64,000 nucleotides of DNA from the NCBI GenBank assembly GCA_003054495.1, contig CP028514.1, positions 1,403,501 to 1,467,500 on the forward strand. The letters run 5' to 3'. The notes under the pieces were generated by a model, which made no database searches, was not told where the DNA came from, and worked only from the letters and a program-made list of their open reading frames with translations. The stretch comes from Carboxydocella thermautotrophica (GTDB lineage: Bacteria > Bacillota > GCA-003054495 > Carboxydocellales > Carboxydocellaceae). A program made the position numbers and the translations under genes. Shown in pieces: positions 1 to 64,000 of this stretch; the stretch's first letter is position 1, and each line of letters starts with the position of its first letter.

Positions 1-2
1 TC

Positions 3-380
3 GGTGTCAAGAGACTGAATGAGTGGGTCAATCATCCCTTATTACAAACGAAGAAACTTTACGCCAGGGTACTCCCTGTACCTGAATCGATAAGTACAGC
101 TCTGGATGCAGGTTTTTCTCCGCAAAATCTCTTCGCTATGTATGGCCCTGTCCCGGCAGCAATAGATTTGAGTATAATCAGGAGCTATAAAATTGATGTA
201 ATGGTAACTAAGGAAAGTGGTTATAATGGCGGTTTGCAAAATAAAATTCAGGCTGTGACAGAAGCTGGCATTCACCTTATCCTTATAAAAAAGCCACAAC
301 TTAATTTAACTATAATAACTGATTTAAATGAACTAAAAAGTGTAATTGAGAAAGGAGATATTAACCCATGCAAGGAGTAA
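3..380 (+). CDS. cobK: Precorrin-6A/cobalt-precorrin-6A reductase, C-terminal part (5' end outside window)
   Basis: The frame is open from base 3 to a TAA at 378-380, so the gene begins before the window and about 125 C-terminal residues are visible. The text has the CobK/CbiJ pattern: a 'RVLPVPES' stretch, 'LFAMYGPVPAA', then 'VTKESGYNGGLQNKI' and a final 'IHLILIKKP' strand. The family reduces the corrin macrocycle with NAD(P)H in the cytoplasm during cobalamin synthesis. It overlaps the next gene (cbiX) by 13 bases, as expected of a tightly coupled cobalamin operon. Family assignment is strong from motif order and neighbours; the N-terminal half cannot be judged. Confidence 0.85.
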   Translation, partial: GVKRLNEWVNHPLLQTKKLYARVLPVPESISTALDAGFSPQNLFAMYGPVPAAIDLSIIRSYKIDVMVTKESGYNGGLQNKIQAVTEAGIHLILIKKPQLNLTIITDLNELKSVIEKGDINPCKE

Positions 381-742
381 TAGTTTTAGGACATGGCAGT
401 AGAGCAGTGGCTAATGATGCCAACATGCTTTTGTACGACGTAGTTGATTTATTTAAGAAGATTTCCGGTAAAGAATTGGTAGTCCCGGCCTGGATGAATC
501 GTGAATCTGGCTTAACAGGTCTGCAGCAGGCCATTGACCACCTGGTAGAAAAAGGTGTAACTTCTATCGTCATTGCCCCCTGGTTTTTAACTAACGGTCT
601 GCATATTAAAGAAGATATTCCCGAAGAAATTAAACATGCTCAAAGCAGATATCCCTTTCTAACCATAAAATTGGCTAAACCATTAGGGTTAGATCGGCGT
701 TTAGTGGAAGTACTGGCAGAAAGGATTGCTGAAGCAGAATGA
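368..742 (+). CDS. cbiX: Sirohydrochlorin cobaltochelatase, short CbiX type
   Basis: A 124-residue protein, the single-domain length of the small CbiX (CbiXS) form that acts as a dimer. It inserts Co2+ into sirohydrochlorin or its relatives without ATP, the entry step to anaerobic cobalamin synthesis. The start of the chain reads 'VLGHGSR' (His9), and the second metal-binding histidine lies in 'FLTNGLHIKEDIP' (His79); both are typical of the class II chelatase family. It overlaps cobK by 13 bases and shares an ATGA overlap with cbiC. The ribosome site GGAG lies inside the end of cobK. Confidence 0.92.
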   Translation: MQGVIVLGHGSRAVANDANMLLYDVVDLFKKISGKELVVPAWMNRESGLTGLQQAIDHLVEKGVTSIVIAPWFLTNGLHIKEDIPEEIKHAQSRYPFLTIKLAKPLGLDRRLVEVLAERIAEAE

Positions 743-1374
743 ATAATAACTTTTTTTTACAACAACCGGAATTAATTGAGCAAAAAAGTATGGAAATCAT
801 TGAGAATAGTGTTGATTTATCCAATTTTAATGAGCAGGAAAAAGTAATAGCCCGACGCTTAATCCATGCAACCGGTGACCTCGGTATTGCCTCTGAAATT
901 GTTATCCATCCGCAAGCCATAACTACAGCAAAAGCTTGCTTTGCCAGAAAAACACGGATTATTACTGATGTAGCTATGGTAAAATCAGGCATTAGCCCTG
1001 CAAAATTGTCTCGCTATGATATTGAAGTAAAAACATTAATTCATGATAACAACGTGCATCAGTTGGCCAGAGAAAAAAGGATCACTCGGGCCATGGCAGC
1101 AATTGAACTTACCAAAACAGAGTGGGCAGGAGAAATTGTGGCTATTGGCAATGCGCCCACTGCTCTTTTCCATTTGCTGGATTTAATAGCTAAAGGAGCT
1201 CCGGCCCCTGCCTTAATCATTGGAATTCCCGTTGGTTTTGTCGGTGCTGCTGAATCGAAAGAAGCATTGATTGCTCAGGGGCAAGTTCCCTTTATAACTG
1301 TTCGAGGGACTAAAGGTGGCAGTCCCATGGCTGCCGCAGCAATAAATGCTTTATTAACCCTGTTAAGGTGGTAG
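739..1374 (+). CDS. cbiC: Cobalt-precorrin-8 methylmutase
   Basis: A 211-residue protein of the CbiC/CobH family, which moves a methyl group from C-11 to C-12 of the corrin ring to give cobyrinate. The catalytic-type histidine sits in 'RRLIHATGDLG' (His43). Further family blocks are 'IGNAPTALF', 'IIGIPVGFVGAAESK' and 'TVRGTKGGSPMAAAAINAL'. Length equals the usual 205-215 residues. The ATG overlaps the cbiX stop by four bases, so translation is coupled. It acts in the cytoplasm just before CbiA, which is the next gene. Confidence 0.94.
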   Translation: MNNNFFLQQPELIEQKSMEIIENSVDLSNFNEQEKVIARRLIHATGDLGIASEIVIHPQAITTAKACFARKTRIITDVAMVKSGISPAKLSRYDIEVKTLIHDNNVHQLAREKRITRAMAAIELTKTEWAGEIVAIGNAPTALFHLLDLIAKGAPAPALIIGIPVGFVGAAESKEALIAQGQVPFITVRGTKGGSPMAAAAINALLTLLRW

Positions 1375-1379
1375 ATATA

Positions 1380-2726
1380 ATGGTTAGGGCATTGATGATC
1401 GGAGCACCATATAGTGGAAGTGGAAAAACTACTTTGGTTGCCGGTCTCCTTCATGCCCTTGTACAACAGGGGTATCAGGTACAATCTTTTAAAGTTGGCC
1501 CAGACTATATTGATCCCAGTTACCATTCTTTAATAACTGGCCGACCCTGTCGTAACCTTGATTTGTTTTTAATGAACGAAGAAGCGGTTAAGGCTTCTTT
1601 TTTTCATAATTCCCGTGGTGCAGATTTTAGTATAATTGAAGGTGTGATGGGGCTTTTTGACGGCATGAGCTACAGCGATTTTGGTTCAACAGCTCATATT
1701 GCCAGAATATTATCCATTCCGGTCCTGCTCGTTTGGCCATGTCGAGGATTGGCCCATACAATTATCCCACTGTTAAAAGGTCTTAGCAGCTACGATCCTG
1801 AATTAAATATTGCAGGAATAATATTAAACCAGGTAAATTCGGAACAGCATTTTCAACAAATGAAAGAGTTAATTGAAGCTGAAACCAGGATTAAAGTTAT
1901 CGGAAGTATCGGGAAAAAAAAGGAATTCCAGCTAAATGAACGCCATTTAGGTTTGGTTCCTGCTGTAGAAAATCAGGATTATCTTGCAAGGACCGCAAAG
2001 GTAGGAGAATATTTGCGAAAACATCTGGATTGGGAAACTCTTTTTAGTGTTTTTGGGAAATGTAATGAAGAAGTGCTCAAATTTCCCGAGGCCGGTATCG
2101 ATTTTTCCGATTTAATCATTGCGTATGCTTTCGATGAAGCTTTTAATTTTTATTATCAGGATGCCCTGGATTTGTTGACCAAATGGGGAGTAAAGCTGGT
2201 AAAAACCAGCCCGTTACATGATGAACATTTACCAGAAAATATTGATGGTTTAATTATCGGAGGAGGATTTCCAGAACTCTTTATCGAATTATTAAAAGAA
2301 AATAGGAATTATATTGCATCTTTAATCGCTCATCATCAGGCTGGAATGCCTATTTACGCTGAGTGCGGCGGTTATATGTACCTGGCCATGGTGAATATTA
2401 TTCCTGCTAGTGTTGTAATGCAAGAGAGACTAGTAGCTTTGGGATATTATCAGGGTATAACCCTTAATGATAGTATTATTGGTCCAGTTAATACATTAGT
2501 CAAGGGACATCAATTCCATTATTCTGAACTAATTCCCTTGGATAAACAATATCCCTGGGCAGCCTCCCTCCATAAACCCAATCGGCATTCCACTGCAGTC
2601 CTGGATGGCTATGCTCAAAACAATATTTTTGCTTCTTATCTACATATTCACTGGGGTGGCCAGCCTGATATTGCCTATAACTTTTTATCCAGCTGTTTAA
2701 ATTGGCAGAGGAGAAGGGTAAAGTGA
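1380..2726 (+). CDS. cbiA: Cobyrinate a,c-diamide synthase
   Basis: Glutamine- and ATP-dependent amidation of the a and c carboxylates of cobyrinate. The N-terminal half is a dethiobiotin-synthetase-like ATPase with P-loop 'GAPYSGSGKTT' (about residues 7-17). The C-terminal half is a class I glutamine amidotransferase with the nucleophile Cys329 in 'YAECGGYMYL' and a late His in 'ASYLHIHW'. The start is set at ATG 1380, not the upstream in-frame GTG at 1368, because AAGGTGG lies about 7 bases before it. Length 448 fits the family. It ends in a GTGA overlap with cobO. Confidence 0.95.
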   Translation: MVRALMIGAPYSGSGKTTLVAGLLHALVQQGYQVQSFKVGPDYIDPSYHSLITGRPCRNLDLFLMNEEAVKASFFHNSRGADFSIIEGVMGLFDGMSYSDFGSTAHIARILSIPVLLVWPCRGLAHTIIPLLKGLSSYDPELNIAGIILNQVNSEQHFQQMKELIEAETRIKVIGSIGKKKEFQLNERHLGLVPAVENQDYLARTAKVGEYLRKHLDWETLFSVFGKCNEEVLKFPEAGIDFSDLIIAYAFDEAFNFYYQDALDLLTKWGVKLVKTSPLHDEHLPENIDGLIIGGGFPELFIELLKENRNYIASLIAHHQAGMPIYAECGGYMYLAMVNIIPASVVMQERLVALGYYQGITLNDSIIGPVNTLVKGHQFHYSELIPLDKQYPWAASLHKPNRHSTAVLDGYAQNNIFASYLHIHWGGQPDIAYNFLSSCLNWQRRRVK

Positions 2727-3289
2727 AAACAAAACCCAGAATAATTATTTTTACTGGAACAGGCAAAGGGAAAACAACTGGTGCATTAGGCTATGTCCTG
2801 CCATATGTTAATCAAAAGACAATAAAAATTGTTCAATTTTTAAAAGGCAGCAATTATGCTGCTGAGCAAAATTTAGGAAGCAAACTGGATAATTTGTATT
2901 TTTATTCTTTTGGATATGGCTGTTCACAAAGCAACTTAATACGTAGCGGAGAAGGTCACTGTAAAAGCTGCGGAAAGTGTTTCAGAATTAATCGACAAGA
3001 ACCTGGGTTTGTTTATAAGGCTTGGAGTTTCACAAAAAAAATAGCTAATGATAACAAAACGGATATTCTAATACTAGACGAATTTGCATATGTATTGAAA
3101 TATAATTTTTTAGATACAACCAGTTTTTTAACTGAGATTTCAACTTGGCCAGCTCATTTAATTATTATTTTGACTGGACGGGTATTCCCGCAAGAAATAC
3201 TGGATGTTTCTGTTGAGGTATACGAGTTAATCGAAATAAAACATCCTTTTCGACAGGGGATACCCTCCCGTCGCGGTATTGAGTATTAG
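2723..3289 (+). CDS. cobO: Corrinoid adenosyltransferase, CobO/BtuR family, with a four-cysteine insert
   Basis: ATP:co(I)rrinoid adenosyltransferase, which attaches the 5'-deoxyadenosyl group to cobalt. The P-loop is 'TGTGKGKTT', followed by the family's 'VQFLKGSN' and 'ILILDEFAYVL' (Walker B). GTG 2723 is chosen as start because GAGGAGAAGG lies just upstream and it forms a GTGA overlap with cbiA; the TTG at 2702 lacks a site. Between the two motifs are Cys67, Cys80, Cys83 and Cys86 (C-x12-C-x2-C-x2-C), which I do not expect in the standard enzyme and which is absent from the paralogue at 23940. It may bind zinc or an iron-sulfur cluster; that is inference. Confidence 0.9.
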   Translation: MKTKPRIIIFTGTGKGKTTGALGYVLPYVNQKTIKIVQFLKGSNYAAEQNLGSKLDNLYFYSFGYGCSQSNLIRSGEGHCKSCGKCFRINRQEPGFVYKAWSFTKKIANDNKTDILILDEFAYVLKYNFLDTTSFLTEISTWPAHLIIILTGRVFPQEILDVSVEVYELIEIKHPFRQGIPSRRGIEY

Positions 3290-3304
3290 TGGAGGTGAGT
3301 GTTG

Positions 3305-3658
3305 ATGCAAATTCGCTTAGGAAAAATTAATCCTGAGAAAGGCTTTTTCTATTACTACCTGCCTAATTGGACTCTCTCAATGTGGAAATTATTTTACAAT
3401 ATTGATTTTACCCTGCAGGAGATAAGGCTCAAAATTTCAACTGCAACAGACAACTTACTCCTGGAAAAAAGTTTACATAATCCAACCGGCCTCTTTTTTT
3501 TTAATTATAAAAACTCCGAGGAACTGAAGATTGAGTATTATTATAACAATAAAAGGTTGTTATCGATAAGCTCAAAAATTGATAGTAAATTAACAGATGA
3601 TAAAATTTATTTTTCGAGTGGAGGCTGGATAAGTAGAATGGTAGGTGAGGGAAATTGA
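3305..3658 (+). CDS. Small protein of unknown function next to the GH57/GT4 gene (possibly DUF4912-like)
   Basis: A 117-residue protein. ATG 3305 is favoured (TTG 3302 and GTG 3299 precede it in frame) because GGAGGTGA ends about 6 bases upstream. It is rich in Tyr, Phe, Trp and Lys, with 'GFFYYYLPNWTLSMWKLFYNI' near the N-terminus and alternating beta-like stretches after it. There is no signal peptide or clear membrane segment. Its stop overlaps the TTG start of the GH57/GT4 fusion, so the two are surely co-translated. Small DUF4912 proteins often precede GH57 enzymes, and the aromatic N-terminal strand is compatible, but I do not recognise the family with confidence. A carbohydrate-binding helper role is a guess from context only. 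Confidence 0.75.
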   Translation: MQIRLGKINPEKGFFYYYLPNWTLSMWKLFYNIDFTLQEIRLKISTATDNLLLEKSLHNPTGLFFFNYKNSEELKIEYYYNNKRLLSISSKIDSKLTDDKIYFSSGGWISRMVGEGN

Positions 3659-6306
3659 AGAAAGCTTTTTTTGTTTTACATGGTCATTTACCCTGGGTTT
3701 TACATTTTCACAATAAAAATTATGAAAAAACCTGGGTTTTTGAAATTACTGCGGAATGCCATTTGCGGTTAATTGAAATTTTACAATGGGTAAATAGGGG
3801 AAAAGTTTCCTACTCCGTAAGTCCACCTTTGTTATCCATGTGGCTAAGTGATTATTTTAAAAACGAATTTAACGATTATTTACTAAAGCAAATTTACATA
3901 GCTGAACAAGAATACAAGAGAAATAAAGGTACTGATTATGATAATGTTAGTGCGTTTTATCTGGAGTTCTGGCAAAACAGATATAATTTCTGGCAAAAAA
4001 TTGACAGGGATATTGTTCAAGCTCTCCTGTATCTGAAACACAATGGTAGAATTGAACTCCTAACCTCTGCAGCCTCTCATCCCATCCTGCCTTTACTACC
4101 ATCAAACCAGTGGATTAATCTTCAAATAAAAGCAGCAAAAGAATTATTTTCTCGGGTGTTTAGTTTTGACCCAAAGTCCTTCTGGTTACCAGAATGTGCA
4201 GTAAGCGAAGAATTATTGCCAATTTTGGAAGATAACGGAATTGAGAACATTTTTATTTCTGAACATGCTGCTAATAATCCTGCAAGTTCAATTTTCCGTA
4301 AAGGTAAAGTCAATATTTTTCTACGAGACATGGCTACGGCAGAACGGGTTTGGAGCAGAGAATGTGGATACCCCGGTCACCCTTTTTATAGGGAGTATTA
4401 TCGGGACATAGGCTGGGATATGCCATTAGAACAAATTCGCGAATATCTAAGACCATGGGAATTCCACCGATTTACTGGTTTTAAGTATTTTAGTATCACA
4501 GATAAAAACAACCCAAGGAAAGAGATTTATAAATACGATAGAGCTTTGGCTATTACAAATCAACAAGCTTTAGAGTTTATAAACTTTCTAAACCAATATC
4601 CCAAAGATAATATTGTTTGTGTTTATGACGCCGAACTCTTTGGCCATTGGTGGTTTGAAGGCCCTGAATGGTTAGCTAAGATTCTATCCCTTTCAGAATC
4701 TATCGATTTTACAGCCCCGGAAGCATATCATAGTAATTTTGTTGAAAAAATTGAAGTCACAGATAAAGTCTGTTCCTGTTCCTGGGGTGAAAAAGGGTAT
4801 TTTGATGTTTGGGTAAATGAAAAAAATGAGTGGATGTATCAAGATTTGATTAGTATCAGCCATATAGTAGAAAGACAAATAGACTATCTTTCCTCAGATG
4901 AGAAAGAACTTTTACTTAGACTTATATTGTTATTACAGGCAAGTGATTGGCCTTTCATGGTTTACTATAATTCCGCCAAAGATTATGCCCATTACCGTTA
5001 CAATACCTACAAAAATGACATTCATTCATTACTTGAAAATAAATCTTTAACTACCGATCAAAAAGAAATCTTATCGTTTTTGCCTGGTATTAGCTTGATA
5101 AATCTTTGGCAAGGTTCTAAATTTGTAATTTCCCGTCCCACAGTATTATTATTGGCCTGGGAGTTTCCTCCTATGACTGTCGGCGGACTTGCTACTCATG
5201 TCTTTTATTTATCAAAATATTTACAGGATTTTTTGGATGTGCACGTCATCACTCGCGGAAGCAAAAATACAATAGAAAAAAATGGCAATGTCATCATTCA
5301 TCGTATTGCCTTACCTTCATATGAGGGCCAGGATTTTATCAACTGGATTTTATTGCTAAACCTTGAATTCACTAAATATATTATAAACAATTTTTTATTC
5401 AATACTAGTCAGGTTATAATACACGCTCATGACTGGCTTGTAGGCTTAACTGGAATTACCCTCCAGGAAAGACAAGTAGGTCGTTTGATTGCTACTATTC
5501 ATGCTACCGAACATGGCAGGCAGGGAGGTATTTATAATGAGGTTCAGGCATTAATTCATCATCAGGAAGCCTCTCTGGTAAAAAATGCTTCCGAGGTTAT
5601 TGCCTGCAGTAATTACATGAAACAGGAAATTACTACCCTGTTTGGAAACGAGGCGAAAATTAATGTCATTCCAAATGGTATTGAAGTTATGACCGTAGGT
5701 TTGAATAGAGAGCAAAGGTCAGTGCCGAAAAAATTCATCCTTTTCTTCGGTCGCTTGGTCCCGGAAAAAGGAGTTCAAACCTTAATAGATGCTTTTGCAC
5801 AAATTCAAGCTGAATATCCTGACTATTATCTTTTGATCGGAGGTAAAGGCTATTATGAGGAAACTCTAAAAAGTAAAGCCGGCAATTCAAAGGCCAGTGG
5901 AAAAATCATTTTCCTTGGGTTTTTAGATAATCAGACCCGTGACTTTCTATTAGACAGAGCAGATATAGTTTGTTTTCCCAGTCTCTATGAGCCTTTCGGA
6001 ATAGTGGCTTTAGAAGCCATGGCTAGCGGCAAGCCAGTGATAGCAGGAAAAACAGGAGGTCTTAGCGAAATAATAGATCATGGAGTTAATGGCTTATTGT
6101 TTGTTCCAGGTAATGTTGAAGATTTAATAGCCCAGCTACGAACTTTTTTAAACAACCCTGACTTTGCCGCTCGATGTGGGGAGAATGCCAAATCTAATGT
6201 TCTTCAGAATTATAGCTGGAAAAATATTGCCTGGAAAACCTATGAAATCTATAAAAAACATTTGAGAGAGGAGAATTTTAATGAAAAAAATACTAATCCC
6301 TATTGA
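3655..6306 (+). CDS. Two-domain alpha-glucan enzyme: GH57 (branching-enzyme type) fused to GT4 glycosyltransferase
   Basis: An 883-residue fusion. Residues 1-470 are a GH57/DUF1957 domain: 'HGHLPW' near the start, the nucleophile-type Glu180 in 'FWLPECA', and Asp325 in 'YDAELFGHWWFEG', the pattern of GH57 1,4-alpha-glucan branching enzymes. From about residue 494 a GT-B glycosyltransferase follows: 'AWEFPPMTVGGLATHV', 'HAHDW', 'FGRLVPEKGVQTL' and the E-x7-E motif (Glu779, Glu787) in 'YEPFGIVALEAMASG', as in glycogen synthase-like GT4 enzymes. It probably makes and branches a glycogen-like polymer in the cytoplasm. No glucose-1-phosphate adenylyltransferase or phosphorylase is nearby. The start is TTG 3655, coupled to the upstream stop; the gene overlaps the next by 26 bases. 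Confidence 0.88.
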   Translation: MKKAFFVLHGHLPWVLHFHNKNYEKTWVFEITAECHLRLIEILQWVNRGKVSYSVSPPLLSMWLSDYFKNEFNDYLLKQIYIAEQEYKRNKGTDYDNVSAFYLEFWQNRYNFWQKIDRDIVQALLYLKHNGRIELLTSAASHPILPLLPSNQWINLQIKAAKELFSRVFSFDPKSFWLPECAVSEELLPILEDNGIENIFISEHAANNPASSIFRKGKVNIFLRDMATAERVWSRECGYPGHPFYREYYRDIGWDMPLEQIREYLRPWEFHRFTGFKYFSITDKNNPRKEIYKYDRALAITNQQALEFINFLNQYPKDNIVCVYDAELFGHWWFEGPEWLAKILSLSESIDFTAPEAYHSNFVEKIEVTDKVCSCSWGEKGYFDVWVNEKNEWMYQDLISISHIVERQIDYLSSDEKELLLRLILLLQASDWPFMVYYNSAKDYAHYRYNTYKNDIHSLLENKSLTTDQKEILSFLPGISLINLWQGSKFVISRPTVLLLAWEFPPMTVGGLATHVFYLSKYLQDFLDVHVITRGSKNTIEKNGNVIIHRIALPSYEGQDFINWILLLNLEFTKYIINNFLFNTSQVIIHAHDWLVGLTGITLQERQVGRLIATIHATEHGRQGGIYNEVQALIHHQEASLVKNASEVIACSNYMKQEITTLFGNEAKINVIPNGIEVMTVGLNREQRSVPKKFILFFGRLVPEKGVQTLIDAFAQIQAEYPDYYLLIGGKGYYEETLKSKAGNSKASGKIIFLGFLDNQTRDFLLDRADIVCFPSLYEPFGIVALEAMASGKPVIAGKTGGLSEIIDHGVNGLLFVPGNVEDLIAQLRTFLNNPDFAARCGENAKSNVLQNYSWKNIAWKTYEIYKKHLREENFNEKNTNPY

Positions 6307-6721
6307 TGGTTCAGAACATGCTCAGAAAGCCGCACTATGGGTAAAGAATTTTTTTAAGGATTTCAAAAATGTATCAGTTACTTTTTTACACGTTTCAGAT
6401 TTACCCAAAGAATTAATGCCTCATAGTTATATGATGGAATCAATTATAGAACCCACTTTAATTGAAGAGATTATCAATGAAAAAAAGGAGCAAGCTTTTA
6501 AGAGTGTTGCCGGTGTTTTTGAAGATACAGAAATAAAGACAGAATATGTAAACAAGGTAGGCAATCCCGCTGAAGTTATTGCCCAGGTCGCAGCTACAGA
6601 AAATTTCGATCTGGTTGTAATTGGAAGCAGAGGGTTGGGAGAAATAAAGGGAATACTTCTGGGAAGTGTTTCAGACCGCGTAGCTCATATCTGTAAACGT
6701 CCAGTCCTAATCGTTAAGTAG
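6281..6721 (+). CDS. Universal stress protein, UspA family
   Basis: A 146-residue single UspA domain. It starts 'MKKILIPIDGSEHAQKA' and ends with the ATP-binding pattern G-x2-G-x9-G-S in 'GSRGLGEIKGILLGSVS', then 'HICKRPVLIVK'. The intact motif indicates the ATP-binding class. These cytoplasmic dimers bind ATP and are made under starvation or energy stress; the target is unknown. The ATG lies inside the end of the GH57/GT4 gene (26-base overlap) behind GAGAGGAG, so it is in the same operon, which may tie it to the carbon-store proteins. Confidence 0.93.
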   Translation: MKKILIPIDGSEHAQKAALWVKNFFKDFKNVSVTFLHVSDLPKELMPHSYMMESIIEPTLIEEIINEKKEQAFKSVAGVFEDTEIKTEYVNKVGNPAEVIAQVAATENFDLVVIGSRGLGEIKGILLGSVSDRVAHICKRPVLIVK

Positions 6722-6733
6722 GAGGAGCCTGAA

Positions 6734-7285
6734 ATGAGCTATGCAAATATAGACCAAACTTTTACTCTTGCTTTTGAAAATTTAAAAGCTGCATTTCATA
6801 ACGCAAAAAAACTCGAGACAAGACTATGGGACAAAAATATTACAGTTGATCTTGCTAACGGAAACTTTCAGCCTGAAATAGATACTGTAAGCAAAATCCT
6901 TGTCTGCCATTATCTTGGCAGTAAAAGTAGCATGCCCTGGGATGGGCAATGGTTAAGTTTCAAGGAATTGCCTGATGGTGAAATATATAATATACCCTTT
7001 CAAAAACGCACTATCTTTCCTTTACTGAAGCTAATAAATGATGAACCATCCAAATTAATTAAACTTAAAGAAAAGCTAAACGGCGAAGAAGGTACCTTTG
7101 GGGATATATCAATTATTTTAAACCCTTTCCCTGAGCTATATTTAGCATATATATACTGGCAGGGAGACGAAGAGTTCCCTGCCAATGCCAATATCCTTTT
7201 TTCCAGCAATTTTCCGTACTATCTTCCCACCGAAGATTGTGTCGTTCTGGCTAGCTCAGCAATCTGGCAGCTTAAAGGTATTTAA
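6734..7285 (+). CDS. DUF3786 domain protein
   Basis: A 183-residue soluble protein. The text follows the DUF3786 pattern: 'KILVCHYL', 'GQWLSFKELPDGEIYNIPF', then 'GDISIILNPFPELYLAYIYWQGDEEFPANANILF' in pieces, and 'YLPTEDCVVLAS' near the end. The family is found in anaerobes and often occurs near corrinoid or one-carbon genes; its function is not established to my knowledge. It starts at ATG 6734 behind AGGAGG, 12 bases after the UspA gene, so it is probably the last gene of that operon. Its stop codon overlaps the stop codon of the convergent MgtC-like gene. Confidence 0.8.
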   Translation: MSYANIDQTFTLAFENLKAAFHNAKKLETRLWDKNITVDLANGNFQPEIDTVSKILVCHYLGSKSSMPWDGQWLSFKELPDGEIYNIPFQKRTIFPLLKLINDEPSKLIKLKEKLNGEEGTFGDISIILNPFPELYLAYIYWQGDEEFPANANILFSSNFPYYLPTEDCVVLASSAIWQLKGI

Positions 7286-7770
7286 ACCCCGGAATCATCT
7301 TTCTGGGAACGCTCCTTATTGTTGTTATCTTCATATTTAATAATCCCAAGCTTTTGTAAGATATAGGCAATTTTTAAGGCAATCCTAAGTAAGACGATGG
7401 TGATAAAAATTAAATAATATTGTCCAAGTCCAGCAGCTATTCCTAGACCTGCTGCAGCCCAAATATTTGTAGCTGTAGTTAATCCCCTGATTTCACCAAA
7501 ACCCTGTTTCCATATTACCCCAGCACCTAAAAAGCCAATACCGGATACAATTTGTGCTGCTAAGCGCAGTGGGTCTGTGTTGCGACCTTGAAACTCTTCA
7601 GCCAATCCATATGCAGAAATAATAGTCAACATGGCTGAGCTAATACAAACCAGGGCATGAGTCCTGATGCCAGCCGGCTTCCCGGCTTTGGTTCGTTCAT
7701 AACCAAGGATTGCTCCAGCAATCAAAGCTACTACCATTCTTAATGTAATATCAAAATATCCTAAACTCAC
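7282..7770 (-). CDS. MgtC/SapB family inner-membrane protein
   Basis: A 162-residue membrane protein with about four hydrophobic segments in the first 130 residues and a polar, charged tail. The MgtC core is clear: 'ALIAGAILGYERTKAGKPAGIRTHALV' (in pieces), 'GIGFLGAGVI' and 'RGLTTATNIWAAAGLGIAAGLG'. Family members affect magnesium homeostasis or F-ATPase activity in some bacteria; the role here is not shown. It starts at GTG 7770 with GAGGAGGT upstream on the minus strand. It lacks the C-terminal ACT-like domain of the long MgtC proteins, so it is the short SapB type. It converges on the DUF3786 gene with overlapping stop codons. Confidence 0.88.
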   Translation of the reverse strand: MSLGYFDITLRMVVALIAGAILGYERTKAGKPAGIRTHALVCISSAMLTIISAYGLAEEFQGRNTDPLRLAAQIVSGIGFLGAGVIWKQGFGEIRGLTTATNIWAAAGLGIAAGLGQYYLIFITIVLLRIALKIAYILQKLGIIKYEDNNNKERSQKDDSGV

Positions 7771-7789
7771 TCTATAACCTCCTCTCTCG

Positions 7790-7818
7790 TTGACATTACT
7801 TTTTTAACATGCTACTAT
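7790..7818 (+). promoter_or_regulatory. Sigma-A promoter of metX
   Basis: TTGACA at 7790-7795, a 17-base spacer, then TACTAT at 7813-7818. The -35 box is perfect and the -10 box has five of six consensus bases. It lies 30 bases before the metX ATG and within the gap shared with the divergent MgtC-like gene. Confidence 0.8.
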
Positions 7819-7847
7819 TTTGATATATTTGGGTAGGGGAGGGATAA

Positions 7848-8954
7848 ATGGTGCTGGTGATACCGCAAAAATATAGTTTTAGCAATTTTCGACTGGAATC
7901 AGGGGCAAATTTGCCATTAGTTGATATAGTATATGAAACATATGGAACACTGTCAAGGGCCAAGGATAATGTTGTCATTGTTTGCCATGCCCTGACCGGC
8001 AGTGCCCATGCAGCCGGTTATCACTCTCCTCAGGAAAAAATGCCTGGTTGGTGGGATCCGCTAATTGGCCCTGGCAAAGTACTGGATACGAATCGCTTTT
8101 TTATAATCTGTTTGAATATCTTAGGTAGCTGTTATGGTAGTACCGGGCCCGCATCACCACATCCTGATGATGGAACACCCTATGCAATGCGGTTCCCCGT
8201 AATTACCATACGAGATATGGTCAGAGCCCATTTTCAAGTTATTAAACATCTGGGAATTGAGAAAATCAGACTGGTAATCGGCGGCTCTCTTGGCGGAATG
8301 CAAGCTTTAGAATGGGCCTTGCTCTACCCGGATATGGTAGAAAACCTGATTTGTATAGCAGCACCTGCCCGTCTTTATCCACAGGCAATTGCTTTTAATG
8401 AGGTAGGCAGACAAGCAATAATGTCAGATCCAGAGTGGAGACAGGGCAATTATTATCCCGGCAAAGGACCTGTTAATGGTCTGGCGATTGCCAGGATGCT
8501 TGGAACCATTACTTATAGAAGTGATTTATCTATGAATCTGCGTTTTGGCCGCAAATCAGCTCCATTACCACCCAATGGCTATTACAGTTTTGACCAGAAA
8601 TTTGAAGTGGAGACCTATTTACATTATCACGGCCAGGCGTTGGTACAGCGTTTTGATGCTAATTCCTATCTTTATCTGACCAAAGCAATGGATTACCATG
8701 ATATCTCCTTTAACCGAGGCAAATATGAAGAAATATTTGCCGACATTAAGGCTAAAACTCTTGTGATTGGAATCGATACAGACATTTTATTTCCCACTTA
8801 TCAACAACAAGAGATAGTAAAAAACATGGTCAAATATTACAGGCCGGCATACTATCGCGAAATAACCAGTCCGCATGGTCATGATGCTTTTTTAATTGAA
8901 TACAAGCAGTTAGGGAAAATTATAAATGAATTTATTGCTGAGGTGGCTCCATGA
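7848..8954 (+). CDS. metX: Homoserine O-acetyltransferase
   Basis: An alpha/beta-hydrolase that moves acetyl from acetyl-CoA to homoserine for methionine synthesis by direct sulfhydrylation. The triad is visible: Ser147 in 'IGGSLGGMQALEWA', Asp312 in 'GIDTDILFP' and His345 in 'SPHGHDAFL'. The N-terminal block 'YETYGTL...VVIVCHALTGSAHA' is typical. The 368-residue length is standard. The start ATG 7848 follows AGGGGAGGG. A strong sigma-A promoter lies upstream, and the gene shares an ATGA overlap with the HAD nucleotidase. MetX paralogues can be succinyltransferases, and the sequence alone does not settle this. Confidence 0.92.
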   Translation: MVLVIPQKYSFSNFRLESGANLPLVDIVYETYGTLSRAKDNVVIVCHALTGSAHAAGYHSPQEKMPGWWDPLIGPGKVLDTNRFFIICLNILGSCYGSTGPASPHPDDGTPYAMRFPVITIRDMVRAHFQVIKHLGIEKIRLVIGGSLGGMQALEWALLYPDMVENLICIAAPARLYPQAIAFNEVGRQAIMSDPEWRQGNYYPGKGPVNGLAIARMLGTITYRSDLSMNLRFGRKSAPLPPNGYYSFDQKFEVETYLHYHGQALVQRFDANSYLYLTKAMDYHDISFNRGKYEEIFADIKAKTLVIGIDTDILFPTYQQQEIVKNMVKYYRPAYYREITSPHGHDAFLIEYKQLGKIINEFIAEVAP

Positions 8955-9514
8955 ATATTGGCATTGATATTGATGGTGTCCTCGCAGATTCTGTTACCCA
9001 GTGGTTAAATGTCATGAACAAATATTTTGGCCAAAACAAAAAGTATGAAGAACTATATACATACAGATTTGAAAAAGTATATAATGTAACCTGGGAAGAA
9101 ATGGATCGCTTTTTTCGCACTAATCAGGAAATCCTTCTGTCAAATCTGTCTCCTATACCCAACTCTGTGTCAGCTGTTAAAAAGCTCAAAATCTGGGGAC
9201 ACAAAATTTATTTAGTTACAGCCCGTCCCAGGCAATACCAGCATTTAACCACAAAATGGTTGAAAGAACACCAGGTAGAATACGATCAGTTAATCATGAC
9301 AGATTTTCAGTGTAAGGCTGATTATTGTCAGGAGTTGCAATTAAAAGTATTCATCGATGACTCATTGGATAATGCCATGGCCATAGCCTCTAGAGGTATT
9401 AAAGTCTTTTTGTATAATGCCCCTTATAATCAAGGCCATTTTCCGGACAACCTGCAAATTCTAAGGAAAAATTCCTGGTCTGAGATTCTGACCGAAGTAA
9501 AAAAAATGCGGTGA
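8951..9514 (+). CDS. HAD-superfamily 5'-nucleotidase (deoxynucleotidase-like)
   Basis: A 187-residue HAD phosphatase. Motif I is 'GIDIDGVLADS' (Asp6 and Asp8), motif II lies in 'IYLVTARPRQ', and the acidic motif IV is 'VFIDDSLDNAMA'. The layout fits the NT5C / YqfW-type 5'(3')-deoxyribonucleotidases, which remove phosphate from nucleoside monophosphates in the cytoplasm; the exact substrate is uncertain. It is translationally coupled to metX (ATGA overlap) with no obvious pathway link. It ends inside the left arm of the terminator at 9501-9533. Confidence 0.8.
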   Translation: MNIGIDIDGVLADSVTQWLNVMNKYFGQNKKYEELYTYRFEKVYNVTWEEMDRFFRTNQEILLSNLSPIPNSVSAVKKLKIWGHKIYLVTARPRQYQHLTTKWLKEHQVEYDQLIMTDFQCKADYCQELQLKVFIDDSLDNAMAIASRGIKVFLYNAPYNQGHFPDNLQILRKNSWSEILTEVKKMR

Positions 9515-9533
9515 GTTTTTACCGCATTTTTTT
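9501..9533 (+). terminator. Rho-independent terminator after the metX operon
   Basis: AAAAAATGCGGT pairs with ACCGCATTTTTT around an 8-base loop, followed by a T-rich tail. The stop codon of the nucleotidase gene lies in the stem-loop. The A- and T-rich arms suggest it may work on both strands. Confidence 0.88.
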
Positions 9534-9543
9534 ATTTTAGGGG

Positions 9544-9572
9544 TTGCAATTTTACTCGCAATATGTTGTAAT
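9544..9572 (+). promoter_or_regulatory. Sigma-A promoter of the decarboxylase gene
   Basis: TTGCAA at 9544-9549, a 17-base spacer, then TGTAAT at 9567-9572. Each box is one or two bases off consensus. It sits directly after the upstream terminator and 31 bases before the ATG at 9603. Confidence 0.65.
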
Positions 9573-9602
9573 ATATTCATTGTAAAGAAGGGAGTGAACA
9601 AC

Positions 9603-11099
9603 ATGGCTTTGACTCAACATCGTACACCCATTTTTACAGCAGTTCAACAATATGTCAACGAAGGCACCATCCCATTTCATGTACCTGGTCATAAACAGGG
9701 TAGAGGTCTAAAAGAGTTTACCGAATATGTTGGTCCTAATGTAATGAAAATTGATTTAACGTGCTTTGAAGGCACTGATAATATATGCAATCCTCTTGAT
9801 ACTATTAAAGAAGCTGAAACCCTGGCGGCAGAAGCTTATGGTGCTGATTATGCCCACTTTCTTGTAAATGGCACTACCTCTGGCATCCAAGCCATGATAA
9901 TGACCGTCTGCCAGCCTGGAGATAAAATTATTTTACCAAGAAATGCTCATAAATCAGCAATTGGAGGTTTAATCCTTTCCGGGGCCCAACCAATTTATGT
10001 TCAACCGGAAATCAGCAAGGAACATGGGATTGCCCTGGGTGTGACCCCGGAAAAAATCCGTGAAGCTTTGGCCCTTCATCCCGACGCAAAAGCTGTTTTT
10101 CTGGTAAACCCCACTTACTATGGTTTTACCTCTAATCTAGCCGAAATTATAGAAATTGCTCATAGTTATGATATTCCTGTTCTAGTAGATGAAGCTCATG
10201 GAGCTCATCTTCCTTTCCATCCCGAGTTGCCTCCTTCTGCCATGTCATTGGGAGCAGATATGAGTGCAGCCTCAACCCATAAAATGGCGGGTAGCTTAAC
10301 CCAAAGCTCATTGTTGCTAGTACGAGAAGGGTTGATCGACAATAAACGCGTTAAAGCAGTTTTAAACTTGACTCAGACGACCAGCCCCAGCTATATTCTC
10401 CTGGCATCAATTGATGTGGCCAGGAAACAAATGGCTTTATATGGCAAACAGTTGTTGGACAAAACCCTTTTGCTGGCAAACCACTTGCGAACTGAGCTGT
10501 CCAAACTACCCGGCCTAACATTGATCGGGGAAGAAATGCTGGGCAATCCAGGTTGTTATGGCTGGGACCCTACTAAAGTCGCTGTCAATGTCCGGGCCCT
10601 TGGACTCTCAGGGTTTGAAGTAGAACATATTTTGCGCCATAAATATCGGATTCAAGTAGAACTGGCCGATTTGTACAATGTACTCTTCTTGGTCTCAGTT
10701 GGCGATACTGATGAAACCATTAATATGTTAATTGAAGCAATGACAGAACTGGTTAAGAGTAGACCAGTTCAAAAAGTAACCAAGTTTGGTTTAAATTTGC
10801 CGAAAACACCAGAATTTGTTGTCTCCCCTCAGACTGCTTTCCATAGCCCGACTTACCATGTAGAGCTGGATGAGGCAGAAGGCGAGATAGCGGCCGAAAT
10901 GATCATGGCTTACCCGCCGGGTATCCCCATTATTTGCCCGGGGGAGAGAATTACTAGAGAAATAATTGAATACGTACGGCTGCTTAAAAATGAACATTGT
11001 AGTTTGCAAGGCACAGAAGACCAGTATATCAATAAAATAAAGATACTGGCTAATCGAGAACAATTTGAGCAACTGGAAACCGCAAATTCAGCAGGTTAA
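9603..11099 (+). CDS. speA: Orn/Lys/Arg decarboxylase, group III PLP enzyme (arginine decarboxylase type)
   Basis: A 498-residue aspartate-aminotransferase-fold decarboxylase that closely follows the Bacillus SpeA/YaaO layout: 'IPFHVPGHKQGRG' at the N-terminus, 'INPTYYG'-like 'LVNPTYYGF', 'VDEAHGAH', and the PLP lysine Lys227 in 'AASTHKMAGSLTQSS'. The product would be agmatine (or cadaverine if lysine is the substrate) for polyamine synthesis. ATG 9603 is preferred to GTG 9594, which overlaps the ribosome site AAGAAGGGAG. It is a single-gene unit between a promoter and a terminator. Confidence 0.87.
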   Translation: MALTQHRTPIFTAVQQYVNEGTIPFHVPGHKQGRGLKEFTEYVGPNVMKIDLTCFEGTDNICNPLDTIKEAETLAAEAYGADYAHFLVNGTTSGIQAMIMTVCQPGDKIILPRNAHKSAIGGLILSGAQPIYVQPEISKEHGIALGVTPEKIREALALHPDAKAVFLVNPTYYGFTSNLAEIIEIAHSYDIPVLVDEAHGAHLPFHPELPPSAMSLGADMSAASTHKMAGSLTQSSLLLVREGLIDNKRVKAVLNLTQTTSPSYILLASIDVARKQMALYGKQLLDKTLLLANHLRTELSKLPGLTLIGEEMLGNPGCYGWDPTKVAVNVRALGLSGFEVEHILRHKYRIQVELADLYNVLFLVSVGDTDETINMLIEAMTELVKSRPVQKVTKFGLNLPKTPEFVVSPQTAFHSPTYHVELDEAEGEIAAEMIMAYPPGIPIICPGERITREIIEYVRLLKNEHCSLQGTEDQYINKIKILANREQFEQLETANSAG

Positions 11100-11106
11100 A
11101 AATTCA

Positions 11107-11137
11107 AGGCTGTCTCAGAAGAGACAGCCTAATTAAT
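11107..11137. terminator. Terminator between speA and the minC operon, probably bidirectional
   Basis: A perfect 10-bp stem, AGGCTGTCTC / GAGACAGCCT, with loop AGAA, followed by AATTAATTTT on the plus strand. On the minus strand it is followed by TTGAATTTTTAA, a weaker tail. The TAG stop of the 55-codon minus-strand gene overlaps the end of the right arm. Confidence 0.85.
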
Positions 11138-11296
11138 TTTATGCCGCATTTTTATTTTCAGATCTTTGCGAACCCCAGCAGGAATAAACCTGGCTTCCCT
11201 GGGCCGAGGAATCCCTGTGCGCTTGTACAACTCTGTAGAAAATTCTTCCCTGCCAAAATCAATTTTGTTTCTGAATTTATTTTTTTTATTCGGCAT
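11129..11296 (-). CDS. Uncharacterised small basic protein, 55 residues, downstream of minC
   Basis: This gene is easily missed because of its length. On the minus strand ATG (11296-11294) opens 55 codons ending in TAG (11131-11129). AAAGGGG lies 9 bases before the ATG, and the gap to the minC stop is 21 bases. The product is strongly basic: an N-terminal 'MPNKKNKFRNK', a central 'DFGREEFSTELYKRTG' and a C-terminal 'PAGVRKDLKIKMRHKIN'. There is no signal peptide or membrane segment. The stop lies against the shared terminator, which fits a real transcript end. I do not recognise the family; a nucleic-acid- or ribosome-bound protein is only a guess from its charge. Confidence 0.7.
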   Translation of the reverse strand: MPNKKNKFRNKIDFGREEFSTELYKRTGIPRPREARFIPAGVRKDLKIKMRHKIN

Positions 11297-11317
11297 ACTA
11301 CAGCACCCCTTTCAGCA

Positions 11318-11986
11318 TTATTTTCTGCGGGCGCTGTAGTCTTTATACTTTTCAATTAAAATGGTATTATTGTATATATATGCGATTTCAGGGATTAATG
11401 TTTCATTACCAGTCTGGCCAGGTAAATCCTGTTCAGGGTTGCGACTGAAAACTGAACCGATTCTAATTTGCTGAGGTCGAAAGGAATAGGCCATGATCGT
11501 GGCATTGGCATTACCGGTTGCACCAGCATGGACAATTCCTTTGATTGTACCAAAAACACATATATTGCCGGCAGAAACTAATTCAGCATTAGGATTTACA
11601 TCCCCGATCAAAACGATGTCTCCGTTGCTTTCAACACGACATCCAGAGCGCAAAGTACCTTTAATGTATTCAACACCAGTTTCATTCTTTATATCAGTTG
11701 CTTGTGCAGCTAAAGTCCTTTGGGAGAAATTATGCCAGATAACCTGCGATTCGGATTGCGGAATCAAGCCATGATTAAGACAAATTTTTTCAATATCTTC
11801 TTTAATTCCATCATCAATCACACTACCAGATCTAGTCGCTACAGCAAAAGTAGCTCCTTTAAAAAATCCCCGAGCTTGTTGCATTTTTCGTTCGATATCT
11901 TTCAGTAATATTTTTTTATCCAGGTTTTCATCTATTAATATTACAAGACCATTTTTGGTTCCCTTGATACTGACACCTTCATACAT
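11318..11986 (-). CDS. minC: Septum site-determining protein MinC
   Basis: A 222-residue MinC. The N-terminal domain ('IKGTKNGLVILIDENLD' then an alpha/beta region) inhibits FtsZ assembly. The C-terminal beta-helix is seen in 'TLRSGCRVESNGDIVLIGDVNPNAELVSAGNICVFGTIKGIVHAG' (in pieces), with the conserved 'RSG' start and 'GDVNPGA'-like turn that binds MinD. It acts at the membrane with MinD to block septation away from mid-cell. No minD or minE/divIVA is adjacent, unlike the usual minCD operon. GGAGGTTAA precedes the ATG. It is followed by the 55-codon gene. Confidence 0.93.
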   Translation of the reverse strand: MYEGVSIKGTKNGLVILIDENLDKKILLKDIERKMQQARGFFKGATFAVATRSGSVIDDGIKEDIEKICLNHGLIPQSESQVIWHNFSQRTLAAQATDIKNETGVEYIKGTLRSGCRVESNGDIVLIGDVNPNAELVSAGNICVFGTIKGIVHAGATGNANATIMAYSFRPQQIRIGSVFSRNPEQDLPGQTGNETLIPEIAYIYNNTILIEKYKDYSARRK

Positions 11987-12027
11987 TTTGGTTTAACCTC
12001 CTTCCTACAACAATTGACTATTCGAGC

Positions 12028-12056
12028 AAAATAGCCATTTTCCTGCTCAGTGTCGA
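12028..12056 (-). promoter_or_regulatory. Probable sigma-A promoter of minC
   Basis: On the minus strand TCGACA (12056-12051), a 17-base spacer, then TATTTT (12033-12028). The -35 box matches five of six bases and the -10 box four of six. It lies 41 bases before the minC start, in the gap shared with the divergent sigma-54 activator gene. Confidence 0.55.
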
Positions 12057-12089
12057 AAAAATAAAGTTATTGCAGAGGAGGCACCTAAA

Positions 12090-13049
12090 ATGAAGCAATT
12101 AATTGGCACCAGTCCGGCGATTAAAGAAATAAATCACCTAATTACTCAGATTGCGACAAAAGGTTCCACTGTTTTAATCAGAGGAGAGTCAGGTACAGGA
12201 AAGGAACTGGTAGCTAATTTGATCCATCATTTTAGTTACCGTCGCTTTAATTCTTTAGTTAAGATTAACTGTGCAGCTATACCTGAACATTTGTTGGAAG
12301 CCGAGTTATTTGGATATAGTGAAGGTGCTTTCACCGGGGCCAAAAAAGGAGGAGCTGTTGGCAAATTCGCCCAAGCCCATAAAGGTACAATCTTTCTAGA
12401 TGAGATTGGTGATTTGAGTTTTTCGACTCAGGCTAAATTATTGCGGGTAATTCAGGAAAAAGAGATCATTCCCATCGGGAGCGAGAGCAGCATTAAGCTT
12501 GATGTAAGAATAATAGCAGCAACTAACGCCAATTTAGAAATAATGGTCAAGGAAGGTAAATTTCGTGATGATCTCTTTTATCGCCTGAATGTCGTAAGTA
12601 TTTATATTCCTCCATTACGGGAGCGAAAAGAGGATATTCTACCACTTACAACTAGTTTCATTACTGAGTTTAATGAAAAATTTAACGTATCCATAAATGG
12701 AATCGATAACAAGGTAAAACACATTTTTTTGAACTACGATTGGCCAGGTAATATCAGGGAGCTAAAGAATACACTGGAATATGCTTATAATATAGTAGAT
12801 GGTAATATTATAAAAACTAAACATTTGCCCAAGTATATTTTAGCTAACACGAATACTGCCATTACCTCAAATAATTATTTCAGCCAAATTGGTCAACGAT
12901 CGTTGACAGAAATCGTGGATGATTTTGAAAAGGAATTAATCCAACAAGCATTGATTAAATGTACAGGGAACAAAGCTAAAGCCGCTGAACTACTAGGTTT
13001 AAGCCGGCCTGGTCTTTATAAAAAGTTACAAAAACATGGCTTAATCTAA
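12090..13049 (+). CDS. Sigma-54-dependent transcriptional activator without a sensory domain
   Basis: A 319-residue bacterial enhancer-binding protein made only of the AAA+ core and a Fis-type helix-turn-helix. Walker A is 'GESGTGKE', the sigma-54 contact loop is 'GAFTGA', Walker B is 'GTIFLDEIGDL', and an arginine finger region follows in 'FRDDLFYRLNVV'. The C-terminal helix-turn-helix is in 'GNKAKAAELLGLSRPGLYKKL'. The N-terminal input domain is missing: the chain begins directly at 'LIGTSPAIKEI'. Activity must be set by expression, by a partner or by direct ligand binding. It ends about 210 bases before a sigma-54 promoter driving the etfBA operon, so it is the likely regulator of that operon. 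AGAGGAGG precedes the ATG. Confidence 0.94.
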   Translation: MKQLIGTSPAIKEINHLITQIATKGSTVLIRGESGTGKELVANLIHHFSYRRFNSLVKINCAAIPEHLLEAELFGYSEGAFTGAKKGGAVGKFAQAHKGTIFLDEIGDLSFSTQAKLLRVIQEKEIIPIGSESSIKLDVRIIAATNANLEIMVKEGKFRDDLFYRLNVVSIYIPPLRERKEDILPLTTSFITEFNEKFNVSINGIDNKVKHIFLNYDWPGNIRELKNTLEYAYNIVDGNIIKTKHLPKYILANTNTAITSNNYFSQIGQRSLTEIVDDFEKELIQQALIKCTGNKAKAAELLGLSRPGLYKKLQKHGLI

Positions 13050-13081
13050 AGCGTTATTCAACTGTATAGAACTATTGACGC

Positions 13082-13119
13082 AAGGCATATCCCAATTCTA
13101 ATAAGGGATATGCCTTTTT
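13082..13119 (+). terminator. Rho-independent terminator after the first activator gene
   Basis: AAGGCATATCCC (13082-13093) pairs perfectly with GGGATATGCCTT (13105-13116) around an 11-base loop, followed by TTTA. It separates the activator from the catabolic operon, so the operon depends on its own promoter. Confidence 0.85.
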
Positions 13120-13172
13120 ATATTGTCAGCTAATGTCACCATTGTTTACATCTTCGCCATATTATAAAAATC

Positions 13173-13190
13173 CAGTTTAAACTCAAACTG
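13173..13190. promoter_or_regulatory. Candidate enhancer site for the etfBA-operon activator
   Basis: Perfect inverted repeat CAGTTT-N6-AAACTG. Its centre lies about 103 bases upstream of the transcription start predicted from the sigma-54 promoter, the usual distance for an upstream activator site. Assignment to the activator at 12090 is inference from position. Confidence 0.45.
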
Positions 13191-13258
13191 TTACCATTCA
13201 TCTTCAAATAATGCATTTCGGGACAAAATTTTGACATTTCACTCTTTTTAGACTTTTG

Positions 13259-13275
13259 TGGCATGTCTTTTGCTT
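13259..13275 (+). promoter_or_regulatory. Sigma-54 (-24/-12) promoter of the branched-chain/butyrate oxidation operon
   Basis: TGGCATGTCTTTTGCTT. The invariant GG (13260-13261) and GC (13272-13273) are exactly 10 bases apart, and the flanks TGGCAyG and TTGCT match the consensus. The predicted start is near 13285, about 30 bases before etfB. No competing sigma-A promoter is evident in the gap. Confidence 0.88.
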
Positions 13276-13314
13276 AATAATCAGGTGTAATAAACCAAGA
13301 GGGAGGTATTACCA

Positions 13315-14100
13315 TTGAAAATCGTTGTATTGATGAAACAGACTTTTGACACAGAAACAAGAATCTCTCTAGATGCAAATGGTAAAATCGATAGTACTGG
13401 CGTCAATTATGTTGTTAACCCATACTGTGAGTTTGCTGTTGAGGAAGCACTAAGAATTAAAGAGCGTTTGGGTGAAGGAGAGGTAATTATCTTATCCGCT
13501 GGTCCTGATCGAGTCGAAAGTGCAATCAGACAATGCCTGGCAATGGGAGCTGACCGGGGTGTGCTGATTAATGATCCCGCCCTGGAAAATGGAGATGAGT
13601 ATACTTACGCTCTTGCTTTAGCAAAGGCATTACAAACCATGGAGTATGATCTAGTACTGGCCGGATTTCAGGCTGTAGATGATGGTTCCGCTCAAGTTGG
13701 ACCAAGAGTTGCACAGCTTTTAGATATACCGCAGGTTACTATTGTTACCAAGATAGAAATAGAAGATAAAAAAGCCGTAGTAACCAGAGAAATCGATGAC
13801 GGTGTTGAAATCATCGAAGTACCTTTGCCAGCCCTCTTTACCGCGCAACAAGGCCTGGCTGAACCAAGGTATCCTTCCATGAAGGGAATTATGCAAGCCA
13901 AGAAAAAGCCTTTGCAGGTATTGACTTTGCAAGATATCGGCGTATCCCCTGACGAAGTGGGCGCCAGTGGCGCCAGAGTAAAAGTTGAAGAATTTTCTTT
14001 GCCAGCTCCACGGCAAGCCGGAAAAATTATTGGTGGCGATCCCAGGGAAGCTGCAGTAGAACTCGTTAAATTATTAAGAACTGAAGCAAAAGTGATATAA
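13315..14100 (+). CDS. etfB: Electron transfer flavoprotein, beta subunit
   Basis: A 261-residue EtfB that pairs with EtfA to take electrons from acyl-CoA dehydrogenases. It begins 'MKIVVLMKQTFDTETRISLDANG' (in part) and has the AMP-binding face 'LAGFQAVDDGSAQVGPRVAQLL' and the recognition region 'PALFTAQQGLAEPRYPSMKGIMQAKKKPL' (in pieces). The start is TTG 13315 behind GAGGGAGG. It is the first gene of the sigma-54 operon, 17 bases ahead of etfA. Whether this Etf is bifurcating cannot be decided here; the linked membrane oxidoreductase (15164) argues for a simple carrier to the membrane. Confidence 0.95.
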   Translation: MKIVVLMKQTFDTETRISLDANGKIDSTGVNYVVNPYCEFAVEEALRIKERLGEGEVIILSAGPDRVESAIRQCLAMGADRGVLINDPALENGDEYTYALALAKALQTMEYDLVLAGFQAVDDGSAQVGPRVAQLLDIPQVTIVTKIEIEDKKAVVTREIDDGVEIIEVPLPALFTAQQGLAEPRYPSMKGIMQAKKKPLQVLTLQDIGVSPDEVGASGARVKVEEFSLPAPRQAGKIIGGDPREAAVELVKLLRTEAKVI

Positions 14101-14116
14101 CGGGGAGGGTAAGGTA

Positions 14117-15100
14117 ATGGCAGGAGTACTGATTTTTGCCGACCAAAAAGAAGGTAAATTTAGAAAAGTAATTTTTGAAATGCTGGGTGAAGGCCGTAAA
14201 CTGGCTGACCACCTAGGTGAAGAATTACAGGCTGTTTTAATGGGGCAAAACGTTGAAGAATACGCTACCGTTTTAGGGGAAGCAGGAGCAGATAAAGTTT
14301 TTGTGATTGATGACCCTCTCTTAGCCAACTATACCACCGACGGATTTGCAAACGCCCTGGTTAAACTGATTTCAACAGAAAATCCATCTATAGTTCTGTT
14401 CCCTAATAATGCTGTTGGTAAGGATTTGGCTCCAGCGGTGGCTCAAAAATTAAATGCCGGTCAAGCTTCCGATGTAATTGCTATCGAATATGATAATGGA
14501 TTACGCTTTAAGCGGCCTATTTATGCAGGCAAGGCTTTTGCCCATGTTAGTTTTACATCTAATAGAACCATGATTGTTACCATTCGGCCCAAAGCTTTTG
14601 AAGCTGCTACACCTCAGCCCGGCAAACAGCCAGCAATTGTGCGTTATGCCAGTGAGCTAGATGCCAGCAGTTTAAGGCAAATAGTTAAAGATGTAGTCAG
14701 AAAAGCATCAGGACGCGTCGAGCTCACCGAAGCAGATATTGTGGTGTCCGGTGGACGTGGTATGAAATCAGCAGAAAATTTCAAGATTCTGGAGGAACTG
14801 GCTGATGTGCTCGGTGCTGCTGTTGGTGCTTCCCGCGCTGCAGTTGATGAAGGTTGGCGCGAGCCCCAGTATCAGGTAGGGCAAACAGGTAAGGTAGTAT
14901 CACCTACCCTCTATATAGCCTGCGGTATTTCCGGTGCAATTCAGCATCTGGCCGGGATGAGCAGTTCCAAATATATTGTAGCCATTAATAAAGATCCTGA
15001 AGCAGAGATTTTTAAAGTTGCCGACTATGGTATTGTAGCCGATCTTTTCGAAGTTGTGCCAGTATTAACCGAAGAATTCAAAAAAGCTCTGGCAGAATAA
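14117..15100 (+). CDS. etfA: Electron transfer flavoprotein, alpha subunit
   Basis: A 327-residue EtfA. The N-terminal domain runs to about residue 190. The C-terminal FAD domain has '[13 protein letters not shown]', '[11 protein letters not shown]', '[29 protein letters not shown]' (in pieces) and the end block '[21 protein letters not shown]', all diagnostic. No N-terminal ferredoxin domain is present, unlike EtfA of some bifurcating complexes. With EtfB it carries electrons from the two acyl-CoA dehydrogenases downstream to the membrane oxidoreductase encoded next. Confidence 0.96.
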
Positions 15101-15163
15101 AAAAGAGAAAGAAGGCCAGCCGAAAGATAGGGGGTATATTTTCTGGAAAGGAGGGCGTTCTAC

Positions 15164-17152
15164 GTGGTTCCAAGCAGACAACTTGGCATGTATCATGAAC
15201 AATATATCGTTATGTGGTCCCTCTTGGTATTAACATTAATTGTCTTTGCTAAAGGAATTTACGAAAGATACAAAGTTTGGCAGGTTGGGCAGCCTGAAAA
15301 GAGATGGCAAAGTGAGCATGCCAGCTGGAAACGTTTTTTATCCAATAGTTTTGGTCACTTGCGCCTATTAAGGGATAAATATCCTGGTATAATGCACTGG
15401 CTGATTTTCTGGGGATTTGTGGTTTTTGCGATCGGTACCTTATCTGTCATGTTAGAAGAAGATTTTAAAATTCCGATTTATCGTGGCTCGTATTATCTTG
15501 TCTTATCCTTCTTACTGGATATCTTTGGTGCCGGTGCCATCGTTGGCTTGCTCATGGCTTTATGGAGAAGGTATGTAATTAGACCTCCAAGGTTGGACTC
15601 AAACCCAGATGATGGTGTTACCTTACTGTTAATACTTGGTATTATTGTCACCGGTTTTATATTAGAAGGACTTCGTATCAGTTTCACTAAAGATCCCTGG
15701 GCTGGATGGACGCCAGTTGGATTCATGCTTGCAAAGTCTTTTTCTCAAATGGCTGAAACAGCCCAGAGAAATTTGCATCAAGTAATCTGGTGGATACATT
15801 TGTTACTAACCTTTGGTTTTATCGCCTATATTCCGCACTCCAAGTTGTTTCATATCATTACTGGCTCACTTAATCAGTATCTGGCTAAAGATAAAGCAGC
15901 ACAGGCCCTTGTACCATTGAACCTGGAAGATGAAAATATTGAACAATTTGGCATTGCCGAAATCCAGCAGTTTACCTGGAAACAGTTAATGGACGGAGAT
16001 GCCTGTATTCGCTGTGGCCGCTGTCAGGATAACTGTCCTGCCCATTTAACCCAAAAACCCCTTTCTCCGAAGAAATTCACTCAGGACCTAAAAAATCACC
16101 TCTATGAGAGGGTAGAAAAATTCAGACAAACCAATGAAGAGATTGGTGGACTGGCACTGGTCCCTGAGGTTATCGAAGAAGATGTAGTTTGGTCTTGCAC
16201 CACTTGCCGTTCCTGTGAAGAACAGTGTCCTGTTTTTGTTGAGCATGTACCCAAAATCGTTGACTTGCGCCGAAATTTGGTAATGATGGAGAGCAATTTC
16301 CCTTCAGAAGCCCAGCTGGCCTTTAGGGGCATGGAAAATAATGGCAATCCCTGGAACATCGGCTGGAAATCCCGGGCTGATTGGGCTCAGGAATTAAGTG
16401 TTCCTCTTCTGGTTGAAGATAGTGAGGTGGAATATCTATACTGGCCAGGTTGTAGTGGTGCTTTTGATAACCGAAATAAAAAGGTTGCCATAGCAGTAGT
16501 TAAATTATTGCAAAAGGCTGGCGTATCTTTTGGTATTTTAGGGACCGAAGAAAAATGTTGCGGTGATTCAGCCCGACGTCTTGGCAATGAGTATCTCTTT
16601 CAAAACCTGGCTCAAGAAAATATTGAGACTATGAATGGTTATGGAGTAAGGAAAATCATAACTTCTTGTCCCCACTGTTATAACACGATTAAAAATGAAT
16701 ACCCCCATTTTGGCGGAAATTATCAAGTTTACCACCATTCAGAATTTTTGGCTCAATTGCTCAAAGAAGGAAGACTCAAACCTCAGAAAAAATTGGATTT
16801 ACAATGTACCTACCATGACTCCTGCTATCTTGGGCGTTACAACGATATCTATACAGAGCCTAGAGCTATCCTTGATACTATCACCGGTCTAGCCGTATTG
16901 GAAATGGAACGTAACAGGGAAAAGGGCTTTTGTTGCGGTGCCGGCGGCGGCAGGATGTGGCTTGAAGAACATATTGGTAAAAGAATTAACTTGGAAAGAA
17001 CAGAACAGGCTTTAACGACTGGAGCCAATACCATTGTAACCGCTTGTCCCTTCTGTTTAACAATGTTAGAAGATGGTACCAAAATGAAAAATGTAAATGA
17101 AACCATCAAGACAAAAGATTTAGCTGAGTTATTATGGGAAAGTTTAAATTAA
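15164..17152 (+). CDS. etfD: Membrane Fe-S oxidoreductase linked to ETF (EtfD/HdrD-like, CCG domains)
   Basis: A 662-residue fusion. About five hydrophobic segments in residues 10-240 resemble a NarI-like cytochrome b anchor ('[17 protein letters not shown]', '[17 protein letters not shown]'). Two 4Fe-4S clusters follow in '[13 protein letters not shown]' and '[13 protein letters not shown]', then two CCG domains ('[13 protein letters not shown]', '[13 protein letters not shown]') as in HdrD. Such proteins sit beside etfBA in butyrate oxidisers and pass ETF electrons to a membrane quinone or heme. In a fermentative fatty-acid oxidiser this is where reverse electron transport from acyl-CoA oxidation is thought to occur. 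The start is GTG 15164 after AAAGGAGGGC. Confidence 0.9.
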
Positions 17153-17172
17153 ATACATTGGGGGGTAGGGAA

Positions 17173-18354
17173 ATGAAAGAAGTAGCCATTGTAAGCGCTG
17201 TACGTACTCCGATTGGCACTTTTGGAGGCAGTTTAGCCGGCATTCCGGCCGTACAGCTAGGAGCAACTGTAATAGCTGAAGCCATTAGAAGAATTAATCT
17301 CGAGTTTTCACAAGTAGATGAAGTTATTATGGGTAATGTTCTGCAAGCTGGCCTGGGTCAAAATCCTGCGCGCCAGGCAACGATTTCGGCTGGCTTACCG
17401 CTGGAAACTCCGGCAATTACCATCAACAAGGTCTGTGGCTCAGGTTTAAAAGCCGTTGCCTTAGCTGCCCAAAGCATTATGACAGGAGATAACGAAATCG
17501 TAATCGCTGGCGGCATGGAGAATATGAGCAGCGCTCCATATCTTTTGCCTAATATTAGAAATGGTGTGCGAATGGGGAACAGCCAGGTAGTAGATAGCAT
17601 GATCAAAGATGGCTTGTGGTGTGCATTTACCGATGTCCATATGGGCATTACAGCCGAAAATATTGCGGCAAAGTATGGAATCACCAGAGAAGAACAGGAC
17701 AACTTTGCTTTGCAAAGCCAGCAGAAAGCTGCTGCTGCCATTCAAGCCGGCAAATTCCAGGCTGAAATTGTTCCCGTTAACATCCCACAAAAAAAGGGCG
17801 AACCGATTATTTTCAGTCAAGATGAACACCCTCGTCCCAATACCACTCCGGAAGCTCTGGCTAACTTAAAACCAGCTTTCAAGAAAGATGGTACTGTGAC
17901 TGCTGGTAATGCTTCTGGAATAAATGATGGAGCAGCAGCATTCGTTTTAATGTCAGCGGAAAAAGCGCAGGCATTAGGTTTCAAACCACTAGCAATGATT
18001 CGTTCCTATGCATCAGCTGGTGTAGATCCTGCTATTATGGGAATTGGTCCGGTTCCTGCCACACTTAAAGCCTTAAAGAAAGCAGGTCTAAGCATTCAGG
18101 ATATTGGGCTCGCTGAAGCCAATGAAGCTTTTGCCGCTCAGGCTTTAGCAGTAATGAAGGAATTGGAATTGGATCCCAATCTTACCAATGTAAACGGGGG
18201 AGCTATTGCTTTAGGTCATCCTATAGGGGCGTCGGGGGCTAGAATACTGGTTACATTAGTATACGAATTACTGCGTCGCAATACAAAATATGGTTTAGCT
18301 ACACTGTGTATTGGCGGTGGTCAAGGTATTGCCATGATTATTGAGAAGGTTTAA
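17173..18354 (+). CDS. Acetyl-CoA acetyltransferase (thiolase) 1
   Basis: A 393-residue biosynthetic/degradative thiolase. The acyl-carrying Cys88 is in '[12 protein letters not shown]', the oxyanion-hole block is '[10 protein letters not shown]', the histidine is in '[16 protein letters not shown]', and the second catalytic cysteine is in 'LCIGGGQG'. It cleaves acetoacetyl-CoA to two acetyl-CoA (reversible). ATG 17173 is chosen over an in-frame GTG at 17134 because GGGGGTAGGG lies just before it. It is the fourth gene of the operon; a second thiolase lies one gene downstream. Confidence 0.94.
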
Positions 18355-18373
18355 GCTGTAAGGAGGCGGTAAG

Positions 18374-18679
18374 ATGGCAGCATATAAAAGCTTATCCCAG
18401 CTTACCTGGAGCATTCTGTCATCCCGCAAAACCAAATCCAATTATATACCACCATCCAGTACAAACATCGAGGAACTAACCGACGGTCAGAGAGAATCGG
18501 CCAAAAAAGCAATAGAGTGGCTAATTTCGAAAGCCCCCCATACAGTTACAGAAATAGCTGAACATTTTGAAATGTCGACTGTTTTAGTTGCTGTCCTTGT
18601 TAGTGAGCTGATAAAAGCTGGAAGAATCCGGGTGCAAGCAGCTAATCCTGAATTGTTGGAGCTTAATGAAAACAACTAG
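18374..18679 (+). CDS. Small winged-helix-like protein encoded between two thiolase genes
   Basis: A 101-residue protein. The first 45 residues are polar and carry basic 'SSRKTKSN'. Residues about 50-95 look like a winged helix: 'AIEWLISKAPHTVTEIAEHFEMSTVLVAVLVSELIKAGRIRV' (in pieces), with a turn after 'AEHFEMS', a recognition helix and a basic wing. No enzymatic motif is present. AAGGAGGCGG precedes ATG 18374, and the gap to the next gene is 12 bases, so it is translated as part of the operon. It could be a DNA-binding regulator of the pathway or a protein-interaction module. I do not recognise a named family. Confidence 0.8.
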   Translation: MAAYKSLSQLTWSILSSRKTKSNYIPPSSTNIEELTDGQRESAKKAIEWLISKAPHTVTEIAEHFEMSTVLVAVLVSELIKAGRIRVQAANPELLELNENN

Positions 18680-18691
18680 GAGGTGAGTGAA

Positions 18692-19873
18692 TTGGCAGAA
18701 ACAGTAATAGTTAGTGCAGCCCGAACCCCTTTTGGTAAGCTTGGTGGCGGGCTTGCCCCCCTGTCTGCTACAGACTTGGGTGGAATTGCCATTGCTGAGG
18801 CAGTAAAACGGGCTGGTATCCCAGCCGATCATATTGATAATGTAATCATGGGCATGGTTTTACAGGGGGGAGCTGGTCAAATCCCCAGTAGACAGGCAAC
18901 GAACAAAGCTGGATTACCCTGGGAAACCCCATCAGAAACTATCAATAAAGTCTGTGCCAGTGGTTTAAGGGCTGTTACTATGGCAGATCAACAAATTCGC
19001 AGCGGTGACGCCAGCATTATCGTTGCTGGTGGCATGGAAAGTATGTCCAATGCCCCCTATTTCCTTAAAAAAGCCCGCTGGGGTTATCGCATGGGTCATG
19101 ATGAATTAATAGATCTAATGGTACATGATGGTTTATGGTGTGCTTTCCATAACCGGCATATGGCAGTACACGGAAGTGTTGTAGCTGCAGAATATGGTAT
19201 CAGCCGGGCTGAACAGGATGAATGGGCGCTTCGAAGTCATAATCTGGCAATTAAAGCTATTGATTCCGGGATAATGGCACAAGAGATTATTCCCGTTACT
19301 ATTCCGCAAAAAAAAGGTGATCCCAAAGTAATAATTACAGATGAAGGGCCAAGGCGAGATACCTCTCTTGAACAACTGGCAAAATTACCGCCCGTTTTTG
19401 ACAAAAACGGTACTGTTACAGCCGGCAATGCTCCAGGTGTTAATGATGGTGCTGGAGCTATGGTGTTGATGAGTTCCGACAAAGCCAAAGAACTGGGTGT
19501 TCAACCTCTGGCTAAAATAATCGGGCACGCTTTTGTTGCTCTAGAAGCCCAGTACATTGCTACTGCCCCGGGACACGCTGTTAATAAATTACTGCAAAAA
19601 AATAATCTTAAAATATCTGATATAAACCTATTGGAAATCAATGAAGCATTTGCGGCAGTTCCCTTGGTTAGCCAGAAAATTGCAAACTGGAATCCTGAAT
19701 TAGTTAATGTAAACGGAGGAGCAGTAGCCTTAGGTCATCCCATAGGCGCCTCCGGAGCAAGGATAATTATGACTCTAATTTATGAACTGAGACGGCGTGG
19801 TGGCGGCTACGGTATTGCCGCTATCTGTTCCGGTGCTGCTCAAGGTGATGCTGTTTTAATAAAAGTAGATTAA
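18692..19873 (+). CDS. Acetyl-CoA acetyltransferase family thiolase 2
   Basis: A 393-residue thiolase with Cys88 in '[12 protein letters not shown]', '[10 protein letters not shown]' and '[16 protein letters not shown]'. The last catalytic cysteine is in '[12 protein letters not shown]', where the usual Gly-Gly-Gly after the Cys-x is changed to Gly-Ala-Ala. This may alter chain-length or branched-acyl preference, but that is inference. The start is TTG 18692, set by AGGAGGTG at 18678-18685; the GTG at 18683 overlaps that site. Its sequence differs clearly from thiolase 1, so this is not a recent duplication. Confidence 0.92.
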
Positions 19874-19897
19874 TTAATTGATTGGGGGTAGAGGGAC

Positions 19898-20752
19898 ATG
19901 GAGATTAAAAAGGTAATGGTTGTTGGAGCCGGACAGATGGGCAGCGGAATAGCTCAGGTAGCTGCTCAGGCAGGCTACCAGGTAATTTTGAATGATATTA
20001 AACCGGAATTTGTTGAAAGAGGCCTTTCTGTAATTACAAAAAACTTAGCCAGAAATGTGGAAAAAGGTAAAATTACTGAAGATGAGAAAAATGAAATCCT
20101 TGGTAGACTAACCAGATCCATTTCCTTAGAAGACGCTCATGACGTAGATATTGTGATTGAAGCTGCAGTAGAAAAAATGGAAATTAAAGCTGATATTTTC
20201 CGTAAACTGGACGAAATTACACCAGCCCATGCTATTTTGGCAACCAACACCTCTTCATTACCAATTACTGAAATCGCTGCCTGCACAAGACGACCGGAGA
20301 AGGTTATAGGCATGCACTTTATGAATCCAGTTCCTGTAATGAAGCTGGTGGAAATCATTAAAGGTTTGGCGACCGACCAGGAAGTCTATAAAATTGTGGA
20401 AAACATGAGTATTAAAATGGGAAAAGTTCCTGTGGAAGTTAATGATTCACCGGGTTTTGTTTCTAACCGGGTCTTGTTGCCAATGATCAATGAAGCAATT
20501 TACTGTGTGTACGAAGGAGTAGCTACTCCGGAAGCTGTCGACCAGGTGATGAAACTTGGTATGAATCATCCCATGGGACCCCTGGCTCTGGCAGATTTAA
20601 TCGGTTTAGATACCTGCTTATCCATTATGGAAGTTCTTTATGAAGGCTTTAAAGATTCCAAATATCGCCCCTGTCCCTTGCTGCGGAAAATGGTTAAAGC
20701 CGGTTGGCTGGGCCGTAAAACATGCAAAGGTTTCTATGATTATTCCAACTAA
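19898..20752 (+). CDS. hbd: 3-hydroxybutyryl-CoA dehydrogenase
   Basis: A 284-residue NAD(P)-dependent dehydrogenase that interconverts 3-hydroxybutyryl-CoA and acetoacetyl-CoA. The Rossmann motif is '[19 protein letters not shown]'. The catalytic region has '[13 protein letters not shown]', '[17 protein letters not shown]' (catalytic His in HFMNP) and '[20 protein letters not shown]'. The C-terminal helix domain has '[16 protein letters not shown]'. Length and motif set are those of clostridial Hbd. It is one gene before crotonase in beta-oxidation order. Confidence 0.96.
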
Positions 20753-20772
20753 TGTAGTAGGGGTGGTAAAAG

Positions 20773-21555
20773 ATGCAATTCAATAATTTACTGGTTCAAA
20801 AAGAAAATAATCTGGCTATTCTAACCATTAACCGCCCTGCTGCTTTAAATGCCCTTAATGCGGACACCCTCCATGAGCTGGGGCAAGCAATTCAAATGTT
20901 AACTGAAGACCAGGAAGTTAAAGTCATTATCTTGACCGGGGCAGGAGAGAAGGCTTTTGTAGCAGGCGCTGATATTGCTTTTATGCAGCAACTGGACCCC
21001 ATTGCGGCAAGGCAGTTTGCCTTAACCGGCCAAATGGTATTTAATCAGATTGAATCCTGTCCTAAACCTGTGATTGCTGCTATTAATGGTTACGCCTTAG
21101 GAGGCGGCTGTGAGCTGGCAATGGCCTGTGATATCAGAATAGCCAGTGAAAAAGCCAAATTTGGCCAACCGGAAGTCAATCTGGGAGTCATTCCTGGTTT
21201 TGCTGGCACCCAGCGTTTGGCTCGGTTGGTTGGTAAAGGTAAAGCTAAAGAACTGATCTTTACAGGGGATATGATCGATGCCCAGGAGGCTTATCAGATT
21301 GGCTTAATTAATCAAATCGTCCCTCATGATCAGCTAATGGACCAAACAAAAAAAATGGGACTAAAAATTGCTAGCAAAGCTCTAGTAGCGGTTCAACTGG
21401 CAAAAAGGGCTATCAATGAAGGTTTGGAAATGCCTTTAGAACAGGCAAACTATCATGAAGCTAATTACTTTGGCTTGTGCTTTGCAACAAATGATCAAAA
21501 AGAAGGGATGGCCGCCTTTTTGGCAAAAAGACCACCACAGTTTCAAGGCAAATAA
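20773..21555 (+). CDS. crt: Enoyl-CoA hydratase (crotonase)
   Basis: A 260-residue crotonase-fold hydratase. Both catalytic glutamates are present: Glu114 in 'LGGGCELAMACD' and Glu134 in 'KFGQPEVNLG', the classic hydratase pair. The oxyanion-hole residues are in 'AFVAGADI' and 'YALGGGC'. It hydrates crotonyl-CoA to 3-hydroxybutyryl-CoA. It follows hbd by 20 bases. The downstream crotonase at 39851 has the different 'GLTE' motif and belongs to the other pathway. Confidence 0.95.
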   Translation: MQFNNLLVQKENNLAILTINRPAALNALNADTLHELGQAIQMLTEDQEVKVIILTGAGEKAFVAGADIAFMQQLDPIAARQFALTGQMVFNQIESCPKPVIAAINGYALGGGCELAMACDIRIASEKAKFGQPEVNLGVIPGFAGTQRLARLVGKGKAKELIFTGDMIDAQEAYQIGLINQIVPHDQLMDQTKKMGLKIASKALVAVQLAKRAINEGLEMPLEQANYHEANYFGLCFATNDQKEGMAAFLAKRPPQFQGK

Positions 21556-21580
21556 ATCACGTGGGGAGTAGGGGATTCAT

Positions 21581-22720
21581 ATGAATTTTGATCTCACGGA
21601 AGAACAACTATTGCTAAAAAGAATGGTCAGAGAATTCGCTGAAAACGAACTCGCACCCAAAGCCGCATACTGGGATGAAACCGGAACCTTCCCCCGGGAA
21701 AATCTCAAAAAAATGGCTGAACTTGATTTAATGGGCATGCCTTTTCCCGAAACGGTAGGCGGAGCGGGAATGTCCGTACTGGATTATGTCCTAGTATTAG
21801 AAGAAATCGCTAGAGTTTGCCCAACAACAGCAGTAATACTAGCCGTTCACACTTCAGTAGGGACTATGCCGATTTACCTTTTCGGTAATCAACAGCAGAA
21901 GGAAAAATATTTAACAAAACTTTGCCGTGGCGAATACCTGGGAGCTTTTGCCCTCACCGAACCAACTGCCGGCTCTGATGCCACCAAAATCAAATGTTCT
22001 GCTGAAGACAAAGGGGATCACTACCTTGTAAATGGTACCAAGATTTTCATTACTAATGCCGGTGAAGCCGATGTTTACTGCACTTTTGTTGTTACAGACA
22101 AAACCAAGGGCCATCATGGTATTAGTTGTTTACTTATAGAAAAAAATACTCCTGGTTTTAAAGTAGGAAAGATCGAAAAGAAAATGGGTCTTAATGGTTC
22201 CAAAACCGGTGAGTTGATATTTGAAAATGCTATAGTTCCAAAAGAAAATTTACTGGGCCAAGAAGGTGAAGGGTTCAAGATCGCCATGTCCCTTTTAGAT
22301 GGTGGCAGAATTGGGATCGGAGCCCAGGGAATAGGGATTGCCCAGGGAGCATATGATTATGCTTTAGCTTACACAAAAGAACGCAAACAATTTGGCCAAC
22401 CCATCAGTAATTTTCAAGCTATTCAATTTAAGCTGGCTGATATGGCAACCAGAATTGATGCTGCCCGACTTCTAGTTTATCAGGCTGCCTATTTGCGGGA
22501 TCAAAAACTGCCTCATAGCAAACAGGCCAGTATGGCCAAAATGTATGGAACCGATACTGCAATGTGGGTAGCAACAGAAGCAGTACAAATTCTTGGTGGC
22601 TACGGGTATATCAGGGAATACCCGGTAGAGCGGTATTTCCGTGATGCCAAAATTACGCAAATCTATGAGGGTACAAACCAGATCCAGCGTCTGGTAATTG
22701 CGAAAAATATATTAAAGTAA
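21581..22720 (+). CDS. Acyl-CoA dehydrogenase 1, short/branched-chain type
   Basis: A 379-residue FAD flavoenzyme that oxidises short acyl-CoA to the 2-enoyl-CoA and passes electrons to ETF. Family blocks: 'LGAFALTEPTAGSDA', '[17 protein letters not shown]', '[18 protein letters not shown]', '[15 protein letters not shown]', and the catalytic base Glu363 in 'IYEGTNQIQRL', the butyryl/branched-chain position (not the isovaleryl one). It is adjacent to a second homologue. The substrate (butyryl- or isobutyryl-CoA) cannot be told from these motifs. Confidence 0.93.
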   Translation: MNFDLTEEQLLLKRMVREFAENELAPKAAYWDETGTFPRENLKKMAELDLMGMPFPETVGGAGMSVLDYVLVLEEIARVCPTTAVILAVHTSVGTMPIYLFGNQQQKEKYLTKLCRGEYLGAFALTEPTAGSDATKIKCSAEDKGDHYLVNGTKIFITNAGEADVYCTFVVTDKTKGHHGISCLLIEKNTPGFKVGKIEKKMGLNGSKTGELIFENAIVPKENLLGQEGEGFKIAMSLLDGGRIGIGAQGIGIAQGAYDYALAYTKERKQFGQPISNFQAIQFKLADMATRIDAARLLVYQAAYLRDQKLPHSKQASMAKMYGTDTAMWVATEAVQILGGYGYIREYPVERYFRDAKITQIYEGTNQIQRLVIAKNILK

Positions 22721-22737
22721 CAAGGGGGTAGAGGATT

Positions 22738-23886
22738 TTGATTTTCAAGCTCACAGAAGAACAGGAAATGTTACGCAATATGGTCCGGGATTTTGCAGAA
22801 AAGGAATGTGGACCTACTGCAGCCGAAAGGGATGAAAAAGAAACTTTTGATCGGTCTATTTTTGATAAAATGGCCGAACTGGGACTTACCGGGATTGTGT
22901 TCCCCGAAGAATATGGTGGTGCTGGTGCTGATTATATAAGTTATGCTATCGCCGTCGAGGAACTTTCCCGGGTAGACGCTTCAGTTGGTGTCACTCTGTC
23001 CGCCCATACTTCCTTAGGCTCCAACCCCATTTACAAATTTGGGACTGAAGAACAGAAACAAAAATACCTGGTACCCTTAGCCGAGGGCAAGAAAATGGGC
23101 GCTTTTGGTTTAACTGAACCCTTCGCTGGTTCTGATGCTGGAGGTACCAGAACTACCGCCGTACTTGATGGTGATGAATGGGTTCTGAATGGTACGAAAA
23201 TCTTTATTACCAATGGCGGAGAAGCTGAAATATATGTTGTCTTTGCCATGACCGATAAAGAAGCTAAACCCAAACACAAAGGCATAAGTGCTTTTATCGT
23301 GGAAAAAGGCACACCTGGTTTCACTTTCGGTAAAAAAGAACACAAACTGGGTATTCGTTCATCACCGACCATGGAGCTGGTTTTTGACAACTGTCGTATC
23401 CCAAAAGAAAATCTTCTGGGACAACTGGGTGAAGGGTTTAAAATAGCCATGGTAACCCTGGATTATGGAAGAATTGGTATTGCTGCTCAGGCTTTAGGCA
23501 TTGCCCAGGGTGCATATGAAGCAGCCTTAAATTATGCTAAAGAAAGAAAACAATTCGGTCAGCCTATTGCCAATTTCCAGGCGATTCAATTTATGCTAGC
23601 AGATATGGCTACTGAAATTGAGGCTGCCAGATTATTAGTTTACCGTGCTGCATATCTGGCCAGTCAGGGGGTAAGAATCAGCAAAGAGGCTGCCATGGCC
23701 AAAATGTATGCCTCAGATGTAGCAATGAAAGTAACAACCAATGCTGTACAAATCTTTGGCGGTTATGGCTATACCCGTGAATTCCCGGTAGAACGCATGA
23801 TGCGGGATGCTAAAATAACCCAGATCTATGAAGGTACAAATGAAATTCAACGGGTAGTTATTAGTGCTAATATTTTAAAGGAATAG
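22738..23886 (+). CDS. Acyl-CoA dehydrogenase 2, short/branched-chain type
   Basis: A 382-residue acyl-CoA dehydrogenase, start TTG 22738 behind AGGGGGTAGAGG. It has '[19 protein letters not shown]', '[23 protein letters not shown]' (in pieces), '[16 protein letters not shown]' and Glu365 in '[12 protein letters not shown]'. It is clearly related to dehydrogenase 1 but diverged over its whole length, so the two may serve different acyl chains. The next gene begins after a 10-bp hairpin at 23886-23909 that starts on the last base of this gene. Confidence 0.93.
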
Positions 23887-23909
23887 GGTTGGAGGTTTGC
23901 CTTCAACCC
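23886..23909 (+). promoter_or_regulatory. Intercistronic RNA hairpin between acyl-CoA dehydrogenase 2 and the second cobO
   Basis: GGGTTGGAGG pairs with CCTTCAACCC (10 bp, one G-U pair) around TTTG. It is followed by CCTTTTCCC, not a true T-run, so it is more likely a stabiliser, processing site or partial attenuator than a full terminator. Confidence 0.55.
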
Positions 23910-23939
23910 CTTTTCCCATTGAAAGGAGATTGTACCCTT

Positions 23940-24470
23940 GTGTGCAATCAGCGCGGAATAATCTGGACCATTACCGGAGACGGCAAAGGCAAAACTACAG
24001 CTGCTTTCGGTCAGGCTCTCAGAGCACTAGGGCATAACCAAGCGGTTGCAATTATTCAATTTCTTAAGGGTAGTAATATCTATGGTGAATACAGGTTTCT
24101 TCAGCAATTAGCAAATAAGCAGCTACTGATAAAACAGGTTGGTTTGCCGACCTTTGTGCGCAAAAACATTGCTGACCAGATCGATCAAGATTTGGTACTC
24201 CGGGGTTGGTTCCTGGCCCGGTCTCTGATTGAAACATCCTATAATCTGGTCATTCTCGATGAGATTAATGTCGCCCTTGATTATGGTCTTTTAGCGATAG
24301 AAGACGTTATAAAAACCTTAACTACTAGACCTGCCACCGTTAGCATTATTCTTACGGGTAGAAATGCACCCCAGGAAATTCTGGCAATTAGTGATACAGT
24401 GAGTATTATAACCAATGGAAAACACCACTATGAACAGGGGCTTATGGCCCAGGCGGGAATTGAATTCTAG
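23940..24470 (+). CDS. Second corrinoid adenosyltransferase (CobO paralogue) in the mutase operon
   Basis: A 176-residue CobO/BtuR enzyme: P-loop 'TGDGKGKTTAAFGQALRA', then 'IIQFLKGSN', Walker B 'LVILDEINVALDYG', and the C-terminal 'LTGRNAPQEIL'. It makes adenosylcobalamin from ATP and reduced corrinoid. The start is GTG 23940 after AAAGGAGA; an earlier in-frame ATG at 23889 lies inside the hairpin. Unlike the copy at 2723 it has no four-cysteine insert. Its place directly ahead of meaB and the B12-dependent mutase genes argues that it loads cofactor onto that mutase. Confidence 0.92.
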   Translation: MCNQRGIIWTITGDGKGKTTAAFGQALRALGHNQAVAIIQFLKGSNIYGEYRFLQQLANKQLLIKQVGLPTFVRKNIADQIDQDLVLRGWFLARSLIETSYNLVILDEINVALDYGLLAIEDVIKTLTTRPATVSIILTGRNAPQEILAISDTVSIITNGKHHYEQGLMAQAGIEF

Positions 24471-24490
24471 CCCAGTTAGGCGGTGAAAAA

Positions 24491-25438
24491 ATGCATTCGT
24501 TAGTTGAAGGGTTGTTGCAGGGTAATAAACGCAGTGCGGCAAAATTGATCACTATCATTGAAAACCAAGAGCCGCAAAAAGAAGAAATGTTAGCCCAAAT
24601 CTTTCCTCATACCGGTAATGCTTTTATTATTGGCATTACTGGCTCACCTGGAGCAGGCAAAAGCTCTCTGGTAGACTCCTTGATTCGAACTATCCGCTCC
24701 GAAAATAAAACCGTAGGTATTATCGCTGTGGACCCATCCAGTCCCTTTACAGGTGGAGCTCTGTTAGGAGACCGCATACGCATGCAAGAGCACGCTTTAG
24801 ATCCAGGAGTTTTTATCCGCAGCATGGGCACCCGCGGCAGTTTAGGAGGTTTAGCCCATACTACCAGAGATGCTCTGCGAGTTTTGGATGCTATGGGGAT
24901 CGATGTTATCTTAATAGAAACTGTGGGAGTAGGCCAATCAGAACTGGATATTATGAACGTGGCTGACACCACCGTCGTAGTCCTCACCCCTGGAGCAGGG
25001 GACCACATCCAGACAATAAAAGCCGGAATCATGGAAATTGCCGATGTTTTCGCCGTTAACAAGGGAGACTTACCCGGAGCAGATAAAGTCGTGACTGAAG
25101 TAGAAGCAATGCTGGATTTAGGCTGTCATACTAGCTGGCGCCCTCCAGTCATCAAAACTTCAAACTTAAAACAGCAAGGAATAAACGAACTTTGGGAAGC
25201 TATCAATAAACATAAACAATTCTTAATAGCTAATGGGTTATGGGAAGAAAACAGAAAAAAAAGGTTTGAACAAGAGGTATTAGAGATTGTGGAACTGGAA
25301 CTGCGGAAAACAATTCACAAAAAAGTGGTAGATACCCCATTAATGCATGAAATTTTACAACAAGTACTTGAAAGAAAACTTGCTCCTTACAATGCAGCGA
25401 TCAGTATTATTCGTCAAGGGTTAAATTTGAAAATATAA
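24491..25438 (+). CDS. meaB: MeaB/ArgK-type G3E GTPase, chaperone of the B12-dependent acyl-CoA mutase
   Basis: A 315-residue G3E-family GTPase. G1 is 'GSPGAGKSSLVDSLI', then 'AVDPSSPFTGGALLGDRIRM', 'IETVGVGQSELDIMN' and the base-recognition motif 'NKGD'. MeaB proteins gate adenosylcobalamin delivery to, and protect, methylmalonyl-CoA-type mutases in the cytoplasm. It lies between the adenosyltransferase and the mutase large subunit. In IcmF proteins such a GTPase is fused to the mutase; here all parts are separate genes. Confidence 0.94.
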   Translation: MHSLVEGLLQGNKRSAAKLITIIENQEPQKEEMLAQIFPHTGNAFIIGITGSPGAGKSSLVDSLIRTIRSENKTVGIIAVDPSSPFTGGALLGDRIRMQEHALDPGVFIRSMGTRGSLGGLAHTTRDALRVLDAMGIDVILIETVGVGQSELDIMNVADTTVVVLTPGAGDHIQTIKAGIMEIADVFAVNKGDLPGADKVVTEVEAMLDLGCHTSWRPPVIKTSNLKQQGINELWEAINKHKQFLIANGLWEENRKKRFEQEVLEIVELELRKTIHKKVVDTPLMHEILQQVLERKLAPYNAAISIIRQGLNLKI

Positions 25439-25462
25439 AGGTTAGAAGGGAGTTGGCGTTGC

Positions 25463-27106
25463 ATGAATAAAGAAAATTTTAATAAGTGGCAAGAAAAATT
25501 TACTAACGCTGCAAAACGAGATTCTTCTTTTACTACTGTATCAGGTCTGCCTATCAATCCTCTTTATACCCCAGCCGATGTAGCTAATTTTGATTATGAA
25601 AAAGATTTGGGTTACCCTGGTGAATTTCCTTATACTCGTGGTGTACAAACCACCATGTATTTGGGTAGATTATGGACTATGCGCCAGTTTGCCGGTTTTG
25701 CGACAGCAAAAGAATCCAATCAGCGCTATAAATTTCTTCTTTCTCAAGGCCAAACTGGCTTAAGTGTGGCATTTGACATGCCCACCATAATGGGATATGA
25801 TTCCGACCATCCCAGAGCCTATGGAGAAGTTGGCCGGGTTGGGGTAGCCATTGATTCTCTCCAGGATATGGAGATCTTATTTGATGGAATTCCTTTAGAT
25901 AAAGTAAGCACTTCAATGACTATTAATGCTCCAGCTTCTGTAATCTGGTCAATGTATATAGCAACTGCCGAGAAACAGGGAGTACCATCCCATAAACTAA
26001 CCGGTACCATCCAAAATGATATCTTAAAAGAATATATAGCTCAGAAATCCTGGATCTTCCCCCCGGAACCTTCTATGCGCCTGATTACCGATATCTTTAA
26101 GTTTGCTAAAGATCATGTGCCAAAATGGAATACTATTAGTATTAGTGGTTACCACATTCGTGAAGCTGGTTCTACTGCCGTTCAAGAATTAGCATTCACC
26201 CTGGCTGACGGTTTTGCCTATGTAGAAGCTGGCATCGCAGCTGGCTTAGATGTTGATGACTTTGCTCCTCGTCTCAGTTTCTTCTTCAATGCCCATCTCG
26301 ACTTTTTCGAAGAAATTGCCAAGTATCGTGCTGCCCGTAGAATCTGGGCCCGGAGAATGAAAGAAAAATATAAAGCCAAAGATCCCCGTTCCTGGTTACT
26401 TCGCTTCCATACCCAAACTGCAGGCTGCTCACTGACAGCCCAACAACCGGAGAACAACATTATTCGTACCGCTTATGAAGCACTAGCCGCCGTTCTGGGG
26501 GGAACGCAATCCCTGCATACTAACTCTATGGATGAAGTTCTGGCATTGCCTACGGAAAAAGCTGTAACCATAGCCTTACGCACTCAGCAAATAATCGCCC
26601 ATGAAATTGGGGTAACTAACACCATTGACCCGCTGGCAGGTTCATACTTTGTTGAAGCCTTAACCAATAAAATGGAAGAAGAGGCTGAAAAATATTTTGC
26701 CAAGATTGAGGAACTGGGTGGGGTGTTAAAGGCCATTGAAAAAGGTTTCTTCCAGAAGGAAATTGCTGATGCTGCTTATGAATATCAAAAAGCTATTGAT
26801 AGCAAACGGCGAATTGTGGTTGGAGTCAATCAGTATGTCGATGAAAATGAAAAACTGGATATTGAAATTCTCAAGATTGACCCCCGAATCGAACAGGAAC
26901 AAGTTGCTCGCCTGCAAAAACTAAGAGAAGAGCGGGATAATCTGCGGGTTCAAGAGTGTTTGGCTGAGCTGAGAAAGGCGGCCAATACTTCCGATAACCT
27001 CATCCCATATATTCTCAACTGTGTCAGATGCTATAGTACTTTAGGGGAAATTATCCAGGTAATGCGCGACGAATTTGGCGAATACAAAGAACAACCTTTA
27101 TTTTAA
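25463..27106 (+). CDS. icmA: Adenosylcobalamin-dependent acyl-CoA mutase, large subunit; isobutyryl-CoA mutase signature
   Basis: A 547-residue TIM-barrel subunit of the methylmalonyl-CoA mutase superfamily lacking the B12 domain, which is the next gene. Conserved: '[10 protein letters not shown]', '[10 protein letters not shown]', and the Tyr-His pair in '[12 protein letters not shown]'. The two residues that set specificity differ from methylmalonyl-CoA mutase. Tyr89 (P. freudenreichii numbering) is Phe76 in 'TMRQFAGF', and Arg207 is Gln194 in 'EYIAQKSW'. The spacing between them, 118 residues, is the same as between Tyr89 and Arg207. Phe plus Gln is the signature of isobutyryl-CoA mutase (Phe80/Gln198 in Streptomyces IcmA). 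I therefore infer interconversion of isobutyryl-CoA and butyryl-CoA; a related branched acyl-CoA remains possible. Confidence 0.88.
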
Positions 27107-27125
27107 TCACTGGGGGAGGATAGTC

Positions 27126-27530
27126 ATGGAACAGAAGAAAAAAATTAGAGTTTTAGTAGCCAAACCTGGCCTGGATGGACATGATCGGGGAGCAAAAGTG
27201 ATTGCCCGGGCCTTGCGTGATGCCGGTATGGAAGTCATCTATACCGGCCTTCATCAGACTCCGGAACAGATCGTACATGCTGCCATCCAGGAAGATGTTG
27301 ATGTAATTGGCTTGAGTATACTATCCGGTGCCCATATGACCCTTTTCCCGCGGGTCAAAGAATTGTTGAAAGAACAAGGAGCAGATGATATAGTCTTAAT
27401 AGGTGGAGGAACTATCCCTGAAGATGATGTTCAACAATTAAAAGAAATGAATGCAGCTGAAGAGATCTTTACACCCGGCACCCCGCTTGAGGACATAGTT
27501 GCATGGATTAACAATCGTATCGGGAATTAA
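27126..27530 (+). CDS. icmB: B12-binding small subunit of the acyl-CoA mutase
   Basis: A 134-residue cobalamin-binding domain. The lower-ligand motif D-x-H-x2-G is in '[13 protein letters not shown]', followed by '[12 protein letters not shown]' and '[12 protein letters not shown]', as in MutB C-terminal domains and IcmB. ATG 27126 follows GGGGGAGG; the earlier in-frame ATG at 27075 lies inside icmA and lacks a site. It would assemble with IcmA, 19 bases upstream, to form the active mutase. Confidence 0.93.
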
Positions 27531-27569
27531 AACTACAAACCTTATATTTGGCAGTAGGGGGAGTAAGAG

Positions 27570-28862
27570 ATGTCGCAGCATCAGGAACAGTATCGAAGAA
27601 AGTTAATTAGCGCAGAGGAAGTAGTTTCTCTGGTAAAAAACGGCGACCAAATCTGGGCCCCTGTGGGCGCGGGCGAACCCCAGACTATTTTTGCAACAAT
27701 TGCCAGTAATTATAAATCCCTTTTCAATGTAACAGTCAATCAAATTCTGCCCTTAAAACCCTTTTTTGCCAAAAAAGAAATGGCACCTCACATTCGCTAT
27801 AACTCATGGTTTACCAGTGACATTAATCGTACAGCCGTCAATGAAGGCTGGGCCGATTTCACCGCCAACAATTTCCACGAGGTTCCTAAACTACTACGCC
27901 TTTACTGGCCAGTAGATATAGTGATGGCAAGCGTATCTCCCATGGATAAACATGGATACTTCAGTTTAAGCTTAAGTGTAGATTACACGTTTGAAGCAAT
28001 TAAAAAAGCCAAAATGATTATCCTGGAAGTTAACCCCAATTATCCTCGTACCCTTGGTAATTGTTTTGTTCACATATCTCAGGTGGACTATATTGTTGAG
28101 AGCAATGCTCCAGTACCTATCCTGAATATCCCGCCAATAACAGAGGTTGAACAGAAAATTGGAGAATACATTGCAGATTTAATCGAAGATGGCTCCACTC
28201 TACAAATAGGTTTTGGTGGTATCCCCAATGCAGTTACTGCCGCCTTAAAAAATAAAAAGAATTTAGGCATTCATACTGAAATGATTACCGATGGTATGGT
28301 CAACCTTGTTGAGTGGGGTGTGGTAGATAATAGCCGTAAAACATTACATCCTGGCAAAGTCATCGGCACTTTTGCTATAGGTACTCAGCGGCTTTATGAC
28401 TTCCTGGATAATAACCCGATGGTCGAAATGCATCCAGTGGACTATACCAATGACCCATATATCATCGGTCGAAACAATCAACTGGTAGCAATCAATGCCT
28501 CGATTGAAGTTGACCTTTTGGGACAATGTTGCTCTGAATCCATGGGCCATTATCAATGGAGTGCTACAGGCGGTCAGGCGGATTTCTTCAGAGGTGCCAA
28601 CATTTCCCCTGGTGGCAAGGGGTTCGTTACTCTAGCTTCTACTGCCAAAAATGGTACAGTAAGTCGAATCGTCCCCGAGCTTAAACCCGGAGCTGTTGTA
28701 ACCACCAGTAAAAATGATGTGGATTACGTTGTAACCGAATACGGCGTTGCCAAATTAAGAGGCAAAACAGCTCGGGAAAGAGCATTAGAGCTGATTAATA
28801 TAGCTCATCCTGATTTTCGGGCTGAATTGAGAGAAGCTGCCCGGAAATATAACCTGATTTAA
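27570..28862 (+). CDS. Acyl-CoA:acetate CoA-transferase (4-hydroxybutyrate/butyrate CoA-transferase family)
   Basis: A 430-residue member of the AbfT/Cat family. The catalytic glutamate is Glu237 in 'GIHTEMITDGMVNL', matching the active-site Glu of 4-hydroxybutyrate CoA-transferase. Other blocks are 'GFGGIPNAVTAAL', 'INASIEVDLLGQ' and 'SATGGQADFFRGA'. It would activate a short fatty acid by taking CoA from acetyl-CoA, or the reverse. No acyl-CoA ligase is encoded in this operon, so it is the likely entry step for butyrate or isobutyrate. It follows icmB by 39 bases behind AGGGGGAG. Confidence 0.9.
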   Translation: MSQHQEQYRRKLISAEEVVSLVKNGDQIWAPVGAGEPQTIFATIASNYKSLFNVTVNQILPLKPFFAKKEMAPHIRYNSWFTSDINRTAVNEGWADFTANNFHEVPKLLRLYWPVDIVMASVSPMDKHGYFSLSLSVDYTFEAIKKAKMIILEVNPNYPRTLGNCFVHISQVDYIVESNAPVPILNIPPITEVEQKIGEYIADLIEDGSTLQIGFGGIPNAVTAALKNKKNLGIHTEMITDGMVNLVEWGVVDNSRKTLHPGKVIGTFAIGTQRLYDFLDNNPMVEMHPVDYTNDPYIIGRNNQLVAINASIEVDLLGQCCSESMGHYQWSATGGQADFFRGANISPGGKGFVTLASTAKNGTVSRIVPELKPGAVVTTSKNDVDYVVTEYGVAKLRGKTARERALELINIAHPDFRAELREAARKYNLI

Positions 28863-28894
28863 AAAGTATTGACAAGGTTATGGGAGGGATTAAA

Positions 28895-29434
28895 ATGGAT
28901 CTGTTTCAGGCAATTAGAGAAAGGAGAAGTATCAGAAAATATGAAGAACGTCCGGTTGAAAAAGAAAAAATAGATCTGATTTTGGAGATGGCTCGCCTTG
29001 CACCTTCCTGGAAAAATATGCAATGCTGGCGCTTCCTGGTGATTGATAAAGCTGAAAATAAGCAACTGATGTTATCCGCTTTTCCTGATGACAATCCAGG
29101 TAAGAAGGCTTTAGCTCAAGCTCCTGTAGTGATTGTTGTCTGTGCCAATCCCAGGGAATCTGGTATTGAAGAGGGAAAGGAATACTACCTGGCCGATGCA
29201 GCCATTGCTTTTGAGCATATCTGCCTCAGCGCTACAGCTCTGGGGCTGGGAACTTGCTGGATGGGCTGGTTTGATGAAAAAACTTTAAAGCAATCTTTAA
29301 ATATTCCAGATGAATATAAAATTGTCGGGGTTACTCCTTTAGGTTATCCCGCCCAAGCTCCTAACCCCCGTCCCCGCAAATCTCTGCAGGAAATCGCATA
29401 TTATAATGAATGGGGTTCTGGATATGATGGATAG
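28895..29434 (+). CDS. Nitroreductase-family FMN protein
   Basis: A 179-residue nitroreductase fold: 'FQAIRERRSIRKYEERPV', 'RLAPSWKNMQCWRFLVI', then 'ALGLGTCWMGWF' and 'VGVTPLGYPAQ'. The family uses FMN and NAD(P)H to reduce diverse acceptors; the substrate is unknown. ATG 28895 is preferred over ATG 28880 because GGGAGGG lies between them. It is cotranscribed at the end of the fatty-acid operon. It overlaps the possible upstream starts of the next gene by about 10-30 bases. Confidence 0.88.
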   Translation: MDLFQAIRERRSIRKYEERPVEKEKIDLILEMARLAPSWKNMQCWRFLVIDKAENKQLMLSAFPDDNPGKKALAQAPVVIVVCANPRESGIEEGKEYYLADAAIAFEHICLSATALGLGTCWMGWFDEKTLKQSLNIPDEYKIVGVTPLGYPAQAPNPRPRKSLQEIAYYNEWGSGYDG

Positions 29435-30572
29435 AATCCAAATACTACAACAAAATTTACAGTCTAATGAAATTGATGGTGCCCTCATAGTCTCTGCTAT
29501 CGATGTATATTATTACAGTGGTACCCGTCAGAATGCTTTACTCTGGGTACCTGCCAGCGGGGATCCTTATCTTTTGGTTAAAAAAAGCTTTAGTCGTGCT
29601 TTTCAAGAGTCCTTTTTAGCTAATGTCGAACCTCTAAAATCTCTGAAAGAGCTACAAAAGTATATAGGTCAGGCTAAAAAAATCGGTTTAACCCTGGACG
29701 TATTACCAGCCCAAACCTACTTCTATTATCAAAAACTTCTGCCTGAGTGTATTTTTCAAGATATCTCCACCCTGGTTCGGGAACAGCGTTCAATAAAGTC
29801 ATCCGCTGAATTGGAAATAATGCGAAAAAGCGCCAGCATTCTTTGTCAGGTTTTTAAAGAAGTGCCTGATTTCCTGCGACCGGGAGTCAGGGAAATTGAT
29901 CTCGCCGCAGAGTTTGAATATCGTGCCCGCAAAGCTGGACACGAGGGTTTAATCCGTCTAAGAGCATTTAACCAGGAATTGCATTCCGGACATGTACTTG
30001 CCGGGAAGAATGCAGCCTTCCCATCGTTTTTTGATGGACCAGTAGGCGGAAAAGGCCTTTCCGCTCCCTACCCCCAGGGCCCTTCCCGTGATGTCGTTCA
30101 ACTAAATGTGCCGATTGTTTTTGATTTCGTCTGTGTTTATGAAGGATATATGGTAGACATGACCAGGATTTTTTGTCTAGGTGATCTTGATAACAAGTTA
30201 AAACAAGCTTTCAATGCAGCTTTGGAAATCCAGAATACTCTGGTCCAAAATTTAAAACCAGGGGCAGTAAGCGGTCAATTGTTTGATCAGGCCTGCTCTA
30301 TTGCTGAAAAATACGGACTGCAGGATAATTTCATGGGCTATAAAGAAGAACAGGCCCGTTTTGTCGGTCATGGGGTAGGATTAGAATTAGATGAACTGCC
30401 GGTAATCGCCCTGGGAGTCAAAAACGCTTTGCTGGCAAATCAAACCATCGCCTTAGAGCCCAAATTTATTTTCCCGGAACTGGGAGTAGTAGGTATTGAA
30501 AATACTTATCTCGTAACAGAACAGGGTGGCGAAAAACTGACAGCACTGGATGATGTAATATTTTATCTCTAG
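29424..30572 (+). CDS. M24 family metallopeptidase (Xaa-Pro aminopeptidase-like)
   Basis: A roughly 382-residue M24 'pita-bread' protein. The N-terminal creatinase-like domain spans about residues 1-130. All five metal ligands look intact: two Asp in 'IVFDFVCVYEGYMVDMTRIF', His in 'VGHGVGLELDELP', Glu in 'IALEPKF' and Glu in 'VGIENTYLV'. It probably removes N-terminal residues before proline in small peptides in the cytoplasm. The exact start is unclear: ATG 29424 or 29427 are likelier than ATG 29406, and only a weak site (GGGGTT) precedes them. It has no obvious tie to fatty-acid oxidation apart from sharing the operon. Confidence 0.87.
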   Translation: MMDRIQILQQNLQSNEIDGALIVSAIDVYYYSGTRQNALLWVPASGDPYLLVKKSFSRAFQESFLANVEPLKSLKELQKYIGQAKKIGLTLDVLPAQTYFYYQKLLPECIFQDISTLVREQRSIKSSAELEIMRKSASILCQVFKEVPDFLRPGVREIDLAAEFEYRARKAGHEGLIRLRAFNQELHSGHVLAGKNAAFPSFFDGPVGGKGLSAPYPQGPSRDVVQLNVPIVFDFVCVYEGYMVDMTRIFCLGDLDNKLKQAFNAALEIQNTLVQNLKPGAVSGQLFDQACSIAEKYGLQDNFMGYKEEQARFVGHGVGLELDELPVIALGVKNALLANQTIALEPKFIFPELGVVGIENTYLVTEQGGEKLTALDDVIFYL

Positions 30573-30589
30573 TCGGAGGCTCAAAAATA

Positions 30590-31150
30590 ATGATCAGTTT
30601 CTTATGGCGCAAGGAAGTACTACTTATACTGGCGCTTGCCAATGGCCTGGGGTCAATTTATGGTTACTACTGGTATCATCATCAACTGGCAGTTTCTCCC
30701 TGGTACTTATGGCCAGTTATACCTGATAGCCCTTTGTCAGCCAGTTTGTTTACCTTATTTCTTATTTTTCTAATCTGGAAAATTAATCTGCCCTGGTTAT
30801 TTTTGCTAGCTAATTTAATGATGATAAAATATGGGCTCTGGGCTGTGATAATTAATTTAGATGTCTACTGGAGCGGACATTCCTTTGCCTGGGAAAATCT
30901 GCATTTAACCCTTTCCCATGCTGTCATGGCCCTTCAGGGTATACTTTTTCTAAGAAAAATTCGATTTGCATTCAGCGATTACTTCATAGCGTCCGGGTGG
31001 CTAATTCTCAACGACTTTATCGATTATTTCTGGCAAACCCATCCTTATTTGTTTTATGCTGAGCAAATCACAATTGCCCAGACAACCGCAAGTTTACTAA
31101 CAGGTATAGTGATAATATATGCCGCCAAACGCTTGATAGCCGTTCAGTAG
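30590..31150 (+). CDS. DUF1405 membrane protein (YpjA-like)
   Basis: A 186-residue membrane protein with about five hydrophobic segments. It matches the DUF1405/YpjA pattern: 'NGLGSIYGYYWYHHQL', 'VIPDSPLSASLFTLFLIF', then 'MMIKYGLWAVIINL' and 'LTLSHAVMALQGIL'. The function is unknown. SD-like CGGAGG lies before ATG 30590, 18 bases after the peptidase gene. It is the last gene before the terminator at 31157, so it closes the long operon. Confidence 0.85.
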   Translation: MISFLWRKEVLLILALANGLGSIYGYYWYHHQLAVSPWYLWPVIPDSPLSASLFTLFLIFLIWKINLPWLFLLANLMMIKYGLWAVIINLDVYWSGHSFAWENLHLTLSHAVMALQGILFLRKIRFAFSDYFIASGWLILNDFIDYFWQTHPYLFYAEQITIAQTTASLLTGIVIIYAAKRLIAVQ

Positions 31151-31156
31151 CTTTAT

Positions 31157-31179
31157 TAGCCGCTAAGACGGCTTTTTTT
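31157..31179 (+). terminator. Rho-independent terminator closing the 18-gene operon
   Basis: TAGCCG-CTAAGA-CGGCT followed by seven T residues. The 5-bp GC-rich stem is short but the T-run is good. It lies 7 bases after the DUF1405 stop. Confidence 0.82.
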
Positions 31180-31267
31180 GTTACTTGGCTGAAAAAAATA
31201 GATTATTAGCAAGATAAAAGTTTACAATATATATTAGGATAGTAGGCAGAAAGGCAGGGATCTGTTA

Positions 31268-32284
31268 ATGTATTGTTTTTTAGATCCCTCCCGGGAAAAT
31301 CATAGCCAGAACCTGGGGCATTTTTCTTTATCCGACCTGGTAGGCATCAGTCCTCAAATGGTCGATATAAAAGAAACTATTATCAAAATTGCCCCACGGA
31401 AAGCTAATGTATTAATCCTTGGAGAATCCGGCACAGGAAAAGAGCTGGTAGCCCAGGCTATTCATTATCTAAGCAATCGGCGATTTGGGCCATTAATTAA
31501 AGTAAACTGTGCTGCCATTCCAGAAAGCCTCTTTGAGGCAGAACTTTTTGGCTATGAAGAAGGAGCCTTTACTGGTGCTAAAAAGAATGGCTATCCAGGC
31601 AAGTTCCTATTATCCCATCAGGGAACATTTTTTTTAGACGAAATCGGTGAGCTGCCTTTGCCCTTGCAGGCCAAATTACTACGAGTATTGCAGGAAAAAA
31701 CCATTGAACCTTTAGGAAGTACTAAATCAATCTCCATAGATACCCGAATTATTGCTGCTACTAATGCTAACCTTTCCGATCTGGTCAAATATGGCAAATT
31801 TCGTGCTGATCTATATTACCGTTTAAATGTTGTTGCTATTCATCTTCCTGCTTTACGAGAACGTAAAGAGGATTTACCTCTCTTAATAAATTATTTTATT
31901 AAAAAATTTAACCGAGAATATGGCATGCAAATAAAGGGTATTACCAAAGAAGTCTTAGATATTTTTATGCATTATACCTGGCCAGGTAATATTAGAGAGC
32001 TAGCCAACGTAATTGAAACAGCCTTTAATTTTGCCGATGGAGAGCTAATTACTGTAAATGACCTACCTCAGTCCCTCCAGTGGCCTTCCTCTCAAAATCC
32101 TAGCAGCCTTCGTACTCTGTTCGGTACCGCATCACTCAATGATATCCTGGATAATATTGAAAAAAACTATATAGTGTACGCTTTACAGATTTGTCAGGGA
32201 AATAAAGTAAAAACTGCGGAACTACTGGGTATTTCCCGACCCTGTCTCTATAAAAAACTGATTAAATACGGTTTGGAAAAGTAA
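31268..32284 (+). CDS. Sigma-54-dependent activator of the isovalerate operon (inferred target)
   Basis: A 338-residue activator made of a short N-terminal stretch (about 25 residues, no recognisable sensor), an AAA+ core and a Fis-type helix-turn-helix. Motifs: 'GESGTGKE', 'EGAFTGAKKNG', 'GTFFLDEIGELPL', 'FRADLYYRLNVV', 'WPGNIRELANVIE' and the C-terminal 'KVKTAELLGISRPCLYKKLIKYG'. Its layout and helix-turn-helix are close to those of the activator at 12090, so the two look like paralogues. It has its own upstream region after the terminator at 31157 (an AT-rich TATATT box 31 to 40 bases before GGCAGGG). A sigma-54-like promoter lies 150 bases downstream. Confidence 0.93.
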   Translation: MYCFLDPSRENHSQNLGHFSLSDLVGISPQMVDIKETIIKIAPRKANVLILGESGTGKELVAQAIHYLSNRRFGPLIKVNCAAIPESLFEAELFGYEEGAFTGAKKNGYPGKFLLSHQGTFFLDEIGELPLPLQAKLLRVLQEKTIEPLGSTKSISIDTRIIAATNANLSDLVKYGKFRADLYYRLNVVAIHLPALRERKEDLPLLINYFIKKFNREYGMQIKGITKEVLDIFMHYTWPGNIRELANVIETAFNFADGELITVNDLPQSLQWPSSQNPSSLRTLFGTASLNDILDNIEKNYIVYALQICQGNKVKTAELLGISRPCLYKKLIKYGLEK

Positions 32285-32311
32285 CCCGCTTTTACACAGT
32301 GGGTTATTTCT
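32282..32311 (+). terminator. Possible weak terminator after the second activator gene
   Basis: TAACCC pairs with GGGTTA around a 13-base loop, then TTTCTTT. The stem is short and starts on the activator's stop codon. It is probably only partly efficient. Confidence 0.4.
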
Positions 32312-32333
32312 TTAAATAGCAGATGTAAAGAAA
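32307..32333. promoter_or_regulatory. Candidate enhancer site upstream of the isovalerate operon
   Basis: Perfect inverted repeat TTTCTTTA-N11-TAAAGAAA. Its centre is about 118 bases upstream of the promoter GG, so near -140 to the expected start, within the usual range for sigma-54 enhancers. A closer direct repeat of ACCTTTA (32401-32407 and 32412-32418, 11-base period) is a second candidate. Confidence 0.4.
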
Positions 32334-32435
32334 AGTAACAGTAGAGAAGATTAAGTCCAAAGCCTGATTACCATTCGAGGAGAAAATCATGCCATTAACC
32401 ACCTTTACCTAACCTTTAGCTACAAATCCCTGTTT

Positions 32436-32453
32436 CCGGTATGTTATTTGCAT
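32436..32453 (+). promoter_or_regulatory. Sigma-54-like promoter of the isovalerate operon
   Basis: CCGGTATGTTATTTGCAT. GG (32438-32439) and GC (32450-32451) are exactly 10 bases apart, and TTTGCA fits the -12 element well. The -24 element (CGGTAT) is weaker than at the other two promoters. Position directly after an activator gene supports it. The expected start is near 32463, 26 bases before the first gene. Confidence 0.65.
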
Positions 32454-32488
32454 CAGAATATAATGAACAACTGCCGGGAGGGATTGGG

Positions 32489-33628
32489 ATGAATTTTGAT
32501 TTGTCTTCTGAACAGGCCTTGTTACAAAAAACTGTCCGCGAATTTGCCCAGGAAGTTATTAAACCCCAAGCTAAGAACATTGATGAAAATGGAAAAATTC
32601 CTGAAGCCATTTTAAAACAACTGGCTGAGCTGGAACTAATGGGATTGCCATTTCCTGAAAAATATGGTGGTGCTGGCGGAGACTATATTATGTATGCAAT
32701 TGCAGTCGAGGAGATCTCTCGCGCTTGTGCCAGCACTGGAATAACTTATGCTGCTCATATTTCCCTGGGTTCAGCCCCTTTTTATCTTTTTGGTACAGAA
32801 GAGCAAAAAGTAAAGTTTTTAACTCCTCTGGCCCAGGGCCACTATCTGGGAGCGTTTGGATTAACTGAGCCCAATGCTGGTTCCGATGCTGGCGGTACAG
32901 AAACCAATGCCTTGAAAAAAGATGGACGCTGGGTTATTAATGGCAGTAAAATTTTTATCACTAATGCTGGTTATGCCGGGACTGTTGTTATTACTGCAGT
33001 TACCGATCGCAGTAAAGGTAAAAAAGGCATTTCTTCCTTTATCATCCCCAGAGGAACAAAAGGTTTTTCCATTGGGAAGGAATTTGACAAACTCGGGTTA
33101 CGGGGGTCCAACACTGTCCCTCTTTATTTCGATAATGTAGAGGTTCCGGAAGACTATCTGCTAGGTAAAGAAGGCGAAGGTTTTAAACAGTTTCTGCAAG
33201 TACTAGATGGGGGACGGATCAGCATTGCTGCTATGGCTGTTGGAATCGCCCAGGCCTGTCTCGATGCCTCTCTGGAATATGCTAAAACTCGAAAACAATT
33301 CGGGCAAACCATAAGTAAATTCCAGGCAATTCAGTTTAAGCTTGCTGATATGGCGGCCCAGATCGAACTGGCACGTACCATGGTTTATCGAGCTGCCTGG
33401 CTTAAGGACCAGGGTAAACCTTTTTCCTATGAAGCCGCTATCGCCAAACTTTTTGCTTCTGAAATGGCTACACAGGCAGCCTCTCAAGCCATCCAGATTC
33501 ATGGTGGTTATGGCTATATGAAAGAATACCCGGTTGAGAGATATTATCGAGATGTAAAACTTTTGGAAATCGGGGAGGGAACTTCAGAAATCCAGAGGTT
33601 AGTAATAGCCCGTCATCTGGGCTGTTAA
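32489..33628 (+). CDS. Acyl-CoA dehydrogenase 3, probable isovaleryl-CoA dehydrogenase by context
   Basis: A 379-residue FAD dehydrogenase: '[19 protein letters not shown]', '[14 protein letters not shown]', '[16 protein letters not shown]'. The only base in the standard place is Glu363 in '[16 protein letters not shown]', the short-chain position. The isovaleryl-type Glu in helix G is absent ('[12 protein letters not shown]'), so the sequence does not itself prove an isovaleryl-CoA role. The role is inferred from being first in an operon with methylcrotonyl-CoA carboxylase-type, methylglutaconyl-CoA hydratase-type and HMG-CoA lyase genes. ATG 32489 follows GGGAGGG; an in-frame ATG at 32441 lies inside the promoter. 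Confidence 0.9.
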
Positions 33629-33649
33629 AAACAAGGGGGGTTTTATTGA

Positions 33650-35314
33650 ATGAGCGAACTGCTAAATGTAACCATTGGCGATTTGTTTGACCAGACGGTG
33701 GAAAAATTCCCGGACAAAGATGCACTCGTATATGTAGACCGTGACTTGCGCTTAAGCTATCGTCAATTACAGGAAAAGGTAAACGAAGTAGCAAAAGCCC
33801 TTATGGGTCTTGGAATCCAGAAAGGTGAACACATTGCCATCTGGGCCACCAATTATCCGGAATGGATTTATACTCAGTTCGCTACCGGCAAAATGGGAGC
33901 TGTTCTGGTAACAGTTAATACCAACTATCGTGCTTTTGAATTGGAGTATCTCCTCAAGCAATCTGATGTTACTACTTTAATCATGATTGAAAATTACCGG
34001 AACAATAATTACATTGAAATGATAAACACTGTACTTCCCGAACTGGCAAACAGTCAACCAGGTCAAATCAACTCATCCAACTTGCCTTTATTAAAAAACA
34101 TTATTGTAATCTCTGACCGCAAATACCCTGGAATCTATTCCTGGTCAGAATTTCTCCAGTTCGCCAGTCGGGTTAGTGATGCCGACTTAGCTGCTCGCCA
34201 GGCTTCCCTTAAGCCCGATGAAGTCATAAATATGCAGTATACCTCAGGTACAACCGGTTTCCCCAAAGGTGTAATGCTGACCCATTATAGCATCTTAAAT
34301 AATGCTAAGTTTGTAGGTGAATGCCAAAAATTCTCTTCTGAAGATAAACTCTGCTTCCCAGTACCGCTCTTCCATTGTTTTGGCTGTGTGATGAGCACCT
34401 TAACCTGCATAGTCTATGGTGCTACCATGGTTCCCATTGAATATTTTGATCCTGTTAAAGTCCTGGAAGCTGTAGAAAAGGAAAGATGCACAGCCCTTTA
34501 TGGTGTGCCAACAATGTTTATAGCTGAACTGGAAGTTCTGAATCAGCGTTCCTTTGATCTCTCTTCCCTGCGTACAGGAATTATGGCCGGAGCGCCCTGT
34601 CCTATTGAAGTGATGAAACAGGTTGTGGAAAAGATGAATATGCGGGAAGTAACCATCGCTTATGGTCAAACCGAGTTCTCGCCCGTGATCACTCAAACCA
34701 GGACAGATGATCCCATTGAATTGCGGGTCACAACTGTGGGGCGTGCTATTCCTCATGTTGAAGTCAAGATCGTCAATCCCGAAACTGGTGAGACCCTGGG
34801 CCCAGGCCAGCAAGGAGAATTGTGTGCCAGAGGCTTTGGTATCATGAAAGGCTACTATAAAATGCCCGAAGCAACCCAGGCTGCTATCGATAATGAAGGG
34901 TGGCTACATACCGGGGATTTAGCAACTATGGATGAAAACGGATATTGTAAAATCACTGGCCGCCTCAAAGATATGATTATTCGCGGTGGTGAAAATATCT
35001 ATCCCAGGGAAATTGAAGAATTCCTCTATACCCATCCTAAAATCCTGGATGTTCAGGTGGTCGGTGTCCCGGACATAAAATATGGTGAAGAAGTAGCTGC
35101 TTTTATTCGCTTGAAAGAAGGTGAAGTATTAACAGAGGAAGAGGTACGGGAATTCTGCACTGGCAAAATCGCCCGTCATAAGATACCCCGTTATATCAAG
35201 TTTGTTGACCTTTATCCCTGCACTGCCTCCGGAAAAGTGCAAAAATTCAAGTTAAGGGAAATGGCGATCAAGGAATATGGCCTTGAAGCAGCCGCTAATA
35301 TAGAAACGGCATAA
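33650..35314 (+). CDS. AMP-forming acyl-CoA synthetase (ACSF2/FadD-like)
   Basis: A 554-residue ANL-superfamily ligase. The P-loop is 'MQYTSGTTGFPKGVMLTH', A5 region 'IAYGQTEFSPV', A8 hinge 'ITGRLKDMIIRGGENIYPREIEEFL' (in pieces) and the catalytic lysine in 'TASGKVQKFKLRE'. It makes an acyl-CoA, AMP and PPi from a carboxylic acid. In this operon it is the probable activating step for isovalerate or other branched or medium-chain acids. It precedes a strong intercistronic hairpin. The exact acid cannot be read from sequence. Confidence 0.92.
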   Translation: MSELLNVTIGDLFDQTVEKFPDKDALVYVDRDLRLSYRQLQEKVNEVAKALMGLGIQKGEHIAIWATNYPEWIYTQFATGKMGAVLVTVNTNYRAFELEYLLKQSDVTTLIMIENYRNNNYIEMINTVLPELANSQPGQINSSNLPLLKNIIVISDRKYPGIYSWSEFLQFASRVSDADLAARQASLKPDEVINMQYTSGTTGFPKGVMLTHYSILNNAKFVGECQKFSSEDKLCFPVPLFHCFGCVMSTLTCIVYGATMVPIEYFDPVKVLEAVEKERCTALYGVPTMFIAELEVLNQRSFDLSSLRTGIMAGAPCPIEVMKQVVEKMNMREVTIAYGQTEFSPVITQTRTDDPIELRVTTVGRAIPHVEVKIVNPETGETLGPGQQGELCARGFGIMKGYYKMPEATQAAIDNEGWLHTGDLATMDENGYCKITGRLKDMIIRGGENIYPREIEEFLYTHPKILDVQVVGVPDIKYGEEVAAFIRLKEGEVLTEEEVREFCTGKIARHKIPRYIKFVDLYPCTASGKVQKFKLREMAIKEYGLEAAANIETA

Positions 35315-35342
35315 AGGCAGGGCCCTCAGGTTGGCCCTGCCT
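35315..35342 (+). promoter_or_regulatory. Strong intercistronic hairpin between the acyl-CoA ligase and acetoacetyl-CoA synthetase genes
   Basis: Perfect 10-bp stem AGGCAGGGCC / GGCCCTGCCT with an 8-base loop, starting on the base after the TAA. It is followed by GAAAAGAG, not T residues, so it is not a standard terminator. mRNA stabilisation or processing, or pausing, is more likely. Confidence 0.6.
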
Positions 35343-35362
35343 GAAAAGAGAGGGGGATAGGT

Positions 35363-37321
35363 ATGGCGGAAAAGCTGTGGGAACCTGGCCCGGAAAGAAT
35401 ACAAAAAACTAACATGTATAATTTCATTAACTATGTTAATGAAAGGTACAATCAAAAGCTTGAAGATTATGACGGATTGTATCAGTGGTCTATTAACGAT
35501 ATAGAGCAGTTCTGGGTATCAGTTTGGAATTTCAGTAAAATAATCTTTTCCCAGCCCTATCATACTGTACTGAAAAACAGCTCGGACATGTTTAACAGCA
35601 AGTGGTTCGAAGGAGCGAGTTTAAATTTTGCCGAAAATCTGCTACGACATTATAACCTGAACAAACCGGCAATTATCAGTATAAATGAACAAGCGGAGAT
35701 TAAATCTCTATCTTATCCTGAGTTATATGCAGCAGTGGCCCGTACTGCTGCATATTTGCAACAGCTCGGAGTAAAACCTGGGGACAGGGTAGCAGGATAT
35801 ATGGCCAACATACCGGAAACGGTTATCGCAATGCTAGCTGCTACCAGCATTGGTGCCATCTGGTCTTCTTGTTCACCTGATTTCGGCGTCAATGGGGTAA
35901 TAGACCGCTTTGGGCAAATAGAGCCGAAAGTTCTTTTCACTACCAATGGCTATTTCTATAATGGCAAACTTTTTGATTGTACGGAAAAAATTATACAAAT
36001 TACTGGCGCCATTACCAGCATTGAATCAGTTGTGCTGGTCCAATATGTTCAGGAAATTCCGTTACCTCAGCTCAGTTTGTCAGCTATAGCTTTCTCGGAT
36101 ATTCAAAAACAATTTTCTGCCCAGCCCATTATTTATACCCAGTTACCTTTTGACCATCCAGTTTATATACTATATTCTTCTGGAACCACAGGAAAACCAA
36201 AATGTATTGTTCATGGTGCCGGCGGAACTCTGTTACAACACATGAAGGAACTGATTTTGCACACGGATTTAAAACAGGATGACATTATTTTTTACTATAC
36301 CACCTGTGGCTGGATGATGTGGAACTGGCTAGTTTCCTCACTGGCTACGGGAGCAACCATAGTTTTATTTGACGGTTCTCCCTTTCACCCTCATCCGGGT
36401 ATTTTATGGGAACTGGCTGAAAAGACTGGTATTACCATTTTTGGTACCAGCGCAAAATATATCTCTTCATTAGAGAAAACCGGAATAGAACCTGGTAAAG
36501 AATATGATTTATCCAGAATCAAAACGATTTTATCCACAGGCTCCCCATTAACTAAAGAAAATTTTTATTATGTATACCAAAAGATTAAATCCGACGTTCA
36601 GCTCAGCTCTATTTCCGGTGGAACAGATATTATATCCTGCTTTGCTCTAGGCAATCCCCTGGGTCCTGTTTATGCCGGTGAATTACAATGCCGCGGTCTG
36701 GGAATGAAAGTAGAAAGTTATGATCCTGAAGGTAAGCCCCTGATTAACCAGAAAGGAGAATTGGTCTGTACCGCTCCTTTTCCGTCAATGCCGCTGGAAT
36801 TCTGGAATGATCCCGAACGCCAGAAATATTATCAGGCTTATTTCAATGTTTATTCCAATGTCTGGTGCCATGGTGATTTTATCGAAATAACTGACCGGGG
36901 CGGAGTGATCATCTACGGTCGTTCTGATGCTACCCTCAATCCCGGTGGGGTCAGGATAGGTACAGCCGAGATCTACAGGCAGGTGGAAACTATCCCTGAA
37001 ATCCTGGATAGCCTGGTAGTTGGACAGAACTGGCACGACGATGTGAGAGTAATACTATTTGTTAAATTAAAACCTGGTTTTACTTTAAATGAACAGCTGG
37101 TAAACCAGATCAAAACAGTTATAAGAAAAAACGCTACTCCCCGCCATGTGCCAGCTAAGATCATTGCTGTACCTGATATTCCATATACCATCAATGGCAA
37201 AAAAGTTGAGCTGGCTGTGCGCAATGTCATTCATAATGAACCAGTTACCAATAGAGAAGCACTGGCTAACCCGGAAGCCCTGAATTATTTCAAAGATATA
37301 CCTGAATTACAACAGGAGTAA
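35363..37321 (+). CDS. aacS: Acetoacetyl-CoA synthetase
   Basis: A 652-residue acetoacetate:CoA ligase, the usual length for AacS. It has the characteristic extended N-terminus ('NFAENLLRHYNLNKPAII'), 'IGAIWSSCSPDFGVNGVIDRFGQI' (in pieces), the P-loop 'YSSGTTGKPKCIVHG', 'ISGGTDIISCFALGNP', and the end block 'TINGKKVELAVRNVI' with the catalytic lysine. It activates acetoacetate with ATP. In this operon acetoacetate comes from the HMG-CoA lyase at 38935, so AacS salvages the second half of the carbon as acetoacetyl-CoA, which the thiolases can cleave. Confidence 0.95.
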   Translation: MAEKLWEPGPERIQKTNMYNFINYVNERYNQKLEDYDGLYQWSINDIEQFWVSVWNFSKIIFSQPYHTVLKNSSDMFNSKWFEGASLNFAENLLRHYNLNKPAIISINEQAEIKSLSYPELYAAVARTAAYLQQLGVKPGDRVAGYMANIPETVIAMLAATSIGAIWSSCSPDFGVNGVIDRFGQIEPKVLFTTNGYFYNGKLFDCTEKIIQITGAITSIESVVLVQYVQEIPLPQLSLSAIAFSDIQKQFSAQPIIYTQLPFDHPVYILYSSGTTGKPKCIVHGAGGTLLQHMKELILHTDLKQDDIIFYYTTCGWMMWNWLVSSLATGATIVLFDGSPFHPHPGILWELAEKTGITIFGTSAKYISSLEKTGIEPGKEYDLSRIKTILSTGSPLTKENFYYVYQKIKSDVQLSSISGGTDIISCFALGNPLGPVYAGELQCRGLGMKVESYDPEGKPLINQKGELVCTAPFPSMPLEFWNDPERQKYYQAYFNVYSNVWCHGDFIEITDRGGVIIYGRSDATLNPGGVRIGTAEIYRQVETIPEILDSLVVGQNWHDDVRVILFVKLKPGFTLNEQLVNQIKTVIRKNATPRHVPAKIIAVPDIPYTINGKKVELAVRNVIHNEPVTNREALANPEALNYFKDIPELQQE

Positions 37322-37340
37322 AGGAGGGGAGGGAGAGAAG

Positions 37341-38675
37341 ATGTTTAAAAAAGTTTTGATCGCCAATCGAGGGGAAATCGCCTGCCGTATCATTAAAGCC
37401 GCCAAAACATTAGACATAAAAACAGTAGTTGTTTATTCAACTGCTGATGAAAACACTTTACCCACCCGGCTGGCCGATGAAGCCATTTGTATTGGCCCAC
37501 CACCCGTGGCCCAGAGTTACCTGCAAATGGATAAAATCCTCGAAGTCGCTCTGCAAACTGGTTGTGATTGTATTCATCCTGGCTATGGCTTATTATCGGA
37601 AAATGCCAAATTCGCTGAAAAGGTGAGGGAAAATAACCTGGTTTTTATTGGCCCCAGTCCTGAGATCATAGCTGCCATGGGAGATAAGGTAGCTGCGCGT
37701 AAAACGATGGCTGAGATTGGGATTCCTTTACTCCCGGGCAGTGATGAGATTGAACATCTTGAAGAAGCCAAAAAAATGGCCGAGAACATCGGTTTCCCGG
37801 TAATACTAAAAGCAGCCAGTGGCGGTGGCGGAATTGGTATGGCCATTATTAATTCCCAGGCTGAGTTAGAGCAAATGTGGTCATCGGTGCGCCAACGGGC
37901 CCAGGCTTATTTCGGCAATCCCGTTATCTATGTAGAGAAATATCTGCCTAATCCCCGGCATATTGAAGTACAGATATTAGGGGATGAACATGGGCATTGC
38001 CTGGCTATCGGGGAAAGAGATTGTTCCATTCAGAGGAGACATCAAAAAGTGATTGAAGAAGCACCGGCTCCCAACTTGCCGCAAGAAGTGCGTGAGCAAC
38101 TTTTCGACCTTGCAGAAAGAGCAGGTACCAGTCTGGGCTATGTAGGGGCAGGAACATTTGAATTTCTTGTAGATGAAAATTATAACCTGTACTTTCTTGA
38201 AATGAATACAAGAATACAGGTAGAACATCCTGTCACGGAAGAAGTAACCGGCTGGAATCTGGTGGCCTGGCAATTTCAACTGGCAGCAGGTGCAGCTTTG
38301 CCTACAACACGTCCCATTAGTAAGGGATGGGCTATAGAAGCACGACTTTATGCTGAAGATGATAAAACCTGTTTGCCTGCCCCAGGAAAAATAGAAACTG
38401 TCATCTGGCCTGAAATACCTGGTATAAGAATTGAGACCTGGATAGAATCCGGTCTCAAAGTAACCCCATATTATGACCCCTTGTTAGCCAAAATTATTGC
38501 TCATGGGGAAACCAGAGATGAAGCACGTTTAAAGTTAATACAAACTTTAACCAATCTAGAAATTACAGGTATAAAAACCAATCGCAATTTACTGGTTGCT
38601 ATTCTAACAAGTCAGTCTTTTCAATCAGGTAAATATAATACGCAATTTTTAACAGAATTTCTTAAATCATACTAG
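37341..38675 (+). CDS. Biotin carboxylase subunit of an acyl-CoA carboxylase
   Basis: A 444-residue ATP-grasp biotin carboxylase: 'KVLIANRGEIACRIIKAAK', 'HPGYGLLSENAKFAE', ATP-loop 'KAASGGGGIGMAII', 'ERDCSIQRRHQKVIEEAPAP', 'LYFLEMNTRIQVEHPVTEEV' (in pieces). It carboxylates biotin with bicarbonate and ATP. The protein stops before any biotinyl domain, which is the separate 70-residue gene next to it. With the transferase at 40643 it would form 3-methylcrotonyl-CoA carboxylase by context. Propionyl-CoA or acetyl-CoA carboxylase are alternatives, disfavoured by the neighbours. Confidence 0.92.
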   Translation: MFKKVLIANRGEIACRIIKAAKTLDIKTVVVYSTADENTLPTRLADEAICIGPPPVAQSYLQMDKILEVALQTGCDCIHPGYGLLSENAKFAEKVRENNLVFIGPSPEIIAAMGDKVAARKTMAEIGIPLLPGSDEIEHLEEAKKMAENIGFPVILKAASGGGGIGMAIINSQAELEQMWSSVRQRAQAYFGNPVIYVEKYLPNPRHIEVQILGDEHGHCLAIGERDCSIQRRHQKVIEEAPAPNLPQEVREQLFDLAERAGTSLGYVGAGTFEFLVDENYNLYFLEMNTRIQVEHPVTEEVTGWNLVAWQFQLAAGAALPTTRPISKGWAIEARLYAEDDKTCLPAPGKIETVIWPEIPGIRIETWIESGLKVTPYYDPLLAKIIAHGETRDEARLKLIQTLTNLEITGIKTNRNLLVAILTSQSFQSGKYNTQFLTEFLKSY

Positions 38676-38690
38676 AAGGAGAGGATAAAC

Positions 38691-38903
38691 ATGAAAGAAA
38701 TTACAGCTCAAATGGCTGGAATTATACTGGCACTCAGGGTGAATGTGGGAGATGTGGTTGCACCAGGCCAGGAGATCGCAGTGCTTGAATCCATGAAAAT
38801 GGAAATCCCATTGACCAGCGAATATGGCGGCACTGTGGTAGAAATCTCCGCTCAGGTTGGCGATTTTATTAACGAAGGAGATTGTATTTTAAAACTGGAA
38901 TAA
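38691..38903 (+). CDS. Biotinyl carrier domain protein
   Basis: A 70-residue stand-alone biotinyl domain. The biotinylated Lys36 is in 'AVLESMKMEIPL', and flanking glycines in 'GDVVAPGQEI' and 'QVGDFINEGD' form the usual hammerhead fold. It carries carboxybiotin between the carboxylase (37341) and transferase (40643) subunits. It is a minimal domain without the Pro/Ala-rich linker of AccB. Same operon, 15 bases after the carboxylase, behind AAGGAGAGG. Confidence 0.95.
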   Translation: MKEITAQMAGIILALRVNVGDVVAPGQEIAVLESMKMEIPLTSEYGGTVVEISAQVGDFINEGDCILKLE

Positions 38904-38934
38904 ACAGATTTTACAATGAAAGGGGATGGGGCCC

Positions 38935-39849
38935 ATGTTAGCCAATTTGCCAAAACAGGTTACAATTTGGGAGGTGGGCCTCAGAGATGGCCTGCAAAAT
39001 GAAACAAGGTATATTTCTGTTGAGGAAAAACTGGAATTGATAAATGGTTTAATTCAAAGTGGGGTTAAAAACCTGGAGGTAACAGCTTTTGTAAGCCCAA
39101 AATGGGTTCCGCAAATGAAAGATGCCAGTGAATTACTGGCAAAAATGGAGAGACCCTCAGAATGTAACATTAGTGCCCTTGTTCCCAATGAAAAAGGCCT
39201 GGAAAAAGCCCTGGCAGCTAGATTAAATGAAATCGCCGTAGTTGTATCCGCCAGTGAAGGCCATAACCTAAAAAATTTAAATAAAACAGCAGATGAAGCC
39301 ATTCGGGAGGCATTGCATCTAATCTACAAAGCCAATGTGGCGGGGCTCAGAGTGAGGGCCTACCTTTCCACCGCCTTTGGTTGCCCTTATGATGGTCCAG
39401 TAAAAATAGAAAGAGTAATGGAGATCAGTGAAAAATTACTAGGGGCAGGAGCTTACCAGGTCTCCCTTGGCGATACTATCGGGATAGCCCATCCCAAACA
39501 GTTACAGGAAAGTCTTAGCCTGATTACTCGACGAATTCCTCCCGGTAAATTGGCCTTACATTTACATGATACCCGGGGCATGGCCCTGGCCAATACCATC
39601 ATTGGTCTGGAATACGGAATTACCACATTTGATTCTTCTTTTGGTGGTCTCGGTGGCTGTCCTTATGCTCCTGGAGCCAGTGGTAATGTAGCAACTGAAG
39701 ATCTGGTTAATATGCTGCATGCTATGGGCTGTCAAACCGGGATAGATTTGGACCGTCTGGTGTTAGTATCAACCCGGGCCCAGGCTATTCTGGGTAAGCG
39801 GCTACCCAGTAAAATTCTGCAAATCTATCGCCGTACCAGGGGGGAATAG
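38935..39849 (+). CDS. mvaB: Hydroxymethylglutaryl-CoA lyase
   Basis: A 304-residue TIM-barrel lyase that splits HMG-CoA to acetyl-CoA and acetoacetate. Metal and catalytic residues are visible: Asp in 'EVGLRDGLQNE', His-x-His in 'LALHLHDTRGMALAN', and the catalytic cysteine in the mobile loop 'GGLGGCPYAPGASGN'. ATG 38935 is favoured over ATG 38926, which overlaps the ribosome site AAAGGGGA. It is the terminal step of leucine/isovalerate oxidation, with its product acetoacetate activated by aacS in the same operon. Confidence 0.95.
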   Translation: MLANLPKQVTIWEVGLRDGLQNETRYISVEEKLELINGLIQSGVKNLEVTAFVSPKWVPQMKDASELLAKMERPSECNISALVPNEKGLEKALAARLNEIAVVVSASEGHNLKNLNKTADEAIREALHLIYKANVAGLRVRAYLSTAFGCPYDGPVKIERVMEISEKLLGAGAYQVSLGDTIGIAHPKQLQESLSLITRRIPPGKLALHLHDTRGMALANTIIGLEYGITTFDSSFGGLGGCPYAPGASGNVATEDLVNMLHAMGCQTGIDLDRLVLVSTRAQAILGKRLPSKILQIYRRTRGE

Positions 39850-39850
39850 A

Positions 39851-40630
39851 ATGAGCTTTTTAATTCAACAGGAGATTATAGAGGGCAATGGTCTTCTCCT
39901 CACTATAAATCGCCCCGAAGTATATAATGCCCTCTGTTATCCCCTTTTAACTGAATTAAAAGAACTGGTTTTCCAATTATACCATTCAAATTTGCGGATA
40001 ATGATTATCACCGGAGCTGGTACAAAAGCCTTCTGTTCCGGTGCAGACCTGAAGGAAAGAGATTCAATGAATGATGATCAGGTCTTGCAATTCATTGATA
40101 CTATCCGAGACACTTTTCAGTTGATTGCCAATTTGCCCTTTCCTGTAATTGCAGCAATAAATGGAGTGGCTTTTGGAGGTGGTCTTGAACTGGCCCTTGC
40201 CTGTGACCTGCGCTTGGCTTCAGAACAGGCCATGCTGGGATTAACTGAAGTTGCTCTTGGCATCATACCAGGAGCAGGAGGTACGCAAAGGCTGGCGCGT
40301 ATTATCGGTCCCGCCAGGGCCAAAGAATTAATTTTTACCGCTGCCAGATTCACAGCCAGGGAAGGGGAAAAGATTGGCTTAATCAATCATGTTTATAAAC
40401 CTGAAGATTTGTTACCAAATGCCTTGGGTCTAGCCGAAAGGATTGCCCAACATGGACCATTAGCTGTTAGACAGGCAAAAACAGCAATAAACCGAGGTCT
40501 TAATATGAGTTTGGATGATGCACTATACTGGGAAACCAGCTGTTACCGCCAGCTTATCAATACCGCTGACCGTCGCGAGGGGCTGACTGCTTTTAAAGAA
40601 AAGAGACTACCACAATTCCAAGGCAAATAG
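39851..40630 (+). CDS. Enoyl-CoA hydratase, probable 3-methylglutaconyl-CoA hydratase
   Basis: A 259-residue crotonase. Two glutamates are in place: Glu113 in 'AFGGGLELALACD' and Glu133 in 'MLGLTEVALGIIPGAGGTQRL' (in part). The 'GGGLELALACD' plus 'GL-x-E' pattern is that of the AUH / methylglutaconyl-CoA hydratase branch, unlike the 'GQPE' type at 20773. It starts one base after the mvaB stop. It would hydrate 3-methylglutaconyl-CoA to HMG-CoA, between the carboxylase and the lyase of this operon. Confidence 0.9.
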   Translation: MSFLIQQEIIEGNGLLLTINRPEVYNALCYPLLTELKELVFQLYHSNLRIMIITGAGTKAFCSGADLKERDSMNDDQVLQFIDTIRDTFQLIANLPFPVIAAINGVAFGGGLELALACDLRLASEQAMLGLTEVALGIIPGAGGTQRLARIIGPARAKELIFTAARFTAREGEKIGLINHVYKPEDLLPNALGLAERIAQHGPLAVRQAKTAINRGLNMSLDDALYWETSCYRQLINTADRREGLTAFKEKRLPQFQGK

Positions 40631-40642
40631 GGGGTAGGGAGC

Positions 40643-42169
40643 ATGTTAGGATTGGATAAATTTCATGAGATAGCCAACCAGATCAAAAAGGGCGGCGCCG
40701 AAAAATATCATCAGCAGGCACAAGCCCAGGGAAAGATGTTCGTACGCCATCGTCTGGAAATGCTTTTAGATCCAGGTAGCATGCAGGAAGACGGCTTGTT
40801 TGCTAACTGCCAGCAGCCCGACCTACCTGCCGATGGGGTAGTGACGGGATATGGAAAAATTAATGGGCAACCGGTATGTTTTATGGCTAATGACTCCACC
40901 GTAAAAGCTGGATCGTGGGGCTGGCGCACAGTAGAAAAGATTATCCGCATTCAGGAAATGGCTTATAAACTGCGTTTGCCAATGATTTACCTGGTTGATT
41001 CAGCCGGAGCCAGAATCACCGACCAGGTGGAAATGTTCCCCGGCAGACGCGGTGCAGGTAAAATCTTTTATAACCAGGTTAAAATGTCCGGGGTAATACC
41101 ACAAATCTGTTTGCTTTTCGGACCTTCTGCTGCCGGAGGAGCTTATATACCTGCCTTTTGTGATGTAGTAATCATGGTAGAGGGTAATGCCAGTATGTAT
41201 TTGGGTTCCCCCAGGATGGCTGAAATGGTTATCGGGGAAAAGGTGACCCTGGAAGAAATGGGAGGAGCCATGATGCACTGCAGTGTCAGTGGCTGTGGTG
41301 ATGTACTGGTAAAAAGCGAGGCAGAGGCCATTGCCTGGGCCAAACGCTATTTGTCTTACATGCCAGCCAATAATCAATGCTCTCCTCCGAGCCTGGAAGG
41401 GAAAAAGCCTGCAGCTGGCAAGCCACTGGCAAATATTATCCCGGCCCATCAGAATATACCCTTTGATATGTACGAATTCATCAAGGGGATAGTTGATGAA
41501 GACAGTTTTCTTGAGATTAAAAGCCTTTTTGCTCAGGAAGTGATTACTGGACTTGCCCGCATTGAAGGCCATGTCTTTGGCATTATCGCCAACCAGCCTA
41601 AAGTGAAAGGTGGTGTTCTCTTCGTTGATTCAGCTGACAAAGTAGCAAAATTTGTTTGGTTGTGCGATGCCTTTAACATACCACTACTGTTTTTAATGGA
41701 CGTTCCAGGCTTTATGATCGGTACCAAAGTGGAAAGGGCTGGAATAATTCGGCATGGAGCCAAACTAATTTATGCTATTTCTGAAGCGACTGTGCCCAAA
41801 TTTTCCGTGGTAGTACGTAAAGCCTATGGCGCTGGGCTATATGCCATGTGCGGACCTGCTTTCGAACCTGATGCCTGTCTGGCACTGCCCTCAGCTCAAA
41901 TTGCAGTCATGGGCCCGGAAGCAGCAGTAAATGCAGTATATGGCAATAAAATTGCCCAGCTAGAAGGTGAAGAAAAGCGCAAATTTATCGAGAGCAAGCG
42001 CCAGGAATATCAAGAGGATATAGATATATATCGTTTGGCATCTGAGTTAGTGGTAGACGGTATTATTGCCCCCGAAAATTTACGTTCTGAAATTGTTAAC
42101 CGCTTGGATTTTGCCCGTAATAAACAAAGGCATTTCAGTGATCGCCGTCATGGTGTTATACCGGTCTAA
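40643..42169 (+). CDS. Carboxyltransferase subunit of an acyl-CoA carboxylase, probable 3-methylcrotonyl-CoA carboxylase
   Basis: A 508-residue carboxyltransferase with two crotonase-like halves: the N-half has 'DSAGARITDQVEMFPGRRGAG', 'FGPSAAGGAYIPAFCD'; the C-half has 'LFLMDVPGFMIGTKVERAGIIRHGAK' (in pieces) and 'KAYGAGLYAMCGPAFEPD'. The 'GPSAAGGAY' and 'KAYGAG' loops are the oxyanion sites. It moves the carboxyl from biotin to the acyl-CoA. The substrate 3-methylcrotonyl-CoA is inferred from mvaB and the AUH-type hydratase. It is the last gene of the operon, followed by a terminator. Confidence 0.92.
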   Translation: MLGLDKFHEIANQIKKGGAEKYHQQAQAQGKMFVRHRLEMLLDPGSMQEDGLFANCQQPDLPADGVVTGYGKINGQPVCFMANDSTVKAGSWGWRTVEKIIRIQEMAYKLRLPMIYLVDSAGARITDQVEMFPGRRGAGKIFYNQVKMSGVIPQICLLFGPSAAGGAYIPAFCDVVIMVEGNASMYLGSPRMAEMVIGEKVTLEEMGGAMMHCSVSGCGDVLVKSEAEAIAWAKRYLSYMPANNQCSPPSLEGKKPAAGKPLANIIPAHQNIPFDMYEFIKGIVDEDSFLEIKSLFAQEVITGLARIEGHVFGIIANQPKVKGGVLFVDSADKVAKFVWLCDAFNIPLLFLMDVPGFMIGTKVERAGIIRHGAKLIYAISEATVPKFSVVVRKAYGAGLYAMCGPAFEPDACLALPSAQIAVMGPEAAVNAVYGNKIAQLEGEEKRKFIESKRQEYQEDIDIYRLASELVVDGIIAPENLRSEIVNRLDFARNKQRHFSDRRHGVIPV

Positions 42170-42183
42170 TTAACTGAAAATTT

Positions 42184-42230
42184 GAGCCAACGGTCAATTT
42201 TTGAGAGTTTTTGGCCGTTGGCTCTTTTTT
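42184..42230 (+). terminator. Rho-independent terminator closing the isovalerate operon
   Basis: GAGCCAACGG (42184-42193) pairs perfectly with CCGTTGGCTC (42215-42224), followed by six T residues. The 21-base loop contains a further short AA/TT-rich pairing. Confidence 0.9.
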
Positions 42231-42313
42231 GTTTATTATAATGAATTTTCACCTCTCAATTCTTCCATTCCAGTTATGGTTAACCTTTAGAAATGACAAT
42301 TAACGATTTTTTG

Positions 42314-42342
42314 TTGTGAAAAACCAGGATAATTTCTAATAT
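42314..42342 (+). promoter_or_regulatory. Possible sigma-A promoter of the symporter operon
   Basis: TTGTGA (42314-42319), a 17-base spacer, then TAATAT (42337-42342), four of six matches in each box. Downstream, GGGCT (42360-42364) can pair with AGCCC (42384-42388) around an unused AAAGGAGGG, so the leader may fold. Confidence 0.4.
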
Positions 42343-42418
42343 TTTAATAAACAACGATGGGCTGGAAAGGAGGGTAGCTGTTTAGCCCGTTAAAGATCAA
42401 AAGATGGAGGTGTTAAAC

Positions 42419-42739
42419 GTGAGTAATAAAGTAAATGTAAACAACTTGCCTCCTTTAGACGTTGAAGTTAAGAATGTAATGAAATCAGAATTCAATTTGG
42501 CTTTTTGGCTATCAGTAATTTATTTTATCTTTCTCTTCGCCGTTCCTGTACTAAACTGGACCGCACCGGCACTAATGAAAACCAGAATCTGGGGAGGCAT
42601 GTCATTAACCTGGTTTTTAACATCAATTTTTGCTATGATTCTGGCTTTCCTGATCGCAGCAGTTCATGTTTATTTCTACCAGAATAAGTTCGGTGCCGAT
42701 ATTGAGGAAACCCGGACAAGAAGGGAGGTATTTCATTAA
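42419..42739 (+). CDS. DUF485 membrane protein, partner of the sodium symporter
   Basis: A 106-residue protein with two hydrophobic segments ('LAFWLSVIYFIFLFAVPVL' and 'LTWFLTSIFAMILAFLIAAVHVYF' in part) and a charged C-terminal tail. DUF485 proteins (YjcH type) are routinely encoded just before ActP-type symporters, as here. GTG 42419 is chosen because GGAGGTG lies at 42407-42413; the ATG at 42404 overlaps the site. Its stop overlaps the symporter ATG by one base. Confidence 0.88.
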   Translation: MSNKVNVNNLPPLDVEVKNVMKSEFNLAFWLSVIYFIFLFAVPVLNWTAPALMKTRIWGGMSLTWFLTSIFAMILAFLIAAVHVYFYQNKFGADIEETRTRREVFH

Positions 42740-44313
42740 TGAATTGGTTAACTGATCCCAAATATTTATTTACAATTATTCTATTGGGTACCATTGTCTG
42801 GATTACTAACGCAACCCGTAAATATGCTACCACCACCGTTGACTACTGGGTCGCTGGTCGGAGTTTTGGCTGGCTGGTTAATGGTTCAGCTATTGCTGGG
42901 GATTATCTCAGTGCTGCTACTTTTTTAGGATTGGCAGGTCTGACTTTTTCACTAGGTTATGACGGACTTTTTTATACTTTTTGTTTCTCAATCGGTTTAA
43001 CATTATTGGCTATGTTTATCGCAGGCCCCTTGCGTAGATTCGGCGCCTTTACCGTTCCCGATTTCCTTGGCCAGCGTTTTCATAGTAAAACAGCCCGTCT
43101 GGTTGCAGTTATAGTAGTGTTAGCCATTTCCGGTTTTTATGCTGCCCCACAACTACTGGGTGCTGCCCAGATTTTAAAACTGTTTTTCGGGACCAGTTAT
43201 GCCTTCGGGATTGTCTTTACCACAACAGTAATGGTGTTCTATGTTGGGGTCGGAGGTATGAAAGGCACTACTATTAACCAGGCCCTGGAAATCTGGATCC
43301 GTTTCGGTGCTTTCCTGGTATTATTCGCTATGGCTATTTACATGGGAATGAATTACGGCAAAATCCTGGATTTTATCACTCAATTCAACGGAACATTACC
43401 GGGAACTGGTCAGTATGCTCCCGATGGTAAGGATCTGGTCTTTAATGGAGCCAAGTGGGAATATACTGGTACCATGTTCAAGGATTTAACAGGTACTATC
43501 TCCATGCTAATCGGTTTAGCTTTTGGAACCATGGGATTACCCCATATCCTTTTGCGTTTCTACACCAATCCCTCTGCCAAAGATGCTCGCTATTCCGCAC
43601 TTTTCGCTATCGCAATCGCTTCTGCCTTCTTCGGTCTTGCCTTATATCTCGGCACCGTTGGCCGCTATGTTTTCCTCGATGGTGTAACTAAAGGAACCTT
43701 AAATCCAGAAACCATGAAAGCCATGATTCAAGGTGGAAACAATATGATTATCCCTGCACTTTCTGAATCCCTGGGCGGTCAATGGCTATTAGGATTTGTT
43801 ATTGCCGGCGCCTTTGCTGCTATTTTCTCCAACCTTTCCGGTATCTTTATTGCCAGTTCCGGTGCCCTTGGCCATGATCTCTATACCAATTTCATTAACC
43901 CCAATGCTACTGAGAGACAGAAAGTTCTAGCCGGAAAATGGGCAGCAGTAATATGCGGTATCTTCTACGGCATCCTTGGGTTAATGGTGGAAAAAGCCTC
44001 TATCGGTCATCTGGTGGGATTGGCCTTTAATGTGGCAGCCAGTACTTTTGCTCCTATTTTCGTTCTTGGTATCTGGTGGCGTGGAATGACAGAAAAAGGT
44101 GCCATTGCTGGTCTGCTGGTAGGTTTAATCTCCTCCCTGTGGATGATTTTCCTGCCCGAAACCTTACCGACCTGGCTACAGTTCAAGATTCCTGGTCTTG
44201 TTACTGTTCCTCTGGGATTCCTCTCCGTCTGGCTGGTTAGCCTCTGGGATGGTCAGGTGCCGGCTGATGTTAACGAATTTATGAAAAAGGTACACGCAAA
44301 AGAAGTATATTAG
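42739..44313 (+). CDS. Sodium:solute symporter, acetate/monocarboxylate (ActP) type
   Basis: A 524-residue SSF-family transporter with about 13 membrane segments. It starts in the ActP manner ('TTVDYWVAGRSFGWLVNGSAIAGDYLSAATFLG' in pieces, with the sodium-site Ser/Thr region) and has 'PDFLGQRF', 'GGMKGTTINQALEIW' and 'GLPHILLRFYTNPSAKDAR' (in part). It would import a short monocarboxylate with sodium. Coming straight after two fatty-acid oxidation operons, its substrate may be acetate, isobutyrate or isovalerate; sequence alone cannot decide. A terminator follows. Confidence 0.9.
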   Translation: MNWLTDPKYLFTIILLGTIVWITNATRKYATTTVDYWVAGRSFGWLVNGSAIAGDYLSAATFLGLAGLTFSLGYDGLFYTFCFSIGLTLLAMFIAGPLRRFGAFTVPDFLGQRFHSKTARLVAVIVVLAISGFYAAPQLLGAAQILKLFFGTSYAFGIVFTTTVMVFYVGVGGMKGTTINQALEIWIRFGAFLVLFAMAIYMGMNYGKILDFITQFNGTLPGTGQYAPDGKDLVFNGAKWEYTGTMFKDLTGTISMLIGLAFGTMGLPHILLRFYTNPSAKDARYSALFAIAIASAFFGLALYLGTVGRYVFLDGVTKGTLNPETMKAMIQGGNNMIIPALSESLGGQWLLGFVIAGAFAAIFSNLSGIFIASSGALGHDLYTNFINPNATERQKVLAGKWAAVICGIFYGILGLMVEKASIGHLVGLAFNVAASTFAPIFVLGIWWRGMTEKGAIAGLLVGLISSLWMIFLPETLPTWLQFKIPGLVTVPLGFLSVWLVSLWDGQVPADVNEFMKKVHAKEVY

Positions 44314-44327
44314 AAGAAAAATCACGG

Positions 44328-44352
44328 TGGGGCTTAGAGCCCCCTTTTTTCT
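44328..44352 (+). terminator. Rho-independent terminator after the symporter gene
   Basis: TGGGGCT-TAG-AGCCCCC followed by six T residues and CTT. A short loop and GC-rich stem make it convincing. Confidence 0.85.
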
Positions 44353-44404
44353 TCCCCGGGAGAAGAGTATAATTGAAGTAAACGTGGGTAAGGGGATGGA
44401 CATT

Positions 44405-46132
44405 ATGTGGAAAGGTATTGGCGCTTCACCAGGTATTGCTATAGGTCAGGTCCAGTGGCTAATTGCCTGGGAAGTAGGAGTAAATAAAGAGAAAATCAGC
44501 AGCCAGCAAGTAAATGAGCATTTAGAGCGTTTTGAGCACGCCCTGCTGCAGGCTGAATCGGAACTCAACCAGTTGCGGGAAAAGACAGCCCGGGAATTGG
44601 GGTACCAGGAGGCCAGAATATTTGATGCCCATTTGTTTTTATTAAAGGATCCACTCCTCATTGATGCCATAAAAGAAAACATTACCGTTAAACTATTGCC
44701 TGTTTCTGCGGCTATCATCGATGCCGTAGAAGTTTTTGCCTCTTTTTTTGCTACCAATCCCGATCCTTACTTACAGGAACGGGCTTCGGATATTCGTGAT
44801 GTGGGTAAAAGGTTAGTCCGGATTGTCACCGGCCAGCCTGAAACCCGTCTGGAATTAGTTGAACCCAAAATCGTTTTTGCCCATGATTTAACCCCCTCTG
44901 ATACAGCCCAGTTGAACAAAGCAAATGTACTGGCTTTTGTCACTGAAGTAGGGGGTAAAACTTCTCATTCCGCCATTATGGCCCGGGCCCTGGAGATACC
45001 TGCTGTCGTCGGCGTTGGTAACGACCTTAGAAAAATAGCTAATGGTACCACTGTAATCGTGGATGGTTTCAAAGGATTGATTATTTGTAACCCTTCAGCC
45101 CGTATTCAGGAATACTATAAAAAACGGCAACGACTATATGAACAGCAATTAAGGGAGCTGGACAGATTACGGGATTTACCGGCAGAAACTCTGGATGGAC
45201 ATGCTATCCATTTAGTCGCCAATATTGGTACACCCAGAGATACTGAAAGTGCCAAACGTTACGGTGCCAGTGGTATTGGTCTATTTCGTACTGAATTCCT
45301 TTATATGGACAGGGATGATATGCCTGGAGAGGAAGAGCAATTTCGGGCCTATGTGGAAGTAGTTAAAGCCTTTAATAATCAACCGGTCACCATCCGTACC
45401 CTGGATATCGGTGGGGACAAGTATTTGCCCTACTTGAAACTGCCGGCAGAAGCCAATCCATTTCTGGGCTGGCGGGCCCTTCGCTTGTGTCTGGATACCC
45501 CGGAACTGTTTTTACCCCAGCTCAGGGCCATATGGCGCGCCAGCGCTTTTGGTAAAGTCCGGGTGATGTTCCCGATGGTGAGCAGTATTGATGAGCTTAG
45601 AGCTGCCAAGCAGTTTTTAGTCCAGGCCCGCGAACAAACCATTGCCGCCGGCCACCCTATTGGTGAGATTGAAGTAGGAATCATGGTAGAGACTCCTGCT
45701 GCCGCTATCCTTACGGATATCCTGGCCCCGGAAGTGGATTTTTTCAGTATAGGTACCAATGACTTAACCCAGTACACTATTGCCGTTGACCGCACCAATG
45801 CCCAGGTATCCCATTTGTATGAAAGCTTAAACCCAGCAGTGCTGCGCTTGATTAAAACTGTCGTAGACTTGGCTCACCATCACCACAAATGGGTAGCAGT
45901 TTGCGGCGAATTAGGTGGTGACCTGTTAGCTGCCCCGATATTGCTTGGGCTTGGTGTGGATGAACTCTCCATGAACCCGGCTAGTCTATTGAAAATAAAA
46001 GGCCTATTAAGACAGCTAACCTTTACTCATTGCCAGCGCCTGGCCAACAAGGCATTAGCCTGTTCTACTGCTGATGAAATTACCAATCTGGCCAAAAAAG
46101 AACTGCGTGCCATCAAAACCATGTTTCGTTAA
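44405..46132 (+). CDS. ptsI: Phosphoenolpyruvate-protein phosphotransferase (PTS enzyme I)
   Basis: A 575-residue enzyme I. The phosphohistidine is in 'GGKTSHSAIMARALEIP'. The PEP-binding barrel has 'GIGLFRTEFLYMDRD', 'RTLDIGGDKYLPYL', 'GIMVETPAAAIL', 'FFSIGTNDLTQYTIAVDR' and the catalytic cysteine in 'VAVCGELGGD'. It transfers phosphate from PEP to HPr. No HPr or enzyme II is nearby, so the gene stands alone. ATG 44405 follows TAAGGGG; earlier in-frame starts overlap that site or the upstream terminator. A TATAAT at 44368-44373 is a likely -10 box with a poor -35. Confidence 0.92.
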   Translation: MWKGIGASPGIAIGQVQWLIAWEVGVNKEKISSQQVNEHLERFEHALLQAESELNQLREKTARELGYQEARIFDAHLFLLKDPLLIDAIKENITVKLLPVSAAIIDAVEVFASFFATNPDPYLQERASDIRDVGKRLVRIVTGQPETRLELVEPKIVFAHDLTPSDTAQLNKANVLAFVTEVGGKTSHSAIMARALEIPAVVGVGNDLRKIANGTTVIVDGFKGLIICNPSARIQEYYKKRQRLYEQQLRELDRLRDLPAETLDGHAIHLVANIGTPRDTESAKRYGASGIGLFRTEFLYMDRDDMPGEEEQFRAYVEVVKAFNNQPVTIRTLDIGGDKYLPYLKLPAEANPFLGWRALRLCLDTPELFLPQLRAIWRASAFGKVRVMFPMVSSIDELRAAKQFLVQAREQTIAAGHPIGEIEVGIMVETPAAAILTDILAPEVDFFSIGTNDLTQYTIAVDRTNAQVSHLYESLNPAVLRLIKTVVDLAHHHHKWVAVCGELGGDLLAAPILLGLGVDELSMNPASLLKIKGLLRQLTFTHCQRLANKALACSTADEITNLAKKELRAIKTMFR

Positions 46133-46133
46133 T

Positions 46134-46162
46134 TTGTAATCTACACCATAATAGTCTATAAT
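46134..46162 (+). promoter_or_regulatory. Sigma-A promoter of miaB
   Basis: TTGTAA (46134-46139), a 17-base spacer, then a perfect TATAAT (46157-46162). It starts directly after the ptsI stop codon and lies 33 bases before the miaB ATG. Confidence 0.75.
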
Positions 46163-46195
46163 GATTTAGATAGTATTAGTGGAGGAGTGACAGTA

Positions 46196-47527
46196 ATGGA
46201 TTTGCCCCTGCGCACATATCTTATAGAAACCTATGGCTGTCAAATGAATGAACGCGACACCGAAACCATGGCTGGCATTTTGGAAAGCCTTGGATATGTG
46301 CCGGTTGAAAAAGAAGAAGACGCAAGCATTATTTTACTCAATACTTGTTCAGTACGCGAATCAGCGGAAAACAAGATCTGGGCCAAAATGGGGGAGCTAA
46401 AAAAAATTAAACAGAAAAATCCCGATGTAATCCTGGGAATTTGCGGCTGCATGCCACAACAGGAAGTTACTATCCAGAAAATTAAACAAAGTTATCCCCA
46501 CATGGACCTGGTCTTCGGCACCCACAATCTCCATCAATTACCGGAATTGCTGGCCAAAGCGCAAGCAGCCCGGAAAATGGTGGTGGAAGTATTGCATAAT
46601 AACCCTGGTGTAATCATCGAAAACCTGCCATCCAGACGTGCTGACAATCTTAAAGCTTTTGTTACTATCATGTATGGTTGTAATAATTTTTGCACTTACT
46701 GCATCGTACCATATACCAGGGGTCGGGAAAGAAGCCGTATGCCCGAAGATATTATACGCGAAGTGGAAGATCTGGCTGCCAAAGGCTATAAGGAAATCAC
46801 CTTACTGGGTCAGAACGTCAATAGCTATGGTAAAGACCTGGAGGTTGAAATTGATTTTGCCGGTTTGCTTCAGCAATTAAACAGAGTAAATGGGATTGAG
46901 CGCATTCGTTTCACCACCTCTCATCCCAAAGATTTAAGCGATCGACTAATTGAAGCCATTGCATCTCTGGAAAAAGTATGTGAACATATCCATTTACCCG
47001 TCCAATCCGGTTCAACTGCCATATTGAAGAAAATGAACCGCCGTTATAGCAAGGAAGACTATTTGCGTTTAGTCGAAAAACTGAAAAATGCTGTACCTGA
47101 TATAGCAATTACTACCGATATCATAGTTGGCTTTCCCGGTGAAACAGAAGCCGATTTCGCTGAAACCATGGATTTAGTGGAAAAGGTGAGATTCAGTGCA
47201 GCCTATACTTTTATCTACAACAAGCGCTCTGGAACTCCGGCAGCAGAATATAATGATCAGGTACCTGAAGATGTAAAAAGTCAGCGTATCCAGCACTTAA
47301 TTGACCGTCAGAACCAGATTACTCTGGAAGAAAATCTTAAGGATATCGGCAAAACCTTAGAAGTTCTGGTAGAAGGCCCCAGTAAAACCAATCCAGAATT
47401 CTTCTCAGGTAGAACCAGAACCAATAAAATCGTGGTATTTCGCGGAAATAGTGATCTCATTGGCAGATTGATTCCCGTTCGCATTGCCAATGCTAAAACC
47501 TGGCATCTTGAAGGGGAAATCATCTAA
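46196..47527 (+). CDS. miaB: tRNA-2-methylthio-N6-dimethylallyladenosine synthase
   Basis: A 443-residue radical-SAM methylthiotransferase acting on A37 of tRNA. The N-terminal cluster uses Cys15 ('ETYGCQMNERD'), the cysteine in 'LNTCSVRESA' and that in 'GICGCMPQQ'. The radical-SAM cluster is in 'YGCNNFCTYCIVPYTRGRERSR' (in part). A C-terminal TRAM domain ends 'AKTWHLEGEII'. ATG 46196 is chosen after GGAGGAG; GTG 46187 overlaps that site. Its substrate i6A is made by miaA at 53633. The ylbF-like gene follows by 26 bases. Confidence 0.96.
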   Translation: MDLPLRTYLIETYGCQMNERDTETMAGILESLGYVPVEKEEDASIILLNTCSVRESAENKIWAKMGELKKIKQKNPDVILGICGCMPQQEVTIQKIKQSYPHMDLVFGTHNLHQLPELLAKAQAARKMVVEVLHNNPGVIIENLPSRRADNLKAFVTIMYGCNNFCTYCIVPYTRGRERSRMPEDIIREVEDLAAKGYKEITLLGQNVNSYGKDLEVEIDFAGLLQQLNRVNGIERIRFTTSHPKDLSDRLIEAIASLEKVCEHIHLPVQSGSTAILKKMNRRYSKEDYLRLVEKLKNAVPDIAITTDIIVGFPGETEADFAETMDLVEKVRFSAAYTFIYNKRSGTPAAEYNDQVPEDVKSQRIQHLIDRQNQITLEENLKDIGKTLEVLVEGPSKTNPEFFSGRTRTNKIVVFRGNSDLIGRLIPVRIANAKTWHLEGEII

Positions 47528-47553
47528 AATAAAGTATTTGGAGGTGGACACTA

Positions 47554-47934
47554 ATGTCCAAAGTAATTGAAAAGGCAAGAGAGCTGGCTTTTGCTCTCAG
47601 TGAATGTCCAGAGTTAAAAGAAGTAAGAGAAGCCGAAATCGCCATGAATAAAGACCCTGAGGCTCTGGAAATAATCGCCGAATTCCAGGAAAAACAACAG
47701 GAATTTCAGGAAGCCTTTTTTGCCGGCAGAGAGCTCACACCTGAACAAGAACTGGTCAGAGCAGCCATCGAAAGCAAAATGGAAAACAATCCTTCCATTC
47801 GCAGGTATTTAGAAGCCCAGCACCAGCTGGAAAAACTCCTGCAAACCGTTAATACAGTCATAGGTCAGGCCCTCAGTGGTGACAGCGCTTGCGGCAGCGG
47901 TGGCTGTGCCTCCTGTGGCAGCACCTGTGGTTAA
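47554..47934 (+). CDS. YlbF/YmcA family protein with a cysteine-rich tail
   Basis: A 126-residue helical protein of the YlbF/YmcA (Ric) family: 'ARELAFALSECPELKEVREAE', 'DPEALEIIAEFQEKQQEFQEA' (in part), 'NPSIRRYLEAQHQLEKLL'. The last 17 residues are a Gly/Ser/Cys tail with four cysteines, 'ACGSGGCASCGSTCG'. In Bacillus the Ric proteins form a complex with 4Fe-4S clusters that aids mRNA processing and development, and ymcA lies next to miaB (ymcB), as here. The tail may be a cluster ligand; that is inference. A strong terminator follows. Confidence 0.87.
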   Translation: MSKVIEKARELAFALSECPELKEVREAEIAMNKDPEALEIIAEFQEKQQEFQEAFFAGRELTPEQELVRAAIESKMENNPSIRRYLEAQHQLEKLLQTVNTVIGQALSGDSACGSGGCASCGSTCG

Positions 47935-47940
47935 TAACCA

Positions 47941-47985
47941 AATCCCCTTCAAGTTCAACACTTGAAGGGGATTATTCTGCTTTTG
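47941..47985 (+). terminator. Rho-independent terminator after the ylbF-like gene
   Basis: A perfect 13-bp stem, AATCCCCTTCAAG / CTTGAAGGGGATT, with a 7-base loop, followed by ATTCTGCTTTT. The stem is very strong although the T-run is interrupted. Confidence 0.82.
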
Positions 47986-48089
47986 GAGCTTAATGACTTT
48001 CATTGCCATTGTTTGTGAAATATATTTTTAATGGAGACATCCGGCCTGTCAGGCGTTTTTCGGGGTTAGCCTGATTGGGGGGAAATTTT

Positions 48090-48428
48090 ATGCAACAAAA
48101 CAACCACTCTAATGATTTAAATGATTTGACTTTTTGTTTTACTTTTATCTTGATTGCTTTTTCAGCTTTTTTTCCTATTCTTTTGTTCTATTTTGTGGTG
48201 AACAAATTTCAAGCCATTACCATTACTAATATTTCAACTGAAACTATTTTTTTAATCTCGTATTTAATATTTGTTTTCACTTTATCTATCTTACACTTAG
48301 AGGGTATTAAACTAAACCGTAAAGTTTTTAACTGGAAAAATGCCTTATATTTTTCCAGCCTCTATTTCTACACATTTTTATTGATTAAAGCCGTTATAGT
48401 CTGTACTACAAAAATAATCATGTTATAA
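48090..48428 (+). CDS. Small membrane protein of unknown function
   Basis: A 112-residue protein, unrecognised. After a polar N-terminus ('MQQNNHSNDLND') there are three hydrophobic segments at about residues 15-40, 50-70 and 85-110, with 'HLEGIKLNRKVFNWKN' between the last two. It is rich in Phe, Ile and Leu. ATG 48090 follows TTGGGGGGAAA; a TTG at 48075 is less likely. It stands alone between a terminator and the mutS promoter. A short pairing CAGGC/GCCTG (48045-48072) lies just before the ribosome site. Confidence 0.65.
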   Translation: MQQNNHSNDLNDLTFCFTFILIAFSAFFPILLFYFVVNKFQAITITNISTETIFLISYLIFVFTLSILHLEGIKLNRKVFNWKNALYFSSLYFYTFLLIKAVIVCTTKIIML

Positions 48429-48429
48429 T
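48421..48429 (+). promoter_or_regulatory. Extended -10 promoter of mutS
   Basis: TGTTATAAT: a TGn extended element and a perfect TATAAT. The -35 region (TCTGTA) is poor, as is common with extended -10 promoters. It overlaps the last codons of the small membrane protein gene. Confidence 0.6.
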
Positions 48430-48471
48430 TTATTTAGTATACCGAGATTAAACCAGGGAGCGTGTAATGGC

Positions 48472-51099
48472 TTGAATAACAACTTAACCCCGATGATGAA
48501 ACAATACCTGGAGATGAAAGATAAACACAAAGACTGTTTGTTGTTTTTTAGATTAGGAGATTTTTACGAACTCTTTTTTGAAGATGCTGAAATTGCTGCC
48601 AGGGAATTAGAAATTACCTTAACCGGTCGGGATGGCGGATTGGAAGAGCGGGTGCCAATGTGCGGTGTGCCCTATCATTCCGCTGATTCCTATATAGCCC
48701 GGCTGATTAACAAAGGTTACAAAGTTGCCATCTGTGAGCAAGTAGAAGATCCTAAACAGGCCAAGGGGATAGTAAGAAGAGAAGTAATTAGAATAATCAC
48801 TCCGGGGACAATTATTGATACAACTGTATTAGATGAGAAAAGCAATAACTTTATCATGGCTTTACATTACGAAGATAATTTAATCGGCCTGGCTGCCAGT
48901 GATGTCTCCACCGGCCTCTTCCAGGTAACCCAGTTTAAGTGTGATCCTCACAAACAAAAATTGATAGATGAACTAGCCAGATTGAATCCAGCCGAAATTT
49001 TAATCTCAGAGTCTCTGGCTAATTTTATCGGTAACCCCCGCCCAAACTGGTTCGATAATCAGGGTAAGAGGATTGTGACCGAATATCACTCCTGGGCTTT
49101 TGCCTGGGACTTTACCAATAGGACTTTAACCAAGCACTTTCATGTCAATGATTTGAAAAGTTTGGGACTTGACCACTGGAATTCAGCCGCCAAAGCTGCT
49201 GCTGCATTGCTGGATTATCTTCTGGCAACGCAAAAAAATTGCTTGTCCCATATTAACAAACTTGAATTATATAATATTGACAAAATAATGTATTTAGATG
49301 CAATAACCCGGAGGCATCTAGAACTAACACAAAATTTAAGGGATGGTAGCAGGGAACATACCTTGCTTTCAGTTCTGGATAATACCGTTACAGCCCTTGG
49401 CGGCAGAACCTTAAAGCAGTGGATTGAAAACCCACTTCTTAATTTGCAGGAAATAAATAATCGACTTACTGCCATTGAACAAATGGTATTTGATAGTCGC
49501 TGGAGACTTAAAATTAAACAGCTTTTAGCGAATGTCTATGATCTGGAAAGATTGGCGGGAAAGATAGTATATAAAACTGTAAACCCCAGAGACCTGGTAG
49601 CCTTAGGTTCAACCTTAAAAGTGCTGCCAGAAATAAAGAAACTTCTGGAGGAGAAAAAAGCTGGTCAGCTTCGGTACATTTTTGATAATTTGTGCTTGCA
49701 TGAAAGCATTGCCGCTTTAATCGAGGCAGCTATCATGCCTGAGCCACCCATTTCCAGTAAGGATGGCAATATAATTAAACCTGGCTTTAATGCGGAACTG
49801 GACAAGTTACGGACTGCAGCTACTGAAGGCAAGACCTGGCTGGCTCGTTTGGAAGCGGAGGAAAAAGAAAAAACAGGAATAAAGAGTTTAAAGATTGGTT
49901 ATAACAAGGTTTTCGGTTATTATCTTGAAGTTACCAAAGCCAACTTGCATCTGGTCCCATCCCATTTCATTCGCAAACAAACTCTTTCAACAGGAGAAAG
50001 ATATGTTACAGAAAGATTGAAAGAGTTAGAGGAAATTATACTGGGAGCGGAAGAGAAGGGGATTGAACTGGAATACCAGATCTTCTGCCAAATCCGCGAG
50101 ACCATTGCTCAGGAAATCCCCCAGCTGCAAAAAACAGCAAAGCTCCTGGGGGAACTGGATGCTCTACTCAGTTTGGCAGTAGCAGCAGTACAAAATAATT
50201 ATGTGAAGCCAGTACTCAATTTAAGTAATATAATCGACATCAAGAAAGGCCGACATCCTGTAGTAGAAAAAAGTCTCAACGGCCAATGGTTTATCCCCAA
50301 TGATACTTATTTAGACAATCAGCAAAATCGCTTGTTAATCATTACCGGGCCCAATATGGGCGGCAAATCCACCTATATGCGCCAGGTAGCACTGATTGTA
50401 CTCATGGCCCAGATAGGCTCCTTTGTCCCGGCAGAACAGGCTGAAATCGGACTGGTAGATCGGATTTTTACCAGAGTAGGGGCATCTGACGATTTGGCCC
50501 GGGGTCAGTCTACATTTATGGTAGAAATGCAAGAAGTGGCTAATATCCTGCATAATGCCACTGCAAAAAGCCTTATTATCATGGACGAAATTGGTCGGGG
50601 CACCAGCACTTTTGATGGTTTGTCCATTGCCTGGGCTGTTGCCGAGTACTTGAATGATCCTCAAAAAATTGGCGCCAAAACCCTTTTTGCAACCCACTAT
50701 CATGAGCTGACCAAACTGGCTGAAAGGCATCCGGAAATAAAGAATTATTGTGTTGCCGTTAAGGAAGAGGGGGAAGACATAGTATTTTTGCGCCAGATTG
50801 TCCCAGGCAGCAGTGACCGCAGTTATGGTATTCATGTAGCCAAACTGGCTGGTCTACCGGCCGAAACAATCCTGCGTGCCAAAGAGATTCTGGAGCAGCT
50901 GGAAAATGAGCGGAAAGATATTAGCATCAGGCAGGAAATACCCTATTCAACCCCCGTACAGCAGCTGACCTTATTTAATGATTCCAATCCTATTCTGGAT
51001 GAATTGTTAAATTTAAATCTTATTACTACAACCCCCCTGGATGCATTGAATATCCTGTTTAACTTGCAGAAAAAGGCCCAGGAATATCTCAAACGATGA
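48472..51099 (+). CDS. mutS: DNA mismatch repair protein MutS
   Basis: An 875-residue MutS1. The mismatch-binding Phe-x-Glu is in 'RLGDFYELFFEDA'. The ATPase has Walker A 'GPNMGGKSTYMRQVA', 'DLARGQSTFMVEM', Walker B 'SLIIMDEIGRGTSTFDG' and 'ATHYHELTKLAERH'. It binds base mismatches and recruits MutL. The start is TTG 48472 ('MNNNLTPMMKQYLEMK'), with GGGAG about 12 bases upstream; no better in-frame start exists. It precedes mutL by 13 bases. Confidence 0.96.
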   Translation: MNNNLTPMMKQYLEMKDKHKDCLLFFRLGDFYELFFEDAEIAARELEITLTGRDGGLEERVPMCGVPYHSADSYIARLINKGYKVAICEQVEDPKQAKGIVRREVIRIITPGTIIDTTVLDEKSNNFIMALHYEDNLIGLAASDVSTGLFQVTQFKCDPHKQKLIDELARLNPAEILISESLANFIGNPRPNWFDNQGKRIVTEYHSWAFAWDFTNRTLTKHFHVNDLKSLGLDHWNSAAKAAAALLDYLLATQKNCLSHINKLELYNIDKIMYLDAITRRHLELTQNLRDGSREHTLLSVLDNTVTALGGRTLKQWIENPLLNLQEINNRLTAIEQMVFDSRWRLKIKQLLANVYDLERLAGKIVYKTVNPRDLVALGSTLKVLPEIKKLLEEKKAGQLRYIFDNLCLHESIAALIEAAIMPEPPISSKDGNIIKPGFNAELDKLRTAATEGKTWLARLEAEEKEKTGIKSLKIGYNKVFGYYLEVTKANLHLVPSHFIRKQTLSTGERYVTERLKELEEIILGAEEKGIELEYQIFCQIRETIAQEIPQLQKTAKLLGELDALLSLAVAAVQNNYVKPVLNLSNIIDIKKGRHPVVEKSLNGQWFIPNDTYLDNQQNRLLIITGPNMGGKSTYMRQVALIVLMAQIGSFVPAEQAEIGLVDRIFTRVGASDDLARGQSTFMVEMQEVANILHNATAKSLIIMDEIGRGTSTFDGLSIAWAVAEYLNDPQKIGAKTLFATHYHELTKLAERHPEIKNYCVAVKEEGEDIVFLRQIVPGSSDRSYGIHVAKLAGLPAETILRAKEILEQLENERKDISIRQEIPYSTPVQQLTLFNDSNPILDELLNLNLITTTPLDALNILFNLQKKAQEYLKR

Positions 51100-51112
51100 G
51101 GAGGAGGTCTGA

Positions 51113-52852
51113 TTGTCTAACAGGATAAAAATCTTAGACCCGATAACCGCCAACCAAATCGCCGCCGGAGAGGTGGTAGAAAGACCTGCCTCAGTAATCA
51201 AAGAACTGGTAGAGAACTCCATTGATGCCAGGGCCAGCAAAATAGAAATTGAAGTAGGCGAATCGGTATTATCCTATCTTCGTGTCTTTGATAATGGAAT
51301 GGGGATTAGCAAAGAAGACCTTCCTCTGGCTTTTCAAAGACATGCTACAAGTAAAATAACGTCCATCAATGATCTAAATCAGCTTTTAACCCTGGGTTTT
51401 CGGGGTGAAGCCTTGCCCAGTATTGCTTCCGTATCAGAACTGGAAATCTCCAGCCGGACTGCTGATTCCATCAATGGCTGGAAATTCAGATTTTCCGGGG
51501 GCCATCTGGTAGCTGAAGAGGCGGTAGGCATGCCTGTTGGCACTGATATCATTGTACGCAACCTGTTTTTTAACACCCCCGCACGCAAAAAACATGTCAA
51601 ATCAGAGTCAACCGAACTGGGTCATATTAAAGATATTCTCTTAAGATTCGCCCTGGCCTATCCGGAAATCGCTTTCAAATTTACTGCTGCCAGTAGCCGT
51701 CAGTGGCAAACCGATGGAAAGGGAGATTATTTTTATCCCCTGGTTTTGAATTTTGGTGAGGAAATCGCCAGCAAAATGCTTGAAGTCAAAGGCGAAAGTG
51801 CTGATGCCAGTATAAAAATCCATGGTTTTCTGGCTCCGCCAGCTTTTAGCCGGACAACCCGGCTGCAACAAATTATTTTTGTAAATCGCCGCCTGGTTCG
51901 CTCTCGCTTAATTTCCAGTATTGTGGAAAAAACTTTAAATACCCTGTTAGCCATAAACCGCTATCCAATATTTTGCCTGTTCATTGAAATTAAGCCTGAA
52001 ATAATTGATGTAAATGTTCATCCAACTAAAATGGAAATCCGTTTTAGTGAAGAAGATCTAATAACTAAAGTAATCGAAAGTGCTGTCAAAGAGCAGTTTT
52101 TCCCACAGCAATCAGCCAAAACTATCATAAATAGTATGACTTTGGCAGATAAGAAAATCAGCAAGGAGCTTCCACAAGCACGTCCCTTGTTTGTAGAGCT
52201 ATTTAGTCAACCTGCCAAACCAGATATTACACCACAAATTCAGGAAATAAAAGAATCCGCTCCTGATTATCCGCTTTCGCTCCCAGGCTGGCGGGTAATC
52301 GGGCAGATTTTTGACTCCTTTATTCTGTTGGAGGATAATCAGTGTTTCTCCCTGGTTGATCAGCATGCTGCCCATGAGCGAATACTCTATGAAAAATTGC
52401 TTAATGAAAAGGATTTCCGCACAGCAGTGCAACCCCTGTTATATCCTGAAACCATTACTTTGAACCCATTGCTTTTTCAAACCCTAATCGATAAAATCTT
52501 TCTCTTTCAGGACTTTGGTTATTTAGTTGAACATTTTGGGCAAAATACTATATTATTGAGAGCAGTTCCCCTGGGATTGGATAATGCTACTGCTACTGAA
52601 CTATTCCATGATTTACTTGAACTGATGGTTGACAAACAGTATGAAAACATTCAGCGTTTACAGGAAAAATGGTTAATCTTAAGGGCCTGCAAAACAGCAA
52701 TCAAAGCAAACCAGAAACTATCTCTACCAGAAATGGAAGCTCTAATAGAACAATTACATCAATGCACTTTACCAGTAACCTGCCCCCACGGGCGACCAAC
52801 AAAAATTGAATGGCAACTAAAGGAGCTAGAACAGCTTTTTAAACGCACATGA
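51113..52852 (+). CDS. mutL: DNA mismatch repair protein MutL, endonuclease type
   Basis: A 579-residue GHKL ATPase: 'VVERPASVIKELVENSIDA' (Asn motif), 'DNGMGI', 'RHATSKI', 'GFRGEALPSI'. The C-terminal domain carries the metal-dependent endonuclease motif DQHA-x2-E-x4-E in 'LVDQHAAHERILYEKL' and a late 'CPHGRPT', as in bacteria without MutH. It nicks the strand to be repaired after MutS binds. The start is TTG 51113 behind GAGGAGGTC. It is in the mutS operon. Confidence 0.95.
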   Translation: MSNRIKILDPITANQIAAGEVVERPASVIKELVENSIDARASKIEIEVGESVLSYLRVFDNGMGISKEDLPLAFQRHATSKITSINDLNQLLTLGFRGEALPSIASVSELEISSRTADSINGWKFRFSGGHLVAEEAVGMPVGTDIIVRNLFFNTPARKKHVKSESTELGHIKDILLRFALAYPEIAFKFTAASSRQWQTDGKGDYFYPLVLNFGEEIASKMLEVKGESADASIKIHGFLAPPAFSRTTRLQQIIFVNRRLVRSRLISSIVEKTLNTLLAINRYPIFCLFIEIKPEIIDVNVHPTKMEIRFSEEDLITKVIESAVKEQFFPQQSAKTIINSMTLADKKISKELPQARPLFVELFSQPAKPDITPQIQEIKESAPDYPLSLPGWRVIGQIFDSFILLEDNQCFSLVDQHAAHERILYEKLLNEKDFRTAVQPLLYPETITLNPLLFQTLIDKIFLFQDFGYLVEHFGQNTILLRAVPLGLDNATATELFHDLLELMVDKQYENIQRLQEKWLILRACKTAIKANQKLSLPEMEALIEQLHQCTLPVTCPHGRPTKIEWQLKELEQLFKRT

Positions 52853-52862
52853 GGTGAATAAA

Positions 52863-53630
52863 TTGCAGTTTGTTGTTACCACTTCAAATAAAGCCTCGGA
52901 AGAGAGTATAAAAAAAGCCATATCCTTGGCACAGCGCTTACAGTTACCCTTTGTTCATCGTTCTAAAGTAAGGAATAATCCGGAGCAAGTATTAATTATT
53001 GTTAGTTTGGAAGATATCTTCATTAGGTATCAGAACAAAAATTTATCCTGGCATCCCAATATGGCAAAACTGAGAATATTAAATTTGATGAGAAACGGTC
53101 AGGACCCCCTGATCACGGCAGTAGACCCTCAACCAGGGGATCACATCCTGGATTGTACCATGGGCCTGGGAGCAGATAGTTTGGTTCTGGCCTATAGTGT
53201 AGGACCAACAGGAAAAATCACTGCCCTGGAATCGGAAAAGCTTGTTGCTGTTTTGGCCGAAAATGGTTTTGCGAAATTGAATGACACTATTTTAAAACCA
53301 TTAACACAGCGAATTGAGATTATCAACAGTTCCTTTCACCATTTTTTAAATAGAACTCCCGGACAATCTTTTGATGTCATTTATTTTGATCCCATGTTTC
53401 AAATAACCAAAAGCAAGTCAACGGGTATTAATATACTACGATTAATTGGTAACCCGACTCCCCTTATGGCCGCCGATGTCCAGTTAGCGTTAAGCAAGTG
53501 CCGTCGGCAGGTTGTAGTTAAAGAGAACCTGAATAGTGACTTCTTTAAGAACTTCAGGCCAGACCAATTAATTAAAACCAGTTCTAATCTTGGCTTCGGT
53601 ATCTATTATTCTAGTAAGCAAGAGGGATAG
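52863..53630 (+). CDS. Class I SAM-dependent methyltransferase (RsmJ-like) of unknown substrate
   Basis: A 255-residue methyltransferase. The SAM site is 'GDHILDCTMGLGADSLVLAYSVG' (in part), the ribose acid is in 'ITALESE', and motif IV is 'FDVIYFDPMFQ', a DP-x-F form seen in RsmJ-type 16S rRNA guanine methyltransferases. The N-terminal 'FVVTTSNKASEESIKKA' and 'LPFVHR' regions also recall that group. TTG 52863 is chosen after GAGGTGA; GTG 52854 overlaps the site. It lies between mutL and miaA, whose products act on DNA and tRNA. An RNA substrate is likely but not shown. Confidence 0.85.
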   Translation: MQFVVTTSNKASEESIKKAISLAQRLQLPFVHRSKVRNNPEQVLIIVSLEDIFIRYQNKNLSWHPNMAKLRILNLMRNGQDPLITAVDPQPGDHILDCTMGLGADSLVLAYSVGPTGKITALESEKLVAVLAENGFAKLNDTILKPLTQRIEIINSSFHHFLNRTPGQSFDVIYFDPMFQITKSKSTGINILRLIGNPTPLMAADVQLALSKCRRQVVVKENLNSDFFKNFRPDQLIKTSSNLGFGIYYSSKQEG

Positions 53631-53632
53631 TG

Positions 53633-54574
53633 ATGGATTATCAACCAGTTTTAATTATTGTAGGACCCACCGCCGTAGGTAAATCAGCAGTAGGCATTGA
53701 ATTAGCCAAACTCATTGACGGGGAAATAATATCCGGAGATTCTATGCAAGTGTATAAAGACATGGATATAGGAACAGCTAAAGTACCTGTTGAACAGCGC
53801 CAGGGAATTCCCCATCATCTTCTGGATATTATCAGTCCGGAAGAGGAATTTAGTGTAGCCTTGTTTGAAACCCTGGCAGAAGCAAAGATTAAAGATATCT
53901 ATGCCAGAAATAAAAAACCTATCATTGTTGGCGGTACAGGTTTATACATAAAAGCTTTAACTCATACCTATGATTTTACACCTTTCGCTGTGGACTGGCA
54001 GTGGCGCAAGAGCAAAGAAAAAGAAGCTACCTTGCGAGGGACCGAAGCACTTTGGCAGGAACTGGCAGCTATCGACCCAGTAACAGCTAACAAATTACAT
54101 CCCAATGATCTCAAAAGAATAATCAGAGCTTTAGAGGTATATCATTTTACAGGAAAGCCTATCAGTTACTATCAGGAAAAATCCCGGCAAAAGGGCTTAA
54201 AAAGAAAGTATTTGATGTATGCATTAACTGCCAGCAGGGAAAAATTATATGAGCGGATAAATTTAAGAGTGGAACAAATGCTGGCAAGTGGCTGGATTGA
54301 AGAAGCCCAACATTTACTGGACAAATACAATTTAAGCAATACAGCCAGCCAGGCAATAGGCTACAAACAGATTTTCTCATATTTACGCGGAGAAATTACT
54401 TATCTGCAAATGGTGGAGGATATCAAGACAGCTACCCGCCGTTATGCCAAAAGGCAATTAACCTGGTTACGCCAGGAAGAAAATATCAACTGGCTGGATG
54501 TAACTGAACAATCAATCCATGATATCAGTAAAAAAATTGCTCAAGAGGCAGCAGGACTATGGGCAAAAATGTAG
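53633..54574 (+). CDS. miaA: tRNA dimethylallyltransferase
   Basis: A 313-residue enzyme that adds the dimethylallyl group to A37 of tRNAs reading UNN codons. P-loop 'GPTAVGKSAVGIELA', 'GEIISGDSMQVYKDMDIGTAK', 'HHLLDIISP', 'VGGTGLYIKAL' and 'RRYAKRQLTWLR' are all diagnostic. ATG 53633 (after CAAGAGGGA) is preferred over GTG 53630. Together with miaB it makes ms2i6A. hfq follows 60 bases later, the order seen in many bacteria. Confidence 0.96.
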   Translation: MDYQPVLIIVGPTAVGKSAVGIELAKLIDGEIISGDSMQVYKDMDIGTAKVPVEQRQGIPHHLLDIISPEEEFSVALFETLAEAKIKDIYARNKKPIIVGGTGLYIKALTHTYDFTPFAVDWQWRKSKEKEATLRGTEALWQELAAIDPVTANKLHPNDLKRIIRALEVYHFTGKPISYYQEKSRQKGLKRKYLMYALTASREKLYERINLRVEQMLASGWIEEAQHLLDKYNLSNTASQAIGYKQIFSYLRGEITYLQMVEDIKTATRRYAKRQLTWLRQEENINWLDVTEQSIHDISKKIAQEAAGLWAKM

Positions 54575-54634
54575 AAATATCTTTCCAGCAAAGCGTTTGC
54601 CCTTATTTATAAATTTAGATGGAGGTATAGAGAG

Positions 54635-54895
54635 ATGACAACAACTAAATCCACTATTAATTTACAGGATGCTTTTTTAAATCAGGTCCGGAAGGAAAAT
54701 ATCCCGGTAACTGTTTATCTTGTTAATGGTTTTCAACTTAAGGGACTGGTAAGAGGCTTTGATAATTTTACTGTTATCTTAGAACAAGAAGGTAAACAAC
54801 AAATGGTTTATAAACACGCAATTTCAACAGTAGCTCCCATTAAGCCTGTTCATTTTTCTTTTTCTGATAACCGCAATGTTAACCAAAACCAGTAA
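54635..54895 (+). CDS. hfq: RNA chaperone Hfq
   Basis: An 86-residue Sm-like protein. Sm1: '[30 protein letters not shown]' (in pieces). Sm2 carries 'YKHAIST', the Hfq signature. Gln and Lys/Arg residues of the proximal face ('[12 protein letters not shown]') are kept. It forms a hexamer that binds small RNAs and mRNAs. GGAGG precedes the ATG, and it has its own terminator at 54903. Confidence 0.96.
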
Positions 54896-54902
54896 GTTAG
54901 CA

Positions 54903-54936
54903 AGGGGCTGGCCTGAAGGCCAAGCCTCTTTTTTCA
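54903..54936 (+). terminator. Rho-independent terminator after hfq
   Basis: AGGGGCTGGCC-TGAA-GGCCAAGCCTCT with one bulged A, followed by a run of T residues (54929-54934). Confidence 0.85.
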
Positions 54937-54998
54937 TAAGACTGGACAATCGGGCATAATTAATAAACAGTAGATGATTGAGATTGGGGGAGTAATCA

Positions 54999-55922
54999 AT
55001 GTTAATTCAATTTAAACGTCAACAAAACCGTTTAGAGCCTCTGAATCTTACTCCTCATAAACCTCAATCAATTAATAACATCACTGAACAAACTAATAGT
55101 AGCTTCGTTGAAGAAATATTAAAAGAACTTAATGAATTGATCGGATTAGAAAAAGTTAAATATATCTTCCATGAAATCTATGCTTTTGCCAGGATTCAAA
55201 AAAAACGCCAAAAAGAAAAGCTATATAATGAACCAATGGTTTTACATATGGTATTTAAAGGTAACCCAGGCACTGGAAAAACAACGGTGGCTCGCATTGC
55301 AGGTAAACTTTTTCGCGAGCTTGGCCTTTTACAAAAAGGCCATTTGATTGAAATTGAAAGGGCTGACCTGGTCGGCGAGTATATCGGTCATACGGCTATA
55401 AAGACCAGAGAGCAAATCAAGCGCGCTCTCGGAGGTATACTGTTTATCGATGAAGCATATAGTTTGGCCCGGGGAGGAGAAAAGGATTTTGGTAAAGAAG
55501 CCATTGACACTATGGTAAAAGCCATGGAAGATCATAAAGATAATCTGGTTATAATTCTTGCTGGCTATCCAAGTGAGATGGAGTGGTTTCTGCGCACCAA
55601 TCCTGGTTTGAGAAGTCGGTTTCCCATACATATATCTTTTCCGGATTACAGTATAGATGAATTAATGTTAATCGCAGAACAAATGTTAAAACAGCGCCAG
55701 TATGATTTTACTCCTCAGGCAAAAGAGCGTTTCAAGGAGCAATTAAAAAACCTCCCCCCTACAACCATTGTTAACGGTAATGCCCGGTTAGTAAGAAACT
55801 ACATCGAGAAATTGATTCGCTGTCAGGCAGTTCGCCTGGTGAAGAAAGAAATTGTTACCCGGGACGATTTGATCCTGATCACTGAAGATGACATTTATTC
55901 CGCCACCGGCAACTACTTGTAA
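54999..55922 (+). CDS. spoVK: AAA+ ATPase, stage V sporulation protein K / CbxX family
   Basis: A 307-residue CbxX/CfqX-type AAA+ protein: about 55 variable residues, then Walker A 'GNPGTGKTTVARIAG', 'RADLVGEYIGHTAIKT', Walker B 'GGILFIDEAYSLARGG', sensor region 'VIILAGYPSEM' and 'NPGLRSRFP'. In Bacillus spoVK lies beside hflX (ynbA) and ynbB, exactly the order here, and has a role in spore cortex and engulfment-related maturation. This is the main in-window sign of an endospore former. TTGGGGGAG precedes the ATG. Confidence 0.93.
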   Translation: MLIQFKRQQNRLEPLNLTPHKPQSINNITEQTNSSFVEEILKELNELIGLEKVKYIFHEIYAFARIQKKRQKEKLYNEPMVLHMVFKGNPGTGKTTVARIAGKLFRELGLLQKGHLIEIERADLVGEYIGHTAIKTREQIKRALGGILFIDEAYSLARGGEKDFGKEAIDTMVKAMEDHKDNLVIILAGYPSEMEWFLRTNPGLRSRFPIHISFPDYSIDELMLIAEQMLKQRQYDFTPQAKERFKEQLKNLPPTTIVNGNARLVRNYIEKLIRCQAVRLVKKEIVTRDDLILITEDDIYSATGNYL

Positions 55923-55983
55923 ATATTTTTTTTTGCCTTTATACTGACAATGAGAATTTCATTTAGAATAAGGTGATTATTGC

Positions 55984-57690
55984 ATGAAATTTATTTATGG
56001 TAATACAGATGGTATTCGCAAACATCTTTTAGACAAACTCTCTCAGATAAGAGGATATCAATTTGATAAACTATTACCATATGAAATGTATCAGCAACTA
56101 TTATCAATATCTGAACAGCTAAACAGGGAAATTGCTATAGGTATTAATAAAAAAGGCAAAGTGGAGTTTATCAGTATAGGTAATAGCCAGCAAGTACCAG
56201 TACCTCGAAACTCTTATTTAATCATCCATACCCATCCACAAGCAACCAGTGAATTAAGTGAGCTGGATCTTTCTTTAATCCATTCCGGTCAAACCCAGGC
56301 AATCATGGCTATTGGGTCTTTTTCAGATACAATTCAAATCGCAAAAATCGATGACAGCCATGGGCTTACTGTTGAAAAATATACTTTGCAGGACTTAGCC
56401 CAGAAGAGCCTGGATATCATCGGGGTAGAAGGTTCAAGGAAAAACAAAATAGAGGATATTGACTTAACAGAAAAAGCATTATTGATAGCTTTTGATGAAG
56501 AGGGTGCCCTTGAACTGGAGGAATTATGCAAAACAGCCGGTATTCAGGTTCTGGATTGTGAAATTATAAAGCTAAGAAAGATTCATACCGGGCTCTTTGT
56601 TGGCAAAGGTAAAATCGTTGAAATAAAGAATAAGTCCCAGGTATTACAAGCAAATCTTCTGGTCTTTGATCACGAGCTCTCACCAGTTCAATTACGAAAT
56701 ATCGAGGAAATTACCGGGCAGAAAGTAGTAGACCGTACTACTTTGATTCTTGACATTTTTGCACAAAGGGCCCAGTCACGAGAGGGCAAACTTCAGGTTG
56801 AACTGGCACAACTTAAACATCTGTTACCTCGTCTAACCGGTCAGGGTAATAACCTTTCCCGCTTAGGCGGAGGCGTAGGTACCCGGGGCCCTGGTGAAAC
56901 TAAACTGGAACAAGATAGGCGAAAAATTAAAAAGAAAATAGTATTATTAACACAGGAGCTGGCCGAAATACAAAAACACCGTCAAAATCAACACAAACAG
57001 AGGGCAACTAATAATATTCCGCACATATGCTTAACCGGTTATACCAATGCCGGAAAATCGACTTTACTTAATCTGCTAGCCAATGCCAATGTCCTGGCTG
57101 AGGACAAATTGTTTGCCACCCTTGATACAACGACGCGCCGTCTCCAACTCCCTTCGGGTAGATGGGCTGTACTAACCGACACAGTAGGTTTTATTCGCAA
57201 TTTACCTCCAGGCCTGATTGCAGCTTTTCGTGCTACATTGGAAGAGCATTTGCGTTCCGATTTGATTTTACATGTAGTAGATGCCAGTAATCCATTTGCC
57301 AGACAACATATCAAGGTCGTTGAAGCTATTATTAAAGATTTAAATTTAGAAACAATTAAACAATTAATAGTTTTTAATAAAATAGACTTACTTAACGACC
57401 TGGATAGATTAAACATATTACTTCACGATCTTCCGTCAGATTATGTTTGCATTTCAGCCTTGAAAAAAACCGGTATTGATGAGTTATTAATCAAAATAGA
57501 TACAATTTTAAACACAGAAAATGTTTACAAAGACACCCTTTGGTTTTTCCCTTATAACCAGGCCTCCCTTATTAGTTTAATTAGAAAGCATGGTCATATC
57601 GTTGAGGAGAAATACACAGATTCAGGTATATTAATTAAGGGCAGAGTGGAAAATAGATATAGTGCTCAACTGGAAATTTATGAGAAATAG
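55984..57690 (+). CDS. hflX: Ribosome-associated GTPase HflX with an N-terminal JAMM-like domain
   Basis: A 568-residue HflX, about 150 longer than the Bacillus form. From about residue 165 it has the HflX N-domain ('DEEGALELEELCKTAG', 'VGKGKIVEIK'), the glycine-rich 'GQGNNLSRLGGGVGTRGPGETKLE' (in part), and a G domain from about 345: G1 'GYTNAGKST', 'FATLDTT', 'DTVGFIRNLP', 'NKIDLL'. It splits or rescues stalled ribosomes. The extra N-terminus (1-150) contains H-x-H-x7-S-x2-D at His82, His84, Ser92, Asp95 ('IIHTHPQATSELSELDL'), the JAMM/MPN+ zinc pattern, with Glu49 as a possible fourth residue. The HflX call is firm; the JAMM reading rests on the motif and predicted strands only. Confidence 0.94.
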   Translation: MKFIYGNTDGIRKHLLDKLSQIRGYQFDKLLPYEMYQQLLSISEQLNREIAIGINKKGKVEFISIGNSQQVPVPRNSYLIIHTHPQATSELSELDLSLIHSGQTQAIMAIGSFSDTIQIAKIDDSHGLTVEKYTLQDLAQKSLDIIGVEGSRKNKIEDIDLTEKALLIAFDEEGALELEELCKTAGIQVLDCEIIKLRKIHTGLFVGKGKIVEIKNKSQVLQANLLVFDHELSPVQLRNIEEITGQKVVDRTTLILDIFAQRAQSREGKLQVELAQLKHLLPRLTGQGNNLSRLGGGVGTRGPGETKLEQDRRKIKKKIVLLTQELAEIQKHRQNQHKQRATNNIPHICLTGYTNAGKSTLLNLLANANVLAEDKLFATLDTTTRRLQLPSGRWAVLTDTVGFIRNLPPGLIAAFRATLEEHLRSDLILHVVDASNPFARQHIKVVEAIIKDLNLETIKQLIVFNKIDLLNDLDRLNILLHDLPSDYVCISALKKTGIDELLIKIDTILNTENVYKDTLWFFPYNQASLISLIRKHGHIVEEKYTDSGILIKGRVENRYSAQLEIYEK

Positions 57691-57711
57691 AAAGGGAATG
57701 AGGAATTAACC

Positions 57712-58950
57712 ATGAAGGACATCAACCGTTTACACACTCAAGCACTGGAAATGATCAAACCAATAGTGGCTGAAATAGAAAACAAAACTTTTTACCAAAC
57801 GGCAAAGGTTTTGGAAGCTTTTCGACACGCTCAGGTTTACCAGCATCACTTAAACGGTACTAATGGGTATGGATATGGGGACATCGGAAGAGAAGCCCTG
57901 GAACACGTTTTTGCAACCCTCTTTGGGGCAGAAGCAGCTTTAGTACGACCACAATTTGTTTCCGGTACCCACGCTATCGCTACTGCATTATTTGCCATTT
58001 TAAGACCGGGGGATACCATCCTATTTGCTACAGGAAAACCCTACGATACCCTGGAAAAAGTAATAGGTTTTAAAAACGAGCCCGGAAGCCTTAGGGACTG
58101 GGGTATTAACTACCGCCAAATCGACCTTACCTCTGATGATAAAATTGACATATTTACCTTACAAAAACTTTTAGAAGAAGATAAGTCCATAAGAGTTGTA
58201 GCTTTTCAGCGATCCAGGGGGTATGCCTGGCGCAAATCCTTACTTCAACCAGATTTAACTGAAGCCTTTGCTCTGACAAAAAAAATTAGACCCGATGTGA
58301 TTATATTTGTAGATAATTGTTACGGGGAACTGGTAGAAGGATTTGAACCAACCCAGTACGGCGCTGACCTGGTAGCTGGTTCTTTAATTAAAAATCTAGG
58401 TGGAGGTTTAGCCCCCACCGGTGGTTATATCGTAGGAAACAAGGATTTAGTAAATCTGGCAGCCGAACGTTTAACAGTTCCCGGTACCGAAGGCGAACTG
58501 GGTGCCACGGGTGATTTTTTGCGTTCCACCTTTCATGGTCTGTACCTTGCCCCCAGGATGGTTGCTGAGGCCCTGATTGGTGCAATCTATGCCGCTGCTT
58601 TATTCTCCCTGGCCGGGTTTGAAGTATCTCCTACAATAGAAGAGCCTCGCAGTGACATTATTCAGGCAATAAAACTTAACTCCGCCGAGAATATGAAAGC
58701 ATTTTGCCGTGGTATACAACGTTTTTCCCCCATTGATAGTCACCTGACCCCTGAACCATGGGTAATGCCTGGCTATGATGTCCCAGTCATAATGGCGGGC
58801 GGGACCTTTATAGCCGGTTCAACTGCTGAACTCAGCGCCGATGGCCCCTTAGTTCCCCCTTACATAATCTATTTCCAGGGTGGTTTAAATCGCCATCATA
58901 TTTTCCTGGCTGTTCAAAATGCTCTTGCCGAAATTATTGCCAGGAATTGA
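57712..58950 (+). CDS. ynbB: YnbB-type PLP protein (methionine gamma-lyase / 'aluminium resistance' family)
   Basis: A 412-residue fold-type I PLP enzyme. The Schiff-base lysine is Lys227 in 'GSLIKNLGGGLAPTGGYIVG', the PLP-binding Asp is in 'VIIFVDNCYGELVEG', and 'RPQFVSGTHAIATAL' binds phosphate. The family is annotated as methionine gamma-lyase-like or aluminium resistance, but the true substrate is not settled. It follows hflX by 21 bases, as in Bacillus (ynbA-ynbB). Confidence 0.9.
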   Translation: MKDINRLHTQALEMIKPIVAEIENKTFYQTAKVLEAFRHAQVYQHHLNGTNGYGYGDIGREALEHVFATLFGAEAALVRPQFVSGTHAIATALFAILRPGDTILFATGKPYDTLEKVIGFKNEPGSLRDWGINYRQIDLTSDDKIDIFTLQKLLEEDKSIRVVAFQRSRGYAWRKSLLQPDLTEAFALTKKIRPDVIIFVDNCYGELVEGFEPTQYGADLVAGSLIKNLGGGLAPTGGYIVGNKDLVNLAAERLTVPGTEGELGATGDFLRSTFHGLYLAPRMVAEALIGAIYAAALFSLAGFEVSPTIEEPRSDIIQAIKLNSAENMKAFCRGIQRFSPIDSHLTPEPWVMPGYDVPVIMAGGTFIAGSTAELSADGPLVPPYIIYFQGGLNRHHIFLAVQNALAEIIARN

Positions 58951-59018
58951 TTGTATTCATATATTGAACTATGCTAAAATATTTATTGACCTTTGTATAA
59001 TATAGGGGGTCTAAATTA

Positions 59019-59972
59019 GTGGATAAGTATGTAACCTCTAAGAGTAAAATATTAATAATTGATGATGATAAATTAATAGTAGCCATGGTGCAGGATCGCC
59101 TAACAAAAGAAGGCTTTCAGGTGACTGCTGCAATGGATAGTGTTTCTGGTCTGGCAGCGGTATATCAAGAAGCACCGGATCTGATTTTGTTAGATGTAAT
59201 TCTTCCAGGCGGTAAAACAGGTGTGGAAATGTGCCGTATCCTCAGAAATGATACGCGGACAAGCCACGTTCCTATCATTATGATGACTTCCCGCAAGCAA
59301 ACACAGGACGTGGTAGCTGGGTTGGAAGCTGGTGCTGATGATTATGTAACCAAACCCTTCGATCTGGATGAACTCGTAGCCAGAATAAAAACCCATTTGC
59401 GCCGGGCCAAGCAGGAAAAATCTTTTAATCCCCTAACAGGCCTGCCCGGAAATATTATGATAGAAGAAGAAATTAAACGGCGAATAAATGACAAGAGCCG
59501 GAAATTCGCGGTAATGTATTTAGATCTGGATAACTTCAAAGCTTATAATGATGTCTATGGTTTCCTTAAAGGTGATGAAGTAATCAAACTTCTAGCTCAT
59601 ATCTTAACCCAGTGTGTAAGAAACCTGGGTAATGTCGATGATTTTATCGGTCACATCGGGGGCGATGATTTTATCGCCATCACAACCCCTGACAAGGTAG
59701 ATGAAATATGTCAGCAAATTATCACCCGTTTTGATGCTACCGTGCCTTTATTATACAATGCCGATGACCGAAAAAGAGGTTACATTGTTACAAAAGATAG
59801 ACAGGGTAAAGAGTGCAAGTTTAGTCTGGTTTCCGTTTCTATTGCCGTAGTAAGCAATGAACATCGCAATATTGAAAACCACTGGCAGGTCTCCGAAATT
59901 GCTTCTGAGCTAAAAAAATACGCTAAGTCACAAGAAGGCTCTGTCTATGTAAAAGATCGCCGTACCAGATAG
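59019..59972 (+). CDS. Response regulator with REC and GGDEF domains
   Basis: A 317-residue protein. REC domain, residues about 9-125: 'LIIDDDKLIV', phospho-Asp in 'LILLDVILPG', 'MMTSRK' and 'YVTKPFD'. A GGDEF domain starts at 'NPLTGLPGN' (about 140), with 'LDLDNFKAYND' and the active-site variant 'GGDDF' (Gly214-), which belongs to the allowed GG[DE][DE]F set. There is no RxxD inhibitory site just before it. A segment of about 30 residues ('NADDRKRGYIVTKDRQ') lies inside the domain. It may make cyclic di-GMP, though activity is uncertain. No histidine kinase is adjacent. The start is GTG 59019 behind TAGGGGGT; a TATAAT at 58996-59001 is a possible -10. Confidence 0.88.
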   Translation: MDKYVTSKSKILIIDDDKLIVAMVQDRLTKEGFQVTAAMDSVSGLAAVYQEAPDLILLDVILPGGKTGVEMCRILRNDTRTSHVPIIMMTSRKQTQDVVAGLEAGADDYVTKPFDLDELVARIKTHLRRAKQEKSFNPLTGLPGNIMIEEEIKRRINDKSRKFAVMYLDLDNFKAYNDVYGFLKGDEVIKLLAHILTQCVRNLGNVDDFIGHIGGDDFIAITTPDKVDEICQQIITRFDATVPLLYNADDRKRGYIVTKDRQGKECKFSLVSVSIAVVSNEHRNIENHWQVSEIASELKKYAKSQEGSVYVKDRRTR

Positions 59973-59984
59973 AGGAGGCAAATT

Positions 59985-60455
59985 ATGGTTGATTATTACT
60001 GGGCCTATGTTTTGGTTATGATACTTGGTTTACTAGGAACATTTTTACCAGTTATTCCGGGCATACCATTGATCTTCATTGCTATTTTCATTTATGCCTG
60101 GAATACTAATTTTACTGTCATTAATATTGCCTGGCTCTTATTGTTTGCAGCTTTAACTGTCCTTAGCTGGCTAATCGAATATTTTGCCGGCATAATTGGC
60201 TCGAAACAGGCCGGCGTTTCCCGCTATGGTATGTGGGGATTGCTCATAGGAGGAATCCTGGGTTTTTTCTGGGCTCCAGTTGGTTTTTTAATAGGGCCTG
60301 TTCTGGGGTTACTAATAGGTGAGATACTAAGTGGAAAAGAACTTAAACAAATTCTCATTACTCTAAAAGGAGCCGCCCGGGGTTTTATTATTGGATTTCT
60401 GCTAAAACTGATAATTGCCTTAAGCATGATTGGAACGTTCCTCTGGCTAACATAA
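59985..60455 (+). CDS. DUF456 membrane protein
   Basis: A 156-residue membrane protein with about four or five hydrophobic stretches and glycine zippers: 'LGLLGTFLPVIPGIPLIFIAIFIYAW' (in part), 'FAGIIGSKQAGVSRYGMWGLLIGGILGFF' (in part), 'GPVLGLLIGEILSG'. This is the DUF456 pattern; the function is unknown. It starts at ATG 59985 behind AGAGGAGG, 12 bases after the REC-GGDEF gene, so the two are cotranscribed. Its stop is in the left arm of the shared terminator. Confidence 0.88.
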   Translation: MVDYYWAYVLVMILGLLGTFLPVIPGIPLIFIAIFIYAWNTNFTVINIAWLLLFAALTVLSWLIEYFAGIIGSKQAGVSRYGMWGLLIGGILGFFWAPVGFLIGPVLGLLIGEILSGKELKQILITLKGAARGFIIGFLLKLIIALSMIGTFLWLT

Positions 60456-60496
60456 AAAATGTGAGTCTCAACTGGATAGTTGAGACTCACATTTTT
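60455..60496. terminator. Bidirectional terminator between the DUF456 gene and lexA
   Basis: A perfect 19-bp palindrome, AAAAATGTGAGTCTCAACT / AGTTGAGACTCACATTTTT, with loop GGAT. T-runs occur on both strands, and the stop codons of both convergent genes lie in or at the stem. Confidence 0.93.
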
Positions 60497-61104
60497 CTAT
60501 ATAAACCAATGACTTTACCCAGGATAGAGACTTCATCCAAAATAATAGGCTTATACTTTTCATTCTCAGGTCTTAAAACAATTTTTTCTCCTTCAATAAA
60601 GAATCTTTTTATAGTCGCTTCTTCATCGATTAATGCCACTACGATTTCCCCGTTGTGTGCAAAAGGCTGTTGCTTTACAAAGACATAATCGTTAGGATAA
60701 ATACCTGCATTGATCATGGAATCACCAATTACCCGCAACATAAATATATTTCCGCCTACCGGCAATAATCCCCGGGGAAAACGAAGCCTCTCTTCAATGT
60801 TCTCTACAGCCAGAATCGGCAAACCCGCAGTAACCTTACCTAGCAAAGGAACCTCAACCATATCCTTCTCAAAATAATAATCGTTATCCGGTTCGTTAAC
60901 AACAATCGCTCTAGGCAAGGCTGGATCGCGGCGAATATAACCCAGTTTTTCCAGTTGATTCAAATAATTATGAACCGTGGAGCTGGAACTGAACCCAACT
61001 GCTTTACCAATTTCCCGAACAGATGGCGGATAACCTTTTCTTTTTATCTCCTGTTTAATAAAATCCAGGACAGCTTGCTGTTTAGCATTAAGCTTATTAT
61101 CCAT
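60487..61104 (-). CDS. lexA: SOS repressor LexA
   Basis: A 205-residue LexA. The N-terminal winged helix has 'YPPSVREIGKAVGFSSSSTVHNYLNQLEKLGYI' (in pieces). The self-cleavage site is Ala93-Gly94 in 'GKVTAGLPI', and the Ser-Lys dyad is Ser129 ('VIGDSMINAG') and Lys166 ('ATIKRFF'). It represses DNA-damage genes until RecA triggers cleavage. The start is ATG 61104 behind GGAGGTG on the minus strand; longer upstream in-frame sequence covers the promoter. A LexA box overlaps its own promoter. Confidence 0.96.
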   Translation of the reverse strand: MDNKLNAKQQAVLDFIKQEIKRKGYPPSVREIGKAVGFSSSSTVHNYLNQLEKLGYIRRDPALPRAIVVNEPDNDYYFEKDMVEVPLLGKVTAGLPILAVENIEERLRFPRGLLPVGGNIFMLRVIGDSMINAGIYPNDYVFVKQQPFAHNGEIVVALIDEEATIKRFFIEGEKIVLRPENEKYKPIILDEVSILGKVIGLYRKM

Positions 61105-61131
61105 AATGCACCTCCATCTCTCTTTTAAACT

Positions 61132-61160
61132 ATTATACAGCAATTTGAATAGATTGCAAA
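61132..61160 (-). promoter_or_regulatory. Sigma-A promoter of lexA
   Basis: On the minus strand TTTGCA (61160-61155), a 17-base spacer, then a perfect TATAAT (61137-61132), 28 bases before the lexA ATG. The -35 box is covered by the LexA operator. Confidence 0.78.
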
Positions 61161-61170
61161 CAATAGTTCG
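61157..61170. promoter_or_regulatory. LexA operator (SOS box)
   Basis: CGAACTATTGTTTG on the minus strand, one mismatch from the Firmicutes palindrome CGAAC-N4-GTTCG. It overlaps the lexA -35 box, so autorepression is expected. It is also 78 bases before the divergent regulator gene. Confidence 0.8.
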
Positions 61171-61247
61171 CAAAAAAGAAAAACTTTTTTAAATCTTAGA
61201 AAGGATTATGGCAACTATTGTAGAATTAAAAAGGTGGGGTGAGGAGT

Positions 61248-62966
61248 ATGTCAGGAGTAAGAGTGGCAATAGTAGGAATGGGGCAGGGTGGAAGCGCTAT
61301 TTATCAAGTGTTAAAAACCATTGAAGATTGTGTCATTGTAGGTGTCTGTGACATAAATGAAGATGCTCCGGGTCTGAAATTGGCTCGAGCAGATGGGGTT
61401 CCTATTACCAACAATTTCTATGATTTTTTGGATACCATTAATATTGATGTTTTAATCGAAGCTACTGGCAAACCATTGGTCCAGGAAACCATTCGTAAAC
61501 TTAAACCACCTAGTATGGCGGTTATGGATGCTCAAGCAGCTGATCTAATGATGCTTGTAGTTAAAGCAAAACAAAAACTGCTGGAAGAAAAGAAACAATT
61601 GCTGGAAATAAAAAGAATTAAAGGGGAAATGGATGCTATTCTGGCCAGTGTTCAGGAAGCTATTGAGGTAGCAGATATCAATGGATATATCAAATATGTC
61701 AACCCTGCTTTTACTAAAATCACAGGTATTACCGCAGAAGAAAGAATCGGCCAGAACATTTTTTCCGCCTCACCCGATGGTGCCCTGGCTGAATGTTTGC
61801 GAACCAGGAAAAATATTTATGGCTGGCGTACCAAAGTAGGAGGTACCAATGTCGAGGTTGTATCCAATGCTTCGCCCATTATAATAGATGGACAAATGGT
61901 TGGTGCAGTTGTGGTATTTAACCACTTAACAGACTTCATGAAAGTGATGGAAGAATTAAAAAGAAGCACATCAATAATTGAAAACCTGTATGATCGCTTA
62001 GGTCAAATTACAGGCTCTAAATATACTTTTGATACAATTATAGGCAATAATGAGGAATTGAGAAAAGTAATAAATATAGCAAAAAAAGCTGCCCTGAGTA
62101 ATTCTACAATTTTATTGTTAGGAGAAAGCGGAACTGGTAAAGAGTTATTCGCTCACGCTATCCATCAATATAGTCTTCGGAGAGACAAACCCTTTATTAA
62201 AGTCAACTGTGCTGCTATACCAGATAGCTTGCTGGAAAGTGAGTTTTTTGGCCACGAAAAAGGAGCTTTTACCGGTGCAGTTAAGACAAAACTGGGTAAA
62301 TTTGAACTGGCTAATGGAGGAACAATTTTTCTAGATGAAATTGGTGATATGAATTTATATTTGCAAGCGAAACTCTTAAGAGTTATACAGGAAATGGAAT
62401 TCGAAAGAGTTGGTGGCACTCAAACTATCCAGGTTGATGTTAGAATAATTGCAGCAACCAATCGAGATTTAAAGGAACTGGTTCGCAAAGGTACCTTTCG
62501 GGAAGATCTTTATTATCGCCTGAATGTAGTGGAAATAACTATTCCGCCATTACGCCAAAGAAAAGATGATATCATCCTGATTGCAAATTCATTAATAGTC
62601 AAGTTTAACCGTAAGCTGGGCAAAAAAATAAAAGGCCTTTCTAAACAGGCAGAGATAATCCTGGAATCCTATGATTGGCCTGGAAATGTACGGGAACTTG
62701 AAAACGTGATTGAACGGGCCATGGTAATAGCTGATGAAGATTTAATTACTCCCAAACATCTCGTCCAGTACTTAGAACCTGTTTCTACCACTGCAACTCT
62801 GCCAATTGTTGAAGATCTTATACCTTTTGATGAAATGGAGAAAATACTGTTAAAGAAAGCCTTAGAGCGATTTGGTAATTCAGTTGAGGGCAAAAAAATG
62901 GCGGCAAAAGCCTTAAATATTTCTTTAGCTACCTTATATAACAAATTGAAAAAATACCAGTTATAA
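61248..62966 (+). CDS. Sigma-54-dependent activator with N-terminal Rossmann-like and PAS domains
   Basis: A 572-residue regulator. Residues 1-110 look like a dinucleotide-binding Rossmann fold: 'VRVAIVGMGQGGSAIYQVL' (GxGxxG), 'VGVCDINEDAPGLKLAR' (acidic end of beta-2) and 'IDVLIEATGKPLVQ'. A coiled linker follows, then a PAS domain at about 125-230 ('EVADINGYIKYVNPAFTKITG'). The AAA+ core has 'GESGTGKE', 'GAFTGA', 'GTIFLDEIGDM'. The C-terminus is a Fis-type helix-turn-helix ('KMAAKALNISLATLYNKL'). I infer sensing of NAD(H) or another nucleotide. The target is likely fumarase, whose sigma-54 promoter lies 113 bases downstream. ATG 61248 follows AAGGTGGGGTGAGG; GTG 61239 overlaps it. Confidence 0.92.
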   Translation: MSGVRVAIVGMGQGGSAIYQVLKTIEDCVIVGVCDINEDAPGLKLARADGVPITNNFYDFLDTINIDVLIEATGKPLVQETIRKLKPPSMAVMDAQAADLMMLVVKAKQKLLEEKKQLLEIKRIKGEMDAILASVQEAIEVADINGYIKYVNPAFTKITGITAEERIGQNIFSASPDGALAECLRTRKNIYGWRTKVGGTNVEVVSNASPIIIDGQMVGAVVVFNHLTDFMKVMEELKRSTSIIENLYDRLGQITGSKYTFDTIIGNNEELRKVINIAKKAALSNSTILLLGESGTGKELFAHAIHQYSLRRDKPFIKVNCAAIPDSLLESEFFGHEKGAFTGAVKTKLGKFELANGGTIFLDEIGDMNLYLQAKLLRVIQEMEFERVGGTQTIQVDVRIIAATNRDLKELVRKGTFREDLYYRLNVVEITIPPLRQRKDDIILIANSLIVKFNRKLGKKIKGLSKQAEIILESYDWPGNVRELENVIERAMVIADEDLITPKHLVQYLEPVSTTATLPIVEDLIPFDEMEKILLKKALERFGNSVEGKKMAAKALNISLATLYNKLKKYQL

Positions 62967-62994
62967 CCCGTATATGCGGGTTTTCTTCTTTTTA
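62965..62994 (+). terminator. Rho-independent terminator after the third activator gene
   Basis: AACCCG-TATATG-CGGGTT followed by TTCTTCTTTTT. The stem starts within the stop codon. It separates the activator from the fumarase promoter. Confidence 0.8.
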
Positions 62995-63078
62995 AAATTT
63001 AAAAAAGATCAAACCCGTAATTTTCTTTATTTTAGAACAAAATGTGTGTTGTATACGTCAACAAATTTATTTTGCAAT

Positions 63079-63095
63079 TGGCATCATTTTTGCAA
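63079..63095 (+). promoter_or_regulatory. Sigma-54 (-24/-12) promoter of the fumarase operon
   Basis: TGGCATCATTTTTGCAA. GG (63080-63081) and GC (63092-63093) are exactly 10 bases apart, and TGGCAT plus TTGCA fit the consensus closely. The expected start is near 63105. An imperfect palindrome TGTTG-N7-CAACA (63047-63063) lies just upstream, closer than a usual enhancer. Confidence 0.87.
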
Positions 63096-63131
63096 TAAAC
63101 AAAAAGAAAACAAAAGGAGGTAAAATCCTAA

Positions 63132-63980
63132 ATGACAATCAGAGAAATCCATGTGGATGAAATTAGGCTTGCAGTAGCAAACCTGGTAAAAGAGGCAAAT
63201 TATTTTTTGCCTGAGGATGTAGAGAATGCCATAAAAAAAGCTACAGAAACAGAACAATCTCCAAACGGAAAAGAAATCTTGAATTTATTATTACAAAATG
63301 CACAGATTGCACGAGAAGAACAAATGCCTATCTGTCAGGATACCGGATTTGCTGTTATCTTTGTAGAGTTAGGTCAGGATGTTCATATCACAGGTGGTGA
63401 CCTGATTACTGCCATCAATGAAGGAGTAAGATCGGGATATGTTGAAGGTTATCTACGGAAATCTATAGTCGGTCATCCTCTTGAACGGGTTAATACTAAA
63501 GATAACACTCCGGCAGTCATCCATCTTGAGATTGTACCAGGAAGCCAGCTTAAAATAGTGGTCGCTCCTAAGGGTGGCGGTAGTGAAAACATGAGTGCCT
63601 TAAAGATGTTAAAACCAGCAGATGGTATAACTGGAGTAAAGAAATTTGTCCTGGAAACTGTAAAAAATGCAGGTCCAAATCCTTGCCCTCCGATTATTGT
63701 CGGAGTTGGAATTGGTGGCACCTTTGAAAAATGCGCCTTATTGGCCAAAAAAGCTTTATTGAGACCTGTTGGTAGCAAAAACCCCGATAAAATTGCCGCA
63801 GAATTAGAAGAACAATTATTACAGGAAATTAACTCAAGTGGCATTGGTCCACAGGGACTGGGGGGCAAAATTACTGCTCTAGCAGTTCATATCGAACTAT
63901 ATGCTGCCCATATTGCTAGTTTACCGGTAGCAGTTAATATTAACTGTCATGCTGCCCGCCATAAAGAAATTGTTCTATGA
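63132..63980 (+). CDS. Class I fumarate hydratase, alpha subunit
   Basis: A 282-residue alpha subunit of the two-subunit, oxygen-sensitive 4Fe-4S fumarase (or the closely related tartrate dehydratase alpha). The three cluster cysteines are Cys68 in 'MPICQDTGFAVIF', Cys201 in 'GGTFEKCALLAKKAL' and Cys272 in 'VNINCHAARHKE'. Substrate blocks include 'APKGGGSENMSALKML'. It interconverts fumarate and malate. GGAGG precedes ATG 63132. The beta subunit should follow but its start is not certain within the last 20 bases. Fumarase is a plausible target of a redox-sensing activator because the malate/oxaloacetate step is linked to NADH. Confidence 0.93.
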   Translation: MTIREIHVDEIRLAVANLVKEANYFLPEDVENAIKKATETEQSPNGKEILNLLLQNAQIAREEQMPICQDTGFAVIFVELGQDVHITGGDLITAINEGVRSGYVEGYLRKSIVGHPLERVNTKDNTPAVIHLEIVPGSQLKIVVAPKGGGSENMSALKMLKPADGITGVKKFVLETVKNAGPNPCPPIIVGVGIGGTFEKCALLAKKALLRPVGSKNPDKIAAELEEQLLQEINSSGIGPQGLGGKITALAVHIELYAAHIASLPVAVNINCHAARHKEIVL

Positions 63981-64000
63981 GACCTACGGTAATATGTCAA

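Follow-up and report, generated by a model that had tools for sequence, protein, structure and literature searches.

A predicted JAMM/MPN+ domain precedes the GTPase HflX in Carboxydocella thermautotrophica and in a widespread subfamily of HflX proteins

HflX acts in the rescue of stalled ribosomes and in macrolide-lincosamide resistance, and the JAMM proteases are the family that removes ubiquitin in human cells. MPN domains may also be purely structural, as in eIF3f/h and Rpn8, and RadC, to our knowledge, is still without a defined place of action. The JAMM motif has been defined as EXnHS/THX7SXXD (PMC300881). It has been described that the N-terminal extension (NTE) of mycobacterial HflX contacts uL16, H38 and H69-71 and assists in splitting (PMC12493154); like the extension reported here it is an N-terminal addition to HflX, but with 39-58 residues it is too short for a JAMM domain. 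The same 2025 review mentions that some HflX proteins of Clostridium and Paenibacillus are extended at the N terminus, giving neither the identity of these extensions nor any peptidase term, and treats the role of extra N-terminal HflX segments as an open question (PMC12493154). HflXr of Listeria is likewise a Firmicute HflX homologue that acts by ribosome splitting (PMC6310831), and it is not known to carry a protease domain. A 2006 survey of prokaryotic JAB domains leaves HflX unmentioned (PMC1779556), Pfam and NCBIfam leave the JAMM extension of HflX unannotated, and a collection of 5.39 million open-access papers yielded no description of an HflX with a JAMM, JAB or MPN domain (subscription papers, InterPro and CDD lay outside the scope of this search). 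The preliminary description of this DNA had thought that the combination might be new; it is apparently undescribed, but it is not unique, since it belongs to a widespread subfamily present in 72 of 304 HflX-bearing genomes of the sampled phylum and in Fusobacterium.

The hflX gene of C. thermautotrophica lies in the window, by which we mean the whole stretch of 64,000 nucleotides that was analysed. Its product is organised as follows:

55984-57690, + strand: HflX open reading frame, 568 aa, ATG start
55984..56388, + strand: predicted JAMM/MPN+ domain at the N terminus of HflX, residues 1-135 (or up to 140), from the AF2 model, Foldseek and profile matches
56389..56499, + strand: linker from the JAMM domain to the HflX core, residues 136-172, no family match
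56509..56763, + strand: HflX N-terminal domain, PF13167 (GTP-bdg_N), residues 176-260, Pfam E 6.5e-28
56767..57003, + strand: HflX helical middle region, PF16360 (GTP-bdg_M), residues 262-340, E 1.2e-30
57025..57381, + strand: GTPase domain, PF01926, residues 348-466, E 2e-19
57442..57675, + strand: HflX C-terminal region, residues 487-564, weak PF19275 match under the cut-off (E 0.036)

Membership in HflX is indicated by the order of PF13167, PF16360 and PF01926 together with the HflX equivalog model TIGR03156, which scored 441.9 bits on residues 173-507 against a cut-off of 216.75, and inspection of the translation showed the G motifs GYTNAGKS, DTVG and NKID to be intact. Since TIGR03156 begins at residue 173 and PF13167 at residue 176, approximately 170 residues stand ahead of the HflX core, which bears out the earlier claim of some 150 extra residues before the HflX domain. 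The linker, of about 37 residues, varies in length and sequence among homologues. This is the single HflX copy of the genome (2.74 Mb, 99.6% complete). In the HflX-core tree its core is divergent, with an end branch of 1.33 versus a median of 0.18, and yet the metal-site residues are kept.

These residues were already named in the preliminary description, which had read H-x-H-x7-S-x2-D at His82, His84, Ser92 and Asp95 and proposed Glu49 as catalytic base, exactly as found in the sequence:

56128-56130, + strand: Glu49, predicted general acid/base, counterpart of AfJAMM E22; Glu in 58/58 intact homologues
56146..56157, + strand: hairpin NKKG at residues 55-58, N/D-R-x-G in the family consensus, which copies without the metal site conserve too
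56227..56268, + strand: H82-T-H84-P-QATSEL-S92-EL-D95, with predicted metal ligands H82, H84 and D95 and predicted oxyanion-stabilising Ser92, from sequence and conservation
56227-56229, + strand: H82
56233-56235, + strand: H84
56257-56259, + strand: S92
56266-56268, + strand: D95

E49, H82-T-H84, a spacer of seven residues, S92, two residues and D95 together make up the complete JAMM motif EXnHS/THX7SXXD. In shuffles of residues 1-150, H-x-H-x7-S-x2-D arose by chance with a probability of 7e-4. When homologous extensions were aligned without selection on the motif, all five residues, as well as the Pro after the second His, were kept in 12 of 13, at only 20-35% identity to C. thermautotrophica. 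Of the 72 copies from a wider survey of the phylum 71 were read, and 58 of these have an intact motif; E49 was invariant among these 58 though Glu had played no part in their selection; in alignment A2, the rows of which were picked on the motif, the invariance of His, Ser and Asp follows by construction and is not counted as evidence. Loss of these residues from other HflX extensions had been named beforehand as grounds for giving up the idea, but most extensions keep them, and only three family-level lineages contain exceptions. The C. thermautotrophica copy has peculiarities of its own: K56 where the family has R56, Ile80 where 90% of intact copies have a Cys ahead of HTHP, and, at residues 71-81 (56194-56226), the absence of about 11 residues of a basic loop, RRxxxRLSGxRC, that precedes HTHP in most homologues.

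Used as a single sequence, residues 1-159 of C. thermautotrophica HflX gave no match in Pfam, NCBIfam or PDB, with no PF04002 hit over the cut-off and none to PF14464 at the curated cut-off of 25 bits, under which the listed HflX copies also stay (22-23.3 bits). The relationship emerges at the level of the family; a profile search against JAB/MPN and RadC had been proposed in the preliminary description. Among PDB sequences, AMSH-like JAMM deubiquitinases were the best matches of the family profile (E 0.005 with 13 sequences and 4e-4 with 56), with AfJAMM lower in the list of the 13-sequence profile and Prp8 in that of the 56-sequence profile. Single members matched Prok-JAB PF14464 weakly in 7 of 13 cases (best E 8e-5) and RadC PF04002 in 5 of 13 (best E 0.0028). 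In hhalign the extension profile matched RadC with E 2.7e-6 and a probability of 89%, versus about 0.03-0.06 (0.027-0.055) for unrelated HflX-domain controls; masking residues 80-96 brought the E-value to 0.045, at control level, with the register unchanged. Therefore, most of the RadC signal comes from the motif block itself. RadC (PF04002) resembles the extension in its HxHPx6SxxD motif, as the best profile-profile match and through structure 2qlc (see below), but it is a separate protein, mostly of 215-265 aa, which is present in 60 of 61 relatives, among them C. thermautotrophica, where it lies elsewhere in the genome.

Structure prediction led to the same families. The AF2 model of the extension is of moderate confidence (pLDDT 77.8, pTM 0.74), and a second one was built for a homologue, L150; both rest on two-row alignments, that of L150 being the same two sequences in reversed order. 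The order of elements is helix-helix-strand-strand-strand-helix-strand-strand-strand, in which E49 opens strand 49-54, H82 and H84 close strand 79-84 and D95 lies inside helix 93-100; in AfJAMM, E22, H67/H69 and D80 are placed likewise at a strand start, a strand end and in the next helix (PMC300881). The best Foldseek match was PfJAMM1, the Pyrococcus JAMM1 (E 9.8e-4, TM 0.49/0.53), which appeared among the top matches both free and as its SAMP2 complex, together with AMSH; the Caldiarchaeum Rpn11 homologue (rank 10) and RadC (rank 12) matched more weakly. The L150 model retrieved Salinibacter SRU_2040, RadC (2qlc), BubCD, PfJAMM1, sst2, ER-membrane-complex MPN chains, BRCC36, AMSH and Rpn8/Rpn11. 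TM-scores were low, about 0.3-0.5, as expected of rough models, and most structural matches had a sequence identity of at most about 15%, yet both models lead to the same fold. A fold unlike MPN had been named as the outcome that would speak against the proposal; the predicted fold is MPN-like, with JAMM and RadC structures dominating the confident matches of the two models. Taken together, sequence comparison and modelling support a predicted domain with JAMM/MPN+ fold and motif in residues 1 to about 135. Its likeness to AfJAMM, PfJAMM1, AMSH and Rpn11 lies in the motif, the order of strands and helices, the placement of Glu, His and Asp, and the Foldseek and profile matches; it differs from them in being fused to a ribosome-splitting GTPase, with no Ubl (ubiquitin-like) partner seen nearby.

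The extension was found in 13 of 61 relatives, all in frames of 537-702 aa. When 398 genomes of the phylum were searched with a profile built from these 13 homologues, 72 gave strong matches, all of them on HflX-sized frames except in genome G303, where the frame is ended by the contig edge, and no complete protein other than HflX had a strong match in the 398 genomes. Weak matches alone were obtained in 14 further genomes, on RadC-sized frames of 230-297 aa, of which at least two coincide with RadC matches. HflX itself was present in 304 of the 398 genomes (and in all 14 control genomes of the HflX search), so that about 24% of HflX-bearing genomes (72/304) carry the fusion and 232 have HflX without the extension. 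Outside the phylum, the Fusobacterium animalis SB029 protein WP_016339937.1, annotated 'GTPase HflX' and without a JAB domain in Pfam, has the JAMM-HflX architecture with an intact motif, and F. vincentii SB055 has this architecture as well. No match at E 1e-6 was obtained in 148 sampled genomes from the phylum of a Chitinophaga MAG, a sample with no positive control inside that phylum, and the extension was not found in the phage collection. A full-length scan of a collection of genome contigs detected only HflX with no extension recognised, because its peptide patterns were too exact; some of these frames run off the 5' end of the contig. On the HflX-core tree, four changes account for where the extension is present and where it is absent; therefore, the fusion probably arose long ago and was mostly inherited vertically.

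We favour the reading that the extension is a JAMM domain of the metal-dependent peptidase or isopeptidase type, fused to an otherwise normal HflX that serves as its carrier to the 50S subunit, and give it a probability of roughly 0.6. By analogy with JAMM enzymes, H82, H84 and D95 would hold one metal ion, and E49 together with a metal-bound water would hydrolyse a peptide or isopeptide bond. HflX-GTP would dock on the intersubunit face of 50S, splitting stalled or idle 70S ribosomes, and, if the mycobacterial NTE is a guide, docking would put the JAMM domain near uL16/H38 and the disturbed H69-H71, and there it could cut a protein or adduct bound to the ribosome. The N-R-x-G hairpin would probably serve a second function, in docking or regulation. 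In these bacteria, ribosome rescue may then be linked to the cutting of a protein bond. More tentatively, HflX in many Firmicutes and Fusobacteria could be a ribosome-delivered metalloprotease that couples the splitting of ribosomes, stalled or blocked by a drug, to cleavage at the 50S interface of a covalent protein substrate, the candidates being, just as tentatively, a nascent chain, a hibernation factor, a ribosomal-protein tail or a conjugated modifier. If so, it would be a bacterial parallel to deconjugation by the proteasome lid and AMSH. If the JAMM site is active in about a quarter of the HflX proteins of the phylum and in those of Fusobacterium, rescue of ribosomes in these bacteria would include a chemical step described in none of the papers found, and a bacterial JAMM domain would gain a defined place of action. 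The five site residues make the catalytic reading testable by point mutants.

The motif is degenerate in 13 of the 71 copies (L021, L085-L087, L091 and L092-L099), which belong to three family codes, f41, f84 and f92, and the loss is mostly en bloc. In f41 the HTHP region is replaced and shortened (IYLTF...) and the Glu is mostly gone too; in f84, HTH has become FTR or FTK and the Glu is retained; f92 has one degenerate copy. L021 has lost Glu, both His and Ser, while the Asp column is filled across a gap in the MAFFT alignment. In a quick HflX-core tree, f41 and f84 are set apart and each stands closer to intact copies; support is moderate (SH-aLRT 80-82), and this picture fits independent loss of the metal site in the two families. 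Since the domain was retained after loss of the site, it probably also helps in docking or regulation, with the N-R-x-G hairpin at the centre of this role; R56 occurs in 97% of the intact copies and 100% of the degenerate ones, and G58 in 100% of both. These lineages with an MPN- extension, which lacks the metal site, offer a natural means of telling docking apart from catalysis. They also favour an alternative that we consider less likely, namely that the MPN fold is genuine and the metal site structural or regulatory, docking HflX on 50S or sensing metal or redox state and thereby tuning GTPase activity or splitting. The shared hairpin points the same way, as do the Cys at position 80 and the rRNA-disordering mycobacterial NTE, which touches uL16, H38 and H69-71 and promotes splitting (PMC12493154). 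However, C. thermautotrophica has no such Cys, and E49 and S92, which in JAMM enzymes serve catalysis and not metal ligation (PMC300881), are invariant together with the ligands in intact copies, where a purely structural site would not need them.

Improbable in our judgement is the proposal of an isopeptidase that deconjugates a bacterial ubiquitin-like protein and clears this modifier from ribosomes, as HvJAMM1 and PfJAMM1 act on SAMPs. It has in its favour that the closest solved fold is PfJAMM1, including its SAMP2 complex, and that the nearest PDB sequences are AMSH-type deubiquitinases, but RadC is equally similar to the domain and we know of no Ubl partner for it. The neighbours of hflX in C. 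thermautotrophica are moreover ordinary (MiaA, Hfq, a SpoVK-like AAA protein, methionine gamma-lyase, a response regulator with GGDEF and DUF456), and a Pfam search of them found no ubiquitin-like, E1 or E2 gene beside hflX in the window, whereas bacterial JAB-Ubl operons are usually linked (PMC1779556). In 20 other JAMM-HflX loci, screened for the genes of the C. thermautotrophica window only, hflX is followed by a methionine gamma-lyase gene in 11 and preceded by a SpoVK-like AAA gene in 8; hfq, miaA and a mutL-like gene are frequent companions. Compared with HflXr of Listeria, the JAMM form differs in that many genomes place it in a conserved neighbourhood of AAA, hflX and lyase genes. A special operon marked by JAMM-HflX was considered and rejected, because the hfq-AAA-hflX-lyase order is common to several genomes and, in Bacillus subtilis, also surrounds an HflX without the JAMM domain. 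The response regulator with GGDEF (59019-59972) lies near hflX and the lyase gene, and it is downstream of both in loci L184 and L185 too.

Very doubtful is self-processing, in which the JAMM domain would cut the HflX linker or itself and free a short HflX under stress: the linker is variable, and related HflX proteins function without any extension in the 232 genomes mentioned above, but a conserved cleavage site is not evident in the linker alignment and the JAMM enzymes known to us act in trans. A chance motif in an unrelated extension, which the failure of the C. thermautotrophica extension alone to match any family might suggest, is refuted by conservation over dozens of families, by the profile matches and by JAMM folds in two models.

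Some minor observations were made along the way. Scans of viral collections gave one homologue, L150, on an IMG/VR contig, and a later scan gave none; this contig carries a full bacterial-type hflX with the JAMM domain, adjoining an apparent polysaccharide deacetylase gene, and is probably host DNA misclassified as viral. L152 (NZ_CP084075.1), a record of 2.1 Mb entered as a plasmid of Fusobacterium vincentii, probably represents a chromosome. Family code f51, a different lineage of the phylum, has HflX open frames of 740-830 aa in L172, L176, L178 and L181, and those of L172 and L176 run on, judged by reading, into DusB-like (tRNA-dihydrouridine synthase) sequence, which suggests a putative HflX-Dus fusion in this lineage.
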